Positions 1 through 64,000 of a stretch of 64,000 nucleotides of DNA are shown here, piece by piece. How positions within the stretch are numbered: position 1 is the stretch's first letter; each line of letters starts with the position of its first letter. This stretch comes from Acidimicrobiales bacterium (lineage in GTDB: Bacteria; Actinomycetota; Acidimicrobiia; Acidimicrobiales; Aldehydirespiratoraceae): NCBI GenBank assembly GCA_029263175.1, contig JAJCXZ010000028.1:1-64000 (forward strand). The letters run 5' to 3'. The notes beneath the pieces are model-generated. The model was not told the origin of the DNA and searched no databases. It saw nothing but the letters and a program-made list of their open reading frames with translations. Made by a program: the position numbers and the translations under genes.

Positions 1-516
1 GTGGGGTGGATGGTGGCTATTTATGTCACCACGGGTTTCAGCAACGATCTGTTCGGCCCCCGCGAGCCGGCGCCGCGCTCGCACTTCGCCACGTTCCTGT
101 GGCGCTATGCCGGCCGCCCGGAGGCCCCTGAAGACAGCGGGTTTGTCGACGTGCCGGTTGGCTCCTGGTATGCCCAGGCGGTGAGCTGGATGGTCGGTCA
201 CGGGCTGACCACCGGGGTCGGTGGCAACAAGTTCGGGCCCGACATGATCCTCACCCGAGCCGAAGCGATCACATTCTTGTGGCGACTGGCCGGATCGCCC
301 GACTCGAGCTTTGCCCACCGCTTCATCGACGTATCGGCATCGGACTTCTTCGATGTTCCGGTTCGGTGGGCCGCCGAGAATGGCGTCACCACCGGCGTGA
401 GTACGACGGTGTTCGGCACCGCTCAGCCGGTCACCCGCGCCCAAGCGGCGACCTTCCTGCATCGATTCGACATGTTGCTGCACGACACTCTGTCCCTACC
501 AGGAGCGGTTCAGTGA
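1..516 (+). CDS. SLH-domain (S-layer homology) protein, 5' end missing
   Basis: The 171 visible codons are built almost entirely of three S-layer homology modules, each with the pattern of a WM..GLTTG or WAAENGVTTG helix-turn followed by a FGP/FGT segment, a T/S-R-A hinge and an F-L-W/H-R-F/L helix. SLH modules attach exported proteins to secondary cell-wall polymers. The first visible residues are already mid-module, so the real start lies upstream of the window and the GTG at position 1 is not a credible start. The stop TGA at 514-516 overlaps the GTG of the next gene by 4 nt, so the two are almost certainly cotranslated. The enzymatic or binding part of the protein, if any, is upstream and not visible. 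Confidence 0.8.
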   Translation: MGWMVAIYVTTGFSNDLFGPREPAPRSHFATFLWRYAGRPEAPEDSGFVDVPVGSWYAQAVSWMVGHGLTTGVGGNKFGPDMILTRAEAITFLWRLAGSPDSSFAHRFIDVSASDFFDVPVRWAAENGVTTGVSTTVFGTAQPVTRAQAATFLHRFDMLLHDTLSLPGAVQ

Positions 517-1235
517 CCGTTCTCGTGGTTCTTCTCGGCGTGGCCGTCGGCTTGCTCACCATGCTCGTTTTCGGCCTCCTGCGTACTCATGCCGAGATCC
601 TTCGGGCCCTCGACCGGGCCGGGATCTCGATCGACGAACCGACGGCGCAGGGTGCGCCGGCGGTGCTCGGTCCGCAGCCGACTGGCCCCGCCACGTCCGG
701 CGGTGTGGTCGACATCACCGGCACGGTTCCCGGGGGCGGGCGGGTCAAGGTCGCCCTCGACGGCCGTCATCACACGCTGCTTGCGTTCCTCTCGTCCGGG
801 TGCCGCACTTGTCAGGCGTTCTGGGAGGCCTTCGCCGACCCGGGTCTCGACGTGCCGGGAATCGACACGAGGCTGGTGATCGTTGCCCAGGATCCTGCCC
901 ACGACTCCGAATCGCGCTTGGCGGAGCTTGCTCCGACCGGCGTGCGGATCGTGTGCTCCTCGGCCACGTGGCAATCGCTCGATGTGCCCGGCTCGCCCTT
1001 CTTCGTGATGATCGACGGCGCGTCTCGCACCGTGATCGGTTCGGGCACCGCTACGGGTTGGGATCAGGTCAAGGGATTGCTCGATCAGGCGGTTCTCGAC
1101 TCGGGAATGGAAGGGACCCGGCCCCACGGCGCCCCGAGCGTGGACGACGCGCTGACAGCAGCCGGCATCGGCCCCGGCCACCCGAGCCTCTACCCCGACG
1201 ATCCTGACGGTGACAGCGACGAGGCCCAGTCATGA
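513..1235 (+). CDS. membrane-anchored thioredoxin-like protein (TlpA/MauD type)
   Basis: A 240-residue protein with one N-terminal membrane segment (about residues 3-23), a Pro/Gly-rich linker, and a thioredoxin-like domain from about residue 76. The active-site CxxC is C97-R-T-C100, preceded by a strand LLAFLSSG, and a cis-Pro-like VPGSPFF segment follows about 75 residues later. This arrangement is typical of extracytoplasmic TlpA/ResA/MauD-like thiol-disulfide proteins. I chose the GTG at 513 because it overlaps the preceding stop (GTGA) and puts the hydrophobic anchor at the very N-terminus. The stop at 1233-1235 overlaps the ATG of the next gene in turn, so this is a tightly coupled operon. 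The C-terminal 45 residues are acidic and low in complexity. Confidence 0.85.
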   Translation: MTVLVVLLGVAVGLLTMLVFGLLRTHAEILRALDRAGISIDEPTAQGAPAVLGPQPTGPATSGGVVDITGTVPGGGRVKVALDGRHHTLLAFLSSGCRTCQAFWEAFADPGLDVPGIDTRLVIVAQDPAHDSESRLAELAPTGVRIVCSSATWQSLDVPGSPFFVMIDGASRTVIGSGTATGWDQVKGLLDQAVLDSGMEGTRPHGAPSVDDALTAAGIGPGHPSLYPDDPDGDSDEAQS

Positions 1236-1882
1236 GCGTGGTCGTGGCGTCCGTCGCGCTTGTCGCTGCTGTTCGATCAGCGTGGTCGCCCTGAGGTGTT
1301 TCGATGCTGACAAGCATCACCCCGCTCGGTGAGCAGGGACGTGGACAACGATGGGGCCTCACGGCAGGTTTTCTCCTCATCGGCCATCTGATCGGCGGCG
1401 CTGCACTCGCAGCCGTCCTTCTCGGCCTCGGGGCGACGGTGCATTGGGTCGCTGCTCCGTCTGACTCGACTGCTCTCGGTGTGGTGATCGTCGCCGCGGC
1501 CGTGGCGAGCGTCCTCGATCTCGGCAATCGGTCGCTGCCAGGCCGCCGACAGGTCGATGAGCGCTGGCTCACCGCGTACCGAGGTTGGGTCTACGGGTTC
1601 GGGTTCGGCGTGCAACTCGGCTTCGGGTTCGTGACAGTGATCAACACATTTCTCTTCGTCGCTCTCGTGATCGGTGGAGGGTTGCTCGATCCGGTACCCG
1701 CCTTTGTGATCGGCGTTGGGTATGGCGCTGTGCGGGGCGTGATGGCGCTGCTGAGCGGAGGTGTTCGCACGGTCGACGATCTGAAGCGGTTGCATCGTCG
1801 CCTCGATCGTGCGGATGGTTTCATGCGCTGGGCGGGAGCGGTCGTCGTGGGGGTGGGAGTGATAGGGGCGGTTGCGCTGTGA
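1232..1882 (+). CDS. candidate selenoprotein: polytopic membrane protein with in-frame TGA at codon 21
   Basis: Reading from the ATG at 1232 (ATGA overlap with the thioredoxin gene) gives 20 hydrophobic-rich residues ending RSAWSP, then TGA at 1292-1294, then 195 further in-frame residues with about five membrane segments. The TGA falls in a WSP-x-G-x-SML context; from memory, related actinobacterial membrane proteins have WSPCG there, and SPC is also the redox-Cys context of CcdA/DsbD-type electron transporters. A hairpin follows the TGA. I read it as selenocysteine (U21). Alternatives: a nonsense mutation or base-call error of a TGC/TGT codon, or internal initiation at the ATG at 1304 using GAGG at 1293-1296, which would lose the first membrane segment. 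The neighbouring CRTC thioredoxin suggests the pair moves reducing equivalents across the membrane (inference). Confidence 0.6.
1303..1318 (+). promoter_or_regulatory. SECIS-like hairpin after the in-frame TGA
   Basis: Perfect 6-bp stem GATGCT/AGCATC with tetraloop GACA. The stem starts 8 nt after the TGA at 1292-1294 and the loop starts with G, 14 nt after the TGA. Bacterial SECIS elements are stem-loops immediately downstream of UGA with a G at the start of the apical loop; the spacing here is at or slightly below the usual range. The stem also contains the possible internal ATG at 1304. Function is inferred. Confidence 0.45.
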
Positions 1883-2379
1883 GCGACGAACTCACGCTCG
1901 ACGGAGTTTCGGTCGCCGTTCCCCGGGGCTGGGAAGCCGAGCTTGGATACTTCACACAGCCGCACCCGGAGTCCGATGACATGGCCGACGGCCGCAGCTT
2001 CTCGACGCTGCACGGTGGTGGGAAACGTGTTCTGCTCCACTTGGCGAACTTCGCGCTCCCGACTGTGCGGGGTGACTATGGCTCCGGTGCGGTCGAGATG
2101 ATGGACGGCGGTTCGGTCTTCATCGCATTGCTCGAATGGGACCGGGCATCCGTCGACGACAAGCTCTTCGCCCGAGTCGGTCTCCCGACCGAGCTTCGCA
2201 CGGATGACTTCAACCCCAACGGCCTCCAGCGCCGACTTCCCGGTCAGGCAGGCGCCCAGCGGTTCTTTCAGAGCGGAGGTCGAGCGTTCGGCCTCTACGT
2301 CGTCCTCGGCTCCTATCGCCGCCGCGATGTCTTGGTCCCCGAGGTCAACCGCCTCCTCCGCACAATCCGTATCGACTGA
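1879..2379 (+). CDS. hypothetical protein, last gene of the thioredoxin operon
   Basis: A 166-residue soluble protein starting at a GTG that overlaps the preceding stop by 4 nt. There is no signal peptide and no membrane segment. It begins with a TLDGVSVAVPRGWEAEL segment and ends with a basic helix, which resembles small actinobacterial proteins of unknown function in which a beta-rich fold starts with a V-P-x-G-W motif. No catalytic motif is visible. The strict coupling to the thioredoxin and the candidate seleno-membrane protein suggests a common process, but no function can be assigned. Confidence 0.75.
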   Translation: MSDELTLDGVSVAVPRGWEAELGYFTQPHPESDDMADGRSFSTLHGGGKRVLLHLANFALPTVRGDYGSGAVEMMDGGSVFIALLEWDRASVDDKLFARVGLPTELRTDDFNPNGLQRRLPGQAGAQRFFQSGGRAFGLYVVLGSYRRRDVLVPEVNRLLRTIRID

Positions 2380-2391
2380 CGACACTGGCGC

Positions 2392-2428
2392 CTAACGCAC
2401 GGCGGGGTCTGTCCCCAGCGTGCGTTAG
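2392..2428. repeat. intergenic palindromic repeat, copy 1
   Basis: Outer arms CTAACGCAC (2392-2400) and GTGCGTTAG (2420-2428) enclose a core GGGGTCTGTCCCC (2404-2416). The right arm contains the TAA stop of mutM (2425-2427 on the minus strand). It sits between two convergent genes and could act as a bidirectional terminator. The same core recurs at 14688, 19875 and, degraded, at 50480. Confidence 0.8.
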
Positions 2429-3237
2429 CGGGCTTGGCAGGTGGGGCACCAGGTGGTGGTTCGGGCGTCGAGCTCGCGGCGGCGCAGGACGGTGCCGCAG
2501 CGCAGGCAGGGTTCGCCGCCGCGTCCGTAGCAGAACAACTCGTGCTGGTTCTCCCCGGTCGCGCCGTCGGAGTCGACATAGTCGCGCAGTGTCGTGCCGC
2601 CATGATCGAGACCGGATTGCAGCGCCTCACGCACCGTCTCCACCAGCCGATCGGCTCGCTCCCGAGACAGTCGCCGCGTGGACGGATTGATCTCGGCCAG
2701 CCACAACGCCTCGTCGGCGTAGATGTTGCCGACCCCGGCCACCGCTCGCTGGGCGAGCAGGATCGTCTTGAGGTGTCGATCGCTTCGTTTCACGAAGTCG
2801 GCAAGGTGGCGACCGTCGAACTCGTCGTCCCACGGCTCCGGGCCGAGGGAGTGCAGTGTCGGGATCGCCCCATGGTCGCCCGTGTCCACGCAGTGGATGC
2901 GGCCGAAACGACGGACATCGTGAAATGAGAGAATGCGGCCGTCGTCCAGACCCCACCAGGCCCGCAAGTAGTCCTCCTCGGGGTCGTTGTCCATGACCGC
3001 CAGTCGACCGGTCATCCCGAGATGGATGATCAGCTCGGCCGCCGAGTCGTCGGGGCGGCGATGATCGACAAGCAGGTACTTCCCGCGCCGACGGATCCCC
3101 ACGACCTCGCCGCCGATTGCTTCCAGGGCCGGGGTGAACTTGGACGACTCGTGCGATCCGGCATCGACGAACTCTCGGCCGATCAACTTCGGCTCCAGCT
3201 GGCGGCGGATCGTCTCGACTTCTGGAAGCTCGGGCAC
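2425..3237 (-). CDS. mutM: formamidopyrimidine-DNA glycosylase
   Basis: A 270-residue bifunctional glycosylase/AP lyase that excises 8-oxoguanine and other oxidised purines. The start GTG at 3237 gives the diagnostic PELPEVETI N-terminus, whose Pro2 is the catalytic nucleophile and Glu3 the general acid. The middle contains the HLGMTGRL strand and the VGNIYADEALW helix of the H2TH region. The C-terminus carries a four-cysteine zinc finger (CYGRGGEPC...CGT...WCPTC). Length is standard for the family. A TACAGT box ends 6 nt upstream of the GTG, suggesting a leaderless transcript. It is divergent from the gene at 3263 and convergent with the gene ending at 2379. Confidence 0.95.
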   Translation of the reverse strand: MPELPEVETIRRQLEPKLIGREFVDAGSHESSKFTPALEAIGGEVVGIRRRGKYLLVDHRRPDDSAAELIIHLGMTGRLAVMDNDPEEDYLRAWWGLDDGRILSFHDVRRFGRIHCVDTGDHGAIPTLHSLGPEPWDDEFDGRHLADFVKRSDRHLKTILLAQRAVAGVGNIYADEALWLAEINPSTRRLSRERADRLVETVREALQSGLDHGGTTLRDYVDSDGATGENQHELFCYGRGGEPCLRCGTVLRRRELDARTTTWCPTCQAR

Positions 3238-3243
3238 CCCCGA

Positions 3244-3253
3244 ACTGTAGGCT
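3244..3253. promoter_or_regulatory. mutM: overlapping divergent -10 boxes between mutM and the gene at 3263
   Basis: On the minus strand TACAGT (3249-3244) ends 6 nt before the mutM GTG. On the plus strand TAGGCT (3248-3253) ends 9 nt before the GTG at 3263. The two hexamers overlap by 2 bp, so the two promoters are probably mutually exclusive. Confidence 0.45.
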
Positions 3254-3262
3254 CGCCACCGC

Positions 3263-4489
3263 GTGAATGACTCGGCCGAACTCCTCCACATCATCGTGGC
3301 CGACGCCCTGGCGCAGGCTGACGAGCTCCTCGAACTCGATGGCCCGAGGGCGGAAGCCTGGGCCAGTGATCTGGCCGCGCTCGCTGACGAGGCCGGCCCG
3401 AACGGACTTGCCGAGCTGGTCGCCAGCCTCAGTGACGCAGGCACTGCTGGCGCGGCGGCAGCCCTCTGGGCGCTGGACGCCGTCACTGACTCGGTTGACC
3501 GCGCCGACCCTGCGCTCGAGCCCGCTCCCACCTGGGCCGATTCGTTGGCCACGAGCAGATCGACCGGCGCGTCGTCGCTCACCGCCCCTCGGGGCGCGTC
3601 CCTTGCCCTGCGCTTCATCGACAGCGCTGACGTTGGTCATGTGATCCTCGTCGATCTGCTTCCCGCCGAGCTCGGCAGCACTGCCGAAACGATTGGCGAA
3701 GTCCATGTCGGCCCGCCTCAGATTCTCGACGGAATCGAGGAGGAGGACGCCGACATCTCCGCGTTCGAGATCCCGGCCGCTGAGGCGGCCGCGAGGATTG
3801 CCAAGGCGTTGGCCGCGACCGAAGCACCCCGGGACTCGCTGGTGGCCACGGGCAGGCTCCTGCTCGCCCGGCTGCGGGAATGGATCGACGAGCCCGGTGC
3901 GGCACCCCGTCCGGCGACGGCCCCCGTGCCCGAGCTCCCTCCGCGGGATCCAGAAGACGACGCCTACGCTCGCGACATCCTCGACCGCGCATTGGGCCCC
4001 CCGGCGACCGTTGAGAACGATGCCGTCGCCCGTGCGGCAGCAGTGCTGCGAGACGCCGCGGCGAGCGATGCGCCGATGGCCCGGTGGCTTGCTGCCTCGG
4101 TCGGCCCGGTGGATCTCGATGATCCCGATCTCGAGGTTGTGATCGCCGCGCTCGCCGCGACCGCCTCGCCTGTCACCCTCGAACCCCTCGACGCCGACAC
4201 CCGGGTGGCAGTCGTCGACCTGGAGTGGGCCGACTGGCTCGGCGCGGTGGTCGGCGCCGTCCGTGGCGGCCCGGGTACTCCGGTCGACGGTGAGGCGCTG
4301 GTCGACCTGGTCAACCGCTGCCCGGAGGTCACCTCCAGCATTCCGAAGAACGACCGGGCTCGCGTTGCCTGGGCGTTCAGTGTCTGCACGGAGATCCACA
4401 CGGAGATCGGACTGATCGCTGACGGACGTATCACCGAACTCGGCATAGCGCTTTGGCCGGTAGCGCTACGAGCGGCCTGGTCCACCTAG
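3263..4489 (+). CDS. hypothetical protein, Ala-rich, 408 aa
   Basis: A soluble protein of 408 residues with no signal peptide or membrane span. It is rich in Ala, Asp and Glu and looks mainly helical. Short motifs such as GHVILVDLLP and VAVVDLEWADWLGAVVGAVRGG hint at an alpha/beta core in two halves separated by a Pro-rich linker near residues 208-230. I recognise no family. It is divergently transcribed from mutM with only 25 bp between the starts. The stop at 4487-4489 overlaps the stop of a minus-strand coding remnant at a CTAG. Confidence 0.75.
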   Translation: MNDSAELLHIIVADALAQADELLELDGPRAEAWASDLAALADEAGPNGLAELVASLSDAGTAGAAAALWALDAVTDSVDRADPALEPAPTWADSLATSRSTGASSLTAPRGASLALRFIDSADVGHVILVDLLPAELGSTAETIGEVHVGPPQILDGIEEEDADISAFEIPAAEAAARIAKALAATEAPRDSLVATGRLLLARLREWIDEPGAAPRPATAPVPELPPRDPEDDAYARDILDRALGPPATVENDAVARAAAVLRDAAASDAPMARWLAASVGPVDLDDPDLEVVIAALAATASPVTLEPLDADTRVAVVDLEWADWLGAVVGAVRGGPGTPVDGEALVDLVNRCPEVTSSIPKNDRARVAWAFSVCTEIHTEIGLIADGRITELGIALWPVALRAAWST

Positions 4490-4660
4490 GGCTCTGTCTC
4501 CGGGCGCGACACTGGCCCGCTTCGCCCCTTGTCGGGGCGGCGGGTCAGGTGCCGGCCATGGTGGGTCAGGAACAGGACCAGGTTGGTGATGTCGCTGTCG
4601 CCGAGATGTTCGCAGAACTCAATACAACAAGAACAGGGAGGAATTCTCGAAGGATCAGGA
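4486..4660 (-). pseudogene. possible 3' remnant of a minus-strand gene
   Basis: This gap between two plus-strand genes reads in one minus-strand frame as a coherent peptide with strongly GC-biased third codon positions. It runs through FCEHLGDSDITNLVLF and LTHHGRHLTRRPDKG to a TAG at 4486-4488. No start codon or upstream domain is present before the frame runs into the antisense of the next gene. I read it as the broken C-terminal end of an old gene. I do not recognise the family, and chance cannot be excluded. Confidence 0.3.
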
Positions 4661-4677
4661 AGGATTAGTGTTGACCC

Positions 4678-5499
4678 ATGGCTGACCCCGATATCGACCA
4701 CGCGGCCCTTGGCCGGCGATTCGCCGAACTCCACGAGAGCGGCACCTTCCTGATGCCCAACGTGGCCGACGCCGGCACGGCCGCCGCATTGGCACGCGCC
4801 GGTGTGTCCGCCATCGCCACAACGAGCTCCGCTCACGCCCAGACGATCGGGCGTCACGACGCCGCGGGCGACGTCACGATGGAGGAGCACGCACTCCACA
4901 CCGAGATCCTCGTGAAGGCGGCCAACCTCCCGTGCAACGTCGACGCCGAGAATGGCTACGGCCACGAGCCTGAGGCGATGGTGGCTGCCGTGCAGCGCTT
5001 TGCGGCAACCGGTGCGGGCGGGATGGGAATCGAGGACTGGTCCGGTGACCCGGCCATTGGCTTCTATGACCGTGGGTTGGCGGTCGCTCGAATCGAGGCC
5101 GCAGTCGAGGCGGCCAACGCGCTCGATCGTCCCTTCGTGATCACCGGCCGCACCGACCTGCTCCTAACCGAAGAAGGTGGCGGCCTTACGGAGGTCAGGG
5201 CACGGCTCGAAGCGTTCGCCACCGTCGGCGCGCACTGCCTCTACGCCCCCTATACCGGCGACGTTGATGTTGTGCGCTCGTGGGTGAACGACTATGGCGT
5301 CGCCCTCAACGTGCTCGTGCCCCTGAGCCGGCCGAAGTGGTGGCCCAAGGATCAGGGCCTCCTCACCGTGCCGGAGCTCACCGAACTCGGCGTGCGACGC
5401 ATCAGCATCGGCGGCTCGTTGTACACGCAGCAAGTGAAGCACGCCGTCAACCTGATCACCGCTGTCCTCAGCGGCGCAACGCCGGGGTCGGGCGACTAG
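4678..5499 (+). CDS. isocitrate lyase/PEP mutase superfamily protein
   Basis: A 273-residue single-domain TIM barrel of the ICL/PEPM superfamily, whose members cleave or form C-C or P-C bonds on alpha-keto acids (2-methylisocitrate lyase, PEP mutase, oxaloacetate hydrolase). Visible family features are FLMPNVADAGTAAALARAG near the N-terminus, the Mg-binding NVDAENGYG strand and the VITGRTDLLL strand. The KKCGH-type signature of true isocitrate lyases is absent, so the substrate is uncertain. The ATG at 4678 is preceded by an AGGA-containing stretch. It is convergent with the tetR gene, sharing a CTAG stop at 5496-5499. Confidence 0.8.
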   Translation: MADPDIDHAALGRRFAELHESGTFLMPNVADAGTAAALARAGVSAIATTSSAHAQTIGRHDAAGDVTMEEHALHTEILVKAANLPCNVDAENGYGHEPEAMVAAVQRFAATGAGGMGIEDWSGDPAIGFYDRGLAVARIEAAVEAANALDRPFVITGRTDLLLTEEGGGLTEVRARLEAFATVGAHCLYAPYTGDVDVVRSWVNDYGVALNVLVPLSRPKWWPKDQGLLTVPELTELGVRRISIGGSLYTQQVKHAVNLITAVLSGATPGSGD

Positions 5500-6101
5500 A
5501 CCGAACCGGCCTTGGCACCAGCGGCTACGAGTGCGGCGGCACGGTCGGCCAGCGTTTCGGTGATCGGCTCACCGGTGAGGAGGAGTCGCACCCAGAGCGG
5601 ACCGATCAGCGTCTCGATGATCAGGTTGGCGTCAGCGTTGGTGGCGAGTTCGCCTCGATCGATGGCCCGCTGCACTACCGCCGCGGACTGCCCGAGCCGG
5701 TCGGCCCAGAATCCGTACATGCGCTCGGCGAGCTCGTCCGAGATGGCCGACGCAGCGGCGATCGAACGTGAGCGTCGGCCGCCCGATTCCGTTCCGATGT
5801 TGGCCGCGACCTCTCGGGCGAGGGCCTGGAGGTCGCTCTCGAGGGATCCGGTATCGGGGATGGGCACCGCCTCGGCGCTGTGCTCGGTGACCGCGGCGGC
5901 GATCAGTTCCGCCTTCGTCGGCCATCGTCGATAGACGGTGGTCTTGTGCACGTCGGCACGCGTTGCGACGTCCTCGACTGCGACCTGGTCGTAGCCGACT
6001 TCCTCGAGCAGCTCGGCGGCGGCCCGGAGCACGTCGGTGCGGACGCGGGTGGCCCGGCCGCCAGGGCGTTTGTCGCCGACTCGTCTGTCATCGATTGGCA
6101 T
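5496..6101 (-). CDS. TetR-family transcriptional regulator
   Basis: A 201-residue one-component repressor. The N-terminal helix-turn-helix is clear: RTDVLRAAAELLEEVGY, then VAVEDVATRADVHKTTVYRRW. The C-terminal ligand domain is of the TetR_C type, with IETLIGPLWVRLLLTGEP near the end. It is divergent from the DUF4260 gene at 6190, and the 88-bp gap holds two copies of a palindrome. Its own -10-like TAAGAT (6113-6108) ends 6 nt before the ATG and overlaps the outer edge of one palindrome, so autorepression of a leaderless transcript is likely. It probably controls the 6190-7215 pair. Confidence 0.9.
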   Translation of the reverse strand: MPIDDRRVGDKRPGGRATRVRTDVLRAAAELLEEVGYDQVAVEDVATRADVHKTTVYRRWPTKAELIAAAVTEHSAEAVPIPDTGSLESDLQALAREVAANIGTESGGRRSRSIAAASAISDELAERMYGFWADRLGQSAAVVQRAIDRGELATNADANLIIETLIGPLWVRLLLTGEPITETLADRAAALVAAGAKAGSV

Positions 6102-6114
6102 ACGTCGATCTTAT

Positions 6115-6130
6115 CGCAAAAGTGGTTGCG
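6115..6130. promoter_or_regulatory. TetR operator O1 (CGCAA-N6-TTGCG)
   Basis: A 16-bp palindrome CGCAA-N6-TTGCG close to the tetR start. It overlaps the region just upstream of the tetR -10 box at 6108-6113. The same motif with the same spacer length is repeated at 6159-6174. The two are mirror-arranged, so longer arms also match across them (CTTATCGCAA at 6110-6119 with TTGCGATAAG at 6170-6179). Confidence 0.65.
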
Positions 6131-6158
6131 TTTATGCTTCGCTTCCTTCATAGTGAAA

Positions 6159-6174
6159 CGCAACGCAAGTTGCG
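6159..6174. promoter_or_regulatory. TetR operator O2 (CGCAA-N6-TTGCG)
   Basis: Second 16-bp CGCAA-N6-TTGCG palindrome, centred 44 bp from O1 and just upstream of the AAGGAG ribosome binding site of the gene at 6190. TTGCGT (6126-6131) and CATAGT (6150-6155), spaced 18 bp, could be the promoter lying between the operators. Confidence 0.65.
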
Positions 6175-6189
6175 ATAAGGAGACCCGTC

Positions 6190-6636
6190 ATGACCACGAC
6201 CACCACCGCTCATCGAACCGAACCCGACACGCCGACGTTCTCGGTCCACAAGCGATGGCTGGCGCTCTGGGCCTTCGTTACCGCATTCGCCGTCTTCGAG
6301 GTTGTGAAGCATGGCTATGTCAACGGCAGCGCCAGCTATGCCGCTGTTCTCACCACCACCGCCGTCGGAGCCTTCATCGCCCCCGATCTCACGTTCGTCG
6401 TCGGGATCAGGGACGACGTCCCCCACGGATCGATGTCGCGGAAAGCTGTGCCCTTCTACAACGCTGCCCACCGTATGACCGTTGCCCTCGGCCTCACCCT
6501 TGTCATCGGTATCGGCCTGGCGCCGCTCAACTCGGCTGCGGTCGTCGCCTTTGTCGGCGGACTCTCGTGGATGGCGCACATTGCCATGGACCGTGCGGCC
6601 GGCTACGGCCTTCGCAACGCCGACGGCAGCCGCTGA
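6190..6636 (+). CDS. DUF4260-like membrane protein
   Basis: A 148-residue integral membrane protein with about four membrane segments. Motifs fit the DUF4260 family: a FIAPDLTFVVGI turn, a VPFYNAAHRMT segment, and a C-terminal SWMAHIAMDRAAGYGL. The family function is unknown. It has a good AAGGAG Shine-Dalgarno 7 nt before the ATG, unlike many neighbours. It lies directly behind the two TetR operators and probably forms an operon with the next gene, 18 bp away, so the pair is likely the repressor's target. Confidence 0.8.
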   Translation: MTTTTTAHRTEPDTPTFSVHKRWLALWAFVTAFAVFEVVKHGYVNGSASYAAVLTTTAVGAFIAPDLTFVVGIRDDVPHGSMSRKAVPFYNAAHRMTVALGLTLVIGIGLAPLNSAAVVAFVGGLSWMAHIAMDRAAGYGLRNADGSR

Positions 6637-6654
6637 GCTGTAGAGGAATCGATC

Positions 6655-7215
6655 ATGTTTCTCGGACACTTCGCCCTTGGCGTCGCCGCCAAGCCCGCTG
6701 CCCCGGCGCTGCCCGTCGGCGCTCTGCTCATCGCTCCCCAGGCCATGGATCTCGTCTTCTTGCCCCTCGTTGCCGTCGGCGCCGAAGGGATTGAGCAAGG
6801 CGACTACGGCCAGGACGGGATCGACGCGCTCTACTCGCACTCCATCGTTGGAGCGCTGCTGATCAGCGTCGCCGTCTACCTCCTCGCCAAGGCTGTCTGG
6901 AAGTCGACGAATGGGGCCTGGCTTCTCGCTCTCCTCAGCTTCTCGCATTGGCCGATCGACCTCCTCGTGCACCACAGAGACCTCTCGATCCTTCCTGGCA
7001 ACGCGGGCGATTTTTCGTTGATGGGATTCGGTCTCTGGGACTACCCGCGGGCGATCCTGACAATCGAGATCGTGCTCGCTGTCGCTGCCACCGTCGTGTA
7101 CTGGGGTTGGGCACGCCGTGCTCGGTTGTCGAACCGTTGGTACCTTGGTCCATCGATCGTCACCGTGCTGTTCGCCGCACTGGCCCTCTCTGATCTCGGC
7201 CGGCTACCGGCGTAG
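6655..7215 (+). CDS. integral membrane protein, metal-dependent-hydrolase-like (YdjM/COG1988-like)
   Basis: A 186-residue protein with about five membrane segments. Conserved-looking histidines are GHFALG at the start, LYSHSIVG in the middle, and FSHWPIDLLVHH. This histidine layout resembles the membrane-bound YdjM-type proteins annotated as metal-dependent hydrolases, though activity in that group is poorly defined. It is cotranscribed with the DUF4260 gene and therefore probably under the divergent TetR regulator. Confidence 0.75.
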   Translation: MFLGHFALGVAAKPAAPALPVGALLIAPQAMDLVFLPLVAVGAEGIEQGDYGQDGIDALYSHSIVGALLISVAVYLLAKAVWKSTNGAWLLALLSFSHWPIDLLVHHRDLSILPGNAGDFSLMGFGLWDYPRAILTIEIVLAVAATVVYWGWARRARLSNRWYLGPSIVTVLFAALALSDLGRLPA

Positions 7216-7233
7216 AGAGCGTGGCGGACTCAG

Positions 7234-7725
7234 CTACAGGTCTCGCACATAGGGCAGGAAGACTTCAGCGACTGCGATCAGCAACTCCTTCGGATGACGG
7301 TCGATCGTGGAGACGGACGTGTGGATCCCGTCGACGAAGAACGAAACCTGCCCGGGACACGCTTCACCGACATCTCCGATGTCGACGGTCTCGCAACCCT
7401 CGAGCCGCACTGGCGGCAGGATGATGCCGTCGGCTTCGGCTATCTGGACGAGCAGCCATCCCGTTCCCCAACTACAGCCGATGAAGGGTCCCGATGGTCC
7501 GGTTGTCTCGAAGTCGGGGAGCTCGAGTGCGGACGAGTCCATTGCGGTGAGAATGGCAGCATCCGGCGCCAACGTGCAGACGTTGATTCCGTCGGTGCTT
7601 CCGCTGCCCCCGTTCCCGCTACCGCCGCTGTCGCTGCTGGAGCCAGGGCTGAATGATCCGTCGCCCCCGCAACCCGCGAGGGTCAGGATCAATGCCGCTG
7701 TCCCGAGTTTCCATCGCCAACCCAT
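7234..7725 (-). CDS. secreted lipoprotein, DUF3558-like
   Basis: A 163-residue lipoprotein. The start at 7725 gives MGWRWKLGTAALILTLAGC, a short signal peptide with the lipobox LAGC, and it has an AGGA Shine-Dalgarno 7 nt upstream. A Gly/Ser-rich linker follows, then a compact domain with four cysteines (VCTLAPDAAI, GCSWGTG, EGCETVD, EACPGQ) that probably form two disulfides. The layout resembles actinobacterial DUF3558-type lipoproteins, but the match is weak. It is divergent from parC. Confidence 0.75.
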   Translation of the reverse strand: MGWRWKLGTAALILTLAGCGGDGSFSPGSSSDSGGSGNGGSGSTDGINVCTLAPDAAILTAMDSSALELPDFETTGPSGPFIGCSWGTGWLLVQIAEADGIILPPVRLEGCETVDIGDVGEACPGQVSFFVDGIHTSVSTIDRHPKELLIAVAEVFLPYVRDL

Positions 7726-7888
7726 GGTCAATCCTGCCATACCCGCCGAACCATCGCAGAGGGTCAGCGGTCGAGGCCTCCCTCCGGTTGTCACTCGGGT
7801 TGCGTAAGGTCCACATTGCCGACCAACCAGGCCGTGTGACCGTGCCGCCAGCGGTCAGAGGCCGCCTCACCAGACCCCGGAGTTTCCC

Positions 7889-10312
7889 GTGTCTCGACAG
7901 CTCGAATTCGAGCCTAATTTTGCCCGCGAAGTCGTCGACATCTCCGTCGCCGACGAGATGAGCGAGAGCTTTCTCGCCTACTCGCTTTCCGTCATCACCT
8001 CCCGCGCCATCCCCGACGTTCGTGACGGCCTCAAGCCCGTGCAACGCCGCATCCTGTGGTCGATGCTGCAGATGGGTGTGCGACCGGGTACCCCGTTTCG
8101 CAAGTCCGCTCGAATCGTCGGCGACACGATGGGTCGCTATCACCCGCATGGAGACGCCGCGATCTACGACACGCTCACCAGGATGGGCCAGGACTTCTCG
8201 CGGATGGTGCCGTTCATCGACCCCCAGGGCAACTTCGGCAGCCTTGACGACCCGCCGGCCGCCGCTCGCTACACGGAGTGCCGCCTTTCGGATGCGGCCA
8301 TGGAGATGGTGCGCGAGCTCGACGAGGACACGGTCGACTTCAAGCCGACCTACGACGGTGAGGGTGACGAGCCCGTCGTCCTCCCGGCCCTGCTCCCCAA
8401 CATCCTCGTCAACGGCACCACCGGAATCGCTGTGGGTATGGCCACCAACATGGCGCCGCACAACCTGCGGGAGGTCGCCAAGGCCATCGAGCTCGTGATG
8501 ACCAAGCGGCGCCCGAAGCCGACCATCGAAGAGCTCATGGCCGTGCTCCCGGGTCCGGACTTCCCGTCCGGTGGCATCGTGGTGGACGACGGACTCATCG
8601 ATGCCTACGAGACAGGGCGCGGCAGTTTCCGTATCCGGTCCCGCGCTCACGTCGAGCAGATCACCCGCAACCGCCAGGCCATCATCGTCACCGAGCTTCC
8701 CTATCAGGTGGGCGCCGAGCGGGTGATCGCCAAGGTCCAGGAGCTGGCCAACAACGGCAGGCTCGTCGGCATCGCGGGCATCGCCGACCTCAGCGACATG
8801 CACGGGCTCAAGATCCAGATCGACGTGAAGCCGGCCGTCAACCCGCAAGCGGTCCTGCAAGAGCTCTACCGGCTCACTCCGCTCGAAGAGACCTTCGGGA
8901 TCAACAACGTGGTGCTGGTCAACGGCGTGCCCACCACGTTGGGTGTCCACGACCTGTGTCGTCACTACATCGAGCATCGGCTCGAGGTCATCGTCCGGCG
9001 TACCGAGTACCGACTCGCCAAGGCCCAGGACCGGCTTCATATTCTCGATGGTCTACTCATTGCCCTCGATGCGATCGACGAAGTGGTGCGGATCATCCGA
9101 TCGTCGCAGAACGCGGCCGAAGCCCGCGAGCGGCTCGTCGAACGGTTTGGGCTGAGCGACGTGCAGGCCGTGCACATCCTCGACATGCCGCTGCGGCGCC
9201 TCACCGCGCTCGCAAAGCTCGAGCTTGAAGAGGAGGCTGCCGGCCTCCGCACCGATATCGCCGACTATGAGCGGCTGCTCAAGAGTGAGGACCGCCGTCG
9301 CACGCTCGTCCTGAGGGAGCTGGGCGCGCTCGTCGACACCCAGGGAGTTGAGCGCCGAACCGAGATCGTTGCGGCCGACGACATCCCCGTCTTCGAGGTT
9401 CCGAAGGAGAGCGACGCCGCCTTCGACCCTGACTCCGACGAACCCTGCGTGGTCACATTGTCCACCTCGGGCAACATCGGGCGGGTCCCGCTGGAGGGTG
9501 CGAAACGGGGGGTGGTCGGACGCCACGATCTGATCGCTTCCAGAGTTGTCACGTCGACCGGTTCGCCGATCGCTGCGGTCACATCGGAGGGCCGGGCATT
9601 TGTGGTGCGCGGCGGTGAAATCGCCGATGCCGGCAGTCGTACGCGGGGCGGGCTGGCCGCACAGCTGCTCGGCCTCAACAAGGGTGAGGAAGTGCTCGAG
9701 CTGGTCACGGCCGGCGAGGAGAACCTGATGCTCGTGACCGCCAACGGCGTCGCCAAGCAACTCACTCCTGAAGAAGTGATGGGCACGAAGCCAGGAAAGC
9801 CGGTCATCGGCCTCAAGGGCAACGATCGAGTCGTCGCGGCGTTCCGTCTGCCCGTCGGGGTCGACATCGTCATGGTGGCCACTGACGGTCAGACACTGCG
9901 TATTGCCGCTGACACGGTTTCCGCTCAAGGCCGTGGTGCGGGTGGTGTCGCCGGGATGAAGCTCAAGGGTGACGCTCAGATCGTCGGCGCGGCCGCCCTT
10001 CTCGGCGATGGAGCGGTGATCACGATCACCTCGGAGTCCGGGGCCAAGGGCACACCGTTCGACGAGTTCGAATCCAAGGGACGAGGCGGTCAGGGTGTGC
10101 GGGTCGCCAGGCTGTCCAGCGGTGAGTCCATCGTGGCCATGTGGGTCGGCAACGCATCGTTCGATGGTTTGCTCGCCCAGATGGCCGACGACGATGATCC
10201 CAAGAGGCTCGACCCGAACCCGGTGCCCTTCGACGTGGAGGTCACCAAGCGGGACCTCGTGCCGACCCGCACCGAACGTCAGGTCCTGGTCCTTGCCCCC
10301 ACCAGGTGGTGA
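7889..10312 (+). CDS. parC: DNA topoisomerase IV subunit A (type IIA topoisomerase)
   Basis: An 807-residue type IIA topoisomerase A subunit, which breaks and rejoins DNA for decatenation. The breakage-reunion domain has the catalytic tyrosine Y128 in AARYTECRL, and the C-terminal half has the repeated strand pairs of the beta-pinwheel. There is no clear GyrA-box, only a degenerate SRTRGGLAAQLLG, and the partner B subunit lies 2.3 kb downstream, so topoisomerase IV fits better than gyrase. The quinolone region reads HPHGDAAIYDT, with Ala90 at the position of E. coli GyrA Ser83 and Asp94 at Asp87. Start is the GTG at 7889. The intervening genes between parC and parE are unusual. Confidence 0.88.
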   Translation: MSRQLEFEPNFAREVVDISVADEMSESFLAYSLSVITSRAIPDVRDGLKPVQRRILWSMLQMGVRPGTPFRKSARIVGDTMGRYHPHGDAAIYDTLTRMGQDFSRMVPFIDPQGNFGSLDDPPAAARYTECRLSDAAMEMVRELDEDTVDFKPTYDGEGDEPVVLPALLPNILVNGTTGIAVGMATNMAPHNLREVAKAIELVMTKRRPKPTIEELMAVLPGPDFPSGGIVVDDGLIDAYETGRGSFRIRSRAHVEQITRNRQAIIVTELPYQVGAERVIAKVQELANNGRLVGIAGIADLSDMHGLKIQIDVKPAVNPQAVLQELYRLTPLEETFGINNVVLVNGVPTTLGVHDLCRHYIEHRLEVIVRRTEYRLAKAQDRLHILDGLLIALDAIDEVVRIIRSSQNAAEARERLVERFGLSDVQAVHILDMPLRRLTALAKLELEEEAAGLRTDIADYERLLKSEDRRRTLVLRELGALVDTQGVERRTEIVAADDIPVFEVPKESDAAFDPDSDEPCVVTLSTSGNIGRVPLEGAKRGVVGRHDLIASRVVTSTGSPIAAVTSEGRAFVVRGGEIADAGSRTRGGLAAQLLGLNKGEEVLELVTAGEENLMLVTANGVAKQLTPEEVMGTKPGKPVIGLKGNDRVVAAFRLPVGVDIVMVATDGQTLRIAADTVSAQGRGAGGVAGMKLKGDAQIVGAAALLGDGAVITITSESGAKGTPFDEFESKGRGGQGVRVARLSSGESIVAMWVGNASFDGLLAQMADDDDPKRLDPNPVPFDVEVTKRDLVPTRTERQVLVLAPTRW

Positions 10313-10347
10313 TACGCAACACCGGCACAGGCCCCACGGTTACGTCG

Positions 10348-10956
10348 TCAGCTGAAGTCGGGAAGCGATTCCAGGATCTGCTGCTGCTCGTTAGGGCCGA
10401 AACCGAAGAAGACATTGCTTCCGCCGCTCAGATCGGGGGTGAGGAGCGCCATCGACGAGTTGGTGCGTACCCCGAAGTTCCGCCACGTGTCGAAGCTCGG
10501 GTCCCAGAGGAACGTGATCTCGTCGCCGAGGTCGTCGTGGGTGACGAACTCCTGCGCATAGCCGAAGTCGTCCTGAGTGCCGAGCCCGATGACCTGGACC
10601 TCGTCTGCGTGCTCTCGGGCAAACTGCCCGATCTCTGACCGCTCCCCGCGGCACGTCGGTCAATGCGGTGCCCAGAACCAGAGCAGCACCGGTCGATCCC
10701 CGTCGACCGCGTCACGCAGGCTGGAGACGCTGCCGTCGTCGACAGACAACACTTCGATGTCACGAACGTCGTCGGACGTGGCGAGGTTGGCTTGGTTCGC
10801 CGCTGCCGTAGAGGAGGCGTCAGGGGTCCCGGCGACAGCACTGGATGCCGCATCGCCGGTCTCGGTTGAGCCGCTGGCGCCGCAGGCGGAGGCCAGCAGC
10901 GCGAGGCCGATGACGACAGCTGCGGCCTGCGGGCGCGGAAAAGGGGAGGAGACCAT
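10348..10956 (-). CDS. candidate selenoprotein: thioredoxin-fold lipoprotein with UxxC active site
   Basis: From the ATG at 10956 there are 98 codons: a signal peptide with lipobox LASAC, a Ser/Thr/Ala linker, and a thioredoxin strand PVLLWFWAPH. An in-frame TGA follows at 10662-10660, then PTC and a further 100 codons in the same frame to a TGA at 10350-10348. The continuation is good thioredoxin sequence: VIGLGTQDDF strand, a FLWDPSFDTWRNFGV segment, and a SSMALLTPD cis-Pro-region equivalent. The TGA thus replaces the first cysteine of WAPxCxxC, giving U99-P-T-C102. This is the classic pattern of a Cys-to-Sec redox protein of the TlpA/ResA type, 202 residues if U is read. A recent nonsense mutation is the alternative, but there is no decay downstream. 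It is convergent with parC. Confidence 0.8.
10638..10652 (-). promoter_or_regulatory. SECIS-like hairpin after the in-frame TGA
   Basis: On the minus strand, GCCGC (10652-10648) pairs with GCGGT (10642-10638) around the loop GGGGA (10647-10643). The stem starts 7 nt after the TGA and the loop starts with G. A competing longer fold pairs the TGA itself: TGACCG (10662-10657) with CGGTCA (10641-10636). The geometry matches the hairpin at 1303-1318. Confidence 0.5.
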
Positions 10957-11061
10957 CGGGATGGAAACGACCCGGAGTGGTGGTTTGTTCCCGAAACCCG
11001 AGATTTCCGGACGTGATCAATGTCATATAGACAAACATCGATACGAGGTTAGAATCCTCAT

Positions 11062-11238
11062 ATGAACCGCAACACAGCCCACACCAGTACAGCCCACACC
11101 AATACAGTCCTCGTGTCGGGACTCGACCGCCGCTCCTGCTCCTGGCGTGACGCACTCGGACCCGGCTTCGCGACCGGAGCAAGACCGGCTCTCCTCGGGG
11201 CCGTCTCGAACGCCGCCCACAACGGTTACTGCGGCTGA
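11062..11238 (+). CDS. possible small ORF, 58 codons
   Basis: ATG at 11062 to TGA at 11236-11238. The first 15 codons contain two copies of a 15-bp tandem unit (ACAGCCCACACC plus AGT or AAT), giving a repeated TAHT(S/N) peptide. The hairpin-like GAGGTTAGAATCCTC lies just upstream. There is no recognisable family and no strong ribosome binding site. Chance is quite possible. Confidence 0.2.
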   Translation: MNRNTAHTSTAHTNTVLVSGLDRRSCSWRDALGPGFATGARPALLGAVSNAAHNGYCG

Positions 11239-11293
11239 CGACCGCCGGCGGTGCTGGGCCAGAGGGAGAACTCGCCGGGACCCATCATGTTTC

Positions 11294-11314
11294 CATCTCA
11301 CTCGAAGTGAGATG
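11294..11314. promoter_or_regulatory. perfect 21-bp palindrome upstream of the acyl-CoA dehydrogenase
   Basis: Arms CATCTCACT and AGTGAGATG are perfect 9-bp inverted repeats around a 3-bp centre. The right arm falls where the -35 element of the promoter with -10 at 11331-11336 should be. That is the expected position of a repressor operator, for example of a TetR-type acyl-CoA or lipid sensor. The regulator is not identifiable here. Confidence 0.6.
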
Positions 11315-11330
11315 TCGCTCGCTCACGGTC

Positions 11331-11336
11331 TAGATT
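11331..11336 (+). promoter_or_regulatory. -10 box for acyl-CoA dehydrogenase, leaderless start
   Basis: TAGATT ends 6 nt before the ATG at 11343, so transcription would begin at or next to the start codon. Confidence 0.5.
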
Positions 11337-11342
11337 CGCGGG

Positions 11343-12563
11343 ATGGACCCGACGTATTCCACTGAGGCCGACGAGTTTCGCGACTACATTCGCACCTTCC
11401 TCGACCAGAACCTCCCCGAGGGATGGGGCGGCATCGGTGCCTTGCCCCACGAAGATGTGAAGCCCTTTACCGACGAGTGGCGCCAGAAACTCGCCGCCAA
11501 CTCGCTGCTGGCTCCCTCATGGCCAAAGGACTACGGGGGCGGCGGACTCTCCGAGCTCGAGCAGGTGATCCTCGCCGAGGAGTTCCAGAAAGCCGGCGCG
11601 CCGACCGGAGGCACCAACGACGCATTCAGCATCCAGATGGTCGGCAACACGATCCTTCACTGGGGCACCGACGAGCAACGCTCGCACTTCCTGCCGCGGA
11701 TCATCAGCGGTGAAGACACCTGGTGCCAGGGTTACTCCGAGCCCGACGCCGGCTCCGACCTCGCCAGCCTCGGTCTCCGTGCTGTGCTCGATGGCGACGA
11801 GTGGGTGCTCAACGGTCAGAAGATCTGGACCTCAGCCGGCCAACACGCCGACTGGATCTTCGTCCTGTGCCGCACCGACCCCGATGCGCCGAAGCACCGC
11901 GGCATCAGCTTCATCTTGTGCCCCGTCGCCCAGCCCGGCGTCGAAGTGCGGCCGATCCAGATGCTCTCCGGCGACTACGACTTCAACGAGACCTTCTTCA
12001 CCGACGCCCGCACCCACAAGGACAATGTGGTCGGCGAAGTCAACGGTGGCTGGGCCGTGGCGATGACCCTGCTCGGCTACGAGCGCGGCGAGGCCGCCGC
12101 CACACAGCCACTCGTCTTCCGCACCGAATGGGACAAGCTCGCCGAGCTTGCCAAGGCGAACGGCTCCAACGAGGATCCCAACGTCAGGGACCGTCTCGCC
12201 TCCACGTTCATCGAGGTCGAGATCATGCGATACCTCGGTATGGGAACGCTCACTCGGTTCCTCCAGGGTGCACAACCGGGTCCGTCGGAATCGGCGTTCA
12301 AGCTCTACTGGAGCGAGTACCACAAACGTGTCACCGAACTCGCAGTCGACGTGATGGGCGCCGATGCCATGGTGTCGCATTCGGCTGCGAAGTCGTCGTT
12401 CGGGCCCGATCTGGTCGGCGCGCCCAACGACGCCACCTCGTGGCTCGGTGCCTTCTACAACGCCCGCGCCGGCACGATCTACGCCGGTACCTCGCAGGTA
12501 CAGCGCAACATCCTCGGCGAAATGGTCCTCGGGCTCCCGAAAGAACCCAAGCCGCAGGGTTAA
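11343..12563 (+). CDS. acyl-CoA dehydrogenase family protein
   Basis: A 406-residue FAD-dependent acyl-CoA dehydrogenase that introduces an alpha-beta double bond into an acyl-CoA. Family signatures are WCQGYSEPDAGSDLA (FAD/substrate loop), LNGQKIWTSAGQHADWIFVL, and the C-terminal GTIYAGTSQVQRNILGE. The last motif has Ala where many members have Glu (EGTSEIQR), a feature of the FadE subgroup whose catalytic base sits in an earlier helix or whose partner subunit supplies it. Mycobacterial heteromeric FadE enzymes for sterol side chains are of that type. It stands alone between the topoisomerase genes, under a palindromic operator. Confidence 0.88.
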   Translation: MDPTYSTEADEFRDYIRTFLDQNLPEGWGGIGALPHEDVKPFTDEWRQKLAANSLLAPSWPKDYGGGGLSELEQVILAEEFQKAGAPTGGTNDAFSIQMVGNTILHWGTDEQRSHFLPRIISGEDTWCQGYSEPDAGSDLASLGLRAVLDGDEWVLNGQKIWTSAGQHADWIFVLCRTDPDAPKHRGISFILCPVAQPGVEVRPIQMLSGDYDFNETFFTDARTHKDNVVGEVNGGWAVAMTLLGYERGEAAATQPLVFRTEWDKLAELAKANGSNEDPNVRDRLASTFIEVEIMRYLGMGTLTRFLQGAQPGPSESAFKLYWSEYHKRVTELAVDVMGADAMVSHSAAKSSFGPDLVGAPNDATSWLGAFYNARAGTIYAGTSQVQRNILGEMVLGLPKEPKPQG

Positions 12564-12564
12564 C

Positions 12565-12604
12565 GACACCGCTCTGTTTGTTGCTGCGGTTGACACCGCT
12601 CTGT
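12565..12604 (+). repeat. 13-bp direct repeat upstream of parE
   Basis: GACACCGCTCTGT occurs at 12565-12577 and again at 12592-12604. The second copy forms part of a TTGACA hexamer (12590-12595). A -10-like TACGTT (12618-12623) ends 6 nt before the parE GTG, though the spacer to TTGACA is long (22 bp). The repeat could be a regulator site for parE. Confidence 0.4.
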
Positions 12605-12629
12605 CACACCGGGGCGCTACGTTCGCTCG

Positions 12630-14680
<2,051 letters not shown>

Positions 14681-14681
<1 letters not shown>

Positions 14682-14711
14682 GTCACCCTGGGGACAGACC
14701 CCAGCGTTACT
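14681..14711. repeat. intergenic palindromic repeat, copy 2
   Basis: CTGGGG-ACAGA-CCCCAG (14688-14704) with weaker outer arms. The element touches the last base of the parE stop on one side and contains the TAA stop of the convergent minus-strand gene (14707-14709) on the other. Confidence 0.8.
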
Positions 14712-15540
14712 TGTGCCCGAAGGACTGGGCCAGGCCTGCGTTCTCGAACCCCTCGGGCGACTGGCCGGTGGTGGCGTACATGTAGAGCGCGGTCTGGAAG
14801 ATGGCGCCGAGCGCACTCATGACCACGAGGGCCAGGGCGATCCAGACGACGGCGGTCGCGATGCCGACGATGGCGAGAGCGGTCGAGCCGCTGGCGACGA
14901 GCGCACCGCCGATCAGCAATGCAGGGATGATCAGCAGGAAGCCGACCAGACCGAAGCCAACGCGAGCGATGAGGTTCTCGCCCCACGTCTTCTTCAACAG
15001 GCCCGCCGAGGTCTTGAAGCCTTCAATGGCGCCCTTGTCGTCGATGACGATCGCGGGGATCGTGAGGAAGGCAGCGACCTCCCAGCCCATCTGAAGCCCA
15101 CCGAGGATCAGGTTGCCGACCCAGCCGGCTCGTTCACGAAGCGCACGAATGACGGCGCCGACGGTCCAGTTGATGATCGCCCACGGCACGAGGCCGGGAA
15201 TGCGGGCGAAGGCGCGGGAGATGGCGCTGGTGACGGTGGGGTCGCCGCCGCTCATGCGTTCGTGGGCTCCGGCCACCAGTGCGCCGGTGAAGAACACCGA
15301 GACGATGGCGACGCTGACGCCGGCCAGGATGAAGAGGATGCCGGACAGCGGGGTGACGGCGTATTCCTCACCGGTGGCCCCGCTGGTATCGAGAGCGAAG
15401 AAGCCGGGCAGCGCAAAAACGAGCAGCGCAGCCAGCGAACCGAGGAATGACAGGACCGGAAGCGCGAGCAACTCACGGTCCTTTTGCAGGACGTGCCACG
15501 ATGTCTTGGCCAGTGCGAACGTGTTCTTGATTCTACCCAT
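14707..15540 (-). CDS. DUF6159-like polytopic membrane protein
   Basis: A 277-residue protein with six predicted membrane segments. The N-terminus MGRIKNTFALAKTSWHVLQKDRELL is characteristic of DUF6159-type proteins, in which an amphipathic start and a W-x-V-L-x-x-D-x-E-L-L motif precede the first membrane helix. I prefer the ATG at 15540 because it has an AGGA 8 nt upstream and removes a Pro/Arg-rich extension. Function is unknown. The gene ends inside a palindromic repeat. Confidence 0.75.
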   Translation of the reverse strand: MGRIKNTFALAKTSWHVLQKDRELLALPVLSFLGSLAALLVFALPGFFALDTSGATGEEYAVTPLSGILFILAGVSVAIVSVFFTGALVAGAHERMSGGDPTVTSAISRAFARIPGLVPWAIINWTVGAVIRALRERAGWVGNLILGGLQMGWEVAAFLTIPAIVIDDKGAIEGFKTSAGLLKKTWGENLIARVGFGLVGFLLIIPALLIGGALVASGSTALAIVGIATAVVWIALALVVMSALGAIFQTALYMYATTGQSPEGFENAGLAQSFGHK

Positions 15541-15581
15541 GGGAGAAATCCTAGGCCGAGGGCCGGCCCTGAACGCCTCCA

Positions 15582-16682
15582 CTAGAGGGAGTAGTCGATA
15601 ACCGCGCGGATGTTCTCGCCCGCATGCATGGCCCGGTAGCCCTCGTTGATGTCGTCGAGTTTGTAGCGAGCGGTGATCAGCTCATCGAGCTTGAGCTTGC
15701 CCTGGTCATAGAGACGGAGAAGCTTCGGGATGTCGCTGCGGGGGTTGCAATAGCCGTAGATCGAGCCGTGAAGGTGCTTGCCCATCATGGCGAGATCGAC
15801 GGTGTTGAGTGTGATCTCGTTCTGCGTGACGTTGCTGAGCGACGTGAGCGTGAGGCTTCCGGCCTTGCCGACGAGTGCCATCGCCGGAGCAAAGAGGTCA
15901 GAGGTGGCATCGCCCACCGTCAGCAGGACCGAGTTGGCGCCGCGACCCCAGCTCAGCTCCTCGACGAGCGGTCCGGCTTCTTCGATCGACGAAACGGCAT
16001 GGGTTGCGCCGACCGTCTGGGCGAACTCCCGCTTCATCTCGACGGGATCGACCGCGATCACGTTGGCCGCCCCGGCCATTGCGGCGCCCTGGACGGCATT
16101 GATGCCGATGCCGCCGGTGCCGATCACCACGACCGTGTCGCCGGCCTTGACGCCGGCCACGTTGACCGCCGAGCCCCAGCCGGTGGCCACGCCACACGAG
16201 GTGACGGCGACGGCGTCCAGGGGATACCAGTCGCCGACCTTCACGATGGAGTTCTCGTGGACCACCGAGTATTCCGAGAACGTGCCGATGCCGCTCATTG
16301 CCCGCACCATGCCGGTCGGGCCCTTGTGGCGGGCCTTTCCTCGCTGGATCTCTTCGCCGTTGTCACACAGGTATTGCATGCCCTCAGCGCACGAGGGGCA
16401 GCGCCCACACGACGGGATGAACGACGCGGCGACGTGGTCGCCGACCGCCAGGCCGCGGACCCCTGGACCGACGGCCTCCACAACACCAGATCCCTCATGG
16501 CCGCAGACCATCGGCAGCACCGCTTCGGTGAAGTCGCCGAGGCGCACGTGTTCGTCGGAGTGACACAAGCCCGCGTAGGCCATCTTGATGAGGATTTCCT
16601 CGGGACCGGGATCCTCGATCTCGAACTCGTCGATCACCCAGGGACCGTTCACTTCATAGGCAACTGCGGCGCGTGTCTTCAT
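15582..16682 (-). CDS. zinc-dependent alcohol dehydrogenase, NDMA-dependent type
   Basis: A 366-residue class III-like medium-chain alcohol dehydrogenase. Catalytic zinc ligands are visible in AGLCHSDEH and CGHEGSGV, and the structural zinc site in CGRCPSCAEGMQYLC. The Rossmann motif is GTGGIGINAVQGA. The pattern fits the actinobacterial NDMA-dependent alcohol dehydrogenases (Rxyl_3153 family), whose tightly bound NAD is recycled through the mycofactocin system rather than free NAD (family knowledge; no mycofactocin genes are in this window). A TACGTT box ends 7 nt upstream of the ATG. It is divergent from the di-iron oxygenase gene. Confidence 0.88.
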   Translation of the reverse strand: MKTRAAVAYEVNGPWVIDEFEIEDPGPEEILIKMAYAGLCHSDEHVRLGDFTEAVLPMVCGHEGSGVVEAVGPGVRGLAVGDHVAASFIPSCGRCPSCAEGMQYLCDNGEEIQRGKARHKGPTGMVRAMSGIGTFSEYSVVHENSIVKVGDWYPLDAVAVTSCGVATGWGSAVNVAGVKAGDTVVVIGTGGIGINAVQGAAMAGAANVIAVDPVEMKREFAQTVGATHAVSSIEEAGPLVEELSWGRGANSVLLTVGDATSDLFAPAMALVGKAGSLTLTSLSNVTQNEITLNTVDLAMMGKHLHGSIYGYCNPRSDIPKLLRLYDQGKLKLDELITARYKLDDINEGYRAMHAGENIRAVIDYSL

Positions 16683-16689
16683 GGGCGAG

Positions 16690-16695
16690 AACGTA
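16690..16695 (-). promoter_or_regulatory. -10 box for the alcohol dehydrogenase, leaderless start
   Basis: On the minus strand TACGTT ends 7 nt before the ATG at 16682. Confidence 0.45.
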
Positions 16696-16728
16696 GCCCC
16701 ACCCGCGGCTTCGAATCGAGCTCACAAC

Positions 16729-16750
16729 AGGGTCGTTAGACCCTTAACGA
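16729..16750. promoter_or_regulatory. nested inverted repeats in the divergent ADH / oxygenase promoter
   Basis: AGGGTC-GTTA-GACCCT (16729-16744) is a perfect 6-bp inverted repeat. It overlaps a second one, TCGTTA-N6-TAACGA (16733-16750). They lie between the divergent alcohol dehydrogenase and di-iron oxygenase genes and are a good candidate for a shared operator. Confidence 0.45.
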
Positions 16751-16831
16751 GTTTTGCGCAGCCTGCTTACGTGACGGAAAGACGCATCTGCGCCCCAACC
16801 GAGGACGAAGAAGAACTCAGGAGAACCCCCC

Positions 16832-17857
16832 ATGGCCAACCACCCGAAAATCGCACACACAACCGAGTTTCCGCCGGCGACGGAGCAACCCAACGTGTTC
16901 CCGTTGAGCTGGTATCGCGGCACCGAGAAGATGGAAGAGGTGTACGAAGCCAGCCGTCGCGAGGTCTGGGACCCGGCTGCATTGCCGTGGGACACCTTCG
17001 ATGTGGAGAGCTATAGCTGGGAAGAGCGCGAGGCCATGGCGTACTGGTGGACACTGCTTTCAGTGTTCGACGCATCGGCGCCCCCGGTCTTCGCCGCCGC
17101 CATGATCAAGAGCTACGAAGCACACGAGGAAGATGCCGTCCGCCGCTGCTTTTTCTCGGTGACCCAAGACGAGCAGAACCACGAGCACATGTGTGGTCTC
17201 GCCATCACCAAGCTGCTCGGCTACCACGACCCGCTCACCTACGAGCCCAAGACCGAGCTCGGCATGAAGGCCCAGCGCAACGCCAAATGGCTCTACTTCA
17301 ATGGTGGTCGCTACTGGGATGGCTACAAGCAAGCCGTGCCGAGGTACTCCCTGGCGGTGCTCTTCTCCTCGTTCCTCATGGGGGAGATCGCGGCCGCCAC
17401 CATCTTCCACCAGATGGCCGAGGGAGCCCGCGAGCCGGTCTTCAAGGATGCCTTCACGAACATCGGTCGAGACGAAGGCCGCCACATGGCGATCTGCATG
17501 ACGCTGATGGAGCGTGACTATCCGAGGCTCGACCTCACCGATCGCGACACCATCACCAAGCAGGTCCGGGCCGGCTACCTCTTCCTGTCCGCCGTCTTGT
17601 TCGAGCCACCTGCGGACTTCTGGGATCTCCCCGAGGACTTCATCGAGGTCCAGCGGGCGTGTGAGACCGTCGCTCGAGATGCCGGGTTCTACATCCCCGA
17701 CTATGAAACGAAGAAGGAGAACTGGCGCCAGGCCATCCTCAATCTCAAGGGTGTGCTGGACCGCTACGGAATCCCGTTCCCAGCGATCCCCGAGGTCGGG
17801 ATCGACGGCAAGGAAATCACGGACATCGAGATGGAAGACATCATTCCCGTCTTCTGA
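16832..17857 (+). CDS. ferritin-like di-iron oxygenase
   Basis: A 341-residue helical protein with the two-ExxH carboxylate-bridged di-iron pattern: a Glu in SYEAHEED (about 96-100), E114-Q-N-H117, E185 in FLMGEIAA, and E215-G-R-H218. This is the ligand set of ribonucleotide reductase R2, acyl-ACP desaturases and bacterial multicomponent monooxygenases. It lacks other RNR features and is followed 28 bp later by a ferredoxin-FAD reductase, so a two-component O2-activating oxygenase is the best reading. The substrate is unknown. The divergent alcohol dehydrogenase could act on its product (inference). The 3' end is enriched in acidic residues. Confidence 0.75.
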   Translation: MANHPKIAHTTEFPPATEQPNVFPLSWYRGTEKMEEVYEASRREVWDPAALPWDTFDVESYSWEEREAMAYWWTLLSVFDASAPPVFAAAMIKSYEAHEEDAVRRCFFSVTQDEQNHEHMCGLAITKLLGYHDPLTYEPKTELGMKAQRNAKWLYFNGGRYWDGYKQAVPRYSLAVLFSSFLMGEIAAATIFHQMAEGAREPVFKDAFTNIGRDEGRHMAICMTLMERDYPRLDLTDRDTITKQVRAGYLFLSAVLFEPPADFWDLPEDFIEVQRACETVARDAGFYIPDYETKKENWRQAILNLKGVLDRYGIPFPAIPEVGIDGKEITDIEMEDIIPVF

Positions 17858-17885
17858 ATCGTCGATCCGCTGAGGTTTCTGTCAC

Positions 17886-18941
17886 GTGAACTCCACCATC
17901 CGGCTCGAACCATCGGGCAAAGAAGTCGACTGCCGCTCGGGTGACACCGTGCTGGCTGCGCTCGAGCGGTCCGGCTTCGTCATGCCCAACAACTGTCGTG
18001 CCGGTGCGTGTGGCGAGTGCAAGACCCTGGTCACCGATGGCGACATCGACCAGGGAATCGTGCTCGACATGGCCCTCAGTCCCGACGAACGAGACGAGGG
18101 CTATGGCCTCATGTGCATGGCCAAGCCGGTGTCATCGGTGGTGTCGATCGAGTTCGGTACCGACGACGCGAAGCCAAGACTGTTTCCGCCAAAGGACCGC
18201 GTGTCCTTTGCGGTCACCGACATTCTGCCTCGCACGCCGAAGATCGTGGAGGTCAGGCTTCGACCCCTCGGCGAAAACCTCCGCTATTGGCCCGGCCAGT
18301 ACGTGATGCTCGGCGACGAGCGGGCTGGCGCCCCGCCTCGGTCGTACTCGATCGCGAACGCGCCTCGGCCCGATGGTGAGCTTCACCTGCTGATCGCTCG
18401 GGTGGAGGACGGAGCGACCAGCGGATGGGTCCACGACACACTCGAGGTCGGCGACCGGGTCACCGTGGCCGGCCCCTACGGCACGTTCGTGGGCGATGCT
18501 GCCACTGACACGCCAGTGCTGTGTCTGGCTTCGGGATCAGGTCTCGCCCCGATCATGGCACTGACCGATGCTGCACTGCGGCGCGGATTTCCGCACCCGG
18601 TCACGATCGTGTTCTCGGCTCGGGGAGTCGAGGACGAAGTCGACGAGGGCATGTTTGCCTTCTGGACGCTGAAGCACCGGAAATTCAACAGCGTCATCAC
18701 CTACACCGGCGATGACGCCCCAGCAGGAGCGAAGCACCGCGGCCGGATCCCGGTCGTGCTGCCTGGCCTCTTCACGGATCTCTCGAACCACACGATCTTC
18801 ATTGCGGGTTCGCCGGAGTTCGTCGATGCCTGTCGCGCCTCGGTCGCTGAACTCGGGGCCGATCCCGACCACGTCCATGTGGAGGGCTACTACCCGCAGG
18901 CCCCGGCGGAGTCGCCGCCGGCTCACCGCCTGACGGGCTGA
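17886..18941 (+). CDS. 2Fe-2S ferredoxin / FAD / NAD(P)H oxidoreductase
   Basis: A 351-residue electron-transfer protein with three modules. An N-terminal plant-type [2Fe-2S] ferredoxin has ligands C37, C42, C45 and C77. The FAD domain has PRSYSIAN, and the NAD(P) domain has LASGSGLAPIMAL and a C-terminal VHVEGYYP. The architecture is that of phenol or methane monooxygenase reductases and CDP-6-deoxyglucoseen reductase. Immediately downstream of the di-iron oxygenase, it is the obvious electron donor. The start at 17886 is a GTG. Confidence 0.88.
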   Translation: MNSTIRLEPSGKEVDCRSGDTVLAALERSGFVMPNNCRAGACGECKTLVTDGDIDQGIVLDMALSPDERDEGYGLMCMAKPVSSVVSIEFGTDDAKPRLFPPKDRVSFAVTDILPRTPKIVEVRLRPLGENLRYWPGQYVMLGDERAGAPPRSYSIANAPRPDGELHLLIARVEDGATSGWVHDTLEVGDRVTVAGPYGTFVGDAATDTPVLCLASGSGLAPIMALTDAALRRGFPHPVTIVFSARGVEDEVDEGMFAFWTLKHRKFNSVITYTGDDAPAGAKHRGRIPVVLPGLFTDLSNHTIFIAGSPEFVDACRASVAELGADPDHVHVEGYYPQAPAESPPAHRLTG

Positions 18942-18980
18942 ACCCAGCGACTGTCACACCCGTGCGGTAGAACTACCTAC

Positions 18981-19865
18981 GTGGAATTCGAAACCGACGA
19001 GCGAGACCGGCTGGAGCCGGTGGCACCGATTCGTGAGGTCGGTGTGCCCACACCACCGCCACGCCTTTCTCCGTCGGGGGCAGGCACGTTCGAGCAGTGT
19101 CCGCGTCGTTGGCGTTTCCGCTATGTCGAGCGCCTCCCGGATCCACCAGGCGAGGCCGCACTGGCCGGCAGCTTTGCGCATCGCGTTCTCGAAGTCCTCA
19201 TGCAGAAGCCGGCGGCGGAGCGCACTCCAACCGCCGCAAAGCTGATTGCCCGTGATGAGTGGCCCGACGTCGAGAGCGACGACGATTACCAAGCGCTCGG
19301 CTACGACGACGAACGCAGCCGTCATTTCCGTTGGAAGGCGTGGCAGGCGATCGAAGGTCTCTGGACCCTCGAAGATCCCACGACGGTCGATGTCCGCGCC
19401 ACCGAGCAAGACGTCGAAGCGGTTCTCGGCGGCGTGCCGTTCCGCGGGATCGTCGATCGTCTGGAAGATGAAGGCGATGGCCTCGTCGTCACCGACTACA
19501 AGTCCGGCAAGGCTCCTTCGCCGCGTTATCGCCGCGGGCGTCTCGATCAGGTGCTGCTCTATGCCGCAGCAGTCAAAGAAGCCACCGGCGAGATGCCGGT
19601 GCGCGCCCGTCTGCTCTACCTCGGTCAGCGTCCGGTGGGCATCGACGTCACCCAGCCAGAGCTCGATGGCGTCATCGAGAAACTGAGCGGCACGTGGACG
19701 GCGATCAACACTGCCTGCGAAACCGATGAGTTCGAGCCCCGCACCGGTCCGCTGTGCGGCTGGTGCCCCTACGCCGATCAGTGCCCCGAGGGCACGGCCG
19801 AAGTCACCAAACGCCTCGCACGAAAAGCGGCCGAAGAAGGCGCCCTTCTGGCCGAAGCGGGCTAG
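18981..19865 (+). CDS. RecB-like PD-(D/E)XK exonuclease with Fe-S cysteines
   Basis: A 294-residue nuclease of the RecB/Cas4/AddB-C-terminal type. It has the N-terminal SPSGAGTFEQCPRRWRFRYV motif with C40, the GSFAHRVLEVL helix, and the catalytic GIVDRLE...VVTDYKSGK. The C-terminal CGWCPYADQC (about 259-268) completes the four-cysteine iron-sulfur set with C40. Such stand-alone actinobacterial proteins act in DNA repair, but the exact role is unknown. A TAGAAC box lies 8 nt before the GTG start. It is convergent with the small membrane protein gene, with a palindromic repeat between. Confidence 0.85.
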   Translation: MEFETDERDRLEPVAPIREVGVPTPPPRLSPSGAGTFEQCPRRWRFRYVERLPDPPGEAALAGSFAHRVLEVLMQKPAAERTPTAAKLIARDEWPDVESDDDYQALGYDDERSRHFRWKAWQAIEGLWTLEDPTTVDVRATEQDVEAVLGGVPFRGIVDRLEDEGDGLVVTDYKSGKAPSPRYRRGRLDQVLLYAAAVKEATGEMPVRARLLYLGQRPVGIDVTQPELDGVIEKLSGTWTAINTACETDEFEPRTGPLCGWCPYADQCPEGTAEVTKRLARKAAEEGALLAEAG

Positions 19866-19869
19866 CAAA

Positions 19870-19896
19870 TCACACTGGGGACAGACCCCAGCGTGA
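19870..19896. repeat. intergenic palindromic repeat, copy 3
   Basis: TCAC-A-CTGGGG (19870-19880), loop ACAGA, CCCCAG-C-GTGA (19886-19896). This is the most complete copy, with a 6-bp inner stem and a 4-bp outer stem. It lies between two convergent genes and ends 1 nt before the stop codon of the minus-strand gene. Confidence 0.85.
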
Positions 19897-19897
19897 C

Positions 19898-20182
19898 CTA
19901 GTCGGGTGCTTCGTTCTGCTGGTGGCGCTTCCACAGATGGCGGAGCACCATGAGCGCCATCAGGCCACCGGCTGCGCTGATCACACCGGAGCTGACGAGC
20001 AGCTTGTCGGAGGGTGGATCGGCCGGTGGGGGGGTGACGGCGGGTTCGGGCGGGGGATCATCGGGCGGCGATACCGGTGCGACGGGCGCCGCTGACGATT
20101 CACCCAACAAGGCATCCACGGGTGCGGGATCCTCGTCGGCGGGCTTGGGCCGACGCCGATTCGCCTGTGGGTCATACGCCAT
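19898..20182 (-). CDS. small Pro-rich protein with a C-terminal membrane helix, ParA partner
   Basis: A 94-residue protein: a basic N-terminus, a DALLGESSA motif near residues 23-31, a long Pro/Asp-rich linker, and one membrane helix (about 64-81) followed by a basic tail. It starts at 20182 inside the end of parA (11-nt overlap), so it is cotranslated with it. It replaces the ParB one would expect behind a ParA. A membrane-anchored partner suggests the ATPase positions something at the membrane rather than segregating DNA (inference). Confidence 0.7.
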   Translation of the reverse strand: MAYDPQANRRRPKPADEDPAPVDALLGESSAAPVAPVSPPDDPPPEPAVTPPPADPPSDKLLVSSGVISAAGGLMALMVLRHLWKRHQQNEAPD

Positions 20183-20987
20183 GGGCAACCTCCGGGGATG
20201 AGGCCGGCACAGGGTCCGGCATCGGAAGAACCAGATCGAATAGTTGGTCGAACTCCGCGGCGGCTTCGGGTGCGCCGGGTCGGGTGCCGAGAGCGTGGAT
20301 CGGCAGCGAGGCGGCGGACGCTTCGGGGATTGCCGCCCGCAGATGAATCGGCGGGAGAACGATGTCGCCGTGGTCGTCGCGGAGTTGCTGGTCCCAGTAG
20401 CGGGCGTCGCGGGTGCGGCCGAGTCGATTGACGGCGACACCGGCGACGGCAAGAGGGGCCGGACGGCGGCTGGCGACGCGTTCGACGGTGCGCAGAATCT
20501 GGCCGACGCCGTCGGACGCCCATGCGCCCGGCTCGGTAACCACGAGAGCAGTGTCGGCCGCGAAGAGGCCGTTGATGGTGAGAAGGCCGAGCGAGGGGGG
20601 ACAGTCGATGATGACGAGATCATGTTTGATCCCGCTGAGAGCTACCGCCAAACGATCGTTGGCGCCGATCGGATCGGTCAGCAGCTGCGGCTCCCGCATG
20701 GCGAGCGCAGGAGTAGCCGGCACCACAGACGGTGGCCGACCGCCTTCATCAGGCCACCCGGAGCTGACTCGTAGACCGGCAATCGAGCCAGGCCGTTCCT
20801 CGGCAAGGGCTTGATCCACACTGAACGGTGGATCCCAGACCCCGAGACCAGTGGTGGCGTTGCCCTGCGGGTCGAGGTCGATCACCAGGCTGTCGAGCCC
20901 CCGCGACCATGCCGTGGCCGCGAGGCCCAGGGCCACGGTGGTCTTGCCCACGCCGCCCTTCTGGTTGACGATTGCAATGATCGGCAC
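20172..20987 (-). CDS. ParA-family ATPase
   Basis: A 271-residue deviant Walker A ATPase: KGGVGKTT at residues 10-17, DLDPQGNAT, and IIDCPPSLGLLT. ParA/Soj proteins form ATP-dependent dimers on DNA and move chromosomes, plasmids or protein cargo. There is no parB or parS cluster nearby, so this is an orphan ParA working with the small membrane protein encoded downstream. The start is a GTG with the -10-like TACCGT (minus strand 20999-20994) ending 6 nt upstream, so the message is probably leaderless. Confidence 0.88.
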   Translation of the reverse strand: MPIIAIVNQKGGVGKTTVALGLAATAWSRGLDSLVIDLDPQGNATTGLGVWDPPFSVDQALAEERPGSIAGLRVSSGWPDEGGRPPSVVPATPALAMREPQLLTDPIGANDRLAVALSGIKHDLVIIDCPPSLGLLTINGLFAADTALVVTEPGAWASDGVGQILRTVERVASRRPAPLAVAGVAVNRLGRTRDARYWDQQLRDDHGDIVLPPIHLRAAIPEASAASLPIHALGTRPGAPEAAAEFDQLFDLVLPMPDPVPASSPEVAHGV

Positions 20988-21008
20988 GCCTGCACGGTAG
21001 CGGGACGA

Positions 21009-22325
21009 TCACGTTGTGAACAGGTCGGCACTGAAGCTGGCCTGCGGCGCTCCTTTGGCGAGGACCGACGCCGCGGGGATACCCAGCCAACCTTCGGCAA
21101 TCGTGGCGTAGTACTCCTCGACCATGGTTGTGGCGATGAGATTGCCGTCCGCATCCAAGCCACTCAGGTCGGGAGCGTCGCCATGGACGCCGGGGACAAC
21201 GGGACCGCACACCAGCGCGGGCCCGGCCGTGCCGTGATCGGTTCCACTGCCATTCTCCTCGGGCCGGCGACCGAACTCGCTTGTCGTCATGATCAGGGTG
21301 CGCTCGGCGAGACCGCGGGTGGCGAGATCATCCTGCAAGGCGGCCATCGACGAACCCAGATCGGTCATCAGATCGTCGTGGCTGTACATCTGACCATCAT
21401 GGGTGTCGAAACCGCCGAACGGCACGTGCAGGATCCGTACACCGAAGTCGCTGTCGAGAAGTCCTCCTGCCAGTTGGAGCTGATAACCGAGCTGAGTCTC
21501 CGGGAACCCGCGGTCTTCTTCATCATCGAGTGAACCCAGCACCTCTCCGAATGCGAGTGTGTTCTCGATTCCTGCACGAGCGGCAGCAAATCGAGCGGGT
21601 TCGCCCGTGGTGTTGTCGCCGAGTCGTTCGAGCCCGCGCCGAAGATTCTGGTACCAGGGGTCTGGTTCGTTGAGGAACCAGCCCGCCCACGGGTCGGGCA
21701 GGCCGACAGTGGTGGCTCTTTCGGCGAGCAGGAACGGCGTGTCGCCGGCACCGAGCGATAGCCCGGTGATTGGCGCTTCCACATCGAGATGGTCGCAGAG
21801 CCGCCCGAGGAAGCCCGTTCGAAGGCCGGCCTGCCCGGAGCCGTCGCCTTCCCACCAGCGCGTCTCCATCTCGAAGTGCGAGCCGTCGGGGTTGGATGTG
21901 CCGATCCCCTCGATGACAGCCAGGCCACGGTCCCGCAGCGGAGCGAGCCCGGGGTGCAGACCCGTGCCCTCCACGAAGGGAACCGGCTGAGTGTCGTTGG
22001 CGCCGACCAGATTCGGACGAAGATCGCGAAGTCGGCCGGAGTCGGGGATCACGGTGGCGAGCCCATCGTTTCCGCCTCGAAGCTCGATGACCACGAGGAG
22101 GCGGTTGCCCACGTCACCGCTGGCGATGATCGGCTCGGCCACTGACGCGACCCGAGGGTTGGAGATGCCGGGGCCCTGAGCGGGAAAGCTCGAGAGGTCG
22201 CCTTGTTTCCGAGGCGAGAGGAGACCGTAGCCGGCGGCCGCGGCGGTGCCTCCGCCGATGCCCATCATGGTGAGGATCTGGCGGCGGGTGAGCGAGGAAG
22301 GAGTGGGTTTGCTGGATGTGGTCAT
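21009..22325 (-). CDS. DUF1501-domain secreted protein, Tat-type signal
   Basis: A 438-residue protein with a twin-arginine signal (SLTRRQILTMMGIGGG followed by an Ala-rich stretch). It has the DUF1501 core: VVIELRGGNDGLATVIP, LHPGLAPLRDRGLAVIEGIG, the FDTHDGQ motif and TSEFGRRPEENGSGTDHGT. DUF1501 is related to the alkaline phosphatase/sulfatase fold and usually occurs next to a DUF1800 gene, as here (11 bp downstream of it). The pair is exported and its substrate is unknown. The start at 22325 was chosen for the signal peptide. Confidence 0.88.
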   Translation of the reverse strand: MTTSSKPTPSSLTRRQILTMMGIGGGTAAAAGYGLLSPRKQGDLSSFPAQGPGISNPRVASVAEPIIASGDVGNRLLVVIELRGGNDGLATVIPDSGRLRDLRPNLVGANDTQPVPFVEGTGLHPGLAPLRDRGLAVIEGIGTSNPDGSHFEMETRWWEGDGSGQAGLRTGFLGRLCDHLDVEAPITGLSLGAGDTPFLLAERATTVGLPDPWAGWFLNEPDPWYQNLRRGLERLGDNTTGEPARFAAARAGIENTLAFGEVLGSLDDEEDRGFPETQLGYQLQLAGGLLDSDFGVRILHVPFGGFDTHDGQMYSHDDLMTDLGSSMAALQDDLATRGLAERTLIMTTSEFGRRPEENGSGTDHGTAGPALVCGPVVPGVHGDAPDLSGLDADGNLIATTMVEEYYATIAEGWLGIPAASVLAKGAPQASFSADLFTT

Positions 22326-22336
22326 CGTGAGTCCGA

Positions 22337-23584
22337 TCAGGCGAGAGCGAACTCGGGCGAAGCGAGTGTGAGGGCAAAGAGGAGTTCGAGGCGTTCTTCG
22401 TATTCGGACTGATCTCGGGCGGCGCCATCGAGTGCTGCACGGGTGACGTCGGAGACGCCCCAGATCGAGCAGCGTTCGAGCACTGCCTCGACCGTCGGCT
22501 CGATATTCGTGTCGATCAACTCCTCCCACGACAACTGCAGGACACGGCCTATCCGGCCCAGGACCTGACTCCCTCCGACCCACCGATCGTCTTCGGGCCA
22601 ACCGGCGACGTTGGGCGGACTGAACGGGAGTTGGCCGCTGATCTCGAGTTCCCACGGGTCGAACTCGAGATCGTCGGCACCGAGGGCTGATGTCGCCGCG
22701 ATCAGCCACTCGATGGGCTGGCGGGGCCTACAGCGAGGGTTGTCCCAGAAGCTGTCACCGCGAACGATTGCGTCCACGAGGGGAAGGATCTCCAGATCGG
22801 CCTCGCGAAAGACTCGGGCAAGGTCATCGAGGTGATCATCGGTCGGGTCGACGCCGACGAGGTGGCGGTGCAGCCGGCGGGCGACGTGGCGCCCACAGGC
22901 TGGTTCGTCGCAGAGAGCGTCCGCGATGTCGGCGGCCGAGAAACGGGATCGATTGCCGAGGAACGAGATCGGCCGGTCGTAGTGCTCCTCGGGTTCAAAA
23001 GTGACCGCCGCGGTCTCCCAGTCGACCCAGTAGCCAGACAGCGCACGAGCCGCGGCCTTGACGTCGTCCTCGGAATAGTTGCCAATCCCGAGTGTGAACA
23101 GCTCCATCAGCTCGCGGGCGAAGTTCTCATTGGGCTGCTCGCCTCGGGAGCCGTCGCCGTCGAGATAGACGAGCATGGCGCCGTCCTGGAGCATCGCGTG
23201 AGTTAGGGTTCGGAAATTTCCGAGTGCGTGCTCGCGTATCTTCCGATGTTGCTCCCACATCAGCCGAGCGCCGACATTGCCGATCGCCGTCGTGAAGTGG
23301 CCGTGCCAATACCAGACCATGCGCTCGTGGAGCCCTGCTCGGGGGTCCTTCAGCCGAGCAAACCACCAGGCGATGACTTCGTCCTCGGCATCCTCTGACA
23401 CATCCGCCCACTCGAGTCCCGTGGCGCGGTCCTCTGTGTCGGCGAGCGCGTCGTCTACGAGTTCGGGGAGGGGCCGGTGGGCCATCGAGTCGACTCGGCC
23501 GGGTCGCGGACCGAAGCCGATGCGGCGCAGCAAGTGGGCGATGGCCTCTCGATGCGCTGGGGTATTGGGCTGCGTGTCGTACAT
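22337..23584 (-). CDS. DUF1800-domain protein
   Basis: A 415-residue protein of the DUF1800 family. Typical motifs are HLLRRIGFGP near the N-terminus, MVWYWHGHFTT, LDGDGSRGEQPNENFARELMELFTLG, and FSPPNVAGWP. The function is unknown; members are co-encoded with DUF1501 proteins in many bacteria. The start at 23584 is supported by TACGGT (minus strand 23596-23591), which ends 6 nt before the ATG. It is transcribed divergently from an OmpR-type two-component system. Confidence 0.88.
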   Translation of the reverse strand: MYDTQPNTPAHREAIAHLLRRIGFGPRPGRVDSMAHRPLPELVDDALADTEDRATGLEWADVSEDAEDEVIAWWFARLKDPRAGLHERMVWYWHGHFTTAIGNVGARLMWEQHRKIREHALGNFRTLTHAMLQDGAMLVYLDGDGSRGEQPNENFARELMELFTLGIGNYSEDDVKAAARALSGYWVDWETAAVTFEPEEHYDRPISFLGNRSRFSAADIADALCDEPACGRHVARRLHRHLVGVDPTDDHLDDLARVFREADLEILPLVDAIVRGDSFWDNPRCRPRQPIEWLIAATSALGADDLEFDPWELEISGQLPFSPPNVAGWPEDDRWVGGSQVLGRIGRVLQLSWEELIDTNIEPTVEAVLERCSIWGVSDVTRAALDGAARDQSEYEERLELLFALTLASPEFALA

Positions 23585-23590
23585 GGCAGG

Positions 23591-23596
23591 ACCGTA
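23591..23596 (-). promoter_or_regulatory. -10 box for the DUF1800/DUF1501 operon, leaderless start
   Basis: TACGGT on the minus strand ends 6 nt before the ATG at 23584. Confidence 0.45.
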
Positions 23597-23669
23597 CGAA
23601 TCGCCGCGTGAGTCGATGGTGAAGACCATCTTCATGCGCACTTCATGTTTGGCGCGCCACACTGGTCGG

Positions 23670-24341
23670 ATGCGCCTGCTGCTCGTCGAGGACGATGTCT
23701 CCCTCGCAACCGTTGTCGAACGGGGTCTGCAAGAAGACGGCTACGCCGTCGACGTTGCGGGCACAATGCTCGACGCGCTGCACGACCTCGACTCGAACGA
23801 GTACGACGTCGCGGTCCTGGATCTCGGCCTGCCCGACGGCGATGGGGTCCAGATCTGTCGGTGGATCCGAGAGCGCGGGCAGCATCTCCCGGTGCTCATG
23901 TTGACCGCACGCGACGGACTGTCCGACAAGGTCGACGGTCTCGATGCCGGGGCCGATGACTATCTGACCAAGCCGTTCGACTATCCGGAGCTCACCGCTC
24001 GCCTCCGAGCCCTTCTGCGCCGCCCGTCGGATGTGCATCAGCCGACCCTGGAGGTCGAATCGATCCGGCTCGATCCGGCCACCCGGGTGGTGCGGAGCGC
24101 CGGAGTGACCGTGCCGCTCACTGCTCGTGAGTTCTCATTGCTCGAGTATCTGATGCGCCATGGTGGACTCGTCGTGAGCCGAGAGACGCTCTTGGAACAT
24201 GTGTGGGATGCGAACTACGACGGCCTGTCGAATGTGGTCGACGTTCACATTGCCAACCTGCGTCGCAAACTCAGCGCCGAGGACGTGATCGAAACGATCC
24301 GAGGCGTCGGCTACCGGATGGGCGCCGAGGTGGTCGCGTGA
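23670..24341 (+). CDS. OmpR/PhoB-family response regulator
   Basis: A 223-residue two-domain response regulator. The receiver domain has the acidic pair E7-D8-D9, phospho-acceptor D51 (VAVLDLGLPDGDG) and LTKPF. The C-terminal winged helix has LTAREFSLLEYLM, VSRETLLEHVW, VVDVHIANLRRKL and IRGVGYRM. Its stop overlaps the start of the histidine kinase by 4 nt. The start at 23670 gives MRLLLVEDD and discards an upstream extension that lies inside the divergent gene. Confidence 0.93.
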   Translation: MRLLLVEDDVSLATVVERGLQEDGYAVDVAGTMLDALHDLDSNEYDVAVLDLGLPDGDGVQICRWIRERGQHLPVLMLTARDGLSDKVDGLDAGADDYLTKPFDYPELTARLRALLRRPSDVHQPTLEVESIRLDPATRVVRSAGVTVPLTAREFSLLEYLMRHGGLVVSRETLLEHVWDANYDGLSNVVDVHIANLRRKLSAEDVIETIRGVGYRMGAEVVA

Positions 24342-25513
24342 ACCTCCACCGAACTCGAATCCAGCTCACGCTGATCTACGGCGTCCTGTCGGCGCTCGCA
24401 GTCGGCGGGATCAGTTGGTATGCCGTGCTCGTGGCGACCGATCGGATCTACGACAGTGCCGAACGGGAGACCGAGTCGGTCATCCGCGATCTCGCGGTCC
24501 AGTCGTTTGCCACTCCCGACGACGAGGGCTGGCCCTACAACACCTGGCACGTGAATCTGTCCGATCAGTGGACGGACCCGCTCGGCGAGGTGTGGGTGGA
24601 GCCGCCTCTCTTCACGCTCGCAGAGTCGGCCTACGGATCCCCGACACACAACGAGTTCCAGTTCGATGGCAGCACGTGGCTCGCCTACATCGAACCGCTC
24701 GACGAGGACGGTGCCGAAGCACTGGTCACGGTTCTGGATCTCACCCCGTTCGACAACGACGCCTCCTCGACGCGGCTTCGGATCTGGCTGGCGGCCACCG
24801 GCTCGATCGTCGCCGCCGTCGCCGCGGGATACTGGGTTGCCGGCCGATCACTTCGTCCCGCCCACGCCGCGCTGAGACAACAGCGAGATTTCATCGCCGA
24901 TGCCGCGCACGAATTGCGGACGCCGCTGGCCGTGATCCAGGCCTCGGCCAGCCATTCGTTGTCGCGGGATCGTGAGGGTGACGCATACCGGGAGTCGCTG
25001 GAGGAGATCCGTGCAGCTGCGGAACGCGCCGGCCAGGGGGTGAGCGAGCTCCTGGAGCTTGCGCGGCTCGAGGCCGGGCAGGCCGCATTGCGTCTCGCTC
25101 CGCTGCGGCTGGATCTGCTCGCGGAGGAAGTAGCGGCGTCGATCCGTGTCGATGGGGTCACGCTCGAGACAGGGGAGAGCGGGGCGCTCGTGGTGGATGC
25201 CGACTATGGGCTGCTGCGACAGTCGATCGAGACTCTCACGAACAACGCCGTCGCTCGTGCGAGCCATGTCTGGCTCAACGCCGCCTCGTTCGAGAGTTGG
25301 GCCGTGCTCGACATCGCGGACAACGGGCCCGGGTTCGACGAACAAGTTCTGCCTCACGTCTTCGACCGCTTCCGGCGCGGAGACACCGGCGGGTCGAGCG
25401 GACTGGGACTGGCGATCGCCCGAACCATCATCGACTCGCATCGCGGACGGATCGAGGTCAGCAATCGTCCTGACGGTGGAGCCCTCGTACGGGTGTTGCT
25501 GCCGCTCCGGTAG
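24338..25513 (+). CDS. sensor histidine kinase
   Basis: A 391-residue membrane kinase. It has two membrane segments (about 9-31 and 148-170) flanking a roughly 115-residue extracytoplasmic sensor, a short HAMP-like linker (AGRSLRPAHAAL), the dimerisation/phospho-acceptor motif DAAHELRTPLAVI, and the ATPase domain with LTNNAV (N box), DNGPGFDE (G1) and SSGLGLAIA (G2). It starts at the GTG overlapping the regulator stop. The signal is unknown. The divergent DUF1800/DUF1501 pair is a possible target. Confidence 0.92.
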   Translation: MNLHRTRIQLTLIYGVLSALAVGGISWYAVLVATDRIYDSAERETESVIRDLAVQSFATPDDEGWPYNTWHVNLSDQWTDPLGEVWVEPPLFTLAESAYGSPTHNEFQFDGSTWLAYIEPLDEDGAEALVTVLDLTPFDNDASSTRLRIWLAATGSIVAAVAAGYWVAGRSLRPAHAALRQQRDFIADAAHELRTPLAVIQASASHSLSRDREGDAYRESLEEIRAAAERAGQGVSELLELARLEAGQAALRLAPLRLDLLAEEVAASIRVDGVTLETGESGALVVDADYGLLRQSIETLTNNAVARASHVWLNAASFESWAVLDIADNGPGFDEQVLPHVFDRFRRGDTGGSSGLGLAIARTIIDSHRGRIEVSNRPDGGALVRVLLPLR

Positions 25514-25525
25514 TTGGAGGGACGG

Positions 25526-25839
25526 TTACGCGGCGTTTCGCACGGCGTGCGTGGCGAAGCGAACGATGTCATCGAGCGCGTCGACCAACCCCGGTTGGCC
25601 TCGAACAGCGCCCGTGTTTCGGGGCTAGCCCAGCGTTCGCAGAGTTTCTCGGGGTCGAGCCCGGCACGAACCCAGGCCGTGGCAATTCGGCGGAGAGCCC
25701 CGTCGACAGTCTGATCAGCGGCAGCGACCGTGGCGCCGGCCATGGCGTCCAGATCGAACTCGGCGCGAGAGGCGGGTGGGATCTCCAGTAGGTCGAGCCG
25801 GTAGCGCAACGCCTCGGCTGCAATCCTGGCGTGATTCAC
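25526..25839 (-). pseudogene. small hypothetical gene with an apparent single-base frameshift
   Basis: From the GTG at 25839 the minus strand encodes VNHARIAAEALRYRLDL and continues as a well-behaved helical protein to ALFEANRG. It then runs out of frame at a GGGG run (plus strand CCCC near 25592-25596). Shifting by one base restores LVDALDDIVRFATHAVRNAA and a TAA at 25528-25526. The total length of 314 nt is two more than a multiple of three, as one lost base predicts. It is therefore either a real frameshift (pseudogene of about 104 codons) or a homopolymer base-calling error. The family is unknown. Confidence 0.55.
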
Positions 25840-25881
25840 CTGCCCATTCCCCCGGATCCATCCACCCGAACCTGACGGTCC

Positions 25882-25910
25882 TGTGGAAAAAGTCGCTGCC
25901 TTGTGGAAAA
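25882..25910 (-). repeat. pair of TTTTCCACA boxes, 20 bp apart
   Basis: TGTGGAAAA occurs at 25882-25890 and 25902-25910, same orientation, exactly two helical turns apart. On the minus strand each reads TTTTCCACA, one mismatch from the DnaA box TTATCCACA. They lie just upstream of the small frameshifted gene. They may be DnaA sites or another regulator's sites. Confidence 0.35.
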
Positions 25911-25970
25911 GATAGAGAGAATCGCGCGATGAGGGGTGGATCACCCACCAGGAGCGGTTCCTCGGGGGAC

Positions 25971-27023
25971 TCAGGGACGCCCAAAAGGGGGCTGACGGGC
26001 CGGAGCGGGGCAACAATCCACAGCGCAACGGTCGGGCCGGACACCCAGGCGGCCCAGTGTGATACGTCGTGCCAGTGGGACTTCGTCGAGCCGTTCTTCA
26101 ACGAGCTCGGCAAGCATTGCGACGAAAGCCGGCTCGGGTGCGGTGCCGGGCGTGGACGACCGCCTGAGCTCGATGCCGACCTCTCTGGCCGTAGCGGCGG
26201 CCTCGACATCGAGGTCCCACAGCACTTCGATGTGGTCGCTCACGAAACCTATTGGCACGACGACGGCCCGACGCACTCCGGCCGCGGCAAGGGATCGGAG
26301 TTGGTCATTGATATCGGGCTCGAGCCACGGCACGCCTGGCGGCCCCGAGCGGCTCTGCCAAGCAAGGTGCCACGGCAGTGACTCGCGGGATGCAGTACCG
26401 GAAAGGCGCTCCACGACCAGCCGGGCCGCTTCGAGGAGCTGCACCTCGTAGTCCGAGGTGGCAGCCATGGACGTCGGGATGGAATGAGCGGTGAATACAA
26501 GCGTCGGCCGCGGATCCGTCCCGAGCTCTGCGATCGCGACGGCTGCAGCCTCAACGATCGGTTCGATGAATCCCGGATGGTCGTAGAAGGCGCGAACCTT
26601 GTCGACGATGGGCGCACCGTCGCCGATCGCCGACCGTGCTTGCTCGATGTCGTCGAGATACTGGCGGCATGCCGAGTAGGAGCTGTAGGCGGAGGTGACC
26701 ACTGCCAGCACCCGTTCATGGCCGGCCGCGCCGATTTCTCGCAGCGTGTCGACCAGGAACGGTTGCCAGTTGCGGTTCCCCCAGTAGACGGGGAGGTCAC
26801 GTCCACGATTCGCCAACTCGGCATCGAGAGCGGACTGGATCCGTCGACACTGCTCATTGATCGGACTGACGCCGTCGAAGTGGTCGTAGTGGGCGCCGAC
26901 CTCCACCAGTCGTTCCCGAGGAATGCCGCGGCCGGCGGTGACATTCTCCAGGAACGGCACGACATCGCCGGGACCCTCAGGGCCACCAAACGAGAGAAGA
27001 AGGACGGCGTCGTATCCGGGCAT
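25971..27023 (-). CDS. hemH: ferrochelatase (coproporphyrin ferrochelatase)
   Basis: A 350-residue ferrochelatase that inserts iron into the porphyrin macrocycle; in Actinobacteria the substrate is normally coproporphyrin III. Signatures are LLLSFGGPEGPGDV at the N-terminus, AYSSYSACRQYLDDI, TAHSIPTSM (with the catalytic-region His) and the C-terminal PIGFVSDHIEVLWDLD. C119 with C333, C337 and C338 at the C-terminus match the spacing of the [2Fe-2S] cysteines known from actinobacterial enzymes. A TACCCT box ends 7 nt before the ATG at 27023, suggesting a leaderless message. It is divergent from the Rpf-like gene. Confidence 0.92.
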   Translation of the reverse strand: MPGYDAVLLLSFGGPEGPGDVVPFLENVTAGRGIPRERLVEVGAHYDHFDGVSPINEQCRRIQSALDAELANRGRDLPVYWGNRNWQPFLVDTLREIGAAGHERVLAVVTSAYSSYSACRQYLDDIEQARSAIGDGAPIVDKVRAFYDHPGFIEPIVEAAAVAIAELGTDPRPTLVFTAHSIPTSMAATSDYEVQLLEAARLVVERLSGTASRESLPWHLAWQSRSGPPGVPWLEPDINDQLRSLAAAGVRRAVVVPIGFVSDHIEVLWDLDVEAAATAREVGIELRRSSTPGTAPEPAFVAMLAELVEERLDEVPLARRITLGRLGVRPDRCAVDCCPAPARQPPFGRP

Positions 27024-27030
27024 GAGTGTG

Positions 27031-27036
27031 AGGGTA
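27031..27036 (-). promoter_or_regulatory. hemH: -10 box for hemH, leaderless start
   Basis: TACCCT on the minus strand ends 7 nt before the hemH ATG. Confidence 0.45.
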
Positions 27037-27149
27037 TCGGCCCCCGCCTTTTGGTCTGGCCAGAACCTGGCTAGCCTCATCGAGCCGATGGGTGGAGGGT
27101 CTTTCGGTCCGCGTTTACGCGGGCTGTCTCCACTGAGCGGTATCAGCTC

Positions 27150-28052
27150 ATGCGAGAACCGATTCCCGACCGCCGGCACCGCCGGACGCCGACCTTCATG
27201 GCGCTCCTCACTGGTCTTCTCGCGCTTCTGGGGTGGTTTGCCTTCTCTGCATCGGCGGAGTCGGCCGATGACCTTCGTGGCGACATCCCGACCGGGGACG
27301 ATGTCCGCGCTGAGCTGGAGGAGATCGCCCACCGGCGCGTCGAACTCGTTGGTGAGTTGACCGCGGCCGAGCGAGAGGTCGCTGAGATCTTTGAAGCTCG
27401 TGAGCGCCTCGATGCTGATCAGCGACGACTGACCGCAGAGATCGAGGCGTCAACGGAGAGCCTCCGCCTCGTCGGAGTCCGTGCCTTCATGAACGGTGGC
27501 CCGGTCGGTGACCTCGAGGTGCTGGCCAATATCGGTGACGCGAGCGAGTTGTCGTGGCGCAACCACCTCGTCCGGAATCACGCCTCGTCGTTCACTGTCG
27601 CCGTTGAGCGCTTGCGGGCTCTACGGTCGCAGGCCGACGATGAGGTGCTCGAGAGCATCGATCGTGCGAGCGAACTTCGCGGCCTGATCGACACCATCAA
27701 CATGAGTTTGGCGGGCCTCGGACCCGTCGAAGCCGACGCCCGCCGAATCCTGCCGCTGGCTGATGCATGGGATCGTGCTGCCATTGCAATCGAGCAGGGC
27801 CCTTACGGGATTGCTCCCGCCGAGAAATGGGAAGCCCTACGCTTCTGTGAGTCGACCCACGACTACGAGGCGATCAGCCCGAGCGGGATCTACCGCGGCG
27901 CCTATCAATTCGATCTGGCCACATGGGACACGGTCGGCGGCATCGGCGATCCGATCCAGGCTCCCCCCGAAGAGCAGGATGCCCGAGCCCGCGAACTCTA
28001 TGCCCGCCGCGGCGATCAGCCATGGCCGATTTGCGGCCGCCACCTCAGGTAG
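27150..28052 (+). CDS. secreted coiled-coil protein with Rpf-like transglycosylase domain
   Basis: A 300-residue exported protein. A basic N-terminus and hydrophobic segment (about 16-36) form the signal. Residues 45-195 are heptad-rich coiled coil. The C-terminal 75 residues are a resuscitation-promoting-factor-like (transglycosylase-like) domain with WEALRFCESTHDY, containing the catalytic-type Glu after Cys, GIYRGAYQFDLATW, and a closing PWPICGRHL cysteine likely disulfide-bonded to the first. Such proteins cleave peptidoglycan during growth or resuscitation. The coiled coil may act as an autoinhibitory or partner-binding arm, as in FtsEX-regulated hydrolases (inference). Confidence 0.85.
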   Translation: MREPIPDRRHRRTPTFMALLTGLLALLGWFAFSASAESADDLRGDIPTGDDVRAELEEIAHRRVELVGELTAAEREVAEIFEARERLDADQRRLTAEIEASTESLRLVGVRAFMNGGPVGDLEVLANIGDASELSWRNHLVRNHASSFTVAVERLRALRSQADDEVLESIDRASELRGLIDTINMSLAGLGPVEADARRILPLADAWDRAAIAIEQGPYGIAPAEKWEALRFCESTHDYEAISPSGIYRGAYQFDLATWDTVGGIGDPIQAPPEEQDARARELYARRGDQPWPICGRHLR

Positions 28053-28070
28053 GGGCGAGCCGGTCCTGGT

Positions 28071-28415
28071 TCAACTGCCGAAGATTCGACGCGCCGCTCG
28101 CCCGACTGCACCGGGTTCGGGTGGAGTCCAGCCGTCGGGGAGAAGATGCGGTGCCGTCGTACTGATGACGCTCATCACCTCAGCGGCGGACGGGTTGACC
28201 ATCGCAACACCGTTGATCACGACGGTGGGCACCGTTTCGTTTCCGTTTGCGTGCTTGCGAACGGTGGCGGCGTAGTCCGGCTCGTCCCAGATGTTGAACT
28301 TCGCGAACGGGATGCCGGCCTTGCCGAGCGACCGTTCGAGCATCATGCAGAAGCCGCAGCCGGGCCGCCAATAGAAGTCGATCGCGTCGAGCTGTTCGGT
28401 CCTTGCATCAGTCAT
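28071..28415 (-). CDS. mycoredoxin-type glutaredoxin
   Basis: A 114-residue glutaredoxin-fold protein with active site YWRPGCGFC, TVPTVVING (cis-Pro loop) and a short basic tail. The WRPxCxFC signature matches actinobacterial mycoredoxin-1, which reduces mycothiol mixed disulfides. The active site here has ordinary cysteines, in contrast to the TGA-containing thioredoxin at 10348. It is convergent with the Rpf-like gene. Confidence 0.85.
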   Translation of the reverse strand: MTDARTEQLDAIDFYWRPGCGFCMMLERSLGKAGIPFAKFNIWDEPDYAATVRKHANGNETVPTVVINGVAMVNPSAAEVMSVISTTAPHLLPDGWTPPEPGAVGRAARRIFGS

Positions 28416-28630
28416 CCGCTGGCTCCTCTTGGTATCGGGGCTCCGGGTAGCAACCCCATCCTGTCTCGATTCGTTCCAAAACCGGCCGGGGAAGTGTCAC
28501 GACAAGAGCCACTCATCGCAATCGGTGCCCTGGCGCTGGTCACCCCGGCGATGTCGGTCGAGGCGCTGAGCGGTCGAGTCAAACAGAAGTAGACGACGAG
28601 TCGGCGGCCCTCGCTCGTAGCCTTCGCCGA
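28416..28630. other. intergenic region upstream of the ABC-F gene
   Basis: This 215-bp gap separates divergent genes. A -10-like TAGCCT (28618-28623) ends 7 nt before the ABC-F GTG. No conserved coding potential, strong hairpin or repeat is visible in the rest. Confidence 0.5.
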
Positions 28631-30403
28631 GTGATCCTGGTCGACGTCGACAACGTGAGTATGAGCCGACCGAATCGTCCGCTGTTCAGCGACGTATCGG
28701 TCACGATCTCGACCGGTGACCGTCTCGGCGTCGTGGGGATCAACGGCACCGGCAAGTCGACCCTGCTGTCGATCATCGCCGGCACCCGAGAATCCGAAGG
28801 GGGCAACGTCCGTCGGGGTCGGGGGGTCACCGTCGCTGCACTGGATCAGGTGACCACGCTGCCCGCCGGCACGGTGCGAGAGGCCGTGGGCGCAGGGTGG
28901 CGTGGAGAGGCTGCGCTCGACCGGCTCGGGCTCGGCGACATCCTCGAACAATCCACCGACACGCTCTCGGGTGGTCAGGAGAAACGGGTGGCGCTGGCTC
29001 GGGCCCTCGTGGCCGACTCCGACCTCCTGATTCTCGACGAGCCGACGAACCATCTCGATGTCGACGCGATCGAGTGGCTCGAAAGTGAGCTGCGGGCCCA
29101 CCGCGGGGGGCTCGTCGTGGTCACCCATGATCGGCATGTCCTAGATCGGGTCTCCAGCCGGATCCTCGAGCTCGATCGGGGTGATTCTTTCGTTCACGAG
29201 GGTGGATACGACGGGTATCTCGAGGGGCGCGCCGCCCGCGAAGAACGGGCGGCGGCCCACGAGTCCACTCGCCGAAACCTCGCCCGTACCGAATTGGCCT
29301 GGCTCCGCCGCGGGGCCAAGGCCCGAACTCGCAAGAGCAAGTCGCGCATCGAGCGAGCCAATGATCTGATCGCCGGTGGACCGCAGGCCGCCGCTCGGGA
29401 GGGCGACCTCGATCTCGCCCAGCTTCACTCCGGCACACCCCGGCTCGGCGACCAGGTGGTCGAGCTCCACGACGTGAGCATCGGCTTCGAGGGTCTCGTC
29501 CCACTCGTGGAGGGCCTCGACCTGCTGATCGACCGACGGGAACGCCTTGGCATCGTCGGCGCCAACGGTTCGGGCAAGTCGACGCTTCTCGATGTGATCG
29601 CCGGACGGCGCGACCCGACCTCCGGCCGACGAATCGAGGGACCGACCGTGTCCGTTGGGCTGCACGACCAGCAGGGTCGTGATCTCGACCCGAAGCTCCG
29701 CGTCCGCCAAGCCATCGCTGGTGATGGTGCGGAGCCCGACTGGTGGGATGTCGCCCTTCTCGAGCGCTTCTGGTTCGACAAGGACGCGCAGAAGGCGCCG
29801 ATCGAACTGCTCTCCGGTGGCGAGCGCCGTCGTTTGCAGCTCGTGCTCACATTGGCCGAGAAGCCCAACGTGTTGTTGCTGGATGAGCCGACCAATGATC
29901 TCGATCTCGACACGCTTCGTTCGTTGGAGGACTTCCTCGACGACTGGCCGGGCGCTGTCATCGTGATCAGCCACGATCGCACCTTCCTCGATCGCACCGT
30001 TGACGATGTACTGGTGATCGACAAAGGTCGGGCTCAGCGCTGGCCGGGTGGTTACGCGGGCTGGCTCGAGGATCGACAGTCGACCTCGGTGGGTTCGGCG
30101 GCAAAACGGGGAGCCGCCCAGACCCGAACCGACACCGCGGCCGAGGCCGCCCCGGCCGTACCGACCCCATCGCGACGTTCCCGCAGTACGGTGCGTCACG
30201 AGCTCAAGACGGTCGAGCGAGATGTGCGCAAGGTCGAAGCGACGGTCGACAGTCTTCGGGCCCGACTGGTCGACGCCAGCACCGACCATGAGGCTCTGGC
30301 CACTGTCGGCGCCGACCTTGCCGCTCGGGAAAAGGAATTGAATGACCTCGAGGAGCGTTGGTTGGAGCTATCGGCGGAGATCGAGGAGATCGACGCGCCG
30401 TGA
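28631..30403 (+). CDS. ABC-F family ATPase (Uup-like)
   Basis: A 590-residue protein with two ABC ATPase domains and no membrane segment. Domain 1 has GINGTGKST, LSGGQEKRVALARAL and LLILDEPTNHLD. Domain 2 has GANGSGKST, LSGGERRRLQLVL and VLLLDEPTNDLD. A linker rich in Arg/Lys between them and a C-terminal coiled coil (VRHELKTVERDVRKVEATV) are typical of ABC-F proteins such as Uup and Etta, which act on the ribosome. The GTG start is probably leaderless. It overlaps a possible alternative start of the next gene. Confidence 0.92.
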   Translation: MILVDVDNVSMSRPNRPLFSDVSVTISTGDRLGVVGINGTGKSTLLSIIAGTRESEGGNVRRGRGVTVAALDQVTTLPAGTVREAVGAGWRGEAALDRLGLGDILEQSTDTLSGGQEKRVALARALVADSDLLILDEPTNHLDVDAIEWLESELRAHRGGLVVVTHDRHVLDRVSSRILELDRGDSFVHEGGYDGYLEGRAAREERAAAHESTRRNLARTELAWLRRGAKARTRKSKSRIERANDLIAGGPQAAAREGDLDLAQLHSGTPRLGDQVVELHDVSIGFEGLVPLVEGLDLLIDRRERLGIVGANGSGKSTLLDVIAGRRDPTSGRRIEGPTVSVGLHDQQGRDLDPKLRVRQAIAGDGAEPDWWDVALLERFWFDKDAQKAPIELLSGGERRRLQLVLTLAEKPNVLLLDEPTNDLDLDTLRSLEDFLDDWPGAVIVISHDRTFLDRTVDDVLVIDKGRAQRWPGGYAGWLEDRQSTSVGSAAKRGAAQTRTDTAAEAAPAVPTPSRRSRSTVRHELKTVERDVRKVEATVDSLRARLVDASTDHEALATVGADLAAREKELNDLEERWLELSAEIEEIDAP

Positions 30404-30435
30404 CTGAATCAACGACCGATGGATACCCTGACATC

Positions 30436-31074
30436 ATGACCGACACCGCTGAGACCACCACCGAGACCGGTGACGAAGTGTTGATTGTGACCGAGGCCGC
30501 CCGCGCCACGGTCTTCGACATCCGGTCCAAGGAGGACGATGCCGATGCGCTCGGCCTCCGTATCGAGGTCACCGGCGCCACCGGTGTCGACTACACCTAC
30601 GACCTGTCGCTCGAACCGTTGGCCGAAGCAGCCGACGACGACTTCATCCACACCAACGAGGGTCTGGCCGTCATCATCCCGGCCAACAGTGTCGACGCCA
30701 TGCGGGGCGCCACACTCGATCTCCCGTCGGTCGCCGGTCAGGGTGGCCTCGTCATCCGCAATCCCAATCGCCCGAATCCGCTCGGCGAGATGGGCCAGCT
30801 CGAGCTCACCGGCGATGCCGCCAACAAGGTTCGCACCCTCCTCGACGAACGCATCAACCCCGCACTCGCCTCCCACGGTGGTTTCGCGGAGTTGGTCGGG
30901 GTCGACGGCGAGAAGGCCTACGTCACGATGGGCGGCGGCTGTCAGGGATGCGCCATGAGCGCGGCGACCCTTCGTGAGGGCATCTCGAAGGCGATACTCG
31001 AAGCGATTCCCGAGATCACCGAGATCGTCGACACCACCGATCACGATCAGGGCGAAAACCCCTACTACAGCTGA
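30436..31074 (+). CDS. nfuA: NfuA-like Fe-S carrier (A-type domain plus NifU domain)
   Basis: A 212-residue iron-sulfur scaffold/carrier. The N-terminal half resembles a degenerate A-type (HesB/IscA) domain lacking its cysteines. The C-terminal half is a NifU domain with the cluster-binding C169-Q-G-C172 in MGGGCQGCAMS. This is the NfuA layout, which delivers [4Fe-4S] clusters to enzymes; the adjacent dxs and the MEP pathway's Fe-S enzymes are plausible clients. I use the ATG at 30436. An in-frame GTG at 30400, overlapping the ABC-F stop, would add 12 residues. It is convergent with dxs. Confidence 0.85.
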   Translation: MTDTAETTTETGDEVLIVTEAARATVFDIRSKEDDADALGLRIEVTGATGVDYTYDLSLEPLAEAADDDFIHTNEGLAVIIPANSVDAMRGATLDLPSVAGQGGLVIRNPNRPNPLGEMGQLELTGDAANKVRTLLDERINPALASHGGFAELVGVDGEKAYVTMGGGCQGCAMSAATLREGISKAILEAIPEITEIVDTTDHDQGENPYYS

Positions 31075-31102
31075 CCCTCCACCCGTTCTGGTACCCGGTT
31101 TT

Positions 31103-31117
31103 CCACCTCAGAGGTGG
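31103..31117. terminator. hairpin between convergent nfuA and dxs
   Basis: CCACCT-CAG-AGGTGG, a perfect 6-bp stem with a 3-nt loop in the 64-bp convergent gap. There is no U-tract, which is common for actinobacterial terminators. Confidence 0.5.
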
Positions 31118-31138
31118 GCTAGCGGCAGCAATTTCGGG

Positions 31139-32962
31139 TTAGAGGAGTTCGCGGACGCTTTGGGCGATGCCGGGGGCGTCGAGGCCGAAACCGGCGTGTA
31201 GGTCGTCGGGGTGACCATGGGGGACGTATTGGACCGGCACACCCAGGACTCGGATGCGGCAGTTGGCATCTCGCTCGCCGAGGGCGTCGCGAACGCCGGC
31301 GCCGGCTCCACCCATTCGTAGGCCGTCCTCGATCGACACGACCACGTCGTGACCGGCGAGATCGTCGATCATTTCGGGGTCGAGCGGCTGTACGACTCGT
31401 GGGTCGTAGATCGTGACGTCGAGTCCGTCGTCGGCCAACAGTTCGGCAGCACCGATCGCGGCGGGCAGCATCTGGCCGAAGCCGACCAGTGCAATCCTCC
31501 CGTCGCCGGACCTCACCTTGCGGGAGAGCAGTCCGGAGCCGACCTCGTCGTGACCGACGTGGGCGGCCTTGCCCCGAGACCAGCGAATGGCGACGGGACC
31601 GTCGGTGAGGTCCATGGCGTCTTCCATCATCTGCTGGACTTCCTGGTAGCTCGACGGTGCGAACACCGTCATGCCCGGCACCTTCGTGAGCAGCACGAGA
31701 TCGAGGATGCCGTGATGTGAGGCGCCGTCGGGGCCGGTGATGCCGGCCCGGTCGAGGCAGAAGATCACGGGCTGCCCGTGGAGGCCGGCGTCGAGGTTGA
31801 CCTGGTCGAAGGCGCGGCTGAGGAACGTGGCATAGAGGGCGACGAGCGGACGAAGCCCGCCCATGGCCATTCCGGTCGCTGCGGTGACAGCGTGCTGTTC
31901 GGCAATGCCGACGTCGATACACCTGTCCGGGAAGCGCTCCCGGAAGGGGAGCAGGCCGGTTGAGTCGGGCATGGCGGCAGTGATGGCCACCAGTTCAGGA
32001 TGTTGATCGCCGAGTTTCACGAGTGTCTCGGAGAAGGCGGCCGTGTACGACCCTTCCTTCATCGAGCCGATGTCGTGCATGTTCTTGACGTCGTCCTGCT
32101 CGGCTGGTGCGTAGCCGCGACCCTTCTGGGTCAGGACGTGGACGAGTGTCGGCCCTTCGAACTCGGCGGCGTTCTCCAACGCCTCCTCGACTGACGCCAC
32201 GTCGTGGCCATCGAAGGGACCCGTGTAGCGAATACCGAGGTTCTCGAAGAAGGCCGGCGGCTCCCACATCTCCCGGACGGCGGCCTTCGACATCTTGAGG
32301 CCGCGGTATATCTGCTCGCCGACCCATGGGATGCGTTCGGCGATCTCCTCGATCTTCGCCTGGCGGCGCATGTAGGTGGGATTGTTGCGAATCTTGATCA
32401 GGCTCTCCGACAGCCGCGAAACGGTCGGGGCGTAGGAGCGGCCGTTGTCGTTGAGCACGATGACGACGTCGCTGCCGGAGTGGCCGAGGTTGTTGAGGCC
32501 CTCGAAGGCCATGCCGCCGGTGAGTGCGCCATCGCCGATGACGGCGACGACTCGCCGGCGCACGTCGTTGGCCTGATAGGCGGTGGCCAGGCCATGGGCG
32601 TAGCTCAGGACCGTGGACGCGTGACTGTTCTCGATCCAGTCGTGTTCGGACTCGCTGCGACTGGGGTAGCCCGAGAGGCCGCCTCCCTCGCGGAGCTCGG
32701 CGAAGTCGGCGGCGCGTCCGGTGAGGATCTTGTGGACGTAGGCCTGGTGACCGGTGTCCCACAGGATCGGGTCATGCGGCGATCGGAAGACTCGATGAAG
32801 GGCGATGGTGAGCTCGACCGCGCCGAGGTTGGAGCCGAGATGACCGCCGTGTTCGTTGACGGACTCGATCACGAGATGGCGGATCTGATCCGCGAGGTCT
32901 TCGAGTTCGGCGTAGCTGCGGCCCAGAAGGTCCTGCGGCCCGGTCAGCGTCTCAAGCAACAT
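31139..32962 (-). CDS. dxs: 1-deoxy-D-xylulose-5-phosphate synthase
   Basis: A 607-residue thiamine-diphosphate transketolase that condenses pyruvate and glyceraldehyde 3-phosphate, the first step of the MEP isoprenoid pathway. Diagnostic stretches are GGHLGSNLGAVELT, the ThDP/Mg motif GDGALTGGMAFEGLNN with downstream NDN, HVLTQKGRGYAPAE, and the C-terminal FCLDRAGITGPDGASHHG. Length is normal for an actinobacterial enzyme. The ATG at 32962 has TACCAT ending 8 nt upstream. Its start overlaps the end of the upstream PAP2 gene by 11 nt, so the two may be cotranscribed. Confidence 0.95.
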   Translation of the reverse strand: MLLETLTGPQDLLGRSYAELEDLADQIRHLVIESVNEHGGHLGSNLGAVELTIALHRVFRSPHDPILWDTGHQAYVHKILTGRAADFAELREGGGLSGYPSRSESEHDWIENSHASTVLSYAHGLATAYQANDVRRRVVAVIGDGALTGGMAFEGLNNLGHSGSDVVIVLNDNGRSYAPTVSRLSESLIKIRNNPTYMRRQAKIEEIAERIPWVGEQIYRGLKMSKAAVREMWEPPAFFENLGIRYTGPFDGHDVASVEEALENAAEFEGPTLVHVLTQKGRGYAPAEQDDVKNMHDIGSMKEGSYTAAFSETLVKLGDQHPELVAITAAMPDSTGLLPFRERFPDRCIDVGIAEQHAVTAATGMAMGGLRPLVALYATFLSRAFDQVNLDAGLHGQPVIFCLDRAGITGPDGASHHGILDLVLLTKVPGMTVFAPSSYQEVQQMMEDAMDLTDGPVAIRWSRGKAAHVGHDEVGSGLLSRKVRSGDGRIALVGFGQMLPAAIGAAELLADDGLDVTIYDPRVVQPLDPEMIDDLAGHDVVVSIEDGLRMGGAGAGVRDALGERDANCRIRVLGVPVQYVPHGHPDDLHAGFGLDAPGIAQSVRELL

Positions 32963-33749
32963 CGGACTTGATGGTACCCGCCGGGCCCGGCAGAAGGCGT
33001 GCCAGGGGTACCGCAAGGAGCAGACCGACACCCAATGCCGCGATGCCGCCGACGGCGTCGATCCAGTAGTGGTTGGCCGTGACGATGATCGAGAACAGCG
33101 TCAGGACGGGGTAGAAGGCGATCGCTCCTTTCGCCCATCGAGATCGCAGGATCGGGAAAAGCGCCACCGTGCACCACAGGGCCCACCCGACGTGGAGGCT
33201 CGGCATGGCGGCATATTGGTTCGAGATCGACTCCATCGTCCCGGACTCGAACGACCACAGGCCGCCGGGGTCGACGAGCGTGTCGACATAGTCATGGCCT
33301 GGCACGCAGGCGCCGTACTGGGAGGCACAGTTCGAAAGCAGCCTCGGCGGCATGAGCGGGAAGAACGCGAATCCGATCAGGGCGACACTCGTCGTCGAAG
33401 CCAACGCAGAGCGCATATAGGTGTAGCGACGTGGGAAGCGCAGGAACAGCCAGACCATGGCACCAATGGTGACGATGAAATGGAATGACCCGTAGAAGAC
33501 GTTCCAGAACACGATGAAGGCATCCCAATCGAGGAACGCCTGGTGCAACCATTCCTCGAAGTAGAGGCCGAGCGCCTTCTCGCCGTCGATGACCCGGATC
33601 GCGTTGTCGAACGCGGACACCCTGATGGAGTCGCCGAGCGCCGAGCCGAACTGATTTCGAATCGCGGAGTAGATGACGTAGAAGCCCAATGTGATCAGGG
33701 CTTCGATCCACCACTTCAGTGAATGCTTGTGAGCGGGGGAATCAGTCAT
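32952..33749 (-). CDS. PAP2-superfamily membrane phosphatase/phosphotransferase
   Basis: A 265-residue protein with six membrane segments. The acid-phosphatase core is PSLHVGWALW (motif 2 His) and ANHYWIDAVGG (motif 3 His). The overall layout, with a long N-terminal region before the catalytic half, resembles actinobacterial inositolphosphotransferase/Aur1-like PAP2 proteins. The substrate is probably a lipid phosphate or polyprenyl phosphate, in keeping with the isoprenoid gene dxs just downstream (inference). Confidence 0.82.
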   Translation of the reverse strand: MTDSPAHKHSLKWWIEALITLGFYVIYSAIRNQFGSALGDSIRVSAFDNAIRVIDGEKALGLYFEEWLHQAFLDWDAFIVFWNVFYGSFHFIVTIGAMVWLFLRFPRRYTYMRSALASTTSVALIGFAFFPLMPPRLLSNCASQYGACVPGHDYVDTLVDPGGLWSFESGTMESISNQYAAMPSLHVGWALWCTVALFPILRSRWAKGAIAFYPVLTLFSIIVTANHYWIDAVGGIAALGVGLLLAVPLARLLPGPAGTIKSDVA

Positions 33750-33808
33750 CCGGGTCGGGATCGTACCGGGGGTACCATGGCGCTGCCGTGCAGCCCCATG
33801 GAGGTCTC

Positions 33809-35200
33809 GTGCTCGAAACCGAACTGATCAATCGCACATTGTCCACCGCGCTCACCACGGGTGGTGAGTTCGCCGAGGTGTTTGTCGAGGACAAACGTTC
33901 TTCTTCGGCAGTGCTCGACGACGGACGTGTTGAGGAACTCACCAGCGGTCGTGACCGCGGTGCCGGCATCCGTGTGGTCGTCGGGGAGACCACCGGATTC
34001 GCCCACACGGCAGATCTCTCCGAAGAAGGCCTCGCCGGTGCGGCCCGGGCAGCCGCCGCTGCCGCCCGTGGTGGCGGGGGTGGGGTTCGTGAGGTCAACG
34101 TCTCGGCGATCGATGTGTCCCGGGGTACTCCTGTCCGCATTCCGCCCGAAGAGGTCGCCAAGGCGACCAAGGTCGGACTGCTCACACTCGCCAACGAGGC
34201 AGCGCGGGGCAGCGGCTCGGCCATCACCCAGGTGTCGGCCCGCTACGGCGACAGCCGTCGCCGCATCCTCGTCGCGAACTCCGATGGGCTTCTCGCCGAA
34301 GACGATCAGATCCGCACCCTCTTCTCGGTGAGTTGCGTCGCCACCGGCGACACCGGCTTGCAGACCGGCCGCGAGTCGGCCGGCCGCACCATCGGCTTCG
34401 AGCTCTTCGACGAGACCGATGTCGAGGAGATGGCACGCCGCGCCGCTGAGCGTGCACTCACCAAGCTCAACGCCCGTCCCGCCCCATCTGGATCCGTGCC
34501 CGTCGTGGTGGGCCCCGGTGGCGGTGGCGTGCTCTTCCACGAGGCATGTGGTCACGGACTCGAGGCCGATCTGGTCGCCAAGTCCGCATCCGTCTTCGCC
34601 GGCCGAGTCGGGGAGAAGGTCGCCGCCGACTGCGTCACCCTCATCGACGACGGCACCATGGCAGGGGAATGGGGACACTTCGCCATCGATGACGAAGGCC
34701 GCCCCGCCGGCAACAACATCCTGATCAAGGACGGCGTGCTCACCGACTACATGTGGGACTACCTCCGGGCTCGCAAGGAGGGTCGTGTCGGTTCCGGCAA
34801 CGGTCGCCGGCAGAGCTATCAGCACCTCCCGATGGTGCGGATGACCAACACCTACATCAGTAACGGCACCGATGATCCGGCGGCAATCGTTGCGGACACG
34901 GAGTCCGGTGTCTACGTCGCCCAGCTCGGTGGCGGCCAAGTCAACACCGCGACCGGCGACTTCGTCTTCGGCATGACCGAGGCGTACCTGATCGAGAACG
35001 GCGAGATCACCGATCCGATCCGCGAGGGCAACCTCATCGGCAACGGTCCAGAGGTGCTCACCCGCATCGACGCCCTCGGCAATGACTTCGCGATGGGTTC
35101 GCCCGGCATGTGCGGCAAGGACGGCCAGGGTGTTCCTGTTGGTGACGGCACCCCGACCCTTCGGGTCGAGAGCCTCACAGTCGGCGGCACGGCCGCCTGA
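33809..35200 (+). CDS. tldD: TldD metalloprotease subunit
   Basis: A 463-residue TldD protein, the catalytic half of the TldD/TldE peptidase. The zinc motif HEXXXH is H244-E-A-C-G-H249 in LFHEACGHGLEAD. The N-terminal half has the usual GRVEELTSGRDRGAGIRVV, and the C-terminus has GNDFAMGSPGMCGKDGQGVPVGDG with the third-ligand-region Cys. The GTG at 33809 is preceded by GGAGG with a 4-nt spacer. An alternative GTG at 33788 lies 9 nt after TACCAT. It heads a three-gene set with two pmbA/tldE genes. Confidence 0.93.
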   Translation: MLETELINRTLSTALTTGGEFAEVFVEDKRSSSAVLDDGRVEELTSGRDRGAGIRVVVGETTGFAHTADLSEEGLAGAARAAAAAARGGGGGVREVNVSAIDVSRGTPVRIPPEEVAKATKVGLLTLANEAARGSGSAITQVSARYGDSRRRILVANSDGLLAEDDQIRTLFSVSCVATGDTGLQTGRESAGRTIGFELFDETDVEEMARRAAERALTKLNARPAPSGSVPVVVGPGGGGVLFHEACGHGLEADLVAKSASVFAGRVGEKVAADCVTLIDDGTMAGEWGHFAIDDEGRPAGNNILIKDGVLTDYMWDYLRARKEGRVGSGNGRRQSYQHLPMVRMTNTYISNGTDDPAAIVADTESGVYVAQLGGGQVNTATGDFVFGMTEAYLIENGEITDPIREGNLIGNGPEVLTRIDALGNDFAMGSPGMCGKDGQGVPVGDGTPTLRVESLTVGGTAA

Positions 35201-35204
35201 TCCG

Positions 35205-36548
35205 ATGAGTGAACTTCTTGATCTAGCCACCCGTGTCGCGGGATGGGCCAACGACGGAGAACAGGTCGAGGCCTACGTCGTGCACGAGCGTGAGACCGAC
35301 GTCCGGGCGTATGAGGGCGAGATCGAATCGCTCTCCAGCGCCGAGAGTCAGGGCATCGGTGTGCGCGTCGTCGTTGACGGCAAGCAGGGCTATGCCTACG
35401 CCGGAACGCTCGACGAAGACGCGCTGGGGGAGACGCTGCACGAAGCCCGCGACAATGCTGCCTTCGCCGAGGCCGACGAGTTCAACGGCGTGGCCGTGCC
35501 CGACAACGTGGCGCCTGCGGTGCTCGAGTTGTTCGATGAGCGGCTCGCGTCGTTCTCCACCGACGACAAGGTCGCGCTGGCGATCGAGCTCGAGCGAGCC
35601 ACCCGAGCCGCTGATCCCCGGATCAGCGGCATCGAGTCGGCCGAATACATCGACACGATCTATGAGTCGGCTGTCGCGACCTCCACCGGTATCGCGTCGG
35701 TCACTCGTGAAACCGGATGCTACGTGTCGGCCTACGCGCTCGCCGAGGAGCACGGCGAGACCCAGACCGGTTTTGGCTTCTCCATCGGCCGCCAACCCGG
35801 CGAGCTCGACGTGTCCGCCGCGGCCGCCGATGCGGCTCAACGCGCAACGCGTCTGCTCGGCGCCGTGAAGCCGTCCAGTGCACGACTCACCGTTGTGCTC
35901 GATCCGTGGGTCACCGCTCAGCTGCTCGGCATCATCGGCCACACGCTCACGGGCGAGGCCGTACTGAAAGGCCGGTCGCTCTTCGCCGATCGAATGGGTG
36001 AGGAGGTCGCCATGTCTTCGATCACGCTGTTCGACGATGCCACCAACCCCGACGCGTTCACCGCGTCGATGGTCGACGGCGAAGGCCTCGCCACGCGGGC
36101 GACGCCCCTGATCTCCGACGGTGTCCTGCAAGGCTTCCTGCACAACTCGTACTCCGGTCGCCGCTCCGGCTCCGCCTCCACGGGCTCCGCTGTCCGCGGT
36201 GGGTTCAAGAGCGCGCCCGGCGTCGGAGCGCATGCGCTCGTGCTCGCTCCGGGCAGCCGGAGCCAGGCCGAGTTGATCGCCGACATCGATGATGGCTTCC
36301 TGGTTCAGGAGGTCTCGGGCCTGCATTCGGGCGTGAACCCGGTTTCGGGTGACTTCTCGACCGGCGCCGAGGGCCTCCGAATTCGCAGCGGGGAGATCGC
36401 CGAGCCCATTCGCGAGGTCACGATCGCGTCAACACTTCAGCGTCTGCTTCAGGACGTGCATGCGATTGGCAACGATCTCGAATGGTTGCCCATGAGTGCT
36501 GCCGGCGTGTCGCTGGTGGTTGCCGACGTCACGATGTCCGGCGGCTGA
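35205..36548 (+). CDS. pmbA: TldE/PmbA metalloprotease partner 1
   Basis: A 447-residue TldE/PmbA homologue, four bases after tldD. It shares the N-terminal GEIESLSSAESQGIGVRVVVDG domain and the C-terminal barrel with TldD but lacks the HEXXXH motif, as is normal for TldE. The C-terminal GFLHNSYSGRRSGSASTGSAVRGG and EVSGLHSGVNPVSGDFSTGAEG stretches are family hallmarks. TldD/E heterodimers degrade unfolded peptides and mature some RiPPs and CcdA-type antitoxins. Confidence 0.92.
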   Translation: MSELLDLATRVAGWANDGEQVEAYVVHERETDVRAYEGEIESLSSAESQGIGVRVVVDGKQGYAYAGTLDEDALGETLHEARDNAAFAEADEFNGVAVPDNVAPAVLELFDERLASFSTDDKVALAIELERATRAADPRISGIESAEYIDTIYESAVATSTGIASVTRETGCYVSAYALAEEHGETQTGFGFSIGRQPGELDVSAAAADAAQRATRLLGAVKPSSARLTVVLDPWVTAQLLGIIGHTLTGEAVLKGRSLFADRMGEEVAMSSITLFDDATNPDAFTASMVDGEGLATRATPLISDGVLQGFLHNSYSGRRSGSASTGSAVRGGFKSAPGVGAHALVLAPGSRSQAELIADIDDGFLVQEVSGLHSGVNPVSGDFSTGAEGLRIRSGEIAEPIREVTIASTLQRLLQDVHAIGNDLEWLPMSAAGVSLVVADVTMSGG

Positions 36549-36555
36549 TCGGCCC

Positions 36556-37917
36556 GTGACCGAACTGATTGATCTGGCCCGCTCGATCGTTGAACGCGCC
36601 GAGGACGGCGAAGCCGTCGAGGTCTGCGTCGGCCGCGCCGTGCGCACCGAGGTTCGTGTCCACGGTGGCGACGTGGAGTCGTTGACGCTCGCCGAGAGCC
36701 GCGGCATCGGCGTTCGCGTCATCCTCCAGAGCCCCGACGGCAACCGAGAGGGCTTGAGTCACGCCGGTTCCTTTGATGCTGATGTGGTCGGCGAGTTGCT
36801 GGCCGAAGCCCGCGACAACGCCGAGTTCGCCGAGCCGGATCCGCATGTGGCGCTCGCTCAGCCGGATGGAGTTCCGATCACCGGAATCGACCCGTGGAGC
36901 GACGCTCTCGAGCAGATGTCGGTGGACGACAAGATCGCCATCGCCATCGCCGTCGAAGCAGCTGCATTGGCGGCCGACACTCGGGTCCGTGGAGCCCGGA
37001 CCTCTGTCTATGGCGACTCTCGGAGCGAAAGCGCGATCGTCAGCACTGCCGGGATCGAAATCACCGGGCGATCAACCGGCGCGTCGACCTCGACGATGGT
37101 TCTGATCGACGATGTCGATGGTGGTACCCGCACCGGCTCGGCGGTCGATGCCGCGGTATCGCCGCTTGATCTCGACCCGCAGATGGTTGCCGATCGCGCC
37201 GTCGATCGCGGGCTTCAACTCCTGGGGGCACGACAGCCGACGACCGCGCGACCCTCCGTGGTGCTCGAGCCGAGGTTCGCCGCGACGATTCTCGGGTTGG
37301 TGGCCGGGATGTTGGCAGGTGACCGTGTCGTCAAAGGGCGCACCCCATTCGCCGACCGTGTCGGTCATCAGATCGCGGCGTCGATGCTCACCATGTTCGA
37401 TGACCCCACCGACGCTGATTCTCTCGGTGCCTCGTCGACCGATGGTGAGGGACTCGCCTGTCGCTTGGTCCCGCTCGTCTCGTCGGGCGCGCTCGACGGC
37501 TTCCTGCACGACTGCCACACCGCACGTGTCGCCGGCTCGGCGTCGACCGGCTCGGCGCTCCGCTCGGTCCGAGGCACACCCTCACCCGGTCACCGGGCGC
37601 TGCACGTCGCCGCGGGCGGCGGTGACCTCGCGTCGTTTGTCGCCGACATGGATGATGGGTTTCTCGTTGCCGGCCTGCAGGGGCTCCACTCGGGAGTCAA
37701 CGCTGTGTCGGGTGACCTCTCCGTGGGTGTCGAAGGCATCCGCATCCGCGGCGGCGAACTGGCCGAGCCAATCCGCGAGGCCACCCTTGCCGGAGCGATC
37801 CCTCGAATGCTGCTCGACATCGCCCGCGTCGGCGCTGACCTCGAGCGCCTTCCCGGGGGATCTCGGGTTCCGTCGATGGTGATCGATGGTTTGACGCTCG
37901 GCGGTGCCGGATCATGA
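36556..37917 (+). CDS. TldE/PmbA metalloprotease partner 2 (tandem paralogue)
   Basis: A 453-residue second TldE/PmbA homologue, seven bases after the first. It keeps the family stretches (GDVESLTLAESRGIGVRVI, GFLHDCHTARVAGSASTGSALR, GLQGLHSGVNAVSGDLSVGVEG) and again lacks HEXXXH. It has diverged clearly from the first copy, with more substitutions in the central region, so it is an old duplication with a distinct role, perhaps a different substrate specificity of an alternative TldD/TldE pair (inference). The start is a GTG. Confidence 0.9.
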   Translation: MTELIDLARSIVERAEDGEAVEVCVGRAVRTEVRVHGGDVESLTLAESRGIGVRVILQSPDGNREGLSHAGSFDADVVGELLAEARDNAEFAEPDPHVALAQPDGVPITGIDPWSDALEQMSVDDKIAIAIAVEAAALAADTRVRGARTSVYGDSRSESAIVSTAGIEITGRSTGASTSTMVLIDDVDGGTRTGSAVDAAVSPLDLDPQMVADRAVDRGLQLLGARQPTTARPSVVLEPRFAATILGLVAGMLAGDRVVKGRTPFADRVGHQIAASMLTMFDDPTDADSLGASSTDGEGLACRLVPLVSSGALDGFLHDCHTARVAGSASTGSALRSVRGTPSPGHRALHVAAGGGDLASFVADMDDGFLVAGLQGLHSGVNAVSGDLSVGVEGIRIRGGELAEPIREATLAGAIPRMLLDIARVGADLERLPGGSRVPSMVIDGLTLGGAGS

Positions 37918-37955
37918 GCCGCTCTGTGCCCGCTGCGCTCTAGCCTCCGATCGTT

Positions 37956-38765
37956 ATGGAGATCCTCCACGCCATCGTGCTCGGCATCGTGCAGGGCCTG
38001 TCAGAGTTCTTGCCGATCTCGTCAAGCGGACACCTCGAGCTGACGAGATGGGCGTTCGGATGGGATGCACTCGACCCAGAGATCGAGACCGCGTTCGATG
38101 TCGCCGTGCATCTCGGCACGCTGGTCGGCGCCATCGGCTACCTCCGCCGTGATGTGCGTCGCTATCTGGCGGCGGGATTTGCCCCTCTGTGGGGTCAGCC
38201 GCTCGAAACCGACGGAAGGATCGCCTGGTATCTCGTTGCGTCGGCGATTCCGGCAGGGATCACCGGCGTTCTCTTGAAGGACCAGATCTCCGACCTGGAC
38301 AGCATCTGGACGATCGCGGTGATGCTGATCGTCTTCGGCCTGATTCTGCTCGCGGCCGACCGGATGAGAGGTGACATGGATCTGACCGAGTTCCGGCTGC
38401 GCGATGCGCTTGCCATGGGTCTTGGACAGGCCTGCGCTCTTCAGCCCGGTGTTTCGCGGTCTGGGGCGACGCTGACGGTCGCTCGGGCCCTTGGCTACAA
38501 CCGCGATTCTGCGGCTCGGCTCGTCTTCTTGATGAGCCTCCCGATCATCGCCGGCGCCGGCCTGTTTTCTCTCGCCGATGCGTCGATACCGAGCTCGTTC
38601 TGGCCGCCGTTCCTCTGGGGTATGGCGGCGTCAGCAGTGACGGGTTGGGTTGCTGTGTGGGGCACACTCAAGGTGGTCCGCTTCTATACCTTCACCCCGT
38701 TTGTGACCTATCGAGTGGTCCTGGGCGTGACTGTGCTGCTGGTTCTCGCCACCGGCATCCGCTAG
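37956..38765 (+). CDS. uppP: undecaprenyl-diphosphatase
   Basis: A 269-residue membrane phosphatase of the BacA/UppP family that recycles the lipid carrier for peptidoglycan and other wall polymers. It has QGLSEFLPISSSGHLELT near the N-terminus and QPGVSRSGATLTVARALG in the middle, both active-site motifs, and about seven to eight membrane segments. TAGCCT ends 8 nt upstream of the ATG. It follows the tldD/E genes and does not overlap them. Confidence 0.95.
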   Translation: MEILHAIVLGIVQGLSEFLPISSSGHLELTRWAFGWDALDPEIETAFDVAVHLGTLVGAIGYLRRDVRRYLAAGFAPLWGQPLETDGRIAWYLVASAIPAGITGVLLKDQISDLDSIWTIAVMLIVFGLILLAADRMRGDMDLTEFRLRDALAMGLGQACALQPGVSRSGATLTVARALGYNRDSAARLVFLMSLPIIAGAGLFSLADASIPSSFWPPFLWGMAASAVTGWVAVWGTLKVVRFYTFTPFVTYRVVLGVTVLLVLATGIR

Positions 38766-38778
38766 TCGGCCTTGAGCG

Positions 38779-39414
38779 TCATCGCCCGACGAGTGTCACC
38801 TCGACCCCACCGCGGCTGAGTTCGCCGACAACCCGCGAGATCTCGGTGTCGCGAACGGACGCCGTAATCGACCCCGGTTGGACAGAGACGACAATGCCGT
38901 CATCGACGAGGATACGGCCATCGAGAATCGCCAGCAGGCCGACGAGATCGCCAACGATGTAAATGTCTGCCGCGACCGGGATGGTCACTGCGTGCGCGTC
39001 GGCGGCGAGAAGTGCAGCGATGGGCCCGGTCCCGGCCACACCCAGATCGGCGATCCGGACGATCTCGCCTTCGGCGAGTGCGACGCGGCTGCGATCGCCG
39101 GTTGGATTCTCGACGGCCGCGTCGACCGGGCGAAGCGCGGTTGGGGCCGGTAGGCGGACCACGTCACCGGCGCCGATCACGGAACCAGCATCGATCGGGC
39201 GCTCGGCCACCCAGACATCGCCGTCCACGGCCCAGGCGGCCTGGGCCTCGTCGGTGGCCCGGCCGGCGGCGGTGACCGTCTGCACCACCAAGACCGTTGC
39301 GATCAGCGCACCGAGCGCCCGCCATGTCGGCACGCGGCGCGCCCGGACCCGCACCTGAGCCACGACCGACCTGAGCGATGCCGACGCCGGTGGACGTCGA
39401 AGTTGGGACGCCAT
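38779..39414 (-). CDS. SAF-domain protein, CpaB/RcpC-like (Flp pilus)
   Basis: A 211-residue protein with one N-terminal membrane helix (about 33-49) and a SAF domain starting at WVAERPIDAGSVIGAGDVVRL. The layout resembles CpaB/RcpC, a periplasmic component of Flp/Tad pilus assembly. No other tad genes are adjacent, but a Flp prepilin gene is 16 kb away at 55346 in this window. A general SAF-domain function is the alternative. Confidence 0.65.
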   Translation of the reverse strand: MASQLRRPPASASLRSVVAQVRVRARRVPTWRALGALIATVLVVQTVTAAGRATDEAQAAWAVDGDVWVAERPIDAGSVIGAGDVVRLPAPTALRPVDAAVENPTGDRSRVALAEGEIVRIADLGVAGTGPIAALLAADAHAVTIPVAADIYIVGDLVGLLAILDGRILVDDGIVVSVQPGSITASVRDTEISRVVGELSRGGVEVTLVGR

Positions 39415-39477
39415 GAGAGGTTCACTTCCGAAGATCGAGAATCACTCGGGGAAGTGAGTTGTGCGCGTGCGGCGCGG

Positions 39478-39870
39478 TCAGTCAGATGACGACGATGGGC
39501 TGGGGGTGGTTCCGCTCTTTGCCGACTCGCTCTTCGACGATGAGTCGCTCTTTGACGACTCAGTCTTTGACGATGAGTCGCTCTTGGAGGAGGAGTCGGT
39601 CGAGGAGGATGAATCACTCGACGACGAGCTGCTCGAGGCTGAGCTCTCACTCGACGAGGGCTTCGAAGTCGACCCGTGGTCGTTCTTGTAGAACCCGTCA
39701 CCCTTGAAGGCGATGCCGACCTTCGAGAAGACCTTCCTCACGCCGGCGCCGCACTCGTCGGACTCGCCGTCGTGCACCTGGGGGCAGATGGTGAGGGCGT
39801 CGTCAGAGAACGACTGCCACAGTTCGAACATCTCGCCGGTGCGTTCACATCGGTAGTCATAGGTGGGCAC
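39478..39870 (-). CDS. FmdB-type zinc-ribbon protein with Ser-rich tail
   Basis: A 130-residue protein. The N-terminal 70 residues match the FmdB regulatory-protein family (PTYDYRCERTGEMFELWQSFSD, then RKVFSKVGIAFKGDGFYKND). The canonical CxxC zinc ribbon is disturbed: the first pair is CERT instead of CxxC, and the second is spread over CPQVHDGESDEC. The last 55 residues are almost pure Ser with Lys, Glu and Asp, a common FmdB feature. The GTG start has TATCCT ending 8 nt upstream. Its exact role is unknown. Confidence 0.8.
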   Translation of the reverse strand: MPTYDYRCERTGEMFELWQSFSDDALTICPQVHDGESDECGAGVRKVFSKVGIAFKGDGFYKNDHGSTSKPSSSESSASSSSSSSDSSSSTDSSSKSDSSSKTESSKSDSSSKSESAKSGTTPSPSSSSD

Positions 39871-39909
39871 GGCTGAGCAGGATACCGGCGCTAGCGGCCC
39901 GGAACACCG

Positions 39910-39915
39910 TACGAT
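39910..39915 (+). promoter_or_regulatory. plsY: -10 box for plsY, leaderless start
   Basis: TACGAT ends 6 nt before the GTG at 39922. Confidence 0.45.
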
Positions 39916-39921
39916 GGCGGC

Positions 39922-40503
39922 GTGGTTGCACTCATCGGGGGAGTGGTGCTGGCCTACCTCGCCGGCACGTTCCCTACCGCTCTCATTGTTGGCCGTCGTG
40001 TTGGAGCAGACCCAGCCCGTCAGGGATCCGGCAATCCCGGTGCTTCCAACGTCTGGCGTCTCGGCGGCCGGCGGGCCGGTCTGATCACCGGTCTCATCGA
40101 CATGTTGAAGGGCGCGGTGCCGACGGGGATTGCTCTCGCGGTGGCGGGACGACCCGAAGCGCACGCCGTCTGGTTGGCAGCGGTGGCCGGCCATGTTTGG
40201 CCGATCACCCGAAAGTTGCGCGGTGGCAAGGGTGTGGCCACCGCCGGTGGTGGTGGCATCGTTCTCGGTCCGGTGATCGGGCTCGCCTGCGCGGTTCTCT
40301 TCTTCGGCGTGGTGAAGTTCGGGCGGGTGGCTGCTCTCGGTTCGCTCTCGATCGCCATCGCCTATCCGATCGTGAGTGCGATCGTCGGACGACCCGGTTG
40401 GGAGATTGCCGTGTCTTCCGCGGTCGCGGTGATCCTCGTCATTCGTCACCAGAGCAACATCCGGCGCATGCTGCGTCACGAGGATTCGCTGCCAAGACGG
40501 TGA
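39922..40503 (+). CDS. plsY: glycerol-3-phosphate acyltransferase PlsY
   Basis: A 193-residue membrane acyltransferase that transfers the acyl group from acyl-phosphate to sn-glycerol 3-phosphate, the first step of phospholipid synthesis. Conserved loops are GSGNPGASNVWR, GHVWPITRKLRGGKGVAT and the short VIRHQSNIRR end. About five membrane segments are visible. The start is a GTG with a -10 box 6 nt upstream. Confidence 0.93.
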   Translation: MVALIGGVVLAYLAGTFPTALIVGRRVGADPARQGSGNPGASNVWRLGGRRAGLITGLIDMLKGAVPTGIALAVAGRPEAHAVWLAAVAGHVWPITRKLRGGKGVATAGGGGIVLGPVIGLACAVLFFGVVKFGRVAALGSLSIAIAYPIVSAIVGRPGWEIAVSSAVAVILVIRHQSNIRRMLRHEDSLPRR

Positions 40504-40505
40504 CA

Positions 40506-40534
40506 CTCATCGAGCGCCGTCCGAGGCCGATGAG
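40506..40534 (+). terminator. hairpin after plsY
   Basis: CTCATCG (40506-40512) and CGATGAG (40528-40534) form a 7-bp stem with an inner GCC/GGC extension, 3 nt after the plsY stop. There is no U-tract. Confidence 0.5.
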
Positions 40535-40560
40535 AAGAGAGCGGCACCGGGAACTATGTT

Positions 40561-40587
40561 CCTGATGCTGCTCCAACCCATCAGGAG
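40561..40587 (+). promoter_or_regulatory. galU: 5'-UTR hairpin overlapping the galU ribosome binding site
   Basis: CCTGATG (40561-40567) pairs with CATCAGG (40579-40585) over an 11-nt loop. The right arm contains the AGG of the galU Shine-Dalgarno AGGAG (40583-40587), so folding would hide the ribosome binding site. This suggests translational control of galU. Confidence 0.45.
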
Positions 40588-40594
40588 TAATTGA

Positions 40595-41479
40595 ATGAAT
40601 TCCAAGGTTCGTACCGCGGTCATCCCGGCCGCCGGTCTCGGCACCCGTTTCCTCCCTGCGACCAAGGCCCAGGCCAAGGAAATGCTGACCGTCGTCGACC
40701 GTCCGAGCATCCAATGGGTGGTCGAGGAAGCGGTCGCGGCAGGGATTGACGACATCTTGATCATCACCAGCCCCAGCAAGAAGGGGGTTGAGGATCACTT
40801 CGATCGCATTGCCGAGTTGGAACAGCTCCTCGAAGAAAAGGGCAAGCACGACCAGCTCGCCGAGGTCCGACGCATCACGGATCTGGCGACGTTTCACTTC
40901 ACACGCCAGGGAACACCCCTCGGCCTCGGCCACGCCGTTGGCATGGCGGCTCGCCACGTTGGTGACAAGCCGTTCGCAGTGTTGTTGCCCGACGAGCTCA
41001 TGCCCGATGGCGGCGCAACGTTGCGCCGAATGATCGATGTCACCGAGACCACCGGCGAATCATGCATCTCGCTCTACGAGGTTGATGGGCCCGACATTTC
41101 CAACTATGGCGTGGCCGGCTACTCCGAACGTGACGGCGATCTCGTCACGATCGATCAGCTCGTCGAGAAGCCCGCATACGAAGACGCGCCATCGAATCTG
41201 AAGGTCACGGGTCGCTACATCTTCACCCCCGACATCTTCGCCAAGCTCGACAAGACCGAGCCCGGTCGAGGCGGCGAGATCCAGCTGACCGACGCAATGG
41301 CAATGCTGATCGGCGATCCCGGGATGCGCGGCCTCGTGATCAAGGAGGCCGGCTACGACGCCGGCCAGAAGCTCGACTGGTTGCGCGCCAATATCGAGCT
41401 GAGTCTCGATGATCCCGAGCTGGGTGCCGGTGTTGCCGAGATGATCACGTCGATCGCCCGCACCCGCGGTCTGACCTGA
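40595..41479 (+). CDS. galU: UTP-glucose-1-phosphate uridylyltransferase
   Basis: A 294-residue nucleotidyltransferase that makes UDP-glucose. It has the GalU signatures RTAVIPAAGLGTRFLPATKAQAKEML, EDHFDRIAELE, PLGLGHAV and FAVLLPDEL. AGGAG lies 7 nt upstream of the ATG, inside a hairpin arm. It heads a run galU-moeA-moaA-moaC-GlpR-like, matching the conserved actinobacterial galU/glp/glpR neighbourhood. Confidence 0.95.
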   Translation: MNSKVRTAVIPAAGLGTRFLPATKAQAKEMLTVVDRPSIQWVVEEAVAAGIDDILIITSPSKKGVEDHFDRIAELEQLLEEKGKHDQLAEVRRITDLATFHFTRQGTPLGLGHAVGMAARHVGDKPFAVLLPDELMPDGGATLRRMIDVTETTGESCISLYEVDGPDISNYGVAGYSERDGDLVTIDQLVEKPAYEDAPSNLKVTGRYIFTPDIFAKLDKTEPGRGGEIQLTDAMAMLIGDPGMRGLVIKEAGYDAGQKLDWLRANIELSLDDPELGAGVAEMITSIARTRGLT

Positions 41480-41527
41480 TCTTCTCGCCGGGTTGGCCTC
41501 GGCCGGTCCGGGTGGCACTCTGGCGAC

Positions 41528-42730
41528 GTGATCTCGCTGGATGAAGCACGTCAACATGTCCTTGATCGGGTGTCTCGGCTTCCGGTCGTCACCGTGCCGG
41601 TCGCCGACGCTGCCGGCCTCGTTCTCGCCGCCGATGCCATGGCGGCCGAGCAGGTTCCCCCGTTCGACAACACGGCGATGGATGGCTTTGCCGTCCGGGC
41701 AGGCGACACCGCTGGTGCGCCCGTCACGCTGGAGATGATCGGTACGGTCGCAGCCGGCGCCGCCTTTGACGGCGTGTTGGCGCCGGGTCAAGCGGTGCGC
41801 ATCATGACGGGCGCGCCGATGCCGGTCGGCGCCGATGCTGTTGTGATGGTCGAGCGTTCGACGTTCGACGAAGCGGCCGGGCGGGTCGAACTCGAGATCG
41901 AGGTGGCGGTCGGCAACCATGTCCGGGCCGCGGGTGAGGACGTGCAGCCCGGCGATCTTCTGTTTCCCGCCGGCACCCAACTCACAGCCGGCCACCTCGG
42001 CGTGCTTGCGAGCGTCGGGCTTTCGACCGTTGCCGTCGTGCGTCGTCCTCGGGTCGGGGTCGTTTCGACCGGCGATGAACTGGTCGACGACGGTCGGCCT
42101 CTCGAACCGGGCGAGATCCGCGACTCCAACCGGCGAACACTGCTCACCCTGGTGGCCGAGGCCGGCTGGGAGGCAGTTGACCTGGGGATCGCCATTGATC
42201 AGAAGGCCGCAATCGAGACGTCGTTTCTCGAGGGTGCTGCCACATGCGATGCCGTGCTGTCATCGGGCGGGGTCTCGATGGGCGCGTTCGACTATGTGAA
42301 GGTGGTGCTCGACGAGATCGGCGACATGCGATGGATGCAGATCGCAATCAAGCCGGCCAAGCCCTTCGCCTTCGGGCTGCTCGGCGAAACGCCGATGTTC
42401 GGTCTTCCCGGCAACCCGGTGTCGTCGATGGTGTCGTTTGAACTACTTGCGAAACCGGCGCTGCGAAAGATGGCGGGGGAATCCGATTTCGGTCCCCGTG
42501 TTCTGCGAGCGACGAGCGTCGATTCGCTTGGCCACTCACCCGACGGGAAGACCCACTTCCTGCGTGTCGAGGGTGAGCAGGACGACTATGGGCGCTGGAC
42601 GGTGCGTCGCGCCGGCGGGCAGGGCTCCCATCAGCTGACGGCGATGGCTCGAGCTGTCGCACTCGCGATTGTTCCCGACGGTGCAGCAATAGAGCCGGGC
42701 GACGAGGTCGACGTCATCATTCTCCGGTAG
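41528..42730 (+). CDS. moeA: molybdopterin molybdotransferase MoeA / gephyrin-like Glp
   Basis: A 400-residue MoeA-fold protein: NTAMDGFAVRAGDT at the N-terminus, IMTGAPMPVGADAVVMVE, the MoCF domain VGVVSTGDELV and DAVLSSGGVSMGAFDYVK, and the C-terminal FGLPGNPVSSMVSF. The four-domain order is standard. In several Actinobacteria the MoeA homologue downstream of galU is Glp, a gephyrin-like protein of the divisome that binds FtsZ and the membrane receptor GlpR/SepX (family knowledge). Here moaA and moaC follow, so Mo-cofactor synthesis remains likely; both roles are possible. The start is a GTG. Confidence 0.9.
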   Translation: MISLDEARQHVLDRVSRLPVVTVPVADAAGLVLAADAMAAEQVPPFDNTAMDGFAVRAGDTAGAPVTLEMIGTVAAGAAFDGVLAPGQAVRIMTGAPMPVGADAVVMVERSTFDEAAGRVELEIEVAVGNHVRAAGEDVQPGDLLFPAGTQLTAGHLGVLASVGLSTVAVVRRPRVGVVSTGDELVDDGRPLEPGEIRDSNRRTLLTLVAEAGWEAVDLGIAIDQKAAIETSFLEGAATCDAVLSSGGVSMGAFDYVKVVLDEIGDMRWMQIAIKPAKPFAFGLLGETPMFGLPGNPVSSMVSFELLAKPALRKMAGESDFGPRVLRATSVDSLGHSPDGKTHFLRVEGEQDDYGRWTVRRAGGQGSHQLTAMARAVALAIVPDGAAIEPGDEVDVIILR

Positions 42731-42760
42731 CGTCGGTACTGTGACTACGGCGACGAAACT

Positions 42761-43744
<984 letters not shown>

Positions 43745-43777
43745 CGAGAAAGCTGTTGCCGATCGGGGCTGAGCCGT

Positions 43778-43783
43778 AGACTC
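43778..43783 (+). promoter_or_regulatory. moaC: -10 box for moaC, leaderless start
   Basis: TAGACT ends 6 nt before the ATG at 43790. Confidence 0.45.
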
Positions 43784-43789
43784 GCTCGC

Positions 43790-44299
43790 ATGTCAGACAG
43801 CGGTTTCACCCATCTCGATCCCCTCGGACGCGCCCGCATGGTCGACGTGACCCCGAAGGAGCCGTCCCATCGTCGGGCCATCGCTCGCGGGCGGGTGTCG
43901 ATGACCAGCGAGACCGCTTCCGCGGTGGCCCAGGGAGCGATCAAGAAGGGCGACGTGCTCGCGGTTGCCCGCGTTGCCGGCATCCAAGCCGCCAAGCGAA
44001 CCTCTGATCTGGTCCCGCTGTGCCACCCCCTGCTGATCGGTGCGGTCACTGTCAACTTCGAGATCAACGATGAATCGATCGAGGTCGAGGCCGCGGTGGA
44101 GACCATCGATCGCACCGGTGTCGAGATGGAAGCGCTCATGGCCTGCAGCGTCGCCGCGCTCACGATCTACGACATGTGCAAGTCGATGGATCGAAGCATG
44201 GTCATCGGTGAGATCGCCCTCTGGGAGAAAACCGGGGGACGATCGGGCCACTACCGACGAAGCGGCTCTGAGGCGCCGGGCCGGCCGCTGGCGGAGTAA
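43790..44299 (+). CDS. moaC: cyclic pyranopterin monophosphate synthase
   Basis: A 169-residue MoaC that converts the MoaA product to cyclic pyranopterin monophosphate. It has VDVTPKEPSHRRAIARG, LCHPLLIGAV (substrate-binding His region) and TGVEMEALMACSVAALTIYDMCK. Length is normal. It is preceded by its own TAGACT box 6 nt upstream, so it may be transcribed separately from moaA. Confidence 0.95.
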   Translation: MSDSGFTHLDPLGRARMVDVTPKEPSHRRAIARGRVSMTSETASAVAQGAIKKGDVLAVARVAGIQAAKRTSDLVPLCHPLLIGAVTVNFEINDESIEVEAAVETIDRTGVEMEALMACSVAALTIYDMCKSMDRSMVIGEIALWEKTGGRSGHYRRSGSEAPGRPLAE

Positions 44300-44325
44300 C
44301 ACCTGGTCGCATATTTCACAACCTG

Positions 44326-44341
44326 TGTCGCCTAGGTGACA
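44326..44341. promoter_or_regulatory. 16-bp near-palindrome upstream of the GlpR-like gene
   Basis: TGTCGCCTAGGTGACA is palindromic apart from one base pair. It lies in the 159-bp gap after moaC and could be an operator for the downstream promoter. Confidence 0.35.
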
Positions 44342-44377
44342 TCAGTGGCCCATGACACGCACCTGGGGGTTGCCTTC

Positions 44378-44407
44378 TTGTTGCGTTCTGTAGTACAACT
44401 GTAATCT
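44378..44407 (+). promoter_or_regulatory. promoter of the GlpR-like gene
   Basis: TTGTTG (44378-44383) and TAATCT (44402-44407) with an 18-bp spacer. They lie 52 nt before the GTG at 44459, leaving a leader with a good GGAGGGT ribosome binding site. Confidence 0.35.
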
Positions 44408-44458
44408 GGAGTACGGGTTCCGCAATCTGCGGTGCCCCAACCTGGAGGGTGTTTTCCA

Positions 44459-44926
44459 GTGCCGACGTCGATCGTCTTGCTTGCTCTGGCCGCGGGCTGG
44501 GGTATCTATCTGGTGGTGTGGTGGCGCGATGCGCGTAAGACCACGTCATTCGGGCGTGACCGTATGGTTTCGTTCAGCTCCGGTATGGGCAGCCTTGGCG
44601 GCTCCAGCACCCGGATGCCGCTGGCGATCTCCGCTGGTTCGGCCGCCTCACTCAAGCCTCGCACCATGGCCGATGCCGCCCGTAGGCGCCGCCTGATCGG
44701 CATGGCCCTCGGCGGCGCTGCCGTCGTCTCCCTGCTCGCGGCATTCGTTCTCGGCCCCGTGGCCGTGTTGGCTCACGTCATCACCGATCTTGCGTTGCTC
44801 TCGTATGGATACGGCTGCGTGCATCGTCGCAACCTCGCCGCCGAGCGCGAGATCAAGGTCCAGATGCTGTACCCCGAGGGCGTCACACCTCTCCGTGGGC
44901 ACGAGCGTCAGACCGTCAATGCCTGA
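44459..44926 (+). CDS. GlpR/SepX-like divisome membrane protein
   Basis: A 155-residue protein with an N-terminal membrane helix (IVLLALAAGWGIYLVVWW), a cytoplasmic Ser/Gly-rich stretch with FSSGMGSLG, a basic region, then a second hydrophobic hairpin of about two helices (about 78-115) and a short tail. Topology, the AGWGIYLV-W start and position behind galU-moeA match GlpR (SepX), the membrane receptor that links the gephyrin-like Glp to the divisome in Actinobacteria (family knowledge; identity inferred). I use the GTG at 44459 with GGAGGGT 9 nt upstream. Confidence 0.7.
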   Translation: MPTSIVLLALAAGWGIYLVVWWRDARKTTSFGRDRMVSFSSGMGSLGGSSTRMPLAISAGSAASLKPRTMADAARRRRLIGMALGGAAVVSLLAAFVLGPVAVLAHVITDLALLSYGYGCVHRRNLAAEREIKVQMLYPEGVTPLRGHERQTVNA

Positions 44927-45007
44927 TTCACCCGCTGGCTGACTCGCCGACGGCCTGATTCGGCCGCCGAATCCGAAGGTGCAGCCGCTACGATGGCGGC
45001 TCCTCAC

Positions 45008-45080
45008 GGGGGTGTAGCTCAGTTGGTAGAGCGCCTCGGTCGCATCGAGGAGGCCAGGGGTTCAACTCCCCTCACCTCCA
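45008..45080 (+). tRNA. tRNA-Ala (CGC)
   Basis: A 73-nt cloverleaf. The acceptor stem GGGGGTG (45008-45014) pairs with CACCTCC (45073-45079), discriminator A45080, no encoded CCA. The anticodon arm CCTCG (45034-45038) encloses GTCGCAT, with anticodon CGC at 45041-45043 preceded by T33. It reads GCG (Ala). Confidence 0.88.
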
Positions 45081-45222
45081 CTCCGTGAAATCCCAACGGT
45101 GGGCCGGTCGTCGATCGTGGCGCCCGGTCACACAGAGGTCGAGACGTAGGTTTCTCCAACAGGTCACAGATTGGCCCCGGATGCCGACTGGAGGGCGGAA
45201 GAACTCTCTCGGAGGATCACGC

Positions 45223-46575
45223 GTGGCGACCAACCAACAGGACTTCGGTATGAAAGCGCCGAAGACGCCAGAGCAACTCGGCATTCCCTATGCGCTGGTG
45301 ACCGATCTCGTCCTTCGGCGAATCCTGCTCGAGGGCAAGGCCAATGTGGCCGGGCTCTCTCGATCACTTGCACTGCATGCCGGGCTCGTCGACAAGCTGG
45401 TGCAAGAGCTGCGCGAGAAGAAGGAGATCGAGGTCCTGGGTATGGAAGGGCGCGACTACACGATCGCCCTCACCCAACTCGGCCAAAAGCACGCCAACGA
45501 CCGGATGTCGCAAACCCGCTACGCCGGTGCAGCACCGGTCTCGCTCGACGTCTACCGCGCCGTCGTCGCCCGCCAGCGGCTGTCCGTCTATGTCAACCGA
45601 GAGATGCTCAAGAACGCATTCTCCGATCTGGTGATCGCCGATGAGTTGCTCGACGAACTCGGACCGGCGTTGAACGCCAATGGCGCAATGTTCCTGTACG
45701 GCCCTCCCGGCACCGGTAAGACCTCGATCGCCGAACGGATCGTTCGAATCAGTCCCGATCTCGTGCTCGTCCCCCGTGCGGTGGCGGTCGATGGTCAGAT
45801 CATCTCGGTCTTCGACCAAACGGTTCACATCCCGGCCGAGGAGCAGCCGGACGATCTCGACCCCCGCTGGGTTGTCTGTAGCCGACCCCGTGTGGTGGTC
45901 GGCGGCGAGTTGACGGGCTCGATGCTCGACCTCACCTATGACCGGACCTCCGGTGTCTACCTCGCCCCGCTGCAAATGAAGGCGAACAACGGCGTGATGA
46001 TCATCGACGACTTCGGTCGTCAGGTGCTGACTCCCGACCAGCTGCTGAACCGTTGGATCGTGCCGCTCGATCGCCGCATCGACTACCTGTCGCTGAACTA
46101 CGGCGTGAGCTTCGAGGTGCCGTTCGATGTGAAGGTCGTGCTGTCCACGAACCTGGACCCGTCGGACCTCGGCGATGAGGCGTTCTTCCGCCGCATCCAG
46201 ACCAAGATCTACATCGGTGCCATCACCGAAGACTCCTTCGATTGGATTCTTGCCCGCGTCGCGCACGCCATGGGCGTGGGTTGCAACGCCGAGTCCGCGG
46301 AGTACCTCCGCAAGATGTGTATCCAAGAGGGCGGAGACCTGCGTCCCTACCTGCCCGCCGACGTGTGCAAGCTGGTGAAGGCCGTAGCTCAGTACGAGGG
46401 CACGCCGCCCGTTCTCGATCAGCTCAACATCGATCGGGTGCTCGATCTGTATTACACGCGTGGGACGGGTGGTCCCGGCGGCTACGGCAAGGTCGGATCG
46501 CAGCCCTCCATGGAGGAGCTCCTCGGTGCGCCTGAAGTCAGCGACGCACCGTCAGGACCGGTCAGCACCTTCTGA
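45223..46575 (+). CDS. AAA+ ATPase with N-terminal winged-helix-like region
   Basis: A 450-residue ATPase. The N-terminal 100 residues look like a winged helix (LVTDLVLRRILLEGKANVAGLSR). They are followed by an AAA+ module with Walker A LYGPPGTGKTS, Walker B VMIIDDFGRQ, sensor-1-like VVLSTNLDPSD and FFRRIQTKIYIG. The pattern resembles the MoxR/pilus-biogenesis-associated ATPases; it has no lipoprotein or membrane segment. The GTG start has GGAGG 7 nt upstream. It lies alone behind the tRNA gene, and its partners are unknown. Confidence 0.85.
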   Translation: MATNQQDFGMKAPKTPEQLGIPYALVTDLVLRRILLEGKANVAGLSRSLALHAGLVDKLVQELREKKEIEVLGMEGRDYTIALTQLGQKHANDRMSQTRYAGAAPVSLDVYRAVVARQRLSVYVNREMLKNAFSDLVIADELLDELGPALNANGAMFLYGPPGTGKTSIAERIVRISPDLVLVPRAVAVDGQIISVFDQTVHIPAEEQPDDLDPRWVVCSRPRVVVGGELTGSMLDLTYDRTSGVYLAPLQMKANNGVMIIDDFGRQVLTPDQLLNRWIVPLDRRIDYLSLNYGVSFEVPFDVKVVLSTNLDPSDLGDEAFFRRIQTKIYIGAITEDSFDWILARVAHAMGVGCNAESAEYLRKMCIQEGGDLRPYLPADVCKLVKAVAQYEGTPPVLDQLNIDRVLDLYYTRGTGGPGGYGKVGSQPSMEELLGAPEVSDAPSGPVSTF

Positions 46576-46582
46576 TAGCGCC

Positions 46583-46588
46583 TACTGT
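46583..46588 (+). promoter_or_regulatory. -10 box for the LLM oxidoreductase, leaderless start
   Basis: TACTGT ends 6 nt before the ATG at 46595. Confidence 0.45.
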
Positions 46589-46594
46589 TGCGGG

Positions 46595-47515
46595 ATGCGG
46601 ATCTCGTACTGGGCGAACAGTCAACAGCCGTGGGCGGACATTCTCACGGGCTGCCGATGGGCAGAAGCGAACGGTTGGGACGGCATCTGGCTGCCCGATC
46701 ACTTCATGCCGGTGGCCGATCCGGGCAACGGTCCCGGCCCTACGGACCATGAGATGGGACCGTGCCTCGAAGGCTGGACGGCCATCTCCGCGCTCGCGGC
46801 GCTGATCCCTCGGGTGCGTGTCGGGCTGATGGTCGGCGGCAATACCTATCGCCACCCGGCAGTAGTGGCGAAAATGGCTGCGACCATCGACCACATCTCC
46901 GGTGGGAGGGTCATCGTTGGTCTCGGCGCGGGGTGGCAGGTGAACGAACACCAGCGTCTCGGCATCGAACTCGGCTCGCGAGGCGAGCGATCCGACCGTC
47001 TCGAGGAGGCGTGTGTCGTCATTCGCAGGCTGCTCCGCGATGAGCGAGCGGACTTCGATGGCGAGCACTATCAACTCTCCGGCGCGCCGGCGGAGCCCAA
47101 ACCGTTGCAGGCCCATCTCCCGTTGCTTGTCGGCGGGTCAGGCGAGCGGCGCACGCTGAAGACCGTGGCCCTTCACGCCGACGAATGGAATCGCTGGGGC
47201 CGACCCGACGACATGCTGCACGGTGTACGGGTTCTGCACAACTGGTGCGACACCGTCGACCGCAATCCCGAGGAGATCCGGGTGACCGCAGCCGGTGTTC
47301 TGCGAATCTGTGCCGACAAAGCCGAGTCCGAGAGCCGGCGCAGTGTCGCCGCTCACCGTGGTGGCCTCGTCGGTACCGTCGACGAGCTTCGAGATGCCGT
47401 CGACGCCTACCGCGCCGCGGGGGTGGAGGAACTCGTTGTCCCCGATTTCACCATCGCCGCTGACCGCCGGGCTCAGGAGTTCGGCCGCTTTCAGACCGAG
47501 GTGCTCGGCCGCTAG
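46595..47515 (+). CDS. LLM-class F420-dependent oxidoreductase
   Basis: A 306-residue luciferase-like monooxygenase-fold protein. Typical motifs are DGIWLPDHFM near the start, VGLMVGGNTYRHPAVVAKMAATIDHISGGRVIVGLGAGW, and PLLVGGSGERRTLKTVALHADEWN. In Actinobacteria this class uses coenzyme F420. The substrate is unknown. A TACTGT box 6 nt before the ATG indicates leaderless transcription. It is convergent with the phosphoribosyltransferase gene. Confidence 0.88.
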   Translation: MRISYWANSQQPWADILTGCRWAEANGWDGIWLPDHFMPVADPGNGPGPTDHEMGPCLEGWTAISALAALIPRVRVGLMVGGNTYRHPAVVAKMAATIDHISGGRVIVGLGAGWQVNEHQRLGIELGSRGERSDRLEEACVVIRRLLRDERADFDGEHYQLSGAPAEPKPLQAHLPLLVGGSGERRTLKTVALHADEWNRWGRPDDMLHGVRVLHNWCDTVDRNPEEIRVTAAGVLRICADKAESESRRSVAAHRGGLVGTVDELRDAVDAYRAAGVEELVVPDFTIAADRRAQEFGRFQTEVLGR

Positions 47516-47521
47516 ACGTGG

Positions 47522-48028
47522 TTACGCGTCGGTCACCTTGTGCCGGGCGTCTTCGGGGCTTACCACGGGATCGTCGCTTGACCACGGGAAGTTGATCCAC
47601 TGGTCGGTGCGCTTCCAGACGTATTCGCACTTCACGAGACTGTGTGACTTCTCGTAGAGAACAGCGCTGCGGACCTCGCCGACCTGCTCGGTGCACAGGT
47701 CATGGACCATCTTCAGGGTGTGGCCGGTGTCGGCGACATCGTCGGCGATGAGGATCTTGGCATCTTCCATATCGACGAAGTCGACATACGGAGGAAGCAT
47801 GACCGGCACGGGCAGACGCTCGTCGACGCCGGTGTAGTACTCGCAGTTCATCACGTAGATGTTCTTGACCGAGAGGGCATAGCCAAGCGAGGCCGCGGCA
47901 AAAAGGCCGCCGCGGGCAATGGCCAGGATCATCTCGGGGCGATAGCCGTCGTCGGCGACCGTCTGGGCCAGCTCGCGGATCGCAGTTCCGTAGGTGGCCC
48001 AGTCGAGGACCTCACGCTCTTCGCTCAT
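47522..48028 (-). CDS. phosphoribosyltransferase
   Basis: A 168-residue type I phosphoribosyltransferase with the PRPP-binding motif ILIADDVADTGHTL and an upstream IARGGLFAAASL. Length and motifs fit hypoxanthine-guanine-type or stand-alone PRTases of Actinobacteria; the base is not clear. TATGGT (minus strand 48040-48035) ends 6 nt before the ATG, supporting this start over a longer one. Confidence 0.88.
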   Translation of the reverse strand: MSEEREVLDWATYGTAIRELAQTVADDGYRPEMILAIARGGLFAAASLGYALSVKNIYVMNCEYYTGVDERLPVPVMLPPYVDFVDMEDAKILIADDVADTGHTLKMVHDLCTEQVGEVRSAVLYEKSHSLVKCEYVWKRTDQWINFPWSSDDPVVSPEDARHKVTDA

Positions 48029-48034
48029 CCGGGC

Positions 48035-48040
48035 ACCATA
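48035..48040 (-). promoter_or_regulatory. -10 box for the phosphoribosyltransferase, leaderless start
   Basis: TATGGT on the minus strand ends 6 nt before the ATG at 48028. Confidence 0.45.
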
Positions 48041-48096
48041 GCGGGACAGATGGCGCCCGATTCGTGGCCGGCCGGGTTCCATGTCACCATGCGGCC

Positions 48097-48534
48097 ATGG
48101 AACCGATTCACGCCACGATGACCCGCTGGAAAGATGGCATTCGAGCCGGCTTCCCCGATGGCTACGATGCCGTGCTTCACGAGGACTGCGAGTTCTTCTC
48201 GCCGGTGCTCTTCAAGCCGCTGAAGGGCCGCGACCTCACTGCCATGTATCTCGCCGCCGCGGGCAACGTGCTTCCGGGCGACGAATCCAAGACTCCTTCG
48301 GCCTCGTCTGACCCTGACGGGAAGTTTCGCTATACGAAGGAGGTGTTGGACGGCAACCATGCCGTGCTCGAGTTCGAGACCATGGTGGGTGATGTGTCCG
48401 TCAATGGGGTCGACATCATCACCTGCGATGACGACGGCATGATCACCGAGTTCAAGGTGATGATTCGCCCGCAGCGCGCGGTCGAAACTGTGCGGGAAGG
48501 CATGGCCGCAATGCTGGAGCAGATGAACGGCTGA
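48097..48534 (+). CDS. SnoaL/NTF2-like small protein
   Basis: A 145-residue protein with the NTF2-like fold pattern: FFSPVLFKPLKGRDLTAMYLAAAGNVLP, a VLEFETMVGDVSVNGVDIITC strand pair and ITEFKVMIRPQRAVETV. These small alpha+beta proteins are enzymes or ligand binders. No catalytic residue can be identified with certainty. The ATG at 48097 leaves no upstream extension. Confidence 0.75.
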   Translation: MEPIHATMTRWKDGIRAGFPDGYDAVLHEDCEFFSPVLFKPLKGRDLTAMYLAAAGNVLPGDESKTPSASSDPDGKFRYTKEVLDGNHAVLEFETMVGDVSVNGVDIITCDDDGMITEFKVMIRPQRAVETVREGMAAMLEQMNG

Positions 48535-48539
48535 GCCGG

Positions 48540-49532
48540 CTAGGTCCCTTCGTCGAGGTCGGCGAGCGACGTTGCTCGAGCATCACCGACCGGTGCGGGT
48601 CGCAGTTCGAGTTGCCGTTCTCGCAAGAAGATGAAGAGGCCGGTCGACACGATGATCATGATGCCGATCCATTGGAGGCCTCCGGGGAAGTCGTTGAAAA
48701 CCAGATAGCCGAAGATGGTGGCGGTCACGATCTCCAGATAGCTGAACGGGGCGAGCACCGACGCCGGCGCCAGTTGGTAGGCGATCACGATCGTGATGTG
48801 AGCGACGGTCGAAATCAGCCCCATCAGCGCGATCAGTGCGACTTCATCGGTGAGATCGGGCATGGTCAACCGATAGTCCTGGGCCCCGACGACCTCGCCG
48901 ATCACGATGCATGCCCCGATGGTGACCATGCCGCCGGTCGCCGACCAGAGTTGCATGGTGACGGGATGTTCGCCTGTCCCGAACCGGCGGGTGATCAGCA
49001 GGTAGAACGCGAACATCAACGCCGCCAGCAGGGGGAGGAGCGCGACGGCGCCGAAGAGTTCGTAGCTGGGCTGCACCACGAGCAGCGCTCCACAGAATCC
49101 GATGGCGGAGGCGATGCGCCGTGGCCAACCCACGTGATCGCCGAGGAACACGGCCGACAATGCGAGCAGAAGCATCGGCTCGATGAAGAACACGGCGATG
49201 GTGTCAGCGAGCGGCATGTACTTCACGGCAACGAAGAAGAGCATGCTCCCGCCGCCATGAAGCGAGCCCCGCAGCATGTGAACGAGCGGGCGGGCCGGGA
49301 GGAAGGGTGGAGCTGAACGCTCCGACTGCGGCCGTCGGTTGAGCGTGATCTGTGCCGTGGCGATCCCGAGGAGCACGAACACGTACTGGCCGGCGAATCG
49401 ACCAAAGCCGATACTGGCCGGCGCGAGGTCGTAGTCCGTCGACAGAGACTTCGCCGCCGTGTCCATCAACGGGAGAAGTGACATGGCGATGACGAGAAGC
49501 AGCATCGCGCGAACAATCGGCCCTGACTTCAA
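48540..49532 (-). CDS. EamA/DMT-family transporter 1
   Basis: A 330-residue ten-helix drug/metabolite transporter with two EamA repeats: SLLPLMDTAAK and FFIEPMLLLALSAVFLGDHVGWPRRIASAIGFCGALLVV in the first, APFSYLEIVTATIFGYLVF in the second. The TTG at 49532 is preceded by GGAGG with a 4-nt spacer; the first ATG in frame would cut into the first helix. It is divergent from a second EamA gene at 49637. The substrate is unknown. Confidence 0.85.
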   Translation of the reverse strand: MKSGPIVRAMLLLVIAMSLLPLMDTAAKSLSTDYDLAPASIGFGRFAGQYVFVLLGIATAQITLNRRPQSERSAPPFLPARPLVHMLRGSLHGGGSMLFFVAVKYMPLADTIAVFFIEPMLLLALSAVFLGDHVGWPRRIASAIGFCGALLVVQPSYELFGAVALLPLLAALMFAFYLLITRRFGTGEHPVTMQLWSATGGMVTIGACIVIGEVVGAQDYRLTMPDLTDEVALIALMGLISTVAHITIVIAYQLAPASVLAPFSYLEIVTATIFGYLVFNDFPGGLQWIGIMIIVSTGLFIFLRERQLELRPAPVGDARATSLADLDEGT

Positions 49533-49636
49533 TGCGCCTCCCAGATGGTGGACGGAGGCTAGTGCCGCCGAACGGTTTGATTGCGCTTTGCCGTGCCGTA
49601 GCGTCGCCCCGACGCTGGACGAGCCAAGGGGGGATC

Positions 49637-50461
49637 GTGGGCGCACTCTTCGGCTTGATGGCCGCGTTGACGATCACCTCTGGCGACTTCTTCTCCCGGC
49701 GCGTGACGAACGAGATCGGGCCGATCGTCACTGCCAGCGCCACCAGTCTCGTCGCCACGCTCACCGCTCTCGTGTTCGCCCTCGTGACCGATGGTTCGCC
49801 GATTGCCGGCGACATGCTTCTCGGCGCCCTGTCCGGGGTGGGCTTCGGCGTCGGTATCTCCACCTATCTCCACGGTGTCTTCATCTCCTCATCGGCGGTG
49901 GTCGCGCCGGTCAACGCGTCGCTGGCGACACTCATCCCTTTCACGTACGCAAGCATCACCGGTGGAGCGCCACCCATCGTGGGCGTGCTCGGTGCCGGGG
50001 CGGCCATCCTCGGTCTGATCTTCGTCACGGTGGGCGGCGCCGAGGCCAGCAACGTGCGGGGCGGGTTCCCCGTCGCTGCCGTTTCCGGACTGGGCTATGG
50101 CATCGGCACGGTCTTCATGATCAACCTCGATGAGGCATCCGGCAACTGGCCGTTGGTGTCTCAGCGTGGCGTCGCGGTACTCGTCGTGGTGACCTACGCC
50201 CTGGCGCGCCGACGACCGCTGCTCCCGCCGAAGCGGTTTGCGCCGAACGTGATCGCCGGTGGCACCTTTGCCGGCCTGAGTTCGATCCTTCTTCTGGCCG
50301 GCCTTGCCCTGAATGCGCCGGCCGCATCGGTGACCGTCTCGCTCTTTCCGGCCGCGGCGGTCGTGTCCGGCCGTCTGTTCTTCGGCGACTCCGTCTCCCG
50401 CTTCCAGGTGATGGGCCTACTGATCGTCGTGGCCGGCACCGTCGGCATCGTGCTCGCCTAA
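49637..50461 (+). CDS. EamA/DMT-family transporter 2
   Basis: A 274-residue ten-helix transporter of the same superfamily as its divergent neighbour. It opens with VGALFGLMAALTITSGDFFSRRV and closes with ASVTVSLFPAAAVVSGRLFFG and VMGLLIVVAGTVGIVLA. The GTG at 49637 has a GGGGGG stretch 3 nt upstream. Two divergent EamA genes back to back suggest opposite or shared regulation of export. The stop abuts palindromic repeat copy 4. Confidence 0.83.
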   Translation: MGALFGLMAALTITSGDFFSRRVTNEIGPIVTASATSLVATLTALVFALVTDGSPIAGDMLLGALSGVGFGVGISTYLHGVFISSSAVVAPVNASLATLIPFTYASITGGAPPIVGVLGAGAAILGLIFVTVGGAEASNVRGGFPVAAVSGLGYGIGTVFMINLDEASGNWPLVSQRGVAVLVVVTYALARRRPLLPPKRFAPNVIAGGTFAGLSSILLLAGLALNAPAASVTVSLFPAAAVVSGRLFFGDSVSRFQVMGLLIVVAGTVGIVLA

Positions 50462-50498
50462 GTCACCACTTCAACCGACCCAGACCCCAGCGTGACTT
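50461..50498. repeat. intergenic palindromic repeat, copy 4 (left arm degraded)
   Basis: The right part CAGACCCCAGCGTGACTT (50481-50498) matches copy 3. The left half keeps only AGTCAC (50461-50466). It lies between the convergent EamA and hydroxylase genes, next to the stop of both. Confidence 0.6.
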
Positions 50499-50500
50499 GC

Positions 50501-51184
50501 TCAGGCGTCCTGCGGATGGACGCCGAGCGTGCGGGCGGTGGGAGAGAGCGGCACATCCGACTTCGACTTCGGGTAGGTGTGAAGGATCCGGTCGCCGAAG
50601 TTGACCGTGACGCCGAGCCAATAGCGCTCGTTGCGCCAATGATGCAGATGATGGTTGCGCTTGAGGCGCGCGTAGTACGGAGTGCGTGGCCGGTACGCCG
50701 TGTGAAAGATGAAGTGGTCCCACTCGTACTCGAGGAGCTTGGCCAGGGCCACGACCAGCGCGGTGAGAGCGGGAGCAAGCAGTGGTGCGTCCGCCAGCCA
50801 GAGGACGGGGAGCGTGATGCCGAGGACCAGGCCTGCGATCATCGGCTGGAAGATCGCCGCGTCGATGCCTCGGAGGAGCACGTTCTCGATCCGGCTGGGG
50901 TCGAGGTGATGCTGGCGATGTCCGCTGCCGGTGTCGATCGTGGCGCCCCGAACCGTGAACGGTTCGGCGTGGAGGACGAAGAGGTGGATGAACCACTCCG
51001 TGAACGGCGTGAGCGCGATCACGATGCCGACGGCAGCGAGGTCCCACCACGACCATGCGCCGACGACGAGCCGCACGGTCACCAGCGGCACCAGTCCGGC
51101 GACGATCACCCGAGGGGACGGCCAGCGGCGAAAGACTGCGAGTGCCTCTCTCTTGGTTCGGAGATGTCGGCAGTCGGTGGTCAC
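50501..51184 (-). CDS. fatty acid hydroxylase / sterol desaturase superfamily protein
   Basis: A 227-residue membrane di-iron enzyme with the eight-His pattern: HLFVLH, GHRQHHLDP, DHFIFHT and RNHHLHHWRNERYWLGVT. Four or so membrane segments are visible. Such enzymes hydroxylate or desaturate lipids, carotenoids or sterols. I use the GTG at 51184. Its ends are bracketed by two copies of the palindromic repeat in opposite orientation (50481-50498 and 51207-51224). Confidence 0.82.
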   Translation of the reverse strand: MTTDCRHLRTKREALAVFRRWPSPRVIVAGLVPLVTVRLVVGAWSWWDLAAVGIVIALTPFTEWFIHLFVLHAEPFTVRGATIDTGSGHRQHHLDPSRIENVLLRGIDAAIFQPMIAGLVLGITLPVLWLADAPLLAPALTALVVALAKLLEYEWDHFIFHTAYRPRTPYYARLKRNHHLHHWRNERYWLGVTVNFGDRILHTYPKSKSDVPLSPTARTLGVHPQDA

Positions 51185-51206
51185 CCGGCCAGCGTAGGGC
51201 TGGACC

Positions 51207-51224
51207 AAGTCACGCTGTGGGCAG
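51207..51224. repeat. degraded palindromic repeat, copy 5
   Basis: AAGTCACGCTGTGGGCAG is the reverse complement of the copy-4 right part with two mismatches. It lies upstream of the hydroxylase start, in inverted orientation to copy 4. Confidence 0.4.
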
Positions 51225-51258
51225 CGAATTCGCTGCGACGACGCAGACCCGGTGTGGC

Positions 51259-52551
51259 TCAGTCGCGGCCGTCGAGGAGACCGGCCACCAGGGCGGCCAC
51301 TTCGCTTCGTTCGCTGCGGGTGAGGGTGACGTGTCCGAAGAGAGGGTGGCCGCGAAGGTGGTCGACCACGGCACCGATACCGTCGTGGCGGCCGACTCGG
51401 AGATTGTCGCGCTGCGCGACATCGTGAGTCAGCACGACCTTCGACCGCTCACCGATTCGCGTGAGCGCGGTGAGCAGCACGTTTCGCTCGAGGTTCTGTG
51501 CTTCATCCACGATGATGAACGCGTCGGTGATCGAACGCCCGCGGATGTGGGTGAGCGGCAGGATCTCCAGCAGCTGACGACGGACGACCTCGTCGACCAC
51601 TTCGGGACCGGCGATGGCCTCGAGGGCATCGGTGACGGCGGCGGCCCATGGCGACATCTTCTCGGACTCGCTCCCGGGGAGGTAGCCGAGTTCTTGGCCG
51701 CCGACCGCGTAGAGCGGACGGAAGACCATCACCCGAGAGTGGGTGCGCTTCTCGAGAACGGCATCGAGAGCGGCGGCGAGTGCAAGCACGGACTTGCCGG
51801 TGCCGGCGCGCCCTCCGAGGGAGACAATCCCCACACTGTCGTCGGTCAGAAGGTCGAGCGCGAGTTGCTGCTCGCGGGATCGGGCGCGGACATCGAACAC
51901 CGGCCGGTCGATGATCCGGTGCACCCGCTTGTCGGCGTGCACCCGACCGAGACCGCTTTGGCTCCCCGACACCAGGGTCACACCGGTGTTCACGGGCAGA
52001 TTGCGGGACTCGTCCAGGTCGATCGTGCCGAACTCGAAGAATTCGTCGACGTCGCCACTCTCGACCATCAGATCGGTGGCGCCGGTCCATCCATCGTTCT
52101 CGACGTCGCTGTCGCGGAATTCCGCGGCATCGAGGCCCAGGACGCCAGCCTTCAGCCGCATCGGGAGATCCTTGGACACGAGCGTGACCTCGAGCCCTTC
52201 CGCCGACAGGTTGTTGGCGACGGTGAGGATGCGGTGATCGTTGCTATCGCCGCGGAACGCCTCGGGTAGCGGCCTCGGGCTCGTGTGGTTCAGCTCGACC
52301 CGGACGGTGCCGCCATGGTCGTTGACCCCGAGCTCCTGGAGGAGTGAGCCATGGGCCTCGCGTAACTCTTCGAGCGATCTCAGCGCGCTCCGCGCTGCCC
52401 ATCCGAGATCCGGATGGTGACGTTTGTCTTCGAGCTCGGTCAGCACGACCAGCGGAAGAACGACAGCGTGTTCCTCGAAGCGTCGCAGCGCTGTCGGCTC
52501 GCTCAGCAAGACCGACGTATCGAGGACATAGGTACGGCGTGTGTCCGTCAT
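51259..52551 (-). CDS. PhoH-like protein with N-terminal PIN domain (PhoH2)
   Basis: A 430-residue fusion. The N-terminal PIN domain has YVLDTSVLL with D11, LTELEDKR and [11 protein letters not shown]. The C-terminal PhoH ATPase has Walker [27 protein letters not shown] and Walker [11 protein letters not shown]. PhoH2 proteins of mycobacteria unwind and cleave RNA (family knowledge). In many Actinobacteria this gene stands alone, as here, without the antitoxin-like phoAT. Confidence 0.92.
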
Positions 52552-52596
52552 GTCCTAAAGGACGGTAGGTGCGAGCGCGCAATGGGCGTGGGATGG

Positions 52597-54234
52597 TCAG
52601 CTGACCTGGACGGCGATCTGGTGCCAGCCTTCGGCCCCATCGGGACCCACTGCCTTCGGCCCGATCGGCTGGAGATCCCCATTGCCGTCGTATGCCCGTA
52701 CCACGATCTGATGGATCCCGACGGCGGCATCCCAGTTCGTTCTCCACTGGACCCAGGTCTCGTCGCTACCGGGCCGGGAGAGATCGCACGGAATCCATTC
52801 GCCATCATCAATGCTGATCTCGACCGCCGAGATGCCACGGGTAGGGGCCCAGGCCACGCCGGCAATCGGTGTGGTGCCGGCGGCGATGGTGCTCCGATGT
52901 ACCGGCACGTCAACGCGCGAGGTGGTCTTCATCGGGCCGTTCTTCGACCAACCGAGGTTGATCCAGTAGCCGTTGAAGTCTTCCCAAGTGGTCATTCGGA
53001 TCTCCTCGATCCACTTGGTCGCCGAGACGTATCCGTAGATGCCGGCAACCACGAGACGAGCGGGGAAGCCGCTGCGAATCGGGAGCGGATCGCCGTTCAT
53101 GCCGACAGCAAGCATGGCGTTGCGGCCGTCGCCCAAGATGTCCGTCGGGAATCCTGAGGTCCAATCGTCCACCGAGCGGCTCGTCACCTGGGTTGCGCCG
53201 GGCTGGACGCCCGCCCGGTCGAGGAGATCGAGGAGCGGAACACCGGTCCACACCGCGTTGCCGACGAGGTCGCCACCGATCGGATTGGAGACGCACGACA
53301 TCGTGATCGCCTGGTCGACGAGGTCCATGCCGAGGATCTCGTCATAGGTCAGCTCGTAGGGGTTGTCGACCATGCCGGTGAACTTGAGGGTCCAACCGGC
53401 AGGGTCGACCTGGGGGATCGAAAACGCGGTATCGATTCGGTAGAACTTCTCGTTGGGGGTGATCCAACTGGAGAGGCCCTCGGGGGTGGTCCACGGCTCG
53501 GTGCTGACCGTCACCGGCATCGCAGCGGCCGCCTCGGTTGTCGTCGTGGTTGGCGCAGCGACCGGCGTGGTCGTGGTGGGGAGCACGATGGTTTCGCGTG
53601 CGAGCTCGGCTGCCGATGGACCCGCGGTTGCCTTGCCGAGCCCGACGCCGGTGAGCGCGACGGCGCCGGCCCCTCCGCTCCACGCGAGGAACGAGCGACG
53701 GCTTCGCGGTGGGTCGAGTGGGCTGGGTAGCTCCGCCTCGGTCGGCTCCGCGAGCGTGCGGCGAGCGATGCCGATCAGCACGATCAACGTGGTGATGCCC
53801 AGCATGGCGGCGACGAGTGACCAGAACCAGCTCGCGACGGCCGGGGACTGTGGATTGCGGGCCGCCGCGAACGCACCGAAAAGACCGAAGGCGGTGAAAC
53901 CGAGCACACCCCAGCGGCGACTCACCCGAAGTGATACGTCGCCGAGTTTGGCGGCAATCAAGAAGGTGACCAACGTGATGCCAGGCAGGAGGTTGCCCTT
54001 ACCCGCGGACCCGAGGTCTTCGATCGACCACTCTGCCACCCATCCGGGGGTGTAGTCGACGACCCATTCACCGACCCCGAGGACCAGTCCGGGAACGTCG
54101 CTTGCCCCCTCCACCCATTGACTGAAGCCGAGCGCGACAGCGGCAGCAGCGATGCCGGCCAGTGCACCCATCCAGCGCGGTGCTGATGCTCGGGGGCTCT
54201 CGGCCCGCGATTCATCCGTCATGTTCGCAACCAT
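52597..54234 (-). CDS. molybdopterin-dependent sulfite-oxidase-type enzyme with N-terminal membrane domain
   Basis: A 545-residue protein. The N-terminal 150 residues contain four or so membrane helices. A Ser/Arg-Arg-Ser-Phe-Leu stretch precedes a second hydrophobic segment that looks like a Tat-type signal, then a Thr/Pro linker. The catalytic domain matches the Moco sulfite-oxidase fold, with the Mo-ligating Cys in TMSCVSNPIGGD, WTGVPLLDLLDRAGV, and a C-terminal Ig-like dimer domain (ISAVEISIDDGEW). It probably oxidises a small substrate outside the cell with electrons into the membrane domain. moaA, moaC and moeA in this window supply the cofactor. Confidence 0.85.
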   Translation of the reverse strand: MVANMTDESRAESPRASAPRWMGALAGIAAAAVALGFSQWVEGASDVPGLVLGVGEWVVDYTPGWVAEWSIEDLGSAGKGNLLPGITLVTFLIAAKLGDVSLRVSRRWGVLGFTAFGLFGAFAAARNPQSPAVASWFWSLVAAMLGITTLIVLIGIARRTLAEPTEAELPSPLDPPRSRRSFLAWSGGAGAVALTGVGLGKATAGPSAAELARETIVLPTTTTPVAAPTTTTTEAAAAMPVTVSTEPWTTPEGLSSWITPNEKFYRIDTAFSIPQVDPAGWTLKFTGMVDNPYELTYDEILGMDLVDQAITMSCVSNPIGGDLVGNAVWTGVPLLDLLDRAGVQPGATQVTSRSVDDWTSGFPTDILGDGRNAMLAVGMNGDPLPIRSGFPARLVVAGIYGYVSATKWIEEIRMTTWEDFNGYWINLGWSKNGPMKTTSRVDVPVHRSTIAAGTTPIAGVAWAPTRGISAVEISIDDGEWIPCDLSRPGSDETWVQWRTNWDAAVGIHQIVVRAYDGNGDLQPIGPKAVGPDGAEGWHQIAVQVS

Positions 54235-54311
54235 GATTGAAGAACGCAGTTCGGCCCGGGATGGTTCCCGAAACCACCACATTCGGTTGAGCGGGCCAGA
54301 CTGGGGCACAG

Positions 54312-55349
54312 ATGACTGACTTGACCCCTTGGGGACTCCACGCCGTGCCGGCCGAGCAGCTGGTCGACATCGACCGTTTGGGTCGCGTGATCCGGGTCGA
54401 TCGAGGCGAGTGCGACGTCATGACCGTCGATGGCGTGGTGCGGGTGCTGTCGGACTCCCAACGTGCCCAAGACGAGCTTGCTCCGGTCACCGGTGATTGG
54501 GTCGATATCGGGTACGAGGACGGACTCGGAGACGTGGTCGCCCGCATCCTGCCGCGCCGCACCAGTGTGAGTCGACGCGACCCAGCCGAGCGTGACCTCG
54601 AGCAGGTGCTCGCCAGCAATGTTGACCTCGTCGGGGTAGTCCACGGCCTGGATCGGCCGCTGCGCGCTGGTCGCCTCGAACGTTTGCTGGTGATCGCAGC
54701 AAACAGCGGCGCCGAACCAATCGTCATCCTCACGAAGTCCGATGTTGCGATCGATGAGCCGATCGAAGCAACCGTTCGATCCGTGGCTCGCGACATGGAG
54801 GTCTTCGTCACCAGCCTCGAGGACCGCGCCGGACTGGAAGCAGTGCGCGATGCGGTTGGGGCGACGCGGACTCTGGCGCTCATCGGTGCGAGCGGGGTCG
54901 GAAAGTCGTCCTTGGTGAATGCGTTGGTCGGCAGCGAGCTGCTCGAAGTCGGCGACGTGCGGACCAGCGATGCCAAGGGTCGGCACACCACGACGGCGCG
55001 AGAACTCGTGATGCTTCCCGCCGATACCGGGCTGATTCTCGACACGCCGGGCATCCGGGCGATCGGGCTGTGGGAAGCCGAGCATGCCCTCGATCTCATC
55101 TTCGACGATCTTGTCGAGCTGTCGAACGAGTGTCGGTTCCGAGATTGCACCCACGATGCTGAGCCCGAATGTGCGCTGCGATCAGCAGTGGAGGATGGCA
55201 CGGCAGACCCGCTACGGGTTGACCGGTTCCGCTCGTTGGCTCACGAGTTGGAACAGCAGCGGGTGAGGGAAGAGGAACGGCAGCGTCGCGGCGATCGCGA
55301 CGGTGGTTCTGGCCGCGGGCGGGGCCGAGGCAAGGGCCGACGCCGCTAG
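54312..55349 (+). CDS. rsgA: ribosome small-subunit-dependent GTPase A
   Basis: A 345-residue circularly permuted GTPase that matures the 30S subunit. An OB-like N-terminal region is followed by the permuted G motifs: ILTKSD (G4) comes before GASGVGKSSLV (G1) and DTPGIR (G3). The zinc knuckle is ECRFRDCTHDAEPEC. The last 25 residues are an Arg/Gly-rich tail, longer than in many homologues. It is divergent from the molybdoenzyme gene and convergent with the pilin gene, sharing a CTAG stop. Confidence 0.94.
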   Translation: MTDLTPWGLHAVPAEQLVDIDRLGRVIRVDRGECDVMTVDGVVRVLSDSQRAQDELAPVTGDWVDIGYEDGLGDVVARILPRRTSVSRRDPAERDLEQVLASNVDLVGVVHGLDRPLRAGRLERLLVIAANSGAEPIVILTKSDVAIDEPIEATVRSVARDMEVFVTSLEDRAGLEAVRDAVGATRTLALIGASGVGKSSLVNALVGSELLEVGDVRTSDAKGRHTTTARELVMLPADTGLILDTPGIRAIGLWEAEHALDLIFDDLVELSNECRFRDCTHDAEPECALRSAVEDGTADPLRVDRFRSLAHELEQQRVREEERQRRGDRDGGSGRGRGRGKGRRR

Positions 55350-55534
55350 CCGAGCTCGCTGGTCATCTCCGAGAAGCTGCCGCTGGTTGTCGAACCGAGC
55401 GCAGATACGGCCGCAATGCAGACCATGGCCAGCAGTGCGAGCAGTAATGCGTACTCGACGAGTGACGCGCCACGATCGGATCGCTCGGCCATGGCCAAGT
55501 GGAACCGCGTGGAGGTGGTTATCAGAACGGACAT
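55346..55534 (-). CDS. Flp-type pilin precursor
   Basis: A 62-residue class-III prepilin. A leader of about 22 residues ends ERSDRG, followed by ASLVEYALLLALLAMVCIAAV, the hallmark Flp hydrophobic segment with Glu at +5 after the G/A cleavage site. The ATG at 55534 has GGGAG 8 nt upstream. No tad genes flank it, though a CpaB-like SAF protein lies at 38779 in this window. Confidence 0.85.
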   Translation of the reverse strand: MSVLITTSTRFHLAMAERSDRGASLVEYALLLALLAMVCIAAVSALGSTTSGSFSEMTSELG

Positions 55535-55611
55535 CGACTGGACTCCCGATGGTGTTGTTCGCTCTCAGTTCAATCGGCTTACCATCGTCCCGAGTTGATG
55601 GGTCGTTCGAC

Positions 55612-56574
55612 CTAGATGACCTCGTCCACCAATCCCCACTCGAGCGCGGTCGGTGCATCGAGCTCCGATCCGGACAGGAGCCACTCCAGGGTCCGCTGTC
55701 GTCCGATTCGAGCGGGAATGCTCACCGTGCCACCGGCCCCGGGGATCAGACCCATCTGAACCTCGGGCAGTCGAAATGTCGCGTGAGCGGAGGCGCGGAC
55801 ATGCCTGGCAAACGCGGCGAGTTCTATCCCGGCTCCCACCGCAGGGCCCTCGATCTCCACTGTGGTCCGTTCACGAACTGCGACCAATGCCGGGGCAACG
55901 TTCGCCGAACTGCGAATCAGATGGGCGGTGGCGGTGTCGGCGACGGTGCCGAATTCCGCTGGGTCGCCGCCGCCGCAGAACGTGGGGCCGTTGGCCCGGA
56001 CGACAATTGCCCGGGCCGGATCGGCGCCGGCGGTCTGCAGCGCGGTGACCAGCTGATCCCTCATCGCTGCGTCGATCAGGTTGTGCAGCCGGGGTCGGTC
56101 CAACACGATCTCCACCGACTCGCCGTGGTCGTGCATTCTGATTCTCGGCTCATCGAGATCCCGACGCACCCGGTGACCTCGGCCCGCCAGCCAGGATGCG
56201 TACTCGGGTCCCCCCTGTAGCGCGGCGTAGGCGAGTGATTCGACGAGAAGCCCATCAGCGACGGTGCGTCGTCGCTGGCCCCGAAGAACCTGAGCGGCGA
56301 CCACCGCGGCACCGGGCGAGGCGAGCACCGCGTCGATCACCCTGCCCGGTGCCCCACACGCGAGATCCCATGCGGGGTGCGCCCCGGCGCCGACAGCCAC
56401 TGCGACGATCGGAAGGTCGGCCAGGATCGCGCCGAGCCGTTCACTCTCATCGGTGCGTTCGCCGACGTCGACAGCCAGCACGGGTACGCCGACCGCGGCA
56501 CCCAGGATGTGGTGCAGGTCCGGTGCCGCCACAACGGAGGCCGCTTCATCGAGCATCCACCGCATTGCCCGCAT
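55612..56574 (-). CDS. crotonase-family protein, possibly two-domain
   Basis: A 320-residue protein. The C-terminal 170 residues are a clear enoyl-CoA hydratase/isomerase domain: IVLDRPRLHNLIDAAMRDQL, the oxyanion-hole VVRANGPTFCGGGDPAEFG, and VEIEGPAVGAGIELAAFARHVRASAHATFRLPEVQMGLIPGAGG. The N-terminal 150 residues look like a degenerate second crotonase repeat without the oxyanion signature. It starts one base after the ligase stop (TGAG-ATG), so it is cotranslated with the acyl-CoA ligase. Confidence 0.8.
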   Translation of the reverse strand: MRAMRWMLDEAASVVAAPDLHHILGAAVGVPVLAVDVGERTDESERLGAILADLPIVAVAVGAGAHPAWDLACGAPGRVIDAVLASPGAAVVAAQVLRGQRRRTVADGLLVESLAYAALQGGPEYASWLAGRGHRVRRDLDEPRIRMHDHGESVEIVLDRPRLHNLIDAAMRDQLVTALQTAGADPARAIVVRANGPTFCGGGDPAEFGTVADTATAHLIRSSANVAPALVAVRERTTVEIEGPAVGAGIELAAFARHVRASAHATFRLPEVQMGLIPGAGGTVSIPARIGRQRTLEWLLSGSELDAPTALEWGLVDEVI

Positions 56575-56575
56575 C

Positions 56576-58087
56576 TCAGTCGACCGGATCGTCGCCGAGA
56601 TGGGCAAAGTCGGTGCGGAGCACCCGACGCAGCAGCTTCCCCGTGTCGTTGTAGGGGAGCTCGGCGATGTACTCGACATGCGCCGGCACCCTGCTCGATC
56701 GGAGTCGCGAACGCACCAGCTCCTGGATGTCGGCCTCGCTCGGCGCGTCGTCCGTACCTACCAGAATGAGCACGACCTTCTCGCCCCACTCAGCACAGGG
56801 CACGCCGATGGCAGCAACGTCGCGAACTCCGTCGAGGCTCAACACCACGTCCTCGATCTCGCCGGGCGACATGTTCTCCCCGCCCCGGATGATCACATCG
56901 TCGTTTCGGCCCTGCACGAACAAGTAGCCATCAGAATCGATGAAGCCTCCATCTCTCGTCGGGAACCAGCCGTCGATGAGGAGTGAACCCTTCTCGAGGT
57001 ACTCGCCGGAGACCTGTTCACCGCTGACGAATATCTCGCCGACCTCACCAGGGGCCAATTCGTTGCCGTCATCGTCGCGAATGGAAACGTCGACACCGGG
57101 CAGCACCTTGCCGACGCTGGCGAGGCGCTGCCGTTCGGCAGGGTTCTCGCTGTACTGGGCGAGGCGATGGTCGTCGGGGCCGAGTAAGGCAATCGTGGAG
57201 CTGGTTTCGGTCAAGCCGTAGGCGTTGACGAAGTTCGTGATCGGGAAGAGATCGAGGGCGCGGCGGATGACCGCGGTTGGCATCTTGCCACCGCCGTAGC
57301 TCAACGCTCGAACGCCGAGAAGGGGTTCGCCGCCGCGTTCGTCGAGAGCTTCCACAATGCGGGCGAGCATGGTGGGTACCACCATTGCGTGGGTGATCCC
57401 CTCGGCCTCGACCGCGTCGATCCACACGTGGGGATCGAATTTCGGAAGTTGGACCACCCGTCGGCCCGCATAGATCGACGACAGCATCGCGGCCACACCG
57501 GCAATGTGGTACGGCGGCACGCTGACGATCGTGGCCTCGTCCTCACCGGCACCCATGAACTCGACGGAGTTGAGGATGTATGAAACCAGATGCTTGTGTC
57601 GCAGCACGGCCGATTTCGGTGCACCAGTGGTGCCGGAGGTGAAGAGCAGGACGGCAATGTCTTCGGCGTCCATCGACCACGGGTCAGCCGGAGCGCCGCC
57701 GGAACCTGACGAGTCGAGGAACAATCCCCGCTCGACCGTGGCGACGCCCACTGTCTCGGCGAGACGTGCGACGCCTGCGTGATCGGCGATGGCGACCGCA
57801 GGGTTCGTCCGCTCGGCGAGAGCCCGCAGATCGTCGTCCGGTAGGCGGTAGTTGAGCGGCACGTATGGCAGTCCGGCCCAGGCTGATCCGAAGAGGGCAA
57901 TGGGTACCGCCACGCTCGATTCGTCGCACAACACAACGTGCCGAGCATCGCCGGACTTGAAGCTCGCAGCAGCGGCCCCAGAACGGTCGAACAACTGCTG
58001 ATAGGTCAGGCCGTCGGCGAGCGAGCCGATGGCGACACGGTCACCATGGCCGCTGGCGGCCATCTCCAGCAGCATCATGATGTTCAT
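56576..58087 (-). CDS. acyl-CoA ligase (AMP-forming)
   Basis: A 503-residue ANL-superfamily enzyme that activates a carboxylic acid as acyl-AMP and then acyl-CoA. Motifs are LLFTSGTTGAPKSAVLRH (A3), YGLTETSS (A5), the hinge region DGYLFVQGRNDDVIIRGGENMSPGEIED (A8) and the catalytic Lys in NDTGKLLRR (A10). The substrate is unknown. It is the first gene of an operon with the crotonase, next to a small protein and a class-III CoA transferase, which points to degradation of a specific acyl acid. Confidence 0.9.
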   Translation of the reverse strand: MNIMMLLEMAASGHGDRVAIGSLADGLTYQQLFDRSGAAAASFKSGDARHVVLCDESSVAVPIALFGSAWAGLPYVPLNYRLPDDDLRALAERTNPAVAIADHAGVARLAETVGVATVERGLFLDSSGSGGAPADPWSMDAEDIAVLLFTSGTTGAPKSAVLRHKHLVSYILNSVEFMGAGEDEATIVSVPPYHIAGVAAMLSSIYAGRRVVQLPKFDPHVWIDAVEAEGITHAMVVPTMLARIVEALDERGGEPLLGVRALSYGGGKMPTAVIRRALDLFPITNFVNAYGLTETSSTIALLGPDDHRLAQYSENPAERQRLASVGKVLPGVDVSIRDDDGNELAPGEVGEIFVSGEQVSGEYLEKGSLLIDGWFPTRDGGFIDSDGYLFVQGRNDDVIIRGGENMSPGEIEDVVLSLDGVRDVAAIGVPCAEWGEKVVLILVGTDDAPSEADIQELVRSRLRSSRVPAHVEYIAELPYNDTGKLLRRVLRTDFAHLGDDPVD

Positions 58088-58102
58088 CGCCGCTGATCCG
58101 AG

Positions 58103-58408
58103 TCAGTCGGACGCGGGCAGGGTCTTCGCCTGGGCGATGGCCAGAGCTTCGCCGTCAGCTGCCATCGAACCGTCACCGGCCTTCGTGGCGAGGAGTTCGA
58201 TCGTGCCGGCCTCGTTGCCGTAGCGCTTTCCGAGCATGGTGCCCGCCGATGCATCGGTGGCGGGGCTGCCTGAGATCTCGCCGGTGCCCGCCGCAACCAT
58301 GGCGACACCGCCGCAGGTCAGATCGACGTCGCCGGCCCCTTTCACCACGATCACTTCCGTTGTGCACACGGTGCTCTGAAAACGTGCGCCAGGCTTCAAT
58401 TCGGCCAT
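58103..58408 (-). CDS. small conserved protein beside the acyl-CoA ligase
   Basis: A 101-residue soluble protein starting MAELKPGARFQSTVCTTEVIVVKG, with DLTCGGVAMV and a glycine-rich middle. Two cysteines (C15, C32) are present. I recall similar small proteins next to acyl-CoA ligases in actinobacterial sterol or lipid clusters, but no function is known. The ATG at 58408 has GGGGA upstream. It is 15 bp upstream of the ligase gene, probably the same operon. Confidence 0.7.
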   Translation of the reverse strand: MAELKPGARFQSTVCTTEVIVVKGAGDVDLTCGGVAMVAAGTGEISGSPATDASAGTMLGKRYGNEAGTIELLATKAGDGSMAADGEALAIAQAKTLPASD

Positions 58409-58523
58409 CGGGTCCCCCTGCGTTGGTCTTGTGCCCGTCAGTCTGCCGCGGCCGGTGATCCTGGCCAAGCCGGTCGGGCCGACGAGCGCGTCGCGGCTAC
58501 GTTCGAGGACTGTGGCTGGTGGT

Positions 58524-59774
58524 ATGACGGCGGACGAGATGTCGATCATCGGGTGGGCGGGTAGTGGTGCCATGGCACTCACTGGACGGCCCGACGGCCC
58601 TCCGAGTGCCGCGCCCGCCGCGATCGCCAGCTCGGCCTCTGCCGCGGCATCTGACCTGGCGGCCATGACCGGCCGTTGGGGTCGGCGAGTCGAGGTCGAC
58701 GCCCCTGCCCTCCTGGGGGAGCGGGCGGCGTTGGCGGGCTTCACCCGTCAGGGGCCGATATCCGTCGGCGGAGCATGCCGGTTCGTCGAGGCATCCGATG
58801 GGTACGTCGCGCTCAATCTTCCGCGCCCCGATGATGTTGCAAGCCTCCCCGCGCTCGTTGAAGCCGACGTCGATCAGGATGACTGGCCCGCGGTCGCCGT
58901 TGCATTGGCCGCGCTCTCCGCGGCGACCGTCGTGGAGCGTGCGTCGTTGCTGGGATTGGCCGCAAGTGCGGTGGGCGAAGTAGAGCGTCCGGTGTCGCCG
59001 GCCCGGGAGTTGTCGCGGGGCGGGCCCCGCCGGGTTGTCCAGCGACCCCTCGTGATCGACATGACATCGCTGTGGGCCGGTCCGTTGGCCGCGTCGTTGC
59101 TCGCAATGGCGGGAGCGAGAGTGATCAAGATCGAGGGCACACGCCGGCCCGACGGTGCGCGGCTTGGCCCGGCGCCGTTTTTCGACCTGCTCAACCACGG
59201 CAAGGAAATGGTCGAGATCGATTTCGATACGGTTCAAGGCCGAAACCTTCTGGTTGCCCTGATGACCAAGTCCGATCTGGTGGTCGAGGGATCGCGGCCG
59301 CGAGTCATGCATCACCTCGACATCGACCCCGCGGAGATGGCCAACCACGGAACCTCGTGGTTGTCGATCACCGCCCACGGGCGCGATGGGCGCCACGCAA
59401 ATCGGATCGGGTTCGGTGACGACGCGGCGGTGGCGGGTGGGCTCGTCGTTCCTGGCGAGCCTCCGCTATTCGTCGCCGACGCCGTCGCCGACCCTCTCAC
59501 CGGTGTGGCCGCTGCTGCGATCGCCGCGGAGATGCTCGGCGCGGATCGGACGACCGTGGTGGAGACGCCACTCTCTCGTGTCGCGGCGTGGTCACGCGGG
59601 CCAGAGATTTCCGCTGACGTGCGTGAGATCGCCCCGGGCCGGTGGGCGGCTCAGGTGGGCGAGAAGCGGGTTCAGGTGGCAGCCCCGCGCTGTCGGCCCC
59701 TGGGTGCACGAGCGGCAGCCACGGATGCTGATGGAGCCGCGATCCGGCGCGAGTTCGGCGGGTCACACCAGTAG
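58524..59774 (+). CDS. CoA transferase, class III (CaiB/BaiF family)
   Basis: A 416-residue family III CoA transferase. It has the family N-terminus SIIGWAGSGAMALTG, RPLVIDMTSLWAGPLAASLLAMAGARVIKIEGTRRPDGAR, the catalytic-region FDLLNHGKEMVEIDF, and SWLSITAHGRDG. These enzymes move CoA between carboxylic acids. I use the ATG at 58524; a GTG at 58512 in the same frame is a possible alternative. It is divergent from the ligase/crotonase operon and probably works with it. Confidence 0.82.
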   Translation: MTADEMSIIGWAGSGAMALTGRPDGPPSAAPAAIASSASAAASDLAAMTGRWGRRVEVDAPALLGERAALAGFTRQGPISVGGACRFVEASDGYVALNLPRPDDVASLPALVEADVDQDDWPAVAVALAALSAATVVERASLLGLAASAVGEVERPVSPARELSRGGPRRVVQRPLVIDMTSLWAGPLAASLLAMAGARVIKIEGTRRPDGARLGPAPFFDLLNHGKEMVEIDFDTVQGRNLLVALMTKSDLVVEGSRPRVMHHLDIDPAEMANHGTSWLSITAHGRDGRHANRIGFGDDAAVAGGLVVPGEPPLFVADAVADPLTGVAAAAIAAEMLGADRTTVVETPLSRVAAWSRGPEISADVREIAPGRWAAQVGEKRVQVAAPRCRPLGARAAATDADGAAIRREFGGSHQ

Positions 59775-59838
59775 CGAGCGCCATCACTCGTTGTGGAATC
59801 GTTGACCACCCTGAGTGGCGAAGGTGGATACCGGCGAC

Positions 59839-59844
59839 TAGCTT
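59839..59844 (+). promoter_or_regulatory. -10 box for the small membrane protein at 59852
   Basis: TAGCTT ends 7 nt before the GTG at 59852, consistent with a leaderless start. Confidence 0.4.
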
Positions 59845-59851
59845 CTCGCTC

Positions 59852-60235
59852 GTGGCGAATGGGTTGGAGGGTCTGGGAACCGAGATGAGGTTTGGCGTCC
59901 CCACGCGAGTGGCGATGCTCGATCGATTCGACGACGTCCGCTCGAAGGCGGCTCGATGGCAGCTGTTCGGTGCGCTGGTCGTGCTGAACGTGCTCGATAT
60001 CGTCACCACCGAATTGGTGCTGCGTCAGGGCGGCGTTGAGAAGAACCCCTTTCTGCAGCCGATCGTCCACGACATGGTCCAGCTGTCGCTGATGAAGGCC
60101 GCCGTGCTCGGCATTGTCGGCATTTTGCTCGCCCGAGCTTCCTACTCGCGCCTCCCCGATGTGGCACTTGTCGGCACCACCGGCTGGTACATGGCCGTGA
60201 TCTGCTGGAACCTCGCGATTCTCGCCTTGATCTGA
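59852..60235 (+). CDS. DUF5658-like membrane protein
   Basis: A 127-residue protein with three membrane segments and the LNVLDIVTTELVLRQGGVEKNPFLQPIV motif of DUF5658-type proteins, which have an NP motif after the second Asp. Function is unknown. The GTG at 59852 is supported by the -10 box 7 nt upstream; an internal ATG at 59885 is an alternative start. It is convergent with serC. Confidence 0.75.
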   Translation: MANGLEGLGTEMRFGVPTRVAMLDRFDDVRSKAARWQLFGALVVLNVLDIVTTELVLRQGGVEKNPFLQPIVHDMVQLSLMKAAVLGIVGILLARASYSRLPDVALVGTTGWYMAVICWNLAILALI

Positions 60236-60239
60236 CGGG

Positions 60240-61409
60240 CTAGGACAGCGCCGCGACGACGTGGTCGAGGCAGTGCGTGAGGGCCTCGGTGTCGCTCGGG
60301 TCGATGGCGGGGAACATGCCGATACGGAGTTGGTTCCGGCCGAGCTTGCGGTAGCCGTTGATATCGACGATTCCGTTGGCGCGGAGCACATCACAAATGG
60401 TGTCGGCGCTGACCGACTCGTCGAAATCGATCGTGGCCACGACCTTGCTGCGCTGGGACTCGATCTGAACGAACGGCGACGCCACCGGCGAGGAATCGGC
60501 CCAGCCATAGAGAATCTCTGCGGACTCGGCGCTGCGGCCGGCAGACCACGACAACCCACCGTTCTCATTGAACCAGTTGACCGTTCGGGTAGTGAGGAAC
60601 ACCGTCGACAAGGCGGGCGTGTTGTAGGTCTGGTCCTTGCGGGAGTTGTCGACCGCGGTCTTGAGGTCGAGTGACGGCGGGATCCACCGGCCATCGGCCG
60701 AGATCTTCTCGATTCGCTCGATCGCGGCGGGTGACATCATCGCGATCCAGAGTCCGCCGTCAGACGCGAGCGCTTTTTGCGGTGCGAAGTAGTAGACGTC
60801 GGTGGCGCTGGGGTCGAACATCAAGGCGCCGGCGCCAGAGGTGGCATCGACCATCATCAGTTCGCCGGCATCGCCGACGCGTTTCGGGTCGAGCATGACG
60901 CCGGTCGAGGTCTCGTTGTGGGTGTAGCAGACGGCGTCGACGCCCTCGACGCTGCTGAGGTCGGGATGCGTGCCCATCTCCGAGACGACAACGGAGGGGT
61001 CGGCGAGGTGCGGCGCAGCCTCGACCGCCTTTGCGAACTTGCCGCCGAACTCGCCGAAGCTGAGGTGATGCGAACGGTTGTCGATCAGACCGAAGGTGGC
61101 GCAGTCCCAAAAACCGGTGGAGCCACCGTTGCCGAGGACGATCTCGTAGCCATCAGGAGCGCGTAGGAGTTCGGCCAGGCCGTTACGCAGTTCGGCAACC
61201 ACCATCTGCACCGGGAGCTGACGATGCGACGTACCCATGTAGTCGGCACCGATCTCGGCGAGAGCGGCCAGCGCTTCGGGGCGTACCTTCGTCGGCCCGC
61301 TGCCGAACCGGCCGTCGGCAGGGAGAAGGTCGACAGGAATGGTGATGTCAGGTGTGGTCACGGGAGCAATGGTGTCAGCGGTCTGCACAAAAGCGGTGGC
61401 TATGGACAC
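60240..61409 (-). CDS. serC: phosphoserine aminotransferase
   Basis: A 389-residue PLP enzyme that makes phosphoserine in serine biosynthesis. It matches the actinobacterial SerC type: [16 protein letters not shown] at the N-terminus, [26 protein letters not shown], the PLP-lysine in [17 protein letters not shown], and [15 protein letters not shown] at the end. The start is a GTG. It is divergent from the aminotransferase at 61500. Confidence 0.94.
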
Positions 61410-61486
61410 GAAAAGTTCGCGATGAGAACCAGTTTCCGGCGCGTCTCCCGGGGAGATTCTCAGGCGACGTCCGCCGCTGTGGTGGG

Positions 61487-61492
61487 TAGCCT
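61487..61492 (+). promoter_or_regulatory. -10 box for the aminotransferase, leaderless start
   Basis: TAGCCT ends 7 nt before the ATG at 61500. Confidence 0.45.
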
Positions 61493-61499
61493 CGGCTTC

Positions 61500-62696
61500 A
61501 TGACACTCGAGCGAATCTCACGGCGCGTCGGCGCCATCGCCCCATCCGCCACGCTGGCTGTTTCGAACAAGGCCAAGGCCCTCAAGGCCGCGGGTGAAAA
61601 TGTCATCGGCTTTGGTGCGGGCGAGCCCGATTTCGCAACGCCCGACCACATCGTCGAAGCCGCCATCGCCGCCTGCCGGGATCCGAAGAACCACAAGTAC
61701 TCCGCGGTCGGTGGGCTGCCGGAGCTGAGGGAAGCGATCGCGGCGAAGACCACACGCGACAGCGGACTCGACGTCGATCCGGCGTCAATCCTCGTCACCA
61801 ATGGCGGCAAGCACGCCGTTTACAACTGCTTCGAAGCACTGATCAACCCGGGCGATGAGATCCTGCTGCCGACCCCGTACTGGACGACCTATCCGGAGCC
61901 GATTGCCCTGGCCGGCGGCGTCACCGTGCCGTTGATCACCGATGCCATCAACGGCTTTCGGGTCACGGTCGACCAGCTCGAAGCCGCCCGCACTCCCAAC
62001 ACGAAAGCACTCGTGTTCGTCTCGCCGTCCAACCCGACCGGCGCCGTCTACCCTCGCGACGAGATCGAAGCGATCGGCCGCTGGGCCGTCGAGCACGATC
62101 TCTGGGTCATCACCGATGAGATCTACGAGCACCTCGTGTATGGCGACAACGAGCACCACTCGCTCCCCGTCGTGGTGCCCGAGATCGCCGACAAGTGTGT
62201 GGTCCTCAACGGCGTCGCCAAGACCTACGCGATGACCGGTTGGCGCGTCGGTTGGCTGATCGGCCCCGCTGATCTGGTGAAGGCGGCCCAGAACCTACAA
62301 TCCCACTCGACGAGCAATGTGGCCAACGTCACGCAGATGGCCGCTCTCGCCGCCGTCTCCGGCCCGCTCGATGCCGTGTACGAGATGCGTGAGGCGTTCG
62401 ATCGCCGGCGCAAGACGATGCATGCCATGCTCAGCGACATCGATGGCATCCACTGCCCCGAGCCGCAGGGTGCGTTCTACGCCTACCCCGACATGTCCGG
62501 GGTGCTCGGCAAGACTTATGGCGGTGTCATGGTCAACACCACGCTCGAACTCGCCGATGTCCTGCTCGAGCAGGCCAAGGTTGCCATCGTGCCGGGCGAA
62601 GCGTTCGGCGTCGGTGGCGGCGCCCGTTTGTCGTTCGCTCTTGGCGACGATGACCTCGGCGAAGGTGTCAGTCGTATCGCCGACTTCCTGGCCTGA
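61500..62696 (+). CDS. class I/II aminotransferase, aspartate aminotransferase type
   Basis: A 398-residue fold-type-I aminotransferase of the thermophile-type aspartate aminotransferase subfamily. It has [50 protein letters not shown] and the PLP-lysine in [16 protein letters not shown]. The C-terminal [11 protein letters not shown] carries the carboxylate-binding Arg. The ATG at 61500 is supported by the -10 box. It catalyses aspartate/2-oxoglutarate transamination by analogy; other amino acids are possible. Confidence 0.9.
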
Positions 62697-62701
62697 GTCA
62701 C

Positions 62702-64000
62702 ATGAACCCCGACCCCGACGTCACGCCTTTTGGCGCCTGGCCCTCGCCGATCAGCGCAGCAACTCTTGTGTCAGGAGCGATCGGGATCAGCGAGACGTGT
62801 GTCGATGGTGAAGACATCTGGTGGGCCGAGGCCCGCCCGGATGAGGGCGGCCGCACCGCGGTGATGCGAGCCCGCGACGGCCAGATCGAGGAGATCACAC
62901 CGGCGGATGCATACGTGCGCACGCTCGTGCACGAGTACGGCGGGGGCGCATGGTGGGTGCAGTCCGGCTCGCTCTTCTACGTGGACGTGTCCGACCAACG
63001 CCTGCGCAAGCTGGAACCCGGCACCGAGCCGGTGTTCCTGACCGCGGGCCCGGAGAGCGAGCGGAGCCTTCGCTACGCCGATGGCAGGGCGACGCCCGAC
63101 GGCCGATGGTTCATCTGCGTCCGCGAGTGCCACGGGTCGGGCGCTGAAGCCGCCAACGAGTTGGTCGCCGTGGCGACCGACGGCTCCCACGAGGTCGATG
63201 TCATGTGGTCTGAGGCTGACTTCGTCAGCTCGCCGCGGGTATCGCCCGACGGCTCGCTGATCGTCTGGCTGTCGTGGGATCACCCCAACATGCCGTGGGA
63301 TGCCACCACCTTGCACGTCCACGACCTCGACGGTGCTTCTTTGGGTGCCGCGGTCGTAACGATCGGCAATGGCACCGAGTCGTGGGTGGAGCCGGGGTGG
63401 GCACCGGATGGCCGCTTGTTTGCGTGCAGCGATCGCGACGAGTGGTGGAACCTCTACGAGATCGATCTGGCGAACGGCACGCCCACACCAGTTGTCGCCG
63501 GATCCTTCGAGATTGCGACGCCGTCCTGGGTGTTCGGGATGCAGAGGTGGGCTCCAACCGACGTCGGGATGGCCGCCGTCGCCGGTCTGGCCACCGGAGA
63601 CGAACTCATCCTCGACGGTCGCACAATCGCATTGGCCGACACGTCGATCTCGTCGATGCACCCTGTGCCGGGTGGCGTTGTCTACGCCGGTTCCGGCTTT
63701 GGCCACGAGAGCCAGGTGGTGCGCCTCGATGCCACGCAGCACGGCGTCGGCCGCGAAGTCGTGCGAGCGGGGCGCGAACTACCTGTTGAGCCGGGATATC
63801 TGATCGCGCCGGAAGCGATCAGCTATCCGACCGGTGCGGATGGCGCGGCGATCGCTCACGGGCTCTACTACCCGCCGACCAACCCCGACCACGTCGGTCC
63901 AGAGGATGAGCGGCCACCGTTGCTGGTTCTGGCTCACGGCGGCCCGACCGGTCAGGCTCGTCGTCAACTGCAGCTCGGCATCCTCTACTGGACGTCCCGA
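62702..64000 (+). CDS. S9-family (prolyl oligopeptidase-like) peptidase, 3' end missing
   Basis: The reading frame from the ATG at 62702 is open to the window end (433 codons). It has a beta-propeller-like repeat region (DGRWFICVRE, SPDGSLIVWLSWDHPNMPWD, APDGRLFACSDRDEWWNLYEID) and the start of the hydrolase domain near the edge (LLVLAHGGPTG, the oxyanion strand with HGGP). The catalytic Ser, Asp and His would lie beyond 64000. It resembles dipeptidyl aminopeptidase/acylaminoacyl peptidase-type proteins of Actinobacteria. Confidence 0.82.
   Translation, partial: MNPDPDVTPFGAWPSPISAATLVSGAIGISETCVDGEDIWWAEARPDEGGRTAVMRARDGQIEEITPADAYVRTLVHEYGGGAWWVQSGSLFYVDVSDQRLRKLEPGTEPVFLTAGPESERSLRYADGRATPDGRWFICVRECHGSGAEAANELVAVATDGSHEVDVMWSEADFVSSPRVSPDGSLIVWLSWDHPNMPWDATTLHVHDLDGASLGAAVVTIGNGTESWVEPGWAPDGRLFACSDRDEWWNLYEIDLANGTPTPVVAGSFEIATPSWVFGMQRWAPTDVGMAAVAGLATGDELILDGRTIALADTSISSMHPVPGGVVYAGSGFGHESQVVRLDATQHGVGREVVRAGRELPVEPGYLIAPEAISYPTGADGAAIAHGLYYPPTNPDHVGPEDERPPLLVLAHGGPTGQARRQLQLGILYWTSR

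Follow-up and report, generated by a model that had tools for sequence, protein, structure and literature searches.

A selenocysteine-containing membrane protein family of actinobacteria, apparently undescribed, encoded beside a thioredoxin and a Cys-rich wall protein

The gene at positions 1232–1882 (forward strand) of the window, by which we mean the whole 64,000-nucleotide stretch analysed, almost certainly encodes a selenoprotein in which the in-frame TGA at 1292 is read as selenocysteine (Sec), as judged by sequence comparison. It belongs to what is apparently an undescribed family of selenium-containing membrane proteins, WSPUG, that is widespread in actinobacteria. Our best overall explanation joins Sec insertion, a conserved gene module and a role in thiol/disulfide chemistry, and we give it a probability of roughly 0.55. 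The features on which the argument draws, all on the forward strand, are as follows.

1–516 (+): Tat-type Cys-rich wall protein, C-terminal SLH part (SLH E = 3.7 × 10−19; aligns with the C-terminus of L087:1367-2542)
513–1235 (+): mauD-like membrane-anchored thioredoxin-like protein, CRTC at 801–812, overlapping both neighbours
1232–1882 (+): selenoprotein gene, 216-residue membrane protein, Sec at residue 21 (WSPUG), from homologues, alignment and AlphaFold2 model
1292–1294 (+): in-frame TGA, read as Sec, from the TGA/Cys column in relatives
1303–1318 (+): hairpin 1 (GATGCT....AGCATC), paired cells 100% in Sec forms and 65% in Cys forms
1304–1306 (+): internal ATG, the conserved Met25 of the SML motif, from the Met column in Sec and Cys forms
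1320–1338 (+): hairpin 2, bSECIS-type, CCCCGCTC-GGT-GAGCAGGG, apical loop 1328–1330, from folding and covariation
1879–2379 (+): small conserved module protein, overlapping the Sec gene by 4 nt

Reading frame, start site and relatives

A preliminary description of this DNA had proposed that an ATG overlapping the thioredoxin stop opens a frame reading WSP-TGA-G and continuing for 195 residues. Both points hold. ATG 1232 overlaps the stop as ATGA (1232–1235), and the frame has TGA (1292–1294) as codon 21 of 216, reads SAW-S-P-TGA-G-V-S-M-L around it, continues for 195 residues and ends at a terminal TGA (1880–1882).

Homologues were sought in 296 genomes of the class with TGA read through, and relatives of the Sec gene were present in 69. 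The main family, with a clear motif, occurred in 63 genomes, 39 with exactly one in-frame TGA at the codon and 24 with Cys (TGC/TGT). Three further genomes had only a divergent version, with TGA, and the remaining matches were fragments. Named genome records, when scanned, contained 39 TGA forms and 38 Cys forms. Overall, more than 70 relatives have TGA at exactly that place (WSPUG) and more than 50 have Cys (WSPCG), and the surrounding motif, R-x-x-W-S-P-[U/C]-G-x-S-M-L, is invariant in the class homologues apart from rare changes at M. The Cys column at residue 21 that the preliminary description had proposed as support for Sec is thus present. Selenoproteins are recognised by an in-frame UGA at the Cys position of homologues within a conserved ORF, which is what we found. 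The TGA form occurs in the cultured strains Kineosphaera limosa, Pedococcus bigeumensis, Phycicoccus sp. Soil802 and Piscicoccus intestinalis. Within the same genus as the source genome, one genome has the gene and its TGA at 77% identity, and two lack the gene.

It is very improbable that the gene starts at ATG 1304, with the TGA merely 5' of it. A gene caller would choose this start, and 1304–1882 is an unbroken ORF, but ATG 1304 encodes the Met that is conserved in the SML motif (Met in 38/39 Sec forms and 23/24 Cys forms), and Cys homologues read through the same position from starts 15–29 codons upstream. The 20 codons before the TGA are also kept as protein among relatives: between the window and the 77%-identical relative they differ at 5 first, 3 second and 13 third positions, and this third-position excess is the pattern expected of translated sequence. 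Homologues beginning at the equivalent of 1304 had been named as evidence against the longer frame; those we found, Cys and Sec forms alike, encode the upstream RSxWSP[C/U]G segment, and the 1304 start was rejected because they do.

Less probable still is a sequencing error or a pseudogene, for dozens of independent genera share this TGA, in every case at the Cys column and followed by the same hairpin, although the source assembly is fragmented and a same-genus genome has a lone TGA in its CcdA gene; since homologues repeat the TGA at the Cys column, sequencing error was rejected. The CcdA gene in question (L172) is an ordinary one with VTULEV for VTGLEV, where relatives have Gly, and serves as a contrast case in which error or decay is likely.

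We masked the Sec column and built a tree of 124 proteins, on which the Sec/Cys label required two changes (shuffled mean 40), the Cys forms comprising one large clade and one protein (L080) nested in Sec. As read from this tree without an established root, the pattern fits Sec as the original state, replaced by Cys on two or more occasions. A profile search of the phylum detected the family, sister groups included, in 53/296 genomes, mostly with one TGA. One sister subfamily, FGPUGLSMVETITPVVHGG (L195, L198, L202, L204–L207), belongs to other classes of the phylum and has the TGA in all members seen. A second is LWSPUGLSVTETVTPSVRG (L083, L084, L085, L212, L213), in which the frames of L083 and L084 continue into a lipoprotein-like domain.

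Hairpins after the TGA and the Sec machinery

Sec forms have two hairpins directly 3' of the TGA, the second with eight possible pairs and an apical loop of GGU, GGC or GGG. In the window the GGT loop of hairpin 2 lies 33 nt after the UGA, and with this spacing the hairpin matches the published bSECIS model (PMC13188914). Its MFE is −9.7 kcal/mol, with one C·A mismatch in the stem because codon 35 is CAG; the nearest relative (77% identical) has CGG and a perfect stem. Mean MFE after the TGA was −19.9 kcal/mol in Sec forms versus −13.7 kcal/mol in Cys forms, with synonymous-shuffle z-scores of −2.1 versus −0.7 (P = 2.5 × 10−7, Mann-Whitney). Codons in the hairpin stretch are near-fixed in Sec forms (TCG 39/39, AGC 39/39, CCG 38/39, CTC 36/39, GAG 37/39, CGG 36/39), though synonymous codons would keep the protein. 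Hairpin 2 covaried in Sec forms, with 13 cells showing paired changes and 0/500 shuffles as high, whereas 60% of cells were paired at these positions in Cys forms, with no excess over shuffles. Covariation alone, measured against shuffles that treat sequences as unrelated, is moderate evidence; the contrast between Sec and Cys hairpins is the stronger point. The few sister-group members that were folded also had stable hairpins after the TGA.

The preliminary description had held that a genome without Sec machinery would speak against Sec, and had called for a check. The machinery is complete in the source genome: SelA, SelB, SelD and tRNA-Sec (anticodon TCA) all score above cut-off, and SelA and SelB are encoded side by side. 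The SelD (G000:C3:15979-16917, L017) itself has one in-frame TGA, consistent with a Sec-containing SelD. Across the class, SelA was found in 38/39 Sec-form genomes versus 11/24 Cys-form genomes (P = 2.7 × 10−6, Fisher test, genomes treated as independent). The single Sec-form genome in which SelA was not found, G188, has a completeness of 79% and a tRNA-Sec at 68 bits; because many Ser-type tRNAs pass the E threshold of this search, a tRNA was accepted as tRNA-Sec only at a score in the 60s. In three relatives, sel genes sit next to the operon: selB lies beside it in Pedococcus and Phycicoccus, and tRNA-Sec, selD and selA adjoin it in L118. The L118 contig is titled Melainabacteria, yet it carries the actinobacterial module, and is probably mis-binned or transferred.

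The operon module

We identified a conserved module of five genes centred on a Cys-rich cell-wall protein that is uncharacterised. It comprises a MauE-like protein, the Tat-type Cys-rich wall protein, the membrane-anchored thioredoxin, the Sec protein and the small conserved protein. Gene overlaps run from the ORF at 1–516 through that at 1879–2379, so these four genes are tightly coupled. The operon partner had been described as a CRTC thioredoxin, and the CRTC is indeed encoded at 801–812, in a protein (513–1235) with no Pfam match. A thioredoxin homologue lies directly upstream in most Sec-form loci but is not adjacent in many Cys-form loci, and homologues of the small protein occur at 38/39 Sec loci and 20/38 Cys loci.

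The start of the contig truncates the window's wall-protein gene, whose N-terminal part is G000:C53:21391-22014, on a contig of 22063. Contigs C53 (right end) and C28 (left end) of G000 are probably adjacent in the genome, because the Cys-rich gene is split between their ends. The right end of C53 also carries, upstream, the MauE-like gene (PF07291, 42.5 bits against a cut-off of 27, E = 9.7 × 10−11), and a MauE-family protein occurs in relatives' loci too. In relatives the Cys-rich exported protein is Tat-type with SLH or LGFP wall domains. It was present in 62/69 genomes with the Sec/Cys family versus 2/227 without (P = 3.8 × 10−53, genomes treated as independent). We considered whether this protein is a methylamine dehydrogenase (MADH) light chain (PF02975) and rejected it, as the Cys-rich locus gave no profile match even at E ≤ 10. 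Foldseek found no significant fold match for the Cys-rich protein, with light chains appearing only at E 4.6–8.8 (model confidence 70).

Likeness to known systems, possible function and novelty

The AlphaFold2 model of the Sec protein is all-helical (pLDDT 92.6), and the window protein matches no Pfam family. The CcdA/DsbD-type label given in the preliminary description stands in part: the motif around the first Cys agrees with it, but no second catalytic Cys is present. Like CcdA/DsbD (PF02683, PF13386), the family has an SPC-type motif in the first membrane helix (WSP[U/C]G, invariant here) and is of similar size and helix content, and 15/56 relatives touch DsbD_2 (best 2.5 × 10−7) and 4 touch DsbD_TM. 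It differs in having Sec in place of the first Cys and, in a weak profile alignment, GFGxQLG where CcdA has PCxGP; at the second catalytic Cys (fourth helix, PC motif) the family has no other invariant Cys and the window protein none. Relative L036 falls short of the Pfam CcdA/DsbD_TM cut-off (20.9 vs 24.9). Foldseek placed CcdA (5vkv) first, but no structure match was significant (E = 0.35, TM 0.37 for this one). When the family was compared with a CcdA alignment by hhalign, 163 columns aligned at E = 0.045 (reversed control 0.14), a likeness that is suggestive only. VIA-align returned only generic helical transporters (Z under 8), and searching PDB sequences with the family profile gave no meaningful match. 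CcdA membership was not assigned, as the second Cys is absent.

A parallel in gene content is the MauD/MauE system of methylamine dehydrogenase maturation, where MauE is believed to help form the disulfides of the MADH beta subunit (PMC7794033). Both have a MauE protein (PF07291) and a membrane-anchored CxxC thioredoxin, presumably serving a Cys-rich exported protein. Here, however, there is no MADH light chain profile match, the presumed client, which carries SLH or LGFP wall domains, has a signal of Tat type, and a Sec membrane protein is present in addition.

We propose, at about even odds, that the protein is a Sec-dependent membrane thiol-disulfide partner of the thioredoxin and serves maturation of a Cys-rich wall protein. 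Sec insertion itself is shown by sequence comparison: SelB would bring Sec-tRNA(Sec) to UGA 1292, aided by the hairpin directly downstream, and Sec would be placed near the end of the first membrane helix, where relatives use Cys. The product would be a small polytopic membrane redox protein, distantly CcdA/DsbD-like, with a single redox residue; since a second Cys is not conserved, there is no ground for assuming a relay of two Cys as in CcdA. By analogy with MauD/MauE, we infer that one residue of the protein acts as a thiol/selenol relay to the operon thioredoxin. Together with this co-translated CxxC thioredoxin and the MauE-like protein, the Sec protein would exchange thiols and disulfides outside the cytoplasm; the near-obligate partnership within the module is shown by genome context. 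The selenol may form a selenenylsulfide with the thioredoxin CxxC, to be resolved by the second Cys of the thioredoxin. Such a relay could be used for oxidative folding or disulfide isomerisation of a Cys-rich protein, probably the Tat-type wall protein encoded in the same operon. Sequence does not tell in which direction the electrons flow.

It is possible, with a distinctly lower probability, that this real selenoprotein is instead a transporter or sensor whose Sec/Cys binds or passes a small sulfur or selenium compound or a metal. The single invariant redox residue, accompanied by invariant Gln128 and Arg residues, would suit such a role, and among the selenoproteins in a 2026 catalogue is a YeeE/YedE thiosulfate transporter whose motif is GUxSG. 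However, disulfide chemistry is favoured both by the near-obligate co-occurrence with the Cys-rich exported protein and by the link with a MauE-like protein and a CxxC thioredoxin.

That 2026 catalogue, covering 119 prokaryotic selenoprotein families, has no entry matching WSPUG, and NCBIfam selenoprotein models matched 0/56 members. The only DsbD-related entry in the catalogue, TsoB (a rhodanese/DsbD fusion-like selenoprotein, NF045694), differs in having two Sec (UxxxxU) and a rhodanese domain, and its NCBIfam model matched 0/56 members at E ≤ 0.1. In open-access text we found no paper describing the family, which may have been overlooked because standard gene callers would start at Met25. 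Catalogued prokaryotic selenoprotein families number more than 110 and are mostly soluble redox proteins, unlike the polytopic WSPUG protein. Roughly one in five of the genomes sampled from the class has the family (Sec and Cys forms), and the same holds for the phylum when the sister groups are counted. More tentatively, at a little under even odds, WSPUG and its sisters FGPUG and LWSPUG may form an undescribed selenoprotein superfamily common in Actinomycetota, a one-residue Sec-based membrane electron relay dedicated to maturation of a Cys-rich wall protein and a likely reason that these bacteria retain the Sec system. Some carriers are in culture, which makes the role of Sec in a membrane thiol relay testable.

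The window also holds a second selenoprotein, of known type: a TlpA/redoxin-like lipoprotein (10348–10956, reverse strand) with WAPHUPTC (UxxC), whose TGA at 10660–10662 is followed, some 35 nt on, by a CGGGCA-GTT-TGCCCG hairpin. The other in-frame TGA mentioned in the preliminary description exists, and is apparently that of this gene.

Follow-up and report, generated by a model that had tools for sequence, protein, structure and literature searches.

The window, the whole stretch of 64,000 nucleotides that was analysed, carries on its minus strand (10348..10956) a gene for a thioredoxin-fold lipoprotein that is almost certainly a selenoprotein of 202 residues with selenocysteine (Sec, U) at residue 99. 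The frame starts with an ATG at 10956, meets a TGA as codon 99 (10662-10660), continues through 103 sense codons and ends at a second TGA (10350-10348). The first TGA (10660..10662, minus strand) occupies the first position of a UPTC redox motif, and the catalytic half of the thioredoxin fold lies beyond it (10351..10659, minus strand), including the resolving Cys102 and Ser167. The translation begins with a putative lipoprotein signal peptide (10879..10956, minus strand) closing in a lipobox-like LLASAC, of a type that also adjoins homologues; Cys25 would be the lipidation site. Under translation table 11 the frame splits, leaving a 98-residue ORF (10660-10956); on the plus strand, an ORF of 110 amino acids with a GTG start covers 10306-10638.

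With Cys placed at the TGA, the window protein matches the Redoxin (E 2.8e-10) and AhpC-TSA (E 1.3e-8) profiles and Mycobacterium tuberculosis DsbF (3ios; E 1.9e-14), with homology on both sides of the TGA. WFWAPHUPTC aligns onto DsbF WFWAPWCPTC, and the TGA falls exactly on the first active-site Cys. A sequence-only reading of this DNA had proposed that the TGA stands for the first Cys of a CxxC motif, that the frame runs 103 codons past it to a second TGA, and that a gene caller would be left with a 98-residue fragment; the DsbF alignment together with a TGA column conserved in the 30 best sequences, the translation with its TGA-spanning homology, and the split frame bear out these three points.

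Judged from their translations, a parC-like gene (DNA topoisomerase IV/gyrase A subunit; 7889..10312, plus strand) converges on the selenoprotein gene, and a parE-like gene (B subunit; 12630..14681, plus strand) lies on its other side, with an acyl-CoA dehydrogenase gene in between. Genes of the parC or parE type occur near the family in 10-12 loci; clustering of the neighbourhoods gave three mixed contexts (parC/parE, PstS-like and gcvT/merR-like genes) and no functional lead.

Conservation of the in-frame TGA

A homologue is present in 95 of 119 related genomes, and nearly all strong matches hold exactly one stop, TGA. The TGA stands in an identical alignment column in all of the 30 best-scoring sequences, the window included; where homologues with Sec or Cys at residue 99 had been anticipated from the sequence, the best relatives have TGA and the Cys homologues TGT or TGC. 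The next stop follows 98-111 codons past the TGA in the best 30, except in one copy with further stops, and at the homologues' aligned ends the final stop is TGA, TAG or TAA. Between near relatives, most differences fall at third codon positions, before the TGA as well as after it. Scanning named genomes for WFWAPHUxTC, a pattern that demands TGA and is uninformative on the share of Cys forms, recovered at least 80 loci, and the collection holds at least 84 distinct Sec forms; among the matches listed, nearly all are titled Acidimicrobiia, Acidimicrobiales, Acidimicrobiaceae or Actinomycetota, and the others include some called just 'bacterium' and a single Acidobacteria. The least credible alternative, a sequencing or assembly error at a true TGC or TGT, such as a single wrong base could produce in a MAG-like draft genome, is for practical purposes excluded because the TGA recurs independently in dozens of assemblies from many projects, at the same codon and with a covarying hairpin, and because a second paralogue in the source genome has the same design.

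One relative (L029 and L060, G027:C10:94785-95372) has a second in-frame TGA directly past UPTC (UPTCU) and a TAG further on; these extra stops may be due to degeneration of the gene, to an error of assembly or to a second Sec. Six loci (L052, L062, L073, L087, L114 and L127) contain tandem Sec-thioredoxin lipoprotein genes about 1.0-1.9 kb apart, some with a gene for a PstS-like phosphate-binding lipoprotein close by.

A covarying hairpin downstream of the UGA

The SECIS element that had been assumed to lie just downstream of the UGA was found as a hairpin, UCGGGC-AGUUU-GCCCGA (10615..10631, minus strand; 7 bp as folded, with an apical GUU), whose loop lies 34 nt past the UGA. Folding gives -10.5 kcal/mol (z -4.2), with a stem of 6-7 bp and a loop of AGUUU or GUU. 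Published rules for bacterial SECIS elements (bSECIS) specify a loop of 3-9 nt with G in one of its first two positions, a stem of 4-16 bp, a distance of 16-37 nt from the UGA and an MFE <= -7.5 (PMC13188914), and the window hairpin falls within all of them.

RNAalifold recovered the hairpin unprompted at the same place in an alignment of 29 sequences, as TCGAGC-AGTTC-GCTCGA in most and TCGGGC-AGTTT-GCCCGA in the window. Of the 174 pair cells in these sequences, 98.3% hold standard pairs, as against at most 47% in slid controls, and none of 500 shuffles reached the observed covariation score; both the counts and the shuffles take related sequences as independent. Compensatory changes exchange C-G and U-A at one pair and A-U, G-C, U-A and C-G at another, the latter counted over 84 distinct Sec sequences as A-U 68, G-C 8, U-A 4 and C-G 2. 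Because the hairpin sits within coding sequence, its covariation is also a signal at the level of codons: in 82 of 84 sequences, codon 14 after the UGA, an Ala codon, has a third base that goes with the middle base of codon 11 (GAG or GAC with GCT, GGG with GCC, GTG with GCA, GCG with GCG, GCA with GTG). Thus, a substitution that changes the protein goes together with a change, usually a silent one, three codons further on. Sec forms keep 5-6 of the 6 pairs, and five Cys homologues keep 2-3.

The Rfam SECIS models gave no match to the window at E <= 1, a null result that carries no information, given how much these elements differ in sequence among bacteria (PMC13188914). Another hairpin, which begins with the UGA (UGACCG/CGGUCA), was considered as the SECIS element and rejected: it folds in the window, yet it is lost in relatives such as L020, and the G+C-rich repeat at this place persists in the Cys form of genome G007.

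Selenocysteine machinery and its loss

The source genome is an Acidimicrobiales MAG of 4.4 Mb in 111 contigs, 97% complete. The sequence-only reading had made its case depend on selA, selB, selD and tRNA-Sec in this genome, and all four are present: tRNA-Sec on contig 30 (64 bits, above the Rfam cut-off; called by ARAGORN as tRNA-SeC(tca), anticodon TCA), selA (386 bits) and selB (278 bits) adjoining each other on contig 75, and selD (355 bits). The selD gene (L017, G000:C3:15979-16917) itself has an in-frame TGA (SHGAGUGCK), followed by a hairpin, GGCGCA-GGTCG-TGCGCC, whose GGUCG loop begins 32 nt past that TGA; on account of both features, SelD is probably a selenoprotein as well.

Counted over genomes whose homologue reaches E <= about 1e-10, selA is present in all 55 with a TGA homologue and in 1 of 6 with a non-TGA best match (Fisher p 1e-6, uncorrected for kinship and therefore an overstatement of the evidence, because related sequences are counted as independent). 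Two genomes of one genus illustrate the association. G015 has selA, selB and the TGA form with its hairpin; tRNA-Sec was not found in this assembly, which is 83% complete. In G007, the Sec codon is TGT (Cys), the hairpin retains 3 of 6 pairs and counts as lost, and searches of the assembly (91% complete) gave no selA, no selB above the cut-off and no tRNA-Sec, the two matches over the cut-off being tRNA-Gly and tRNA-Ser; chance absence of all three genes is unlikely but possible. The tree places G007 beside G015, nested within the Sec clade with support of 99/85. The pair is a clean within-genus case of Sec giving way to Cys as the whole Sec system goes, a direction that a 2026 review calls rare in bacteria (PMC13188914). 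A same-genus species, G002, holds only a decayed copy (L143, G002:C33:7081-7435), in which a stop stands for the active-site Trp, Arg is encoded in place of Sec and the frame is broken, and the protein is therefore dispensable there; selA and tRNA-Sec are present despite the decay.

Two alternatives for the UGA, each very improbable, can be weighed on this evidence. If it were a genuine stop, the locus would be a nonsense-mutated pseudogene or would yield a truncated 98-residue product, with the downstream similarity a relic. The decayed copy in G002 and the further in-frame stops of one relative lend this some colour, but the identical TGA in dozens of species, a downstream frame under protein-level constraint (mostly third-position changes), homologues whose final stops lie at the same place and the confinement of TGA forms to selA genomes argue strongly against it. 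No more credible is read-through by a near-cognate tRNA or a code change, inserting Trp, Cys or Arg independently of the Sec system: open frames alone do not reveal the inserted residue, but the full Sec machinery is present, the hairpin conforms to the bSECIS rules, the UGA tracks selA, the codon turns to Cys rather than Trp where the machinery is lost, and the second TGA, 103 codons on, works as a stop, judging by where the homologues end in the alignment. Taken together, the frame, the conserved UGA, the machinery, the covarying hairpin, the co-loss, the homology and the predicted fold make it nearly certain that the UGA at 10660-10662 encodes Sec in an exported thioredoxin-fold protein; Sec insertion itself is predicted from these lines of evidence.

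In the proposed mechanism, SelA would make Sec-tRNA-Sec using the selenophosphate of SelD, SelB would carry the Sec-tRNA-Sec, recognise the hairpin with its AGUUU loop 34 nt past the UGA and insert Sec at 10660-10662, translation would not terminate there, and the second TGA would act as the true stop. The product would be exported and, if the lipobox is used, anchored by lipid, with Sec as the attacking residue. Outside the membrane, Sec99 would attack a substrate disulfide or an oxidised sulfur group, and Cys102 would resolve the resulting selenenyl-sulfide.

Fold, probable role and relation to known families

AlphaFold2, provided with 50 aligned Sec forms, predicts a thioredoxin fold (pLDDT 95.3) in which U99 (model residue 39) of the UxxC motif stands where the first long helix (40-55) begins, in agreement with the TlpA/redoxin-type profile match. 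Structure search with the predicted fold finds DsbF, MPT53, Etrx1, CcmG and ResA as nearest. M. tuberculosis DsbF (3ios) and MPT53/DsbE (1lu4), the best matches by sequence as well as by predicted structure, share the fold and the exported thioredoxin-like architecture with the window protein but have CxxC in place of UxxC. Structure search also brought up thioredoxin folds that act outside the cytoplasm, namely Streptococcus pneumoniae Etrx1/Etrx2 and the TlpA-like reductases CcmG, ResA and StoA, all of them Cys forms. At the cis-Pro position, sequence alignment places Ser167 (R-T-N-S-S; codon 10456-10458, minus strand), where DsbF has Pro; the fold is assigned from the profile match, the predicted structure and the structure search. 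Among 85 aligned members, this position reads Asn-Ser in 34, Gln-Pro in 39, Asn-Pro in 8 and Gln-His in three, Asn-Ser occurring in several further clades besides that of the window.

The source genome has three CcdA/DsbD loci, at least one of them adjoining a Cys-type thioredoxin, and a search of it for VKOR (PF07884), the partner in the DsbF system, gave no match; no ccdA lies beside the selenoprotein gene. Because of the three CcdA/DsbD loci and the absence of a VKOR match, we favour a reductase over a VKOR-coupled oxidase: the window protein is probably a CcdA-fed extracytoplasmic reductase, re-reduced most likely by a CcdA/DsbD-type membrane protein, a link suggested by the presence of such donors in the genome. 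DsbF belongs to the oxidative rather than the reductive system of mycobacteria, and kinship with it counts against this role. Indeed, that the selenoprotein is instead an oxidase resembling DsbF or MPT53, or a peroxide-reducing enzyme, is a possibility of some substance, if the less likely one: its closest solved homologues are those two mycobacterial proteins, the Pfam matches are to Redoxin and AhpC-TSA, and the Ser at the cis-Pro position in the window's clade means that the substrate-binding loop differs from that of ordinary thioredoxins. Against it stand the missing VKOR, the three CcdA/DsbD-like proteins and the motif itself, UxxC being the layout of thiol-disulfide oxidoreductases and not that of the TxxU peroxiredoxins (PMC13188914).

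The same source counts 119 selenoprotein families in prokaryotes, among them UxxC proteins of the Redoxin family and thiol-disulfide-isomerase-like proteins (PMC13188914). Its Table 1 entries 'Redoxin family protein' (PF08534, which the window protein matches) and 'Thiol-disulfide isomerase-like protein' (cd02966) are likewise thioredoxin-fold UxxC proteins with Sec first, and the window protein may belong to one of them; the closest catalogued families have HEU0032618.1, MBA3499694.1 and MGB1650493.1 as reference sequences. None of the NCBIfam selenoprotein thioredoxin models (e.g. NF047660, HUIPC; NF041054, WAxxUGC) scored above its cut-off for the window protein; NF041054 has weak matches in 13 of 50 family members, and NF047660 is absent among the families listed. 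The literature search for selenoproteins of Acidimicrobiia found no description. Membership among the already known UxxC redoxin/TlpA-like selenoproteins is very well supported and modestly surprising. More tentatively, the sequences may constitute a distinct Acidimicrobiia family of extracytoplasmic UPTC thioredoxins, in which the window's clade has exchanged the near-universal cis-Pro for Asn-Ser; if so, which we consider rather doubtful, this would hint at a substrate chemistry unlike the usual exchange of disulfides, and the lack of annotation would follow from gene callers stopping at UGA.

Ordinary gene annotation would halve such genes. Acidimicrobiia probably make widespread use of selenium-dependent redox chemistry at their surface, and the family's sequences could calibrate SECIS prediction in high-GC Actinomycetota.

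A paralogue in the source genome (L049, G000:C4:33293-33814, minus strand) encodes WFWAPWUPTC with an in-frame TGA at the same residue, a lipoprotein-like start and, downstream, a SECIS-like hairpin, CCGGTGC-GGTC-GCACTGG, with a GGUC loop. Unlike the window protein, it keeps Pro at the cis-Pro position, and it belongs to a clade of its own that also takes in forms from other families of actinobacteria. Its gene adjoins dihydrolipoamide dehydrogenase-like genes.
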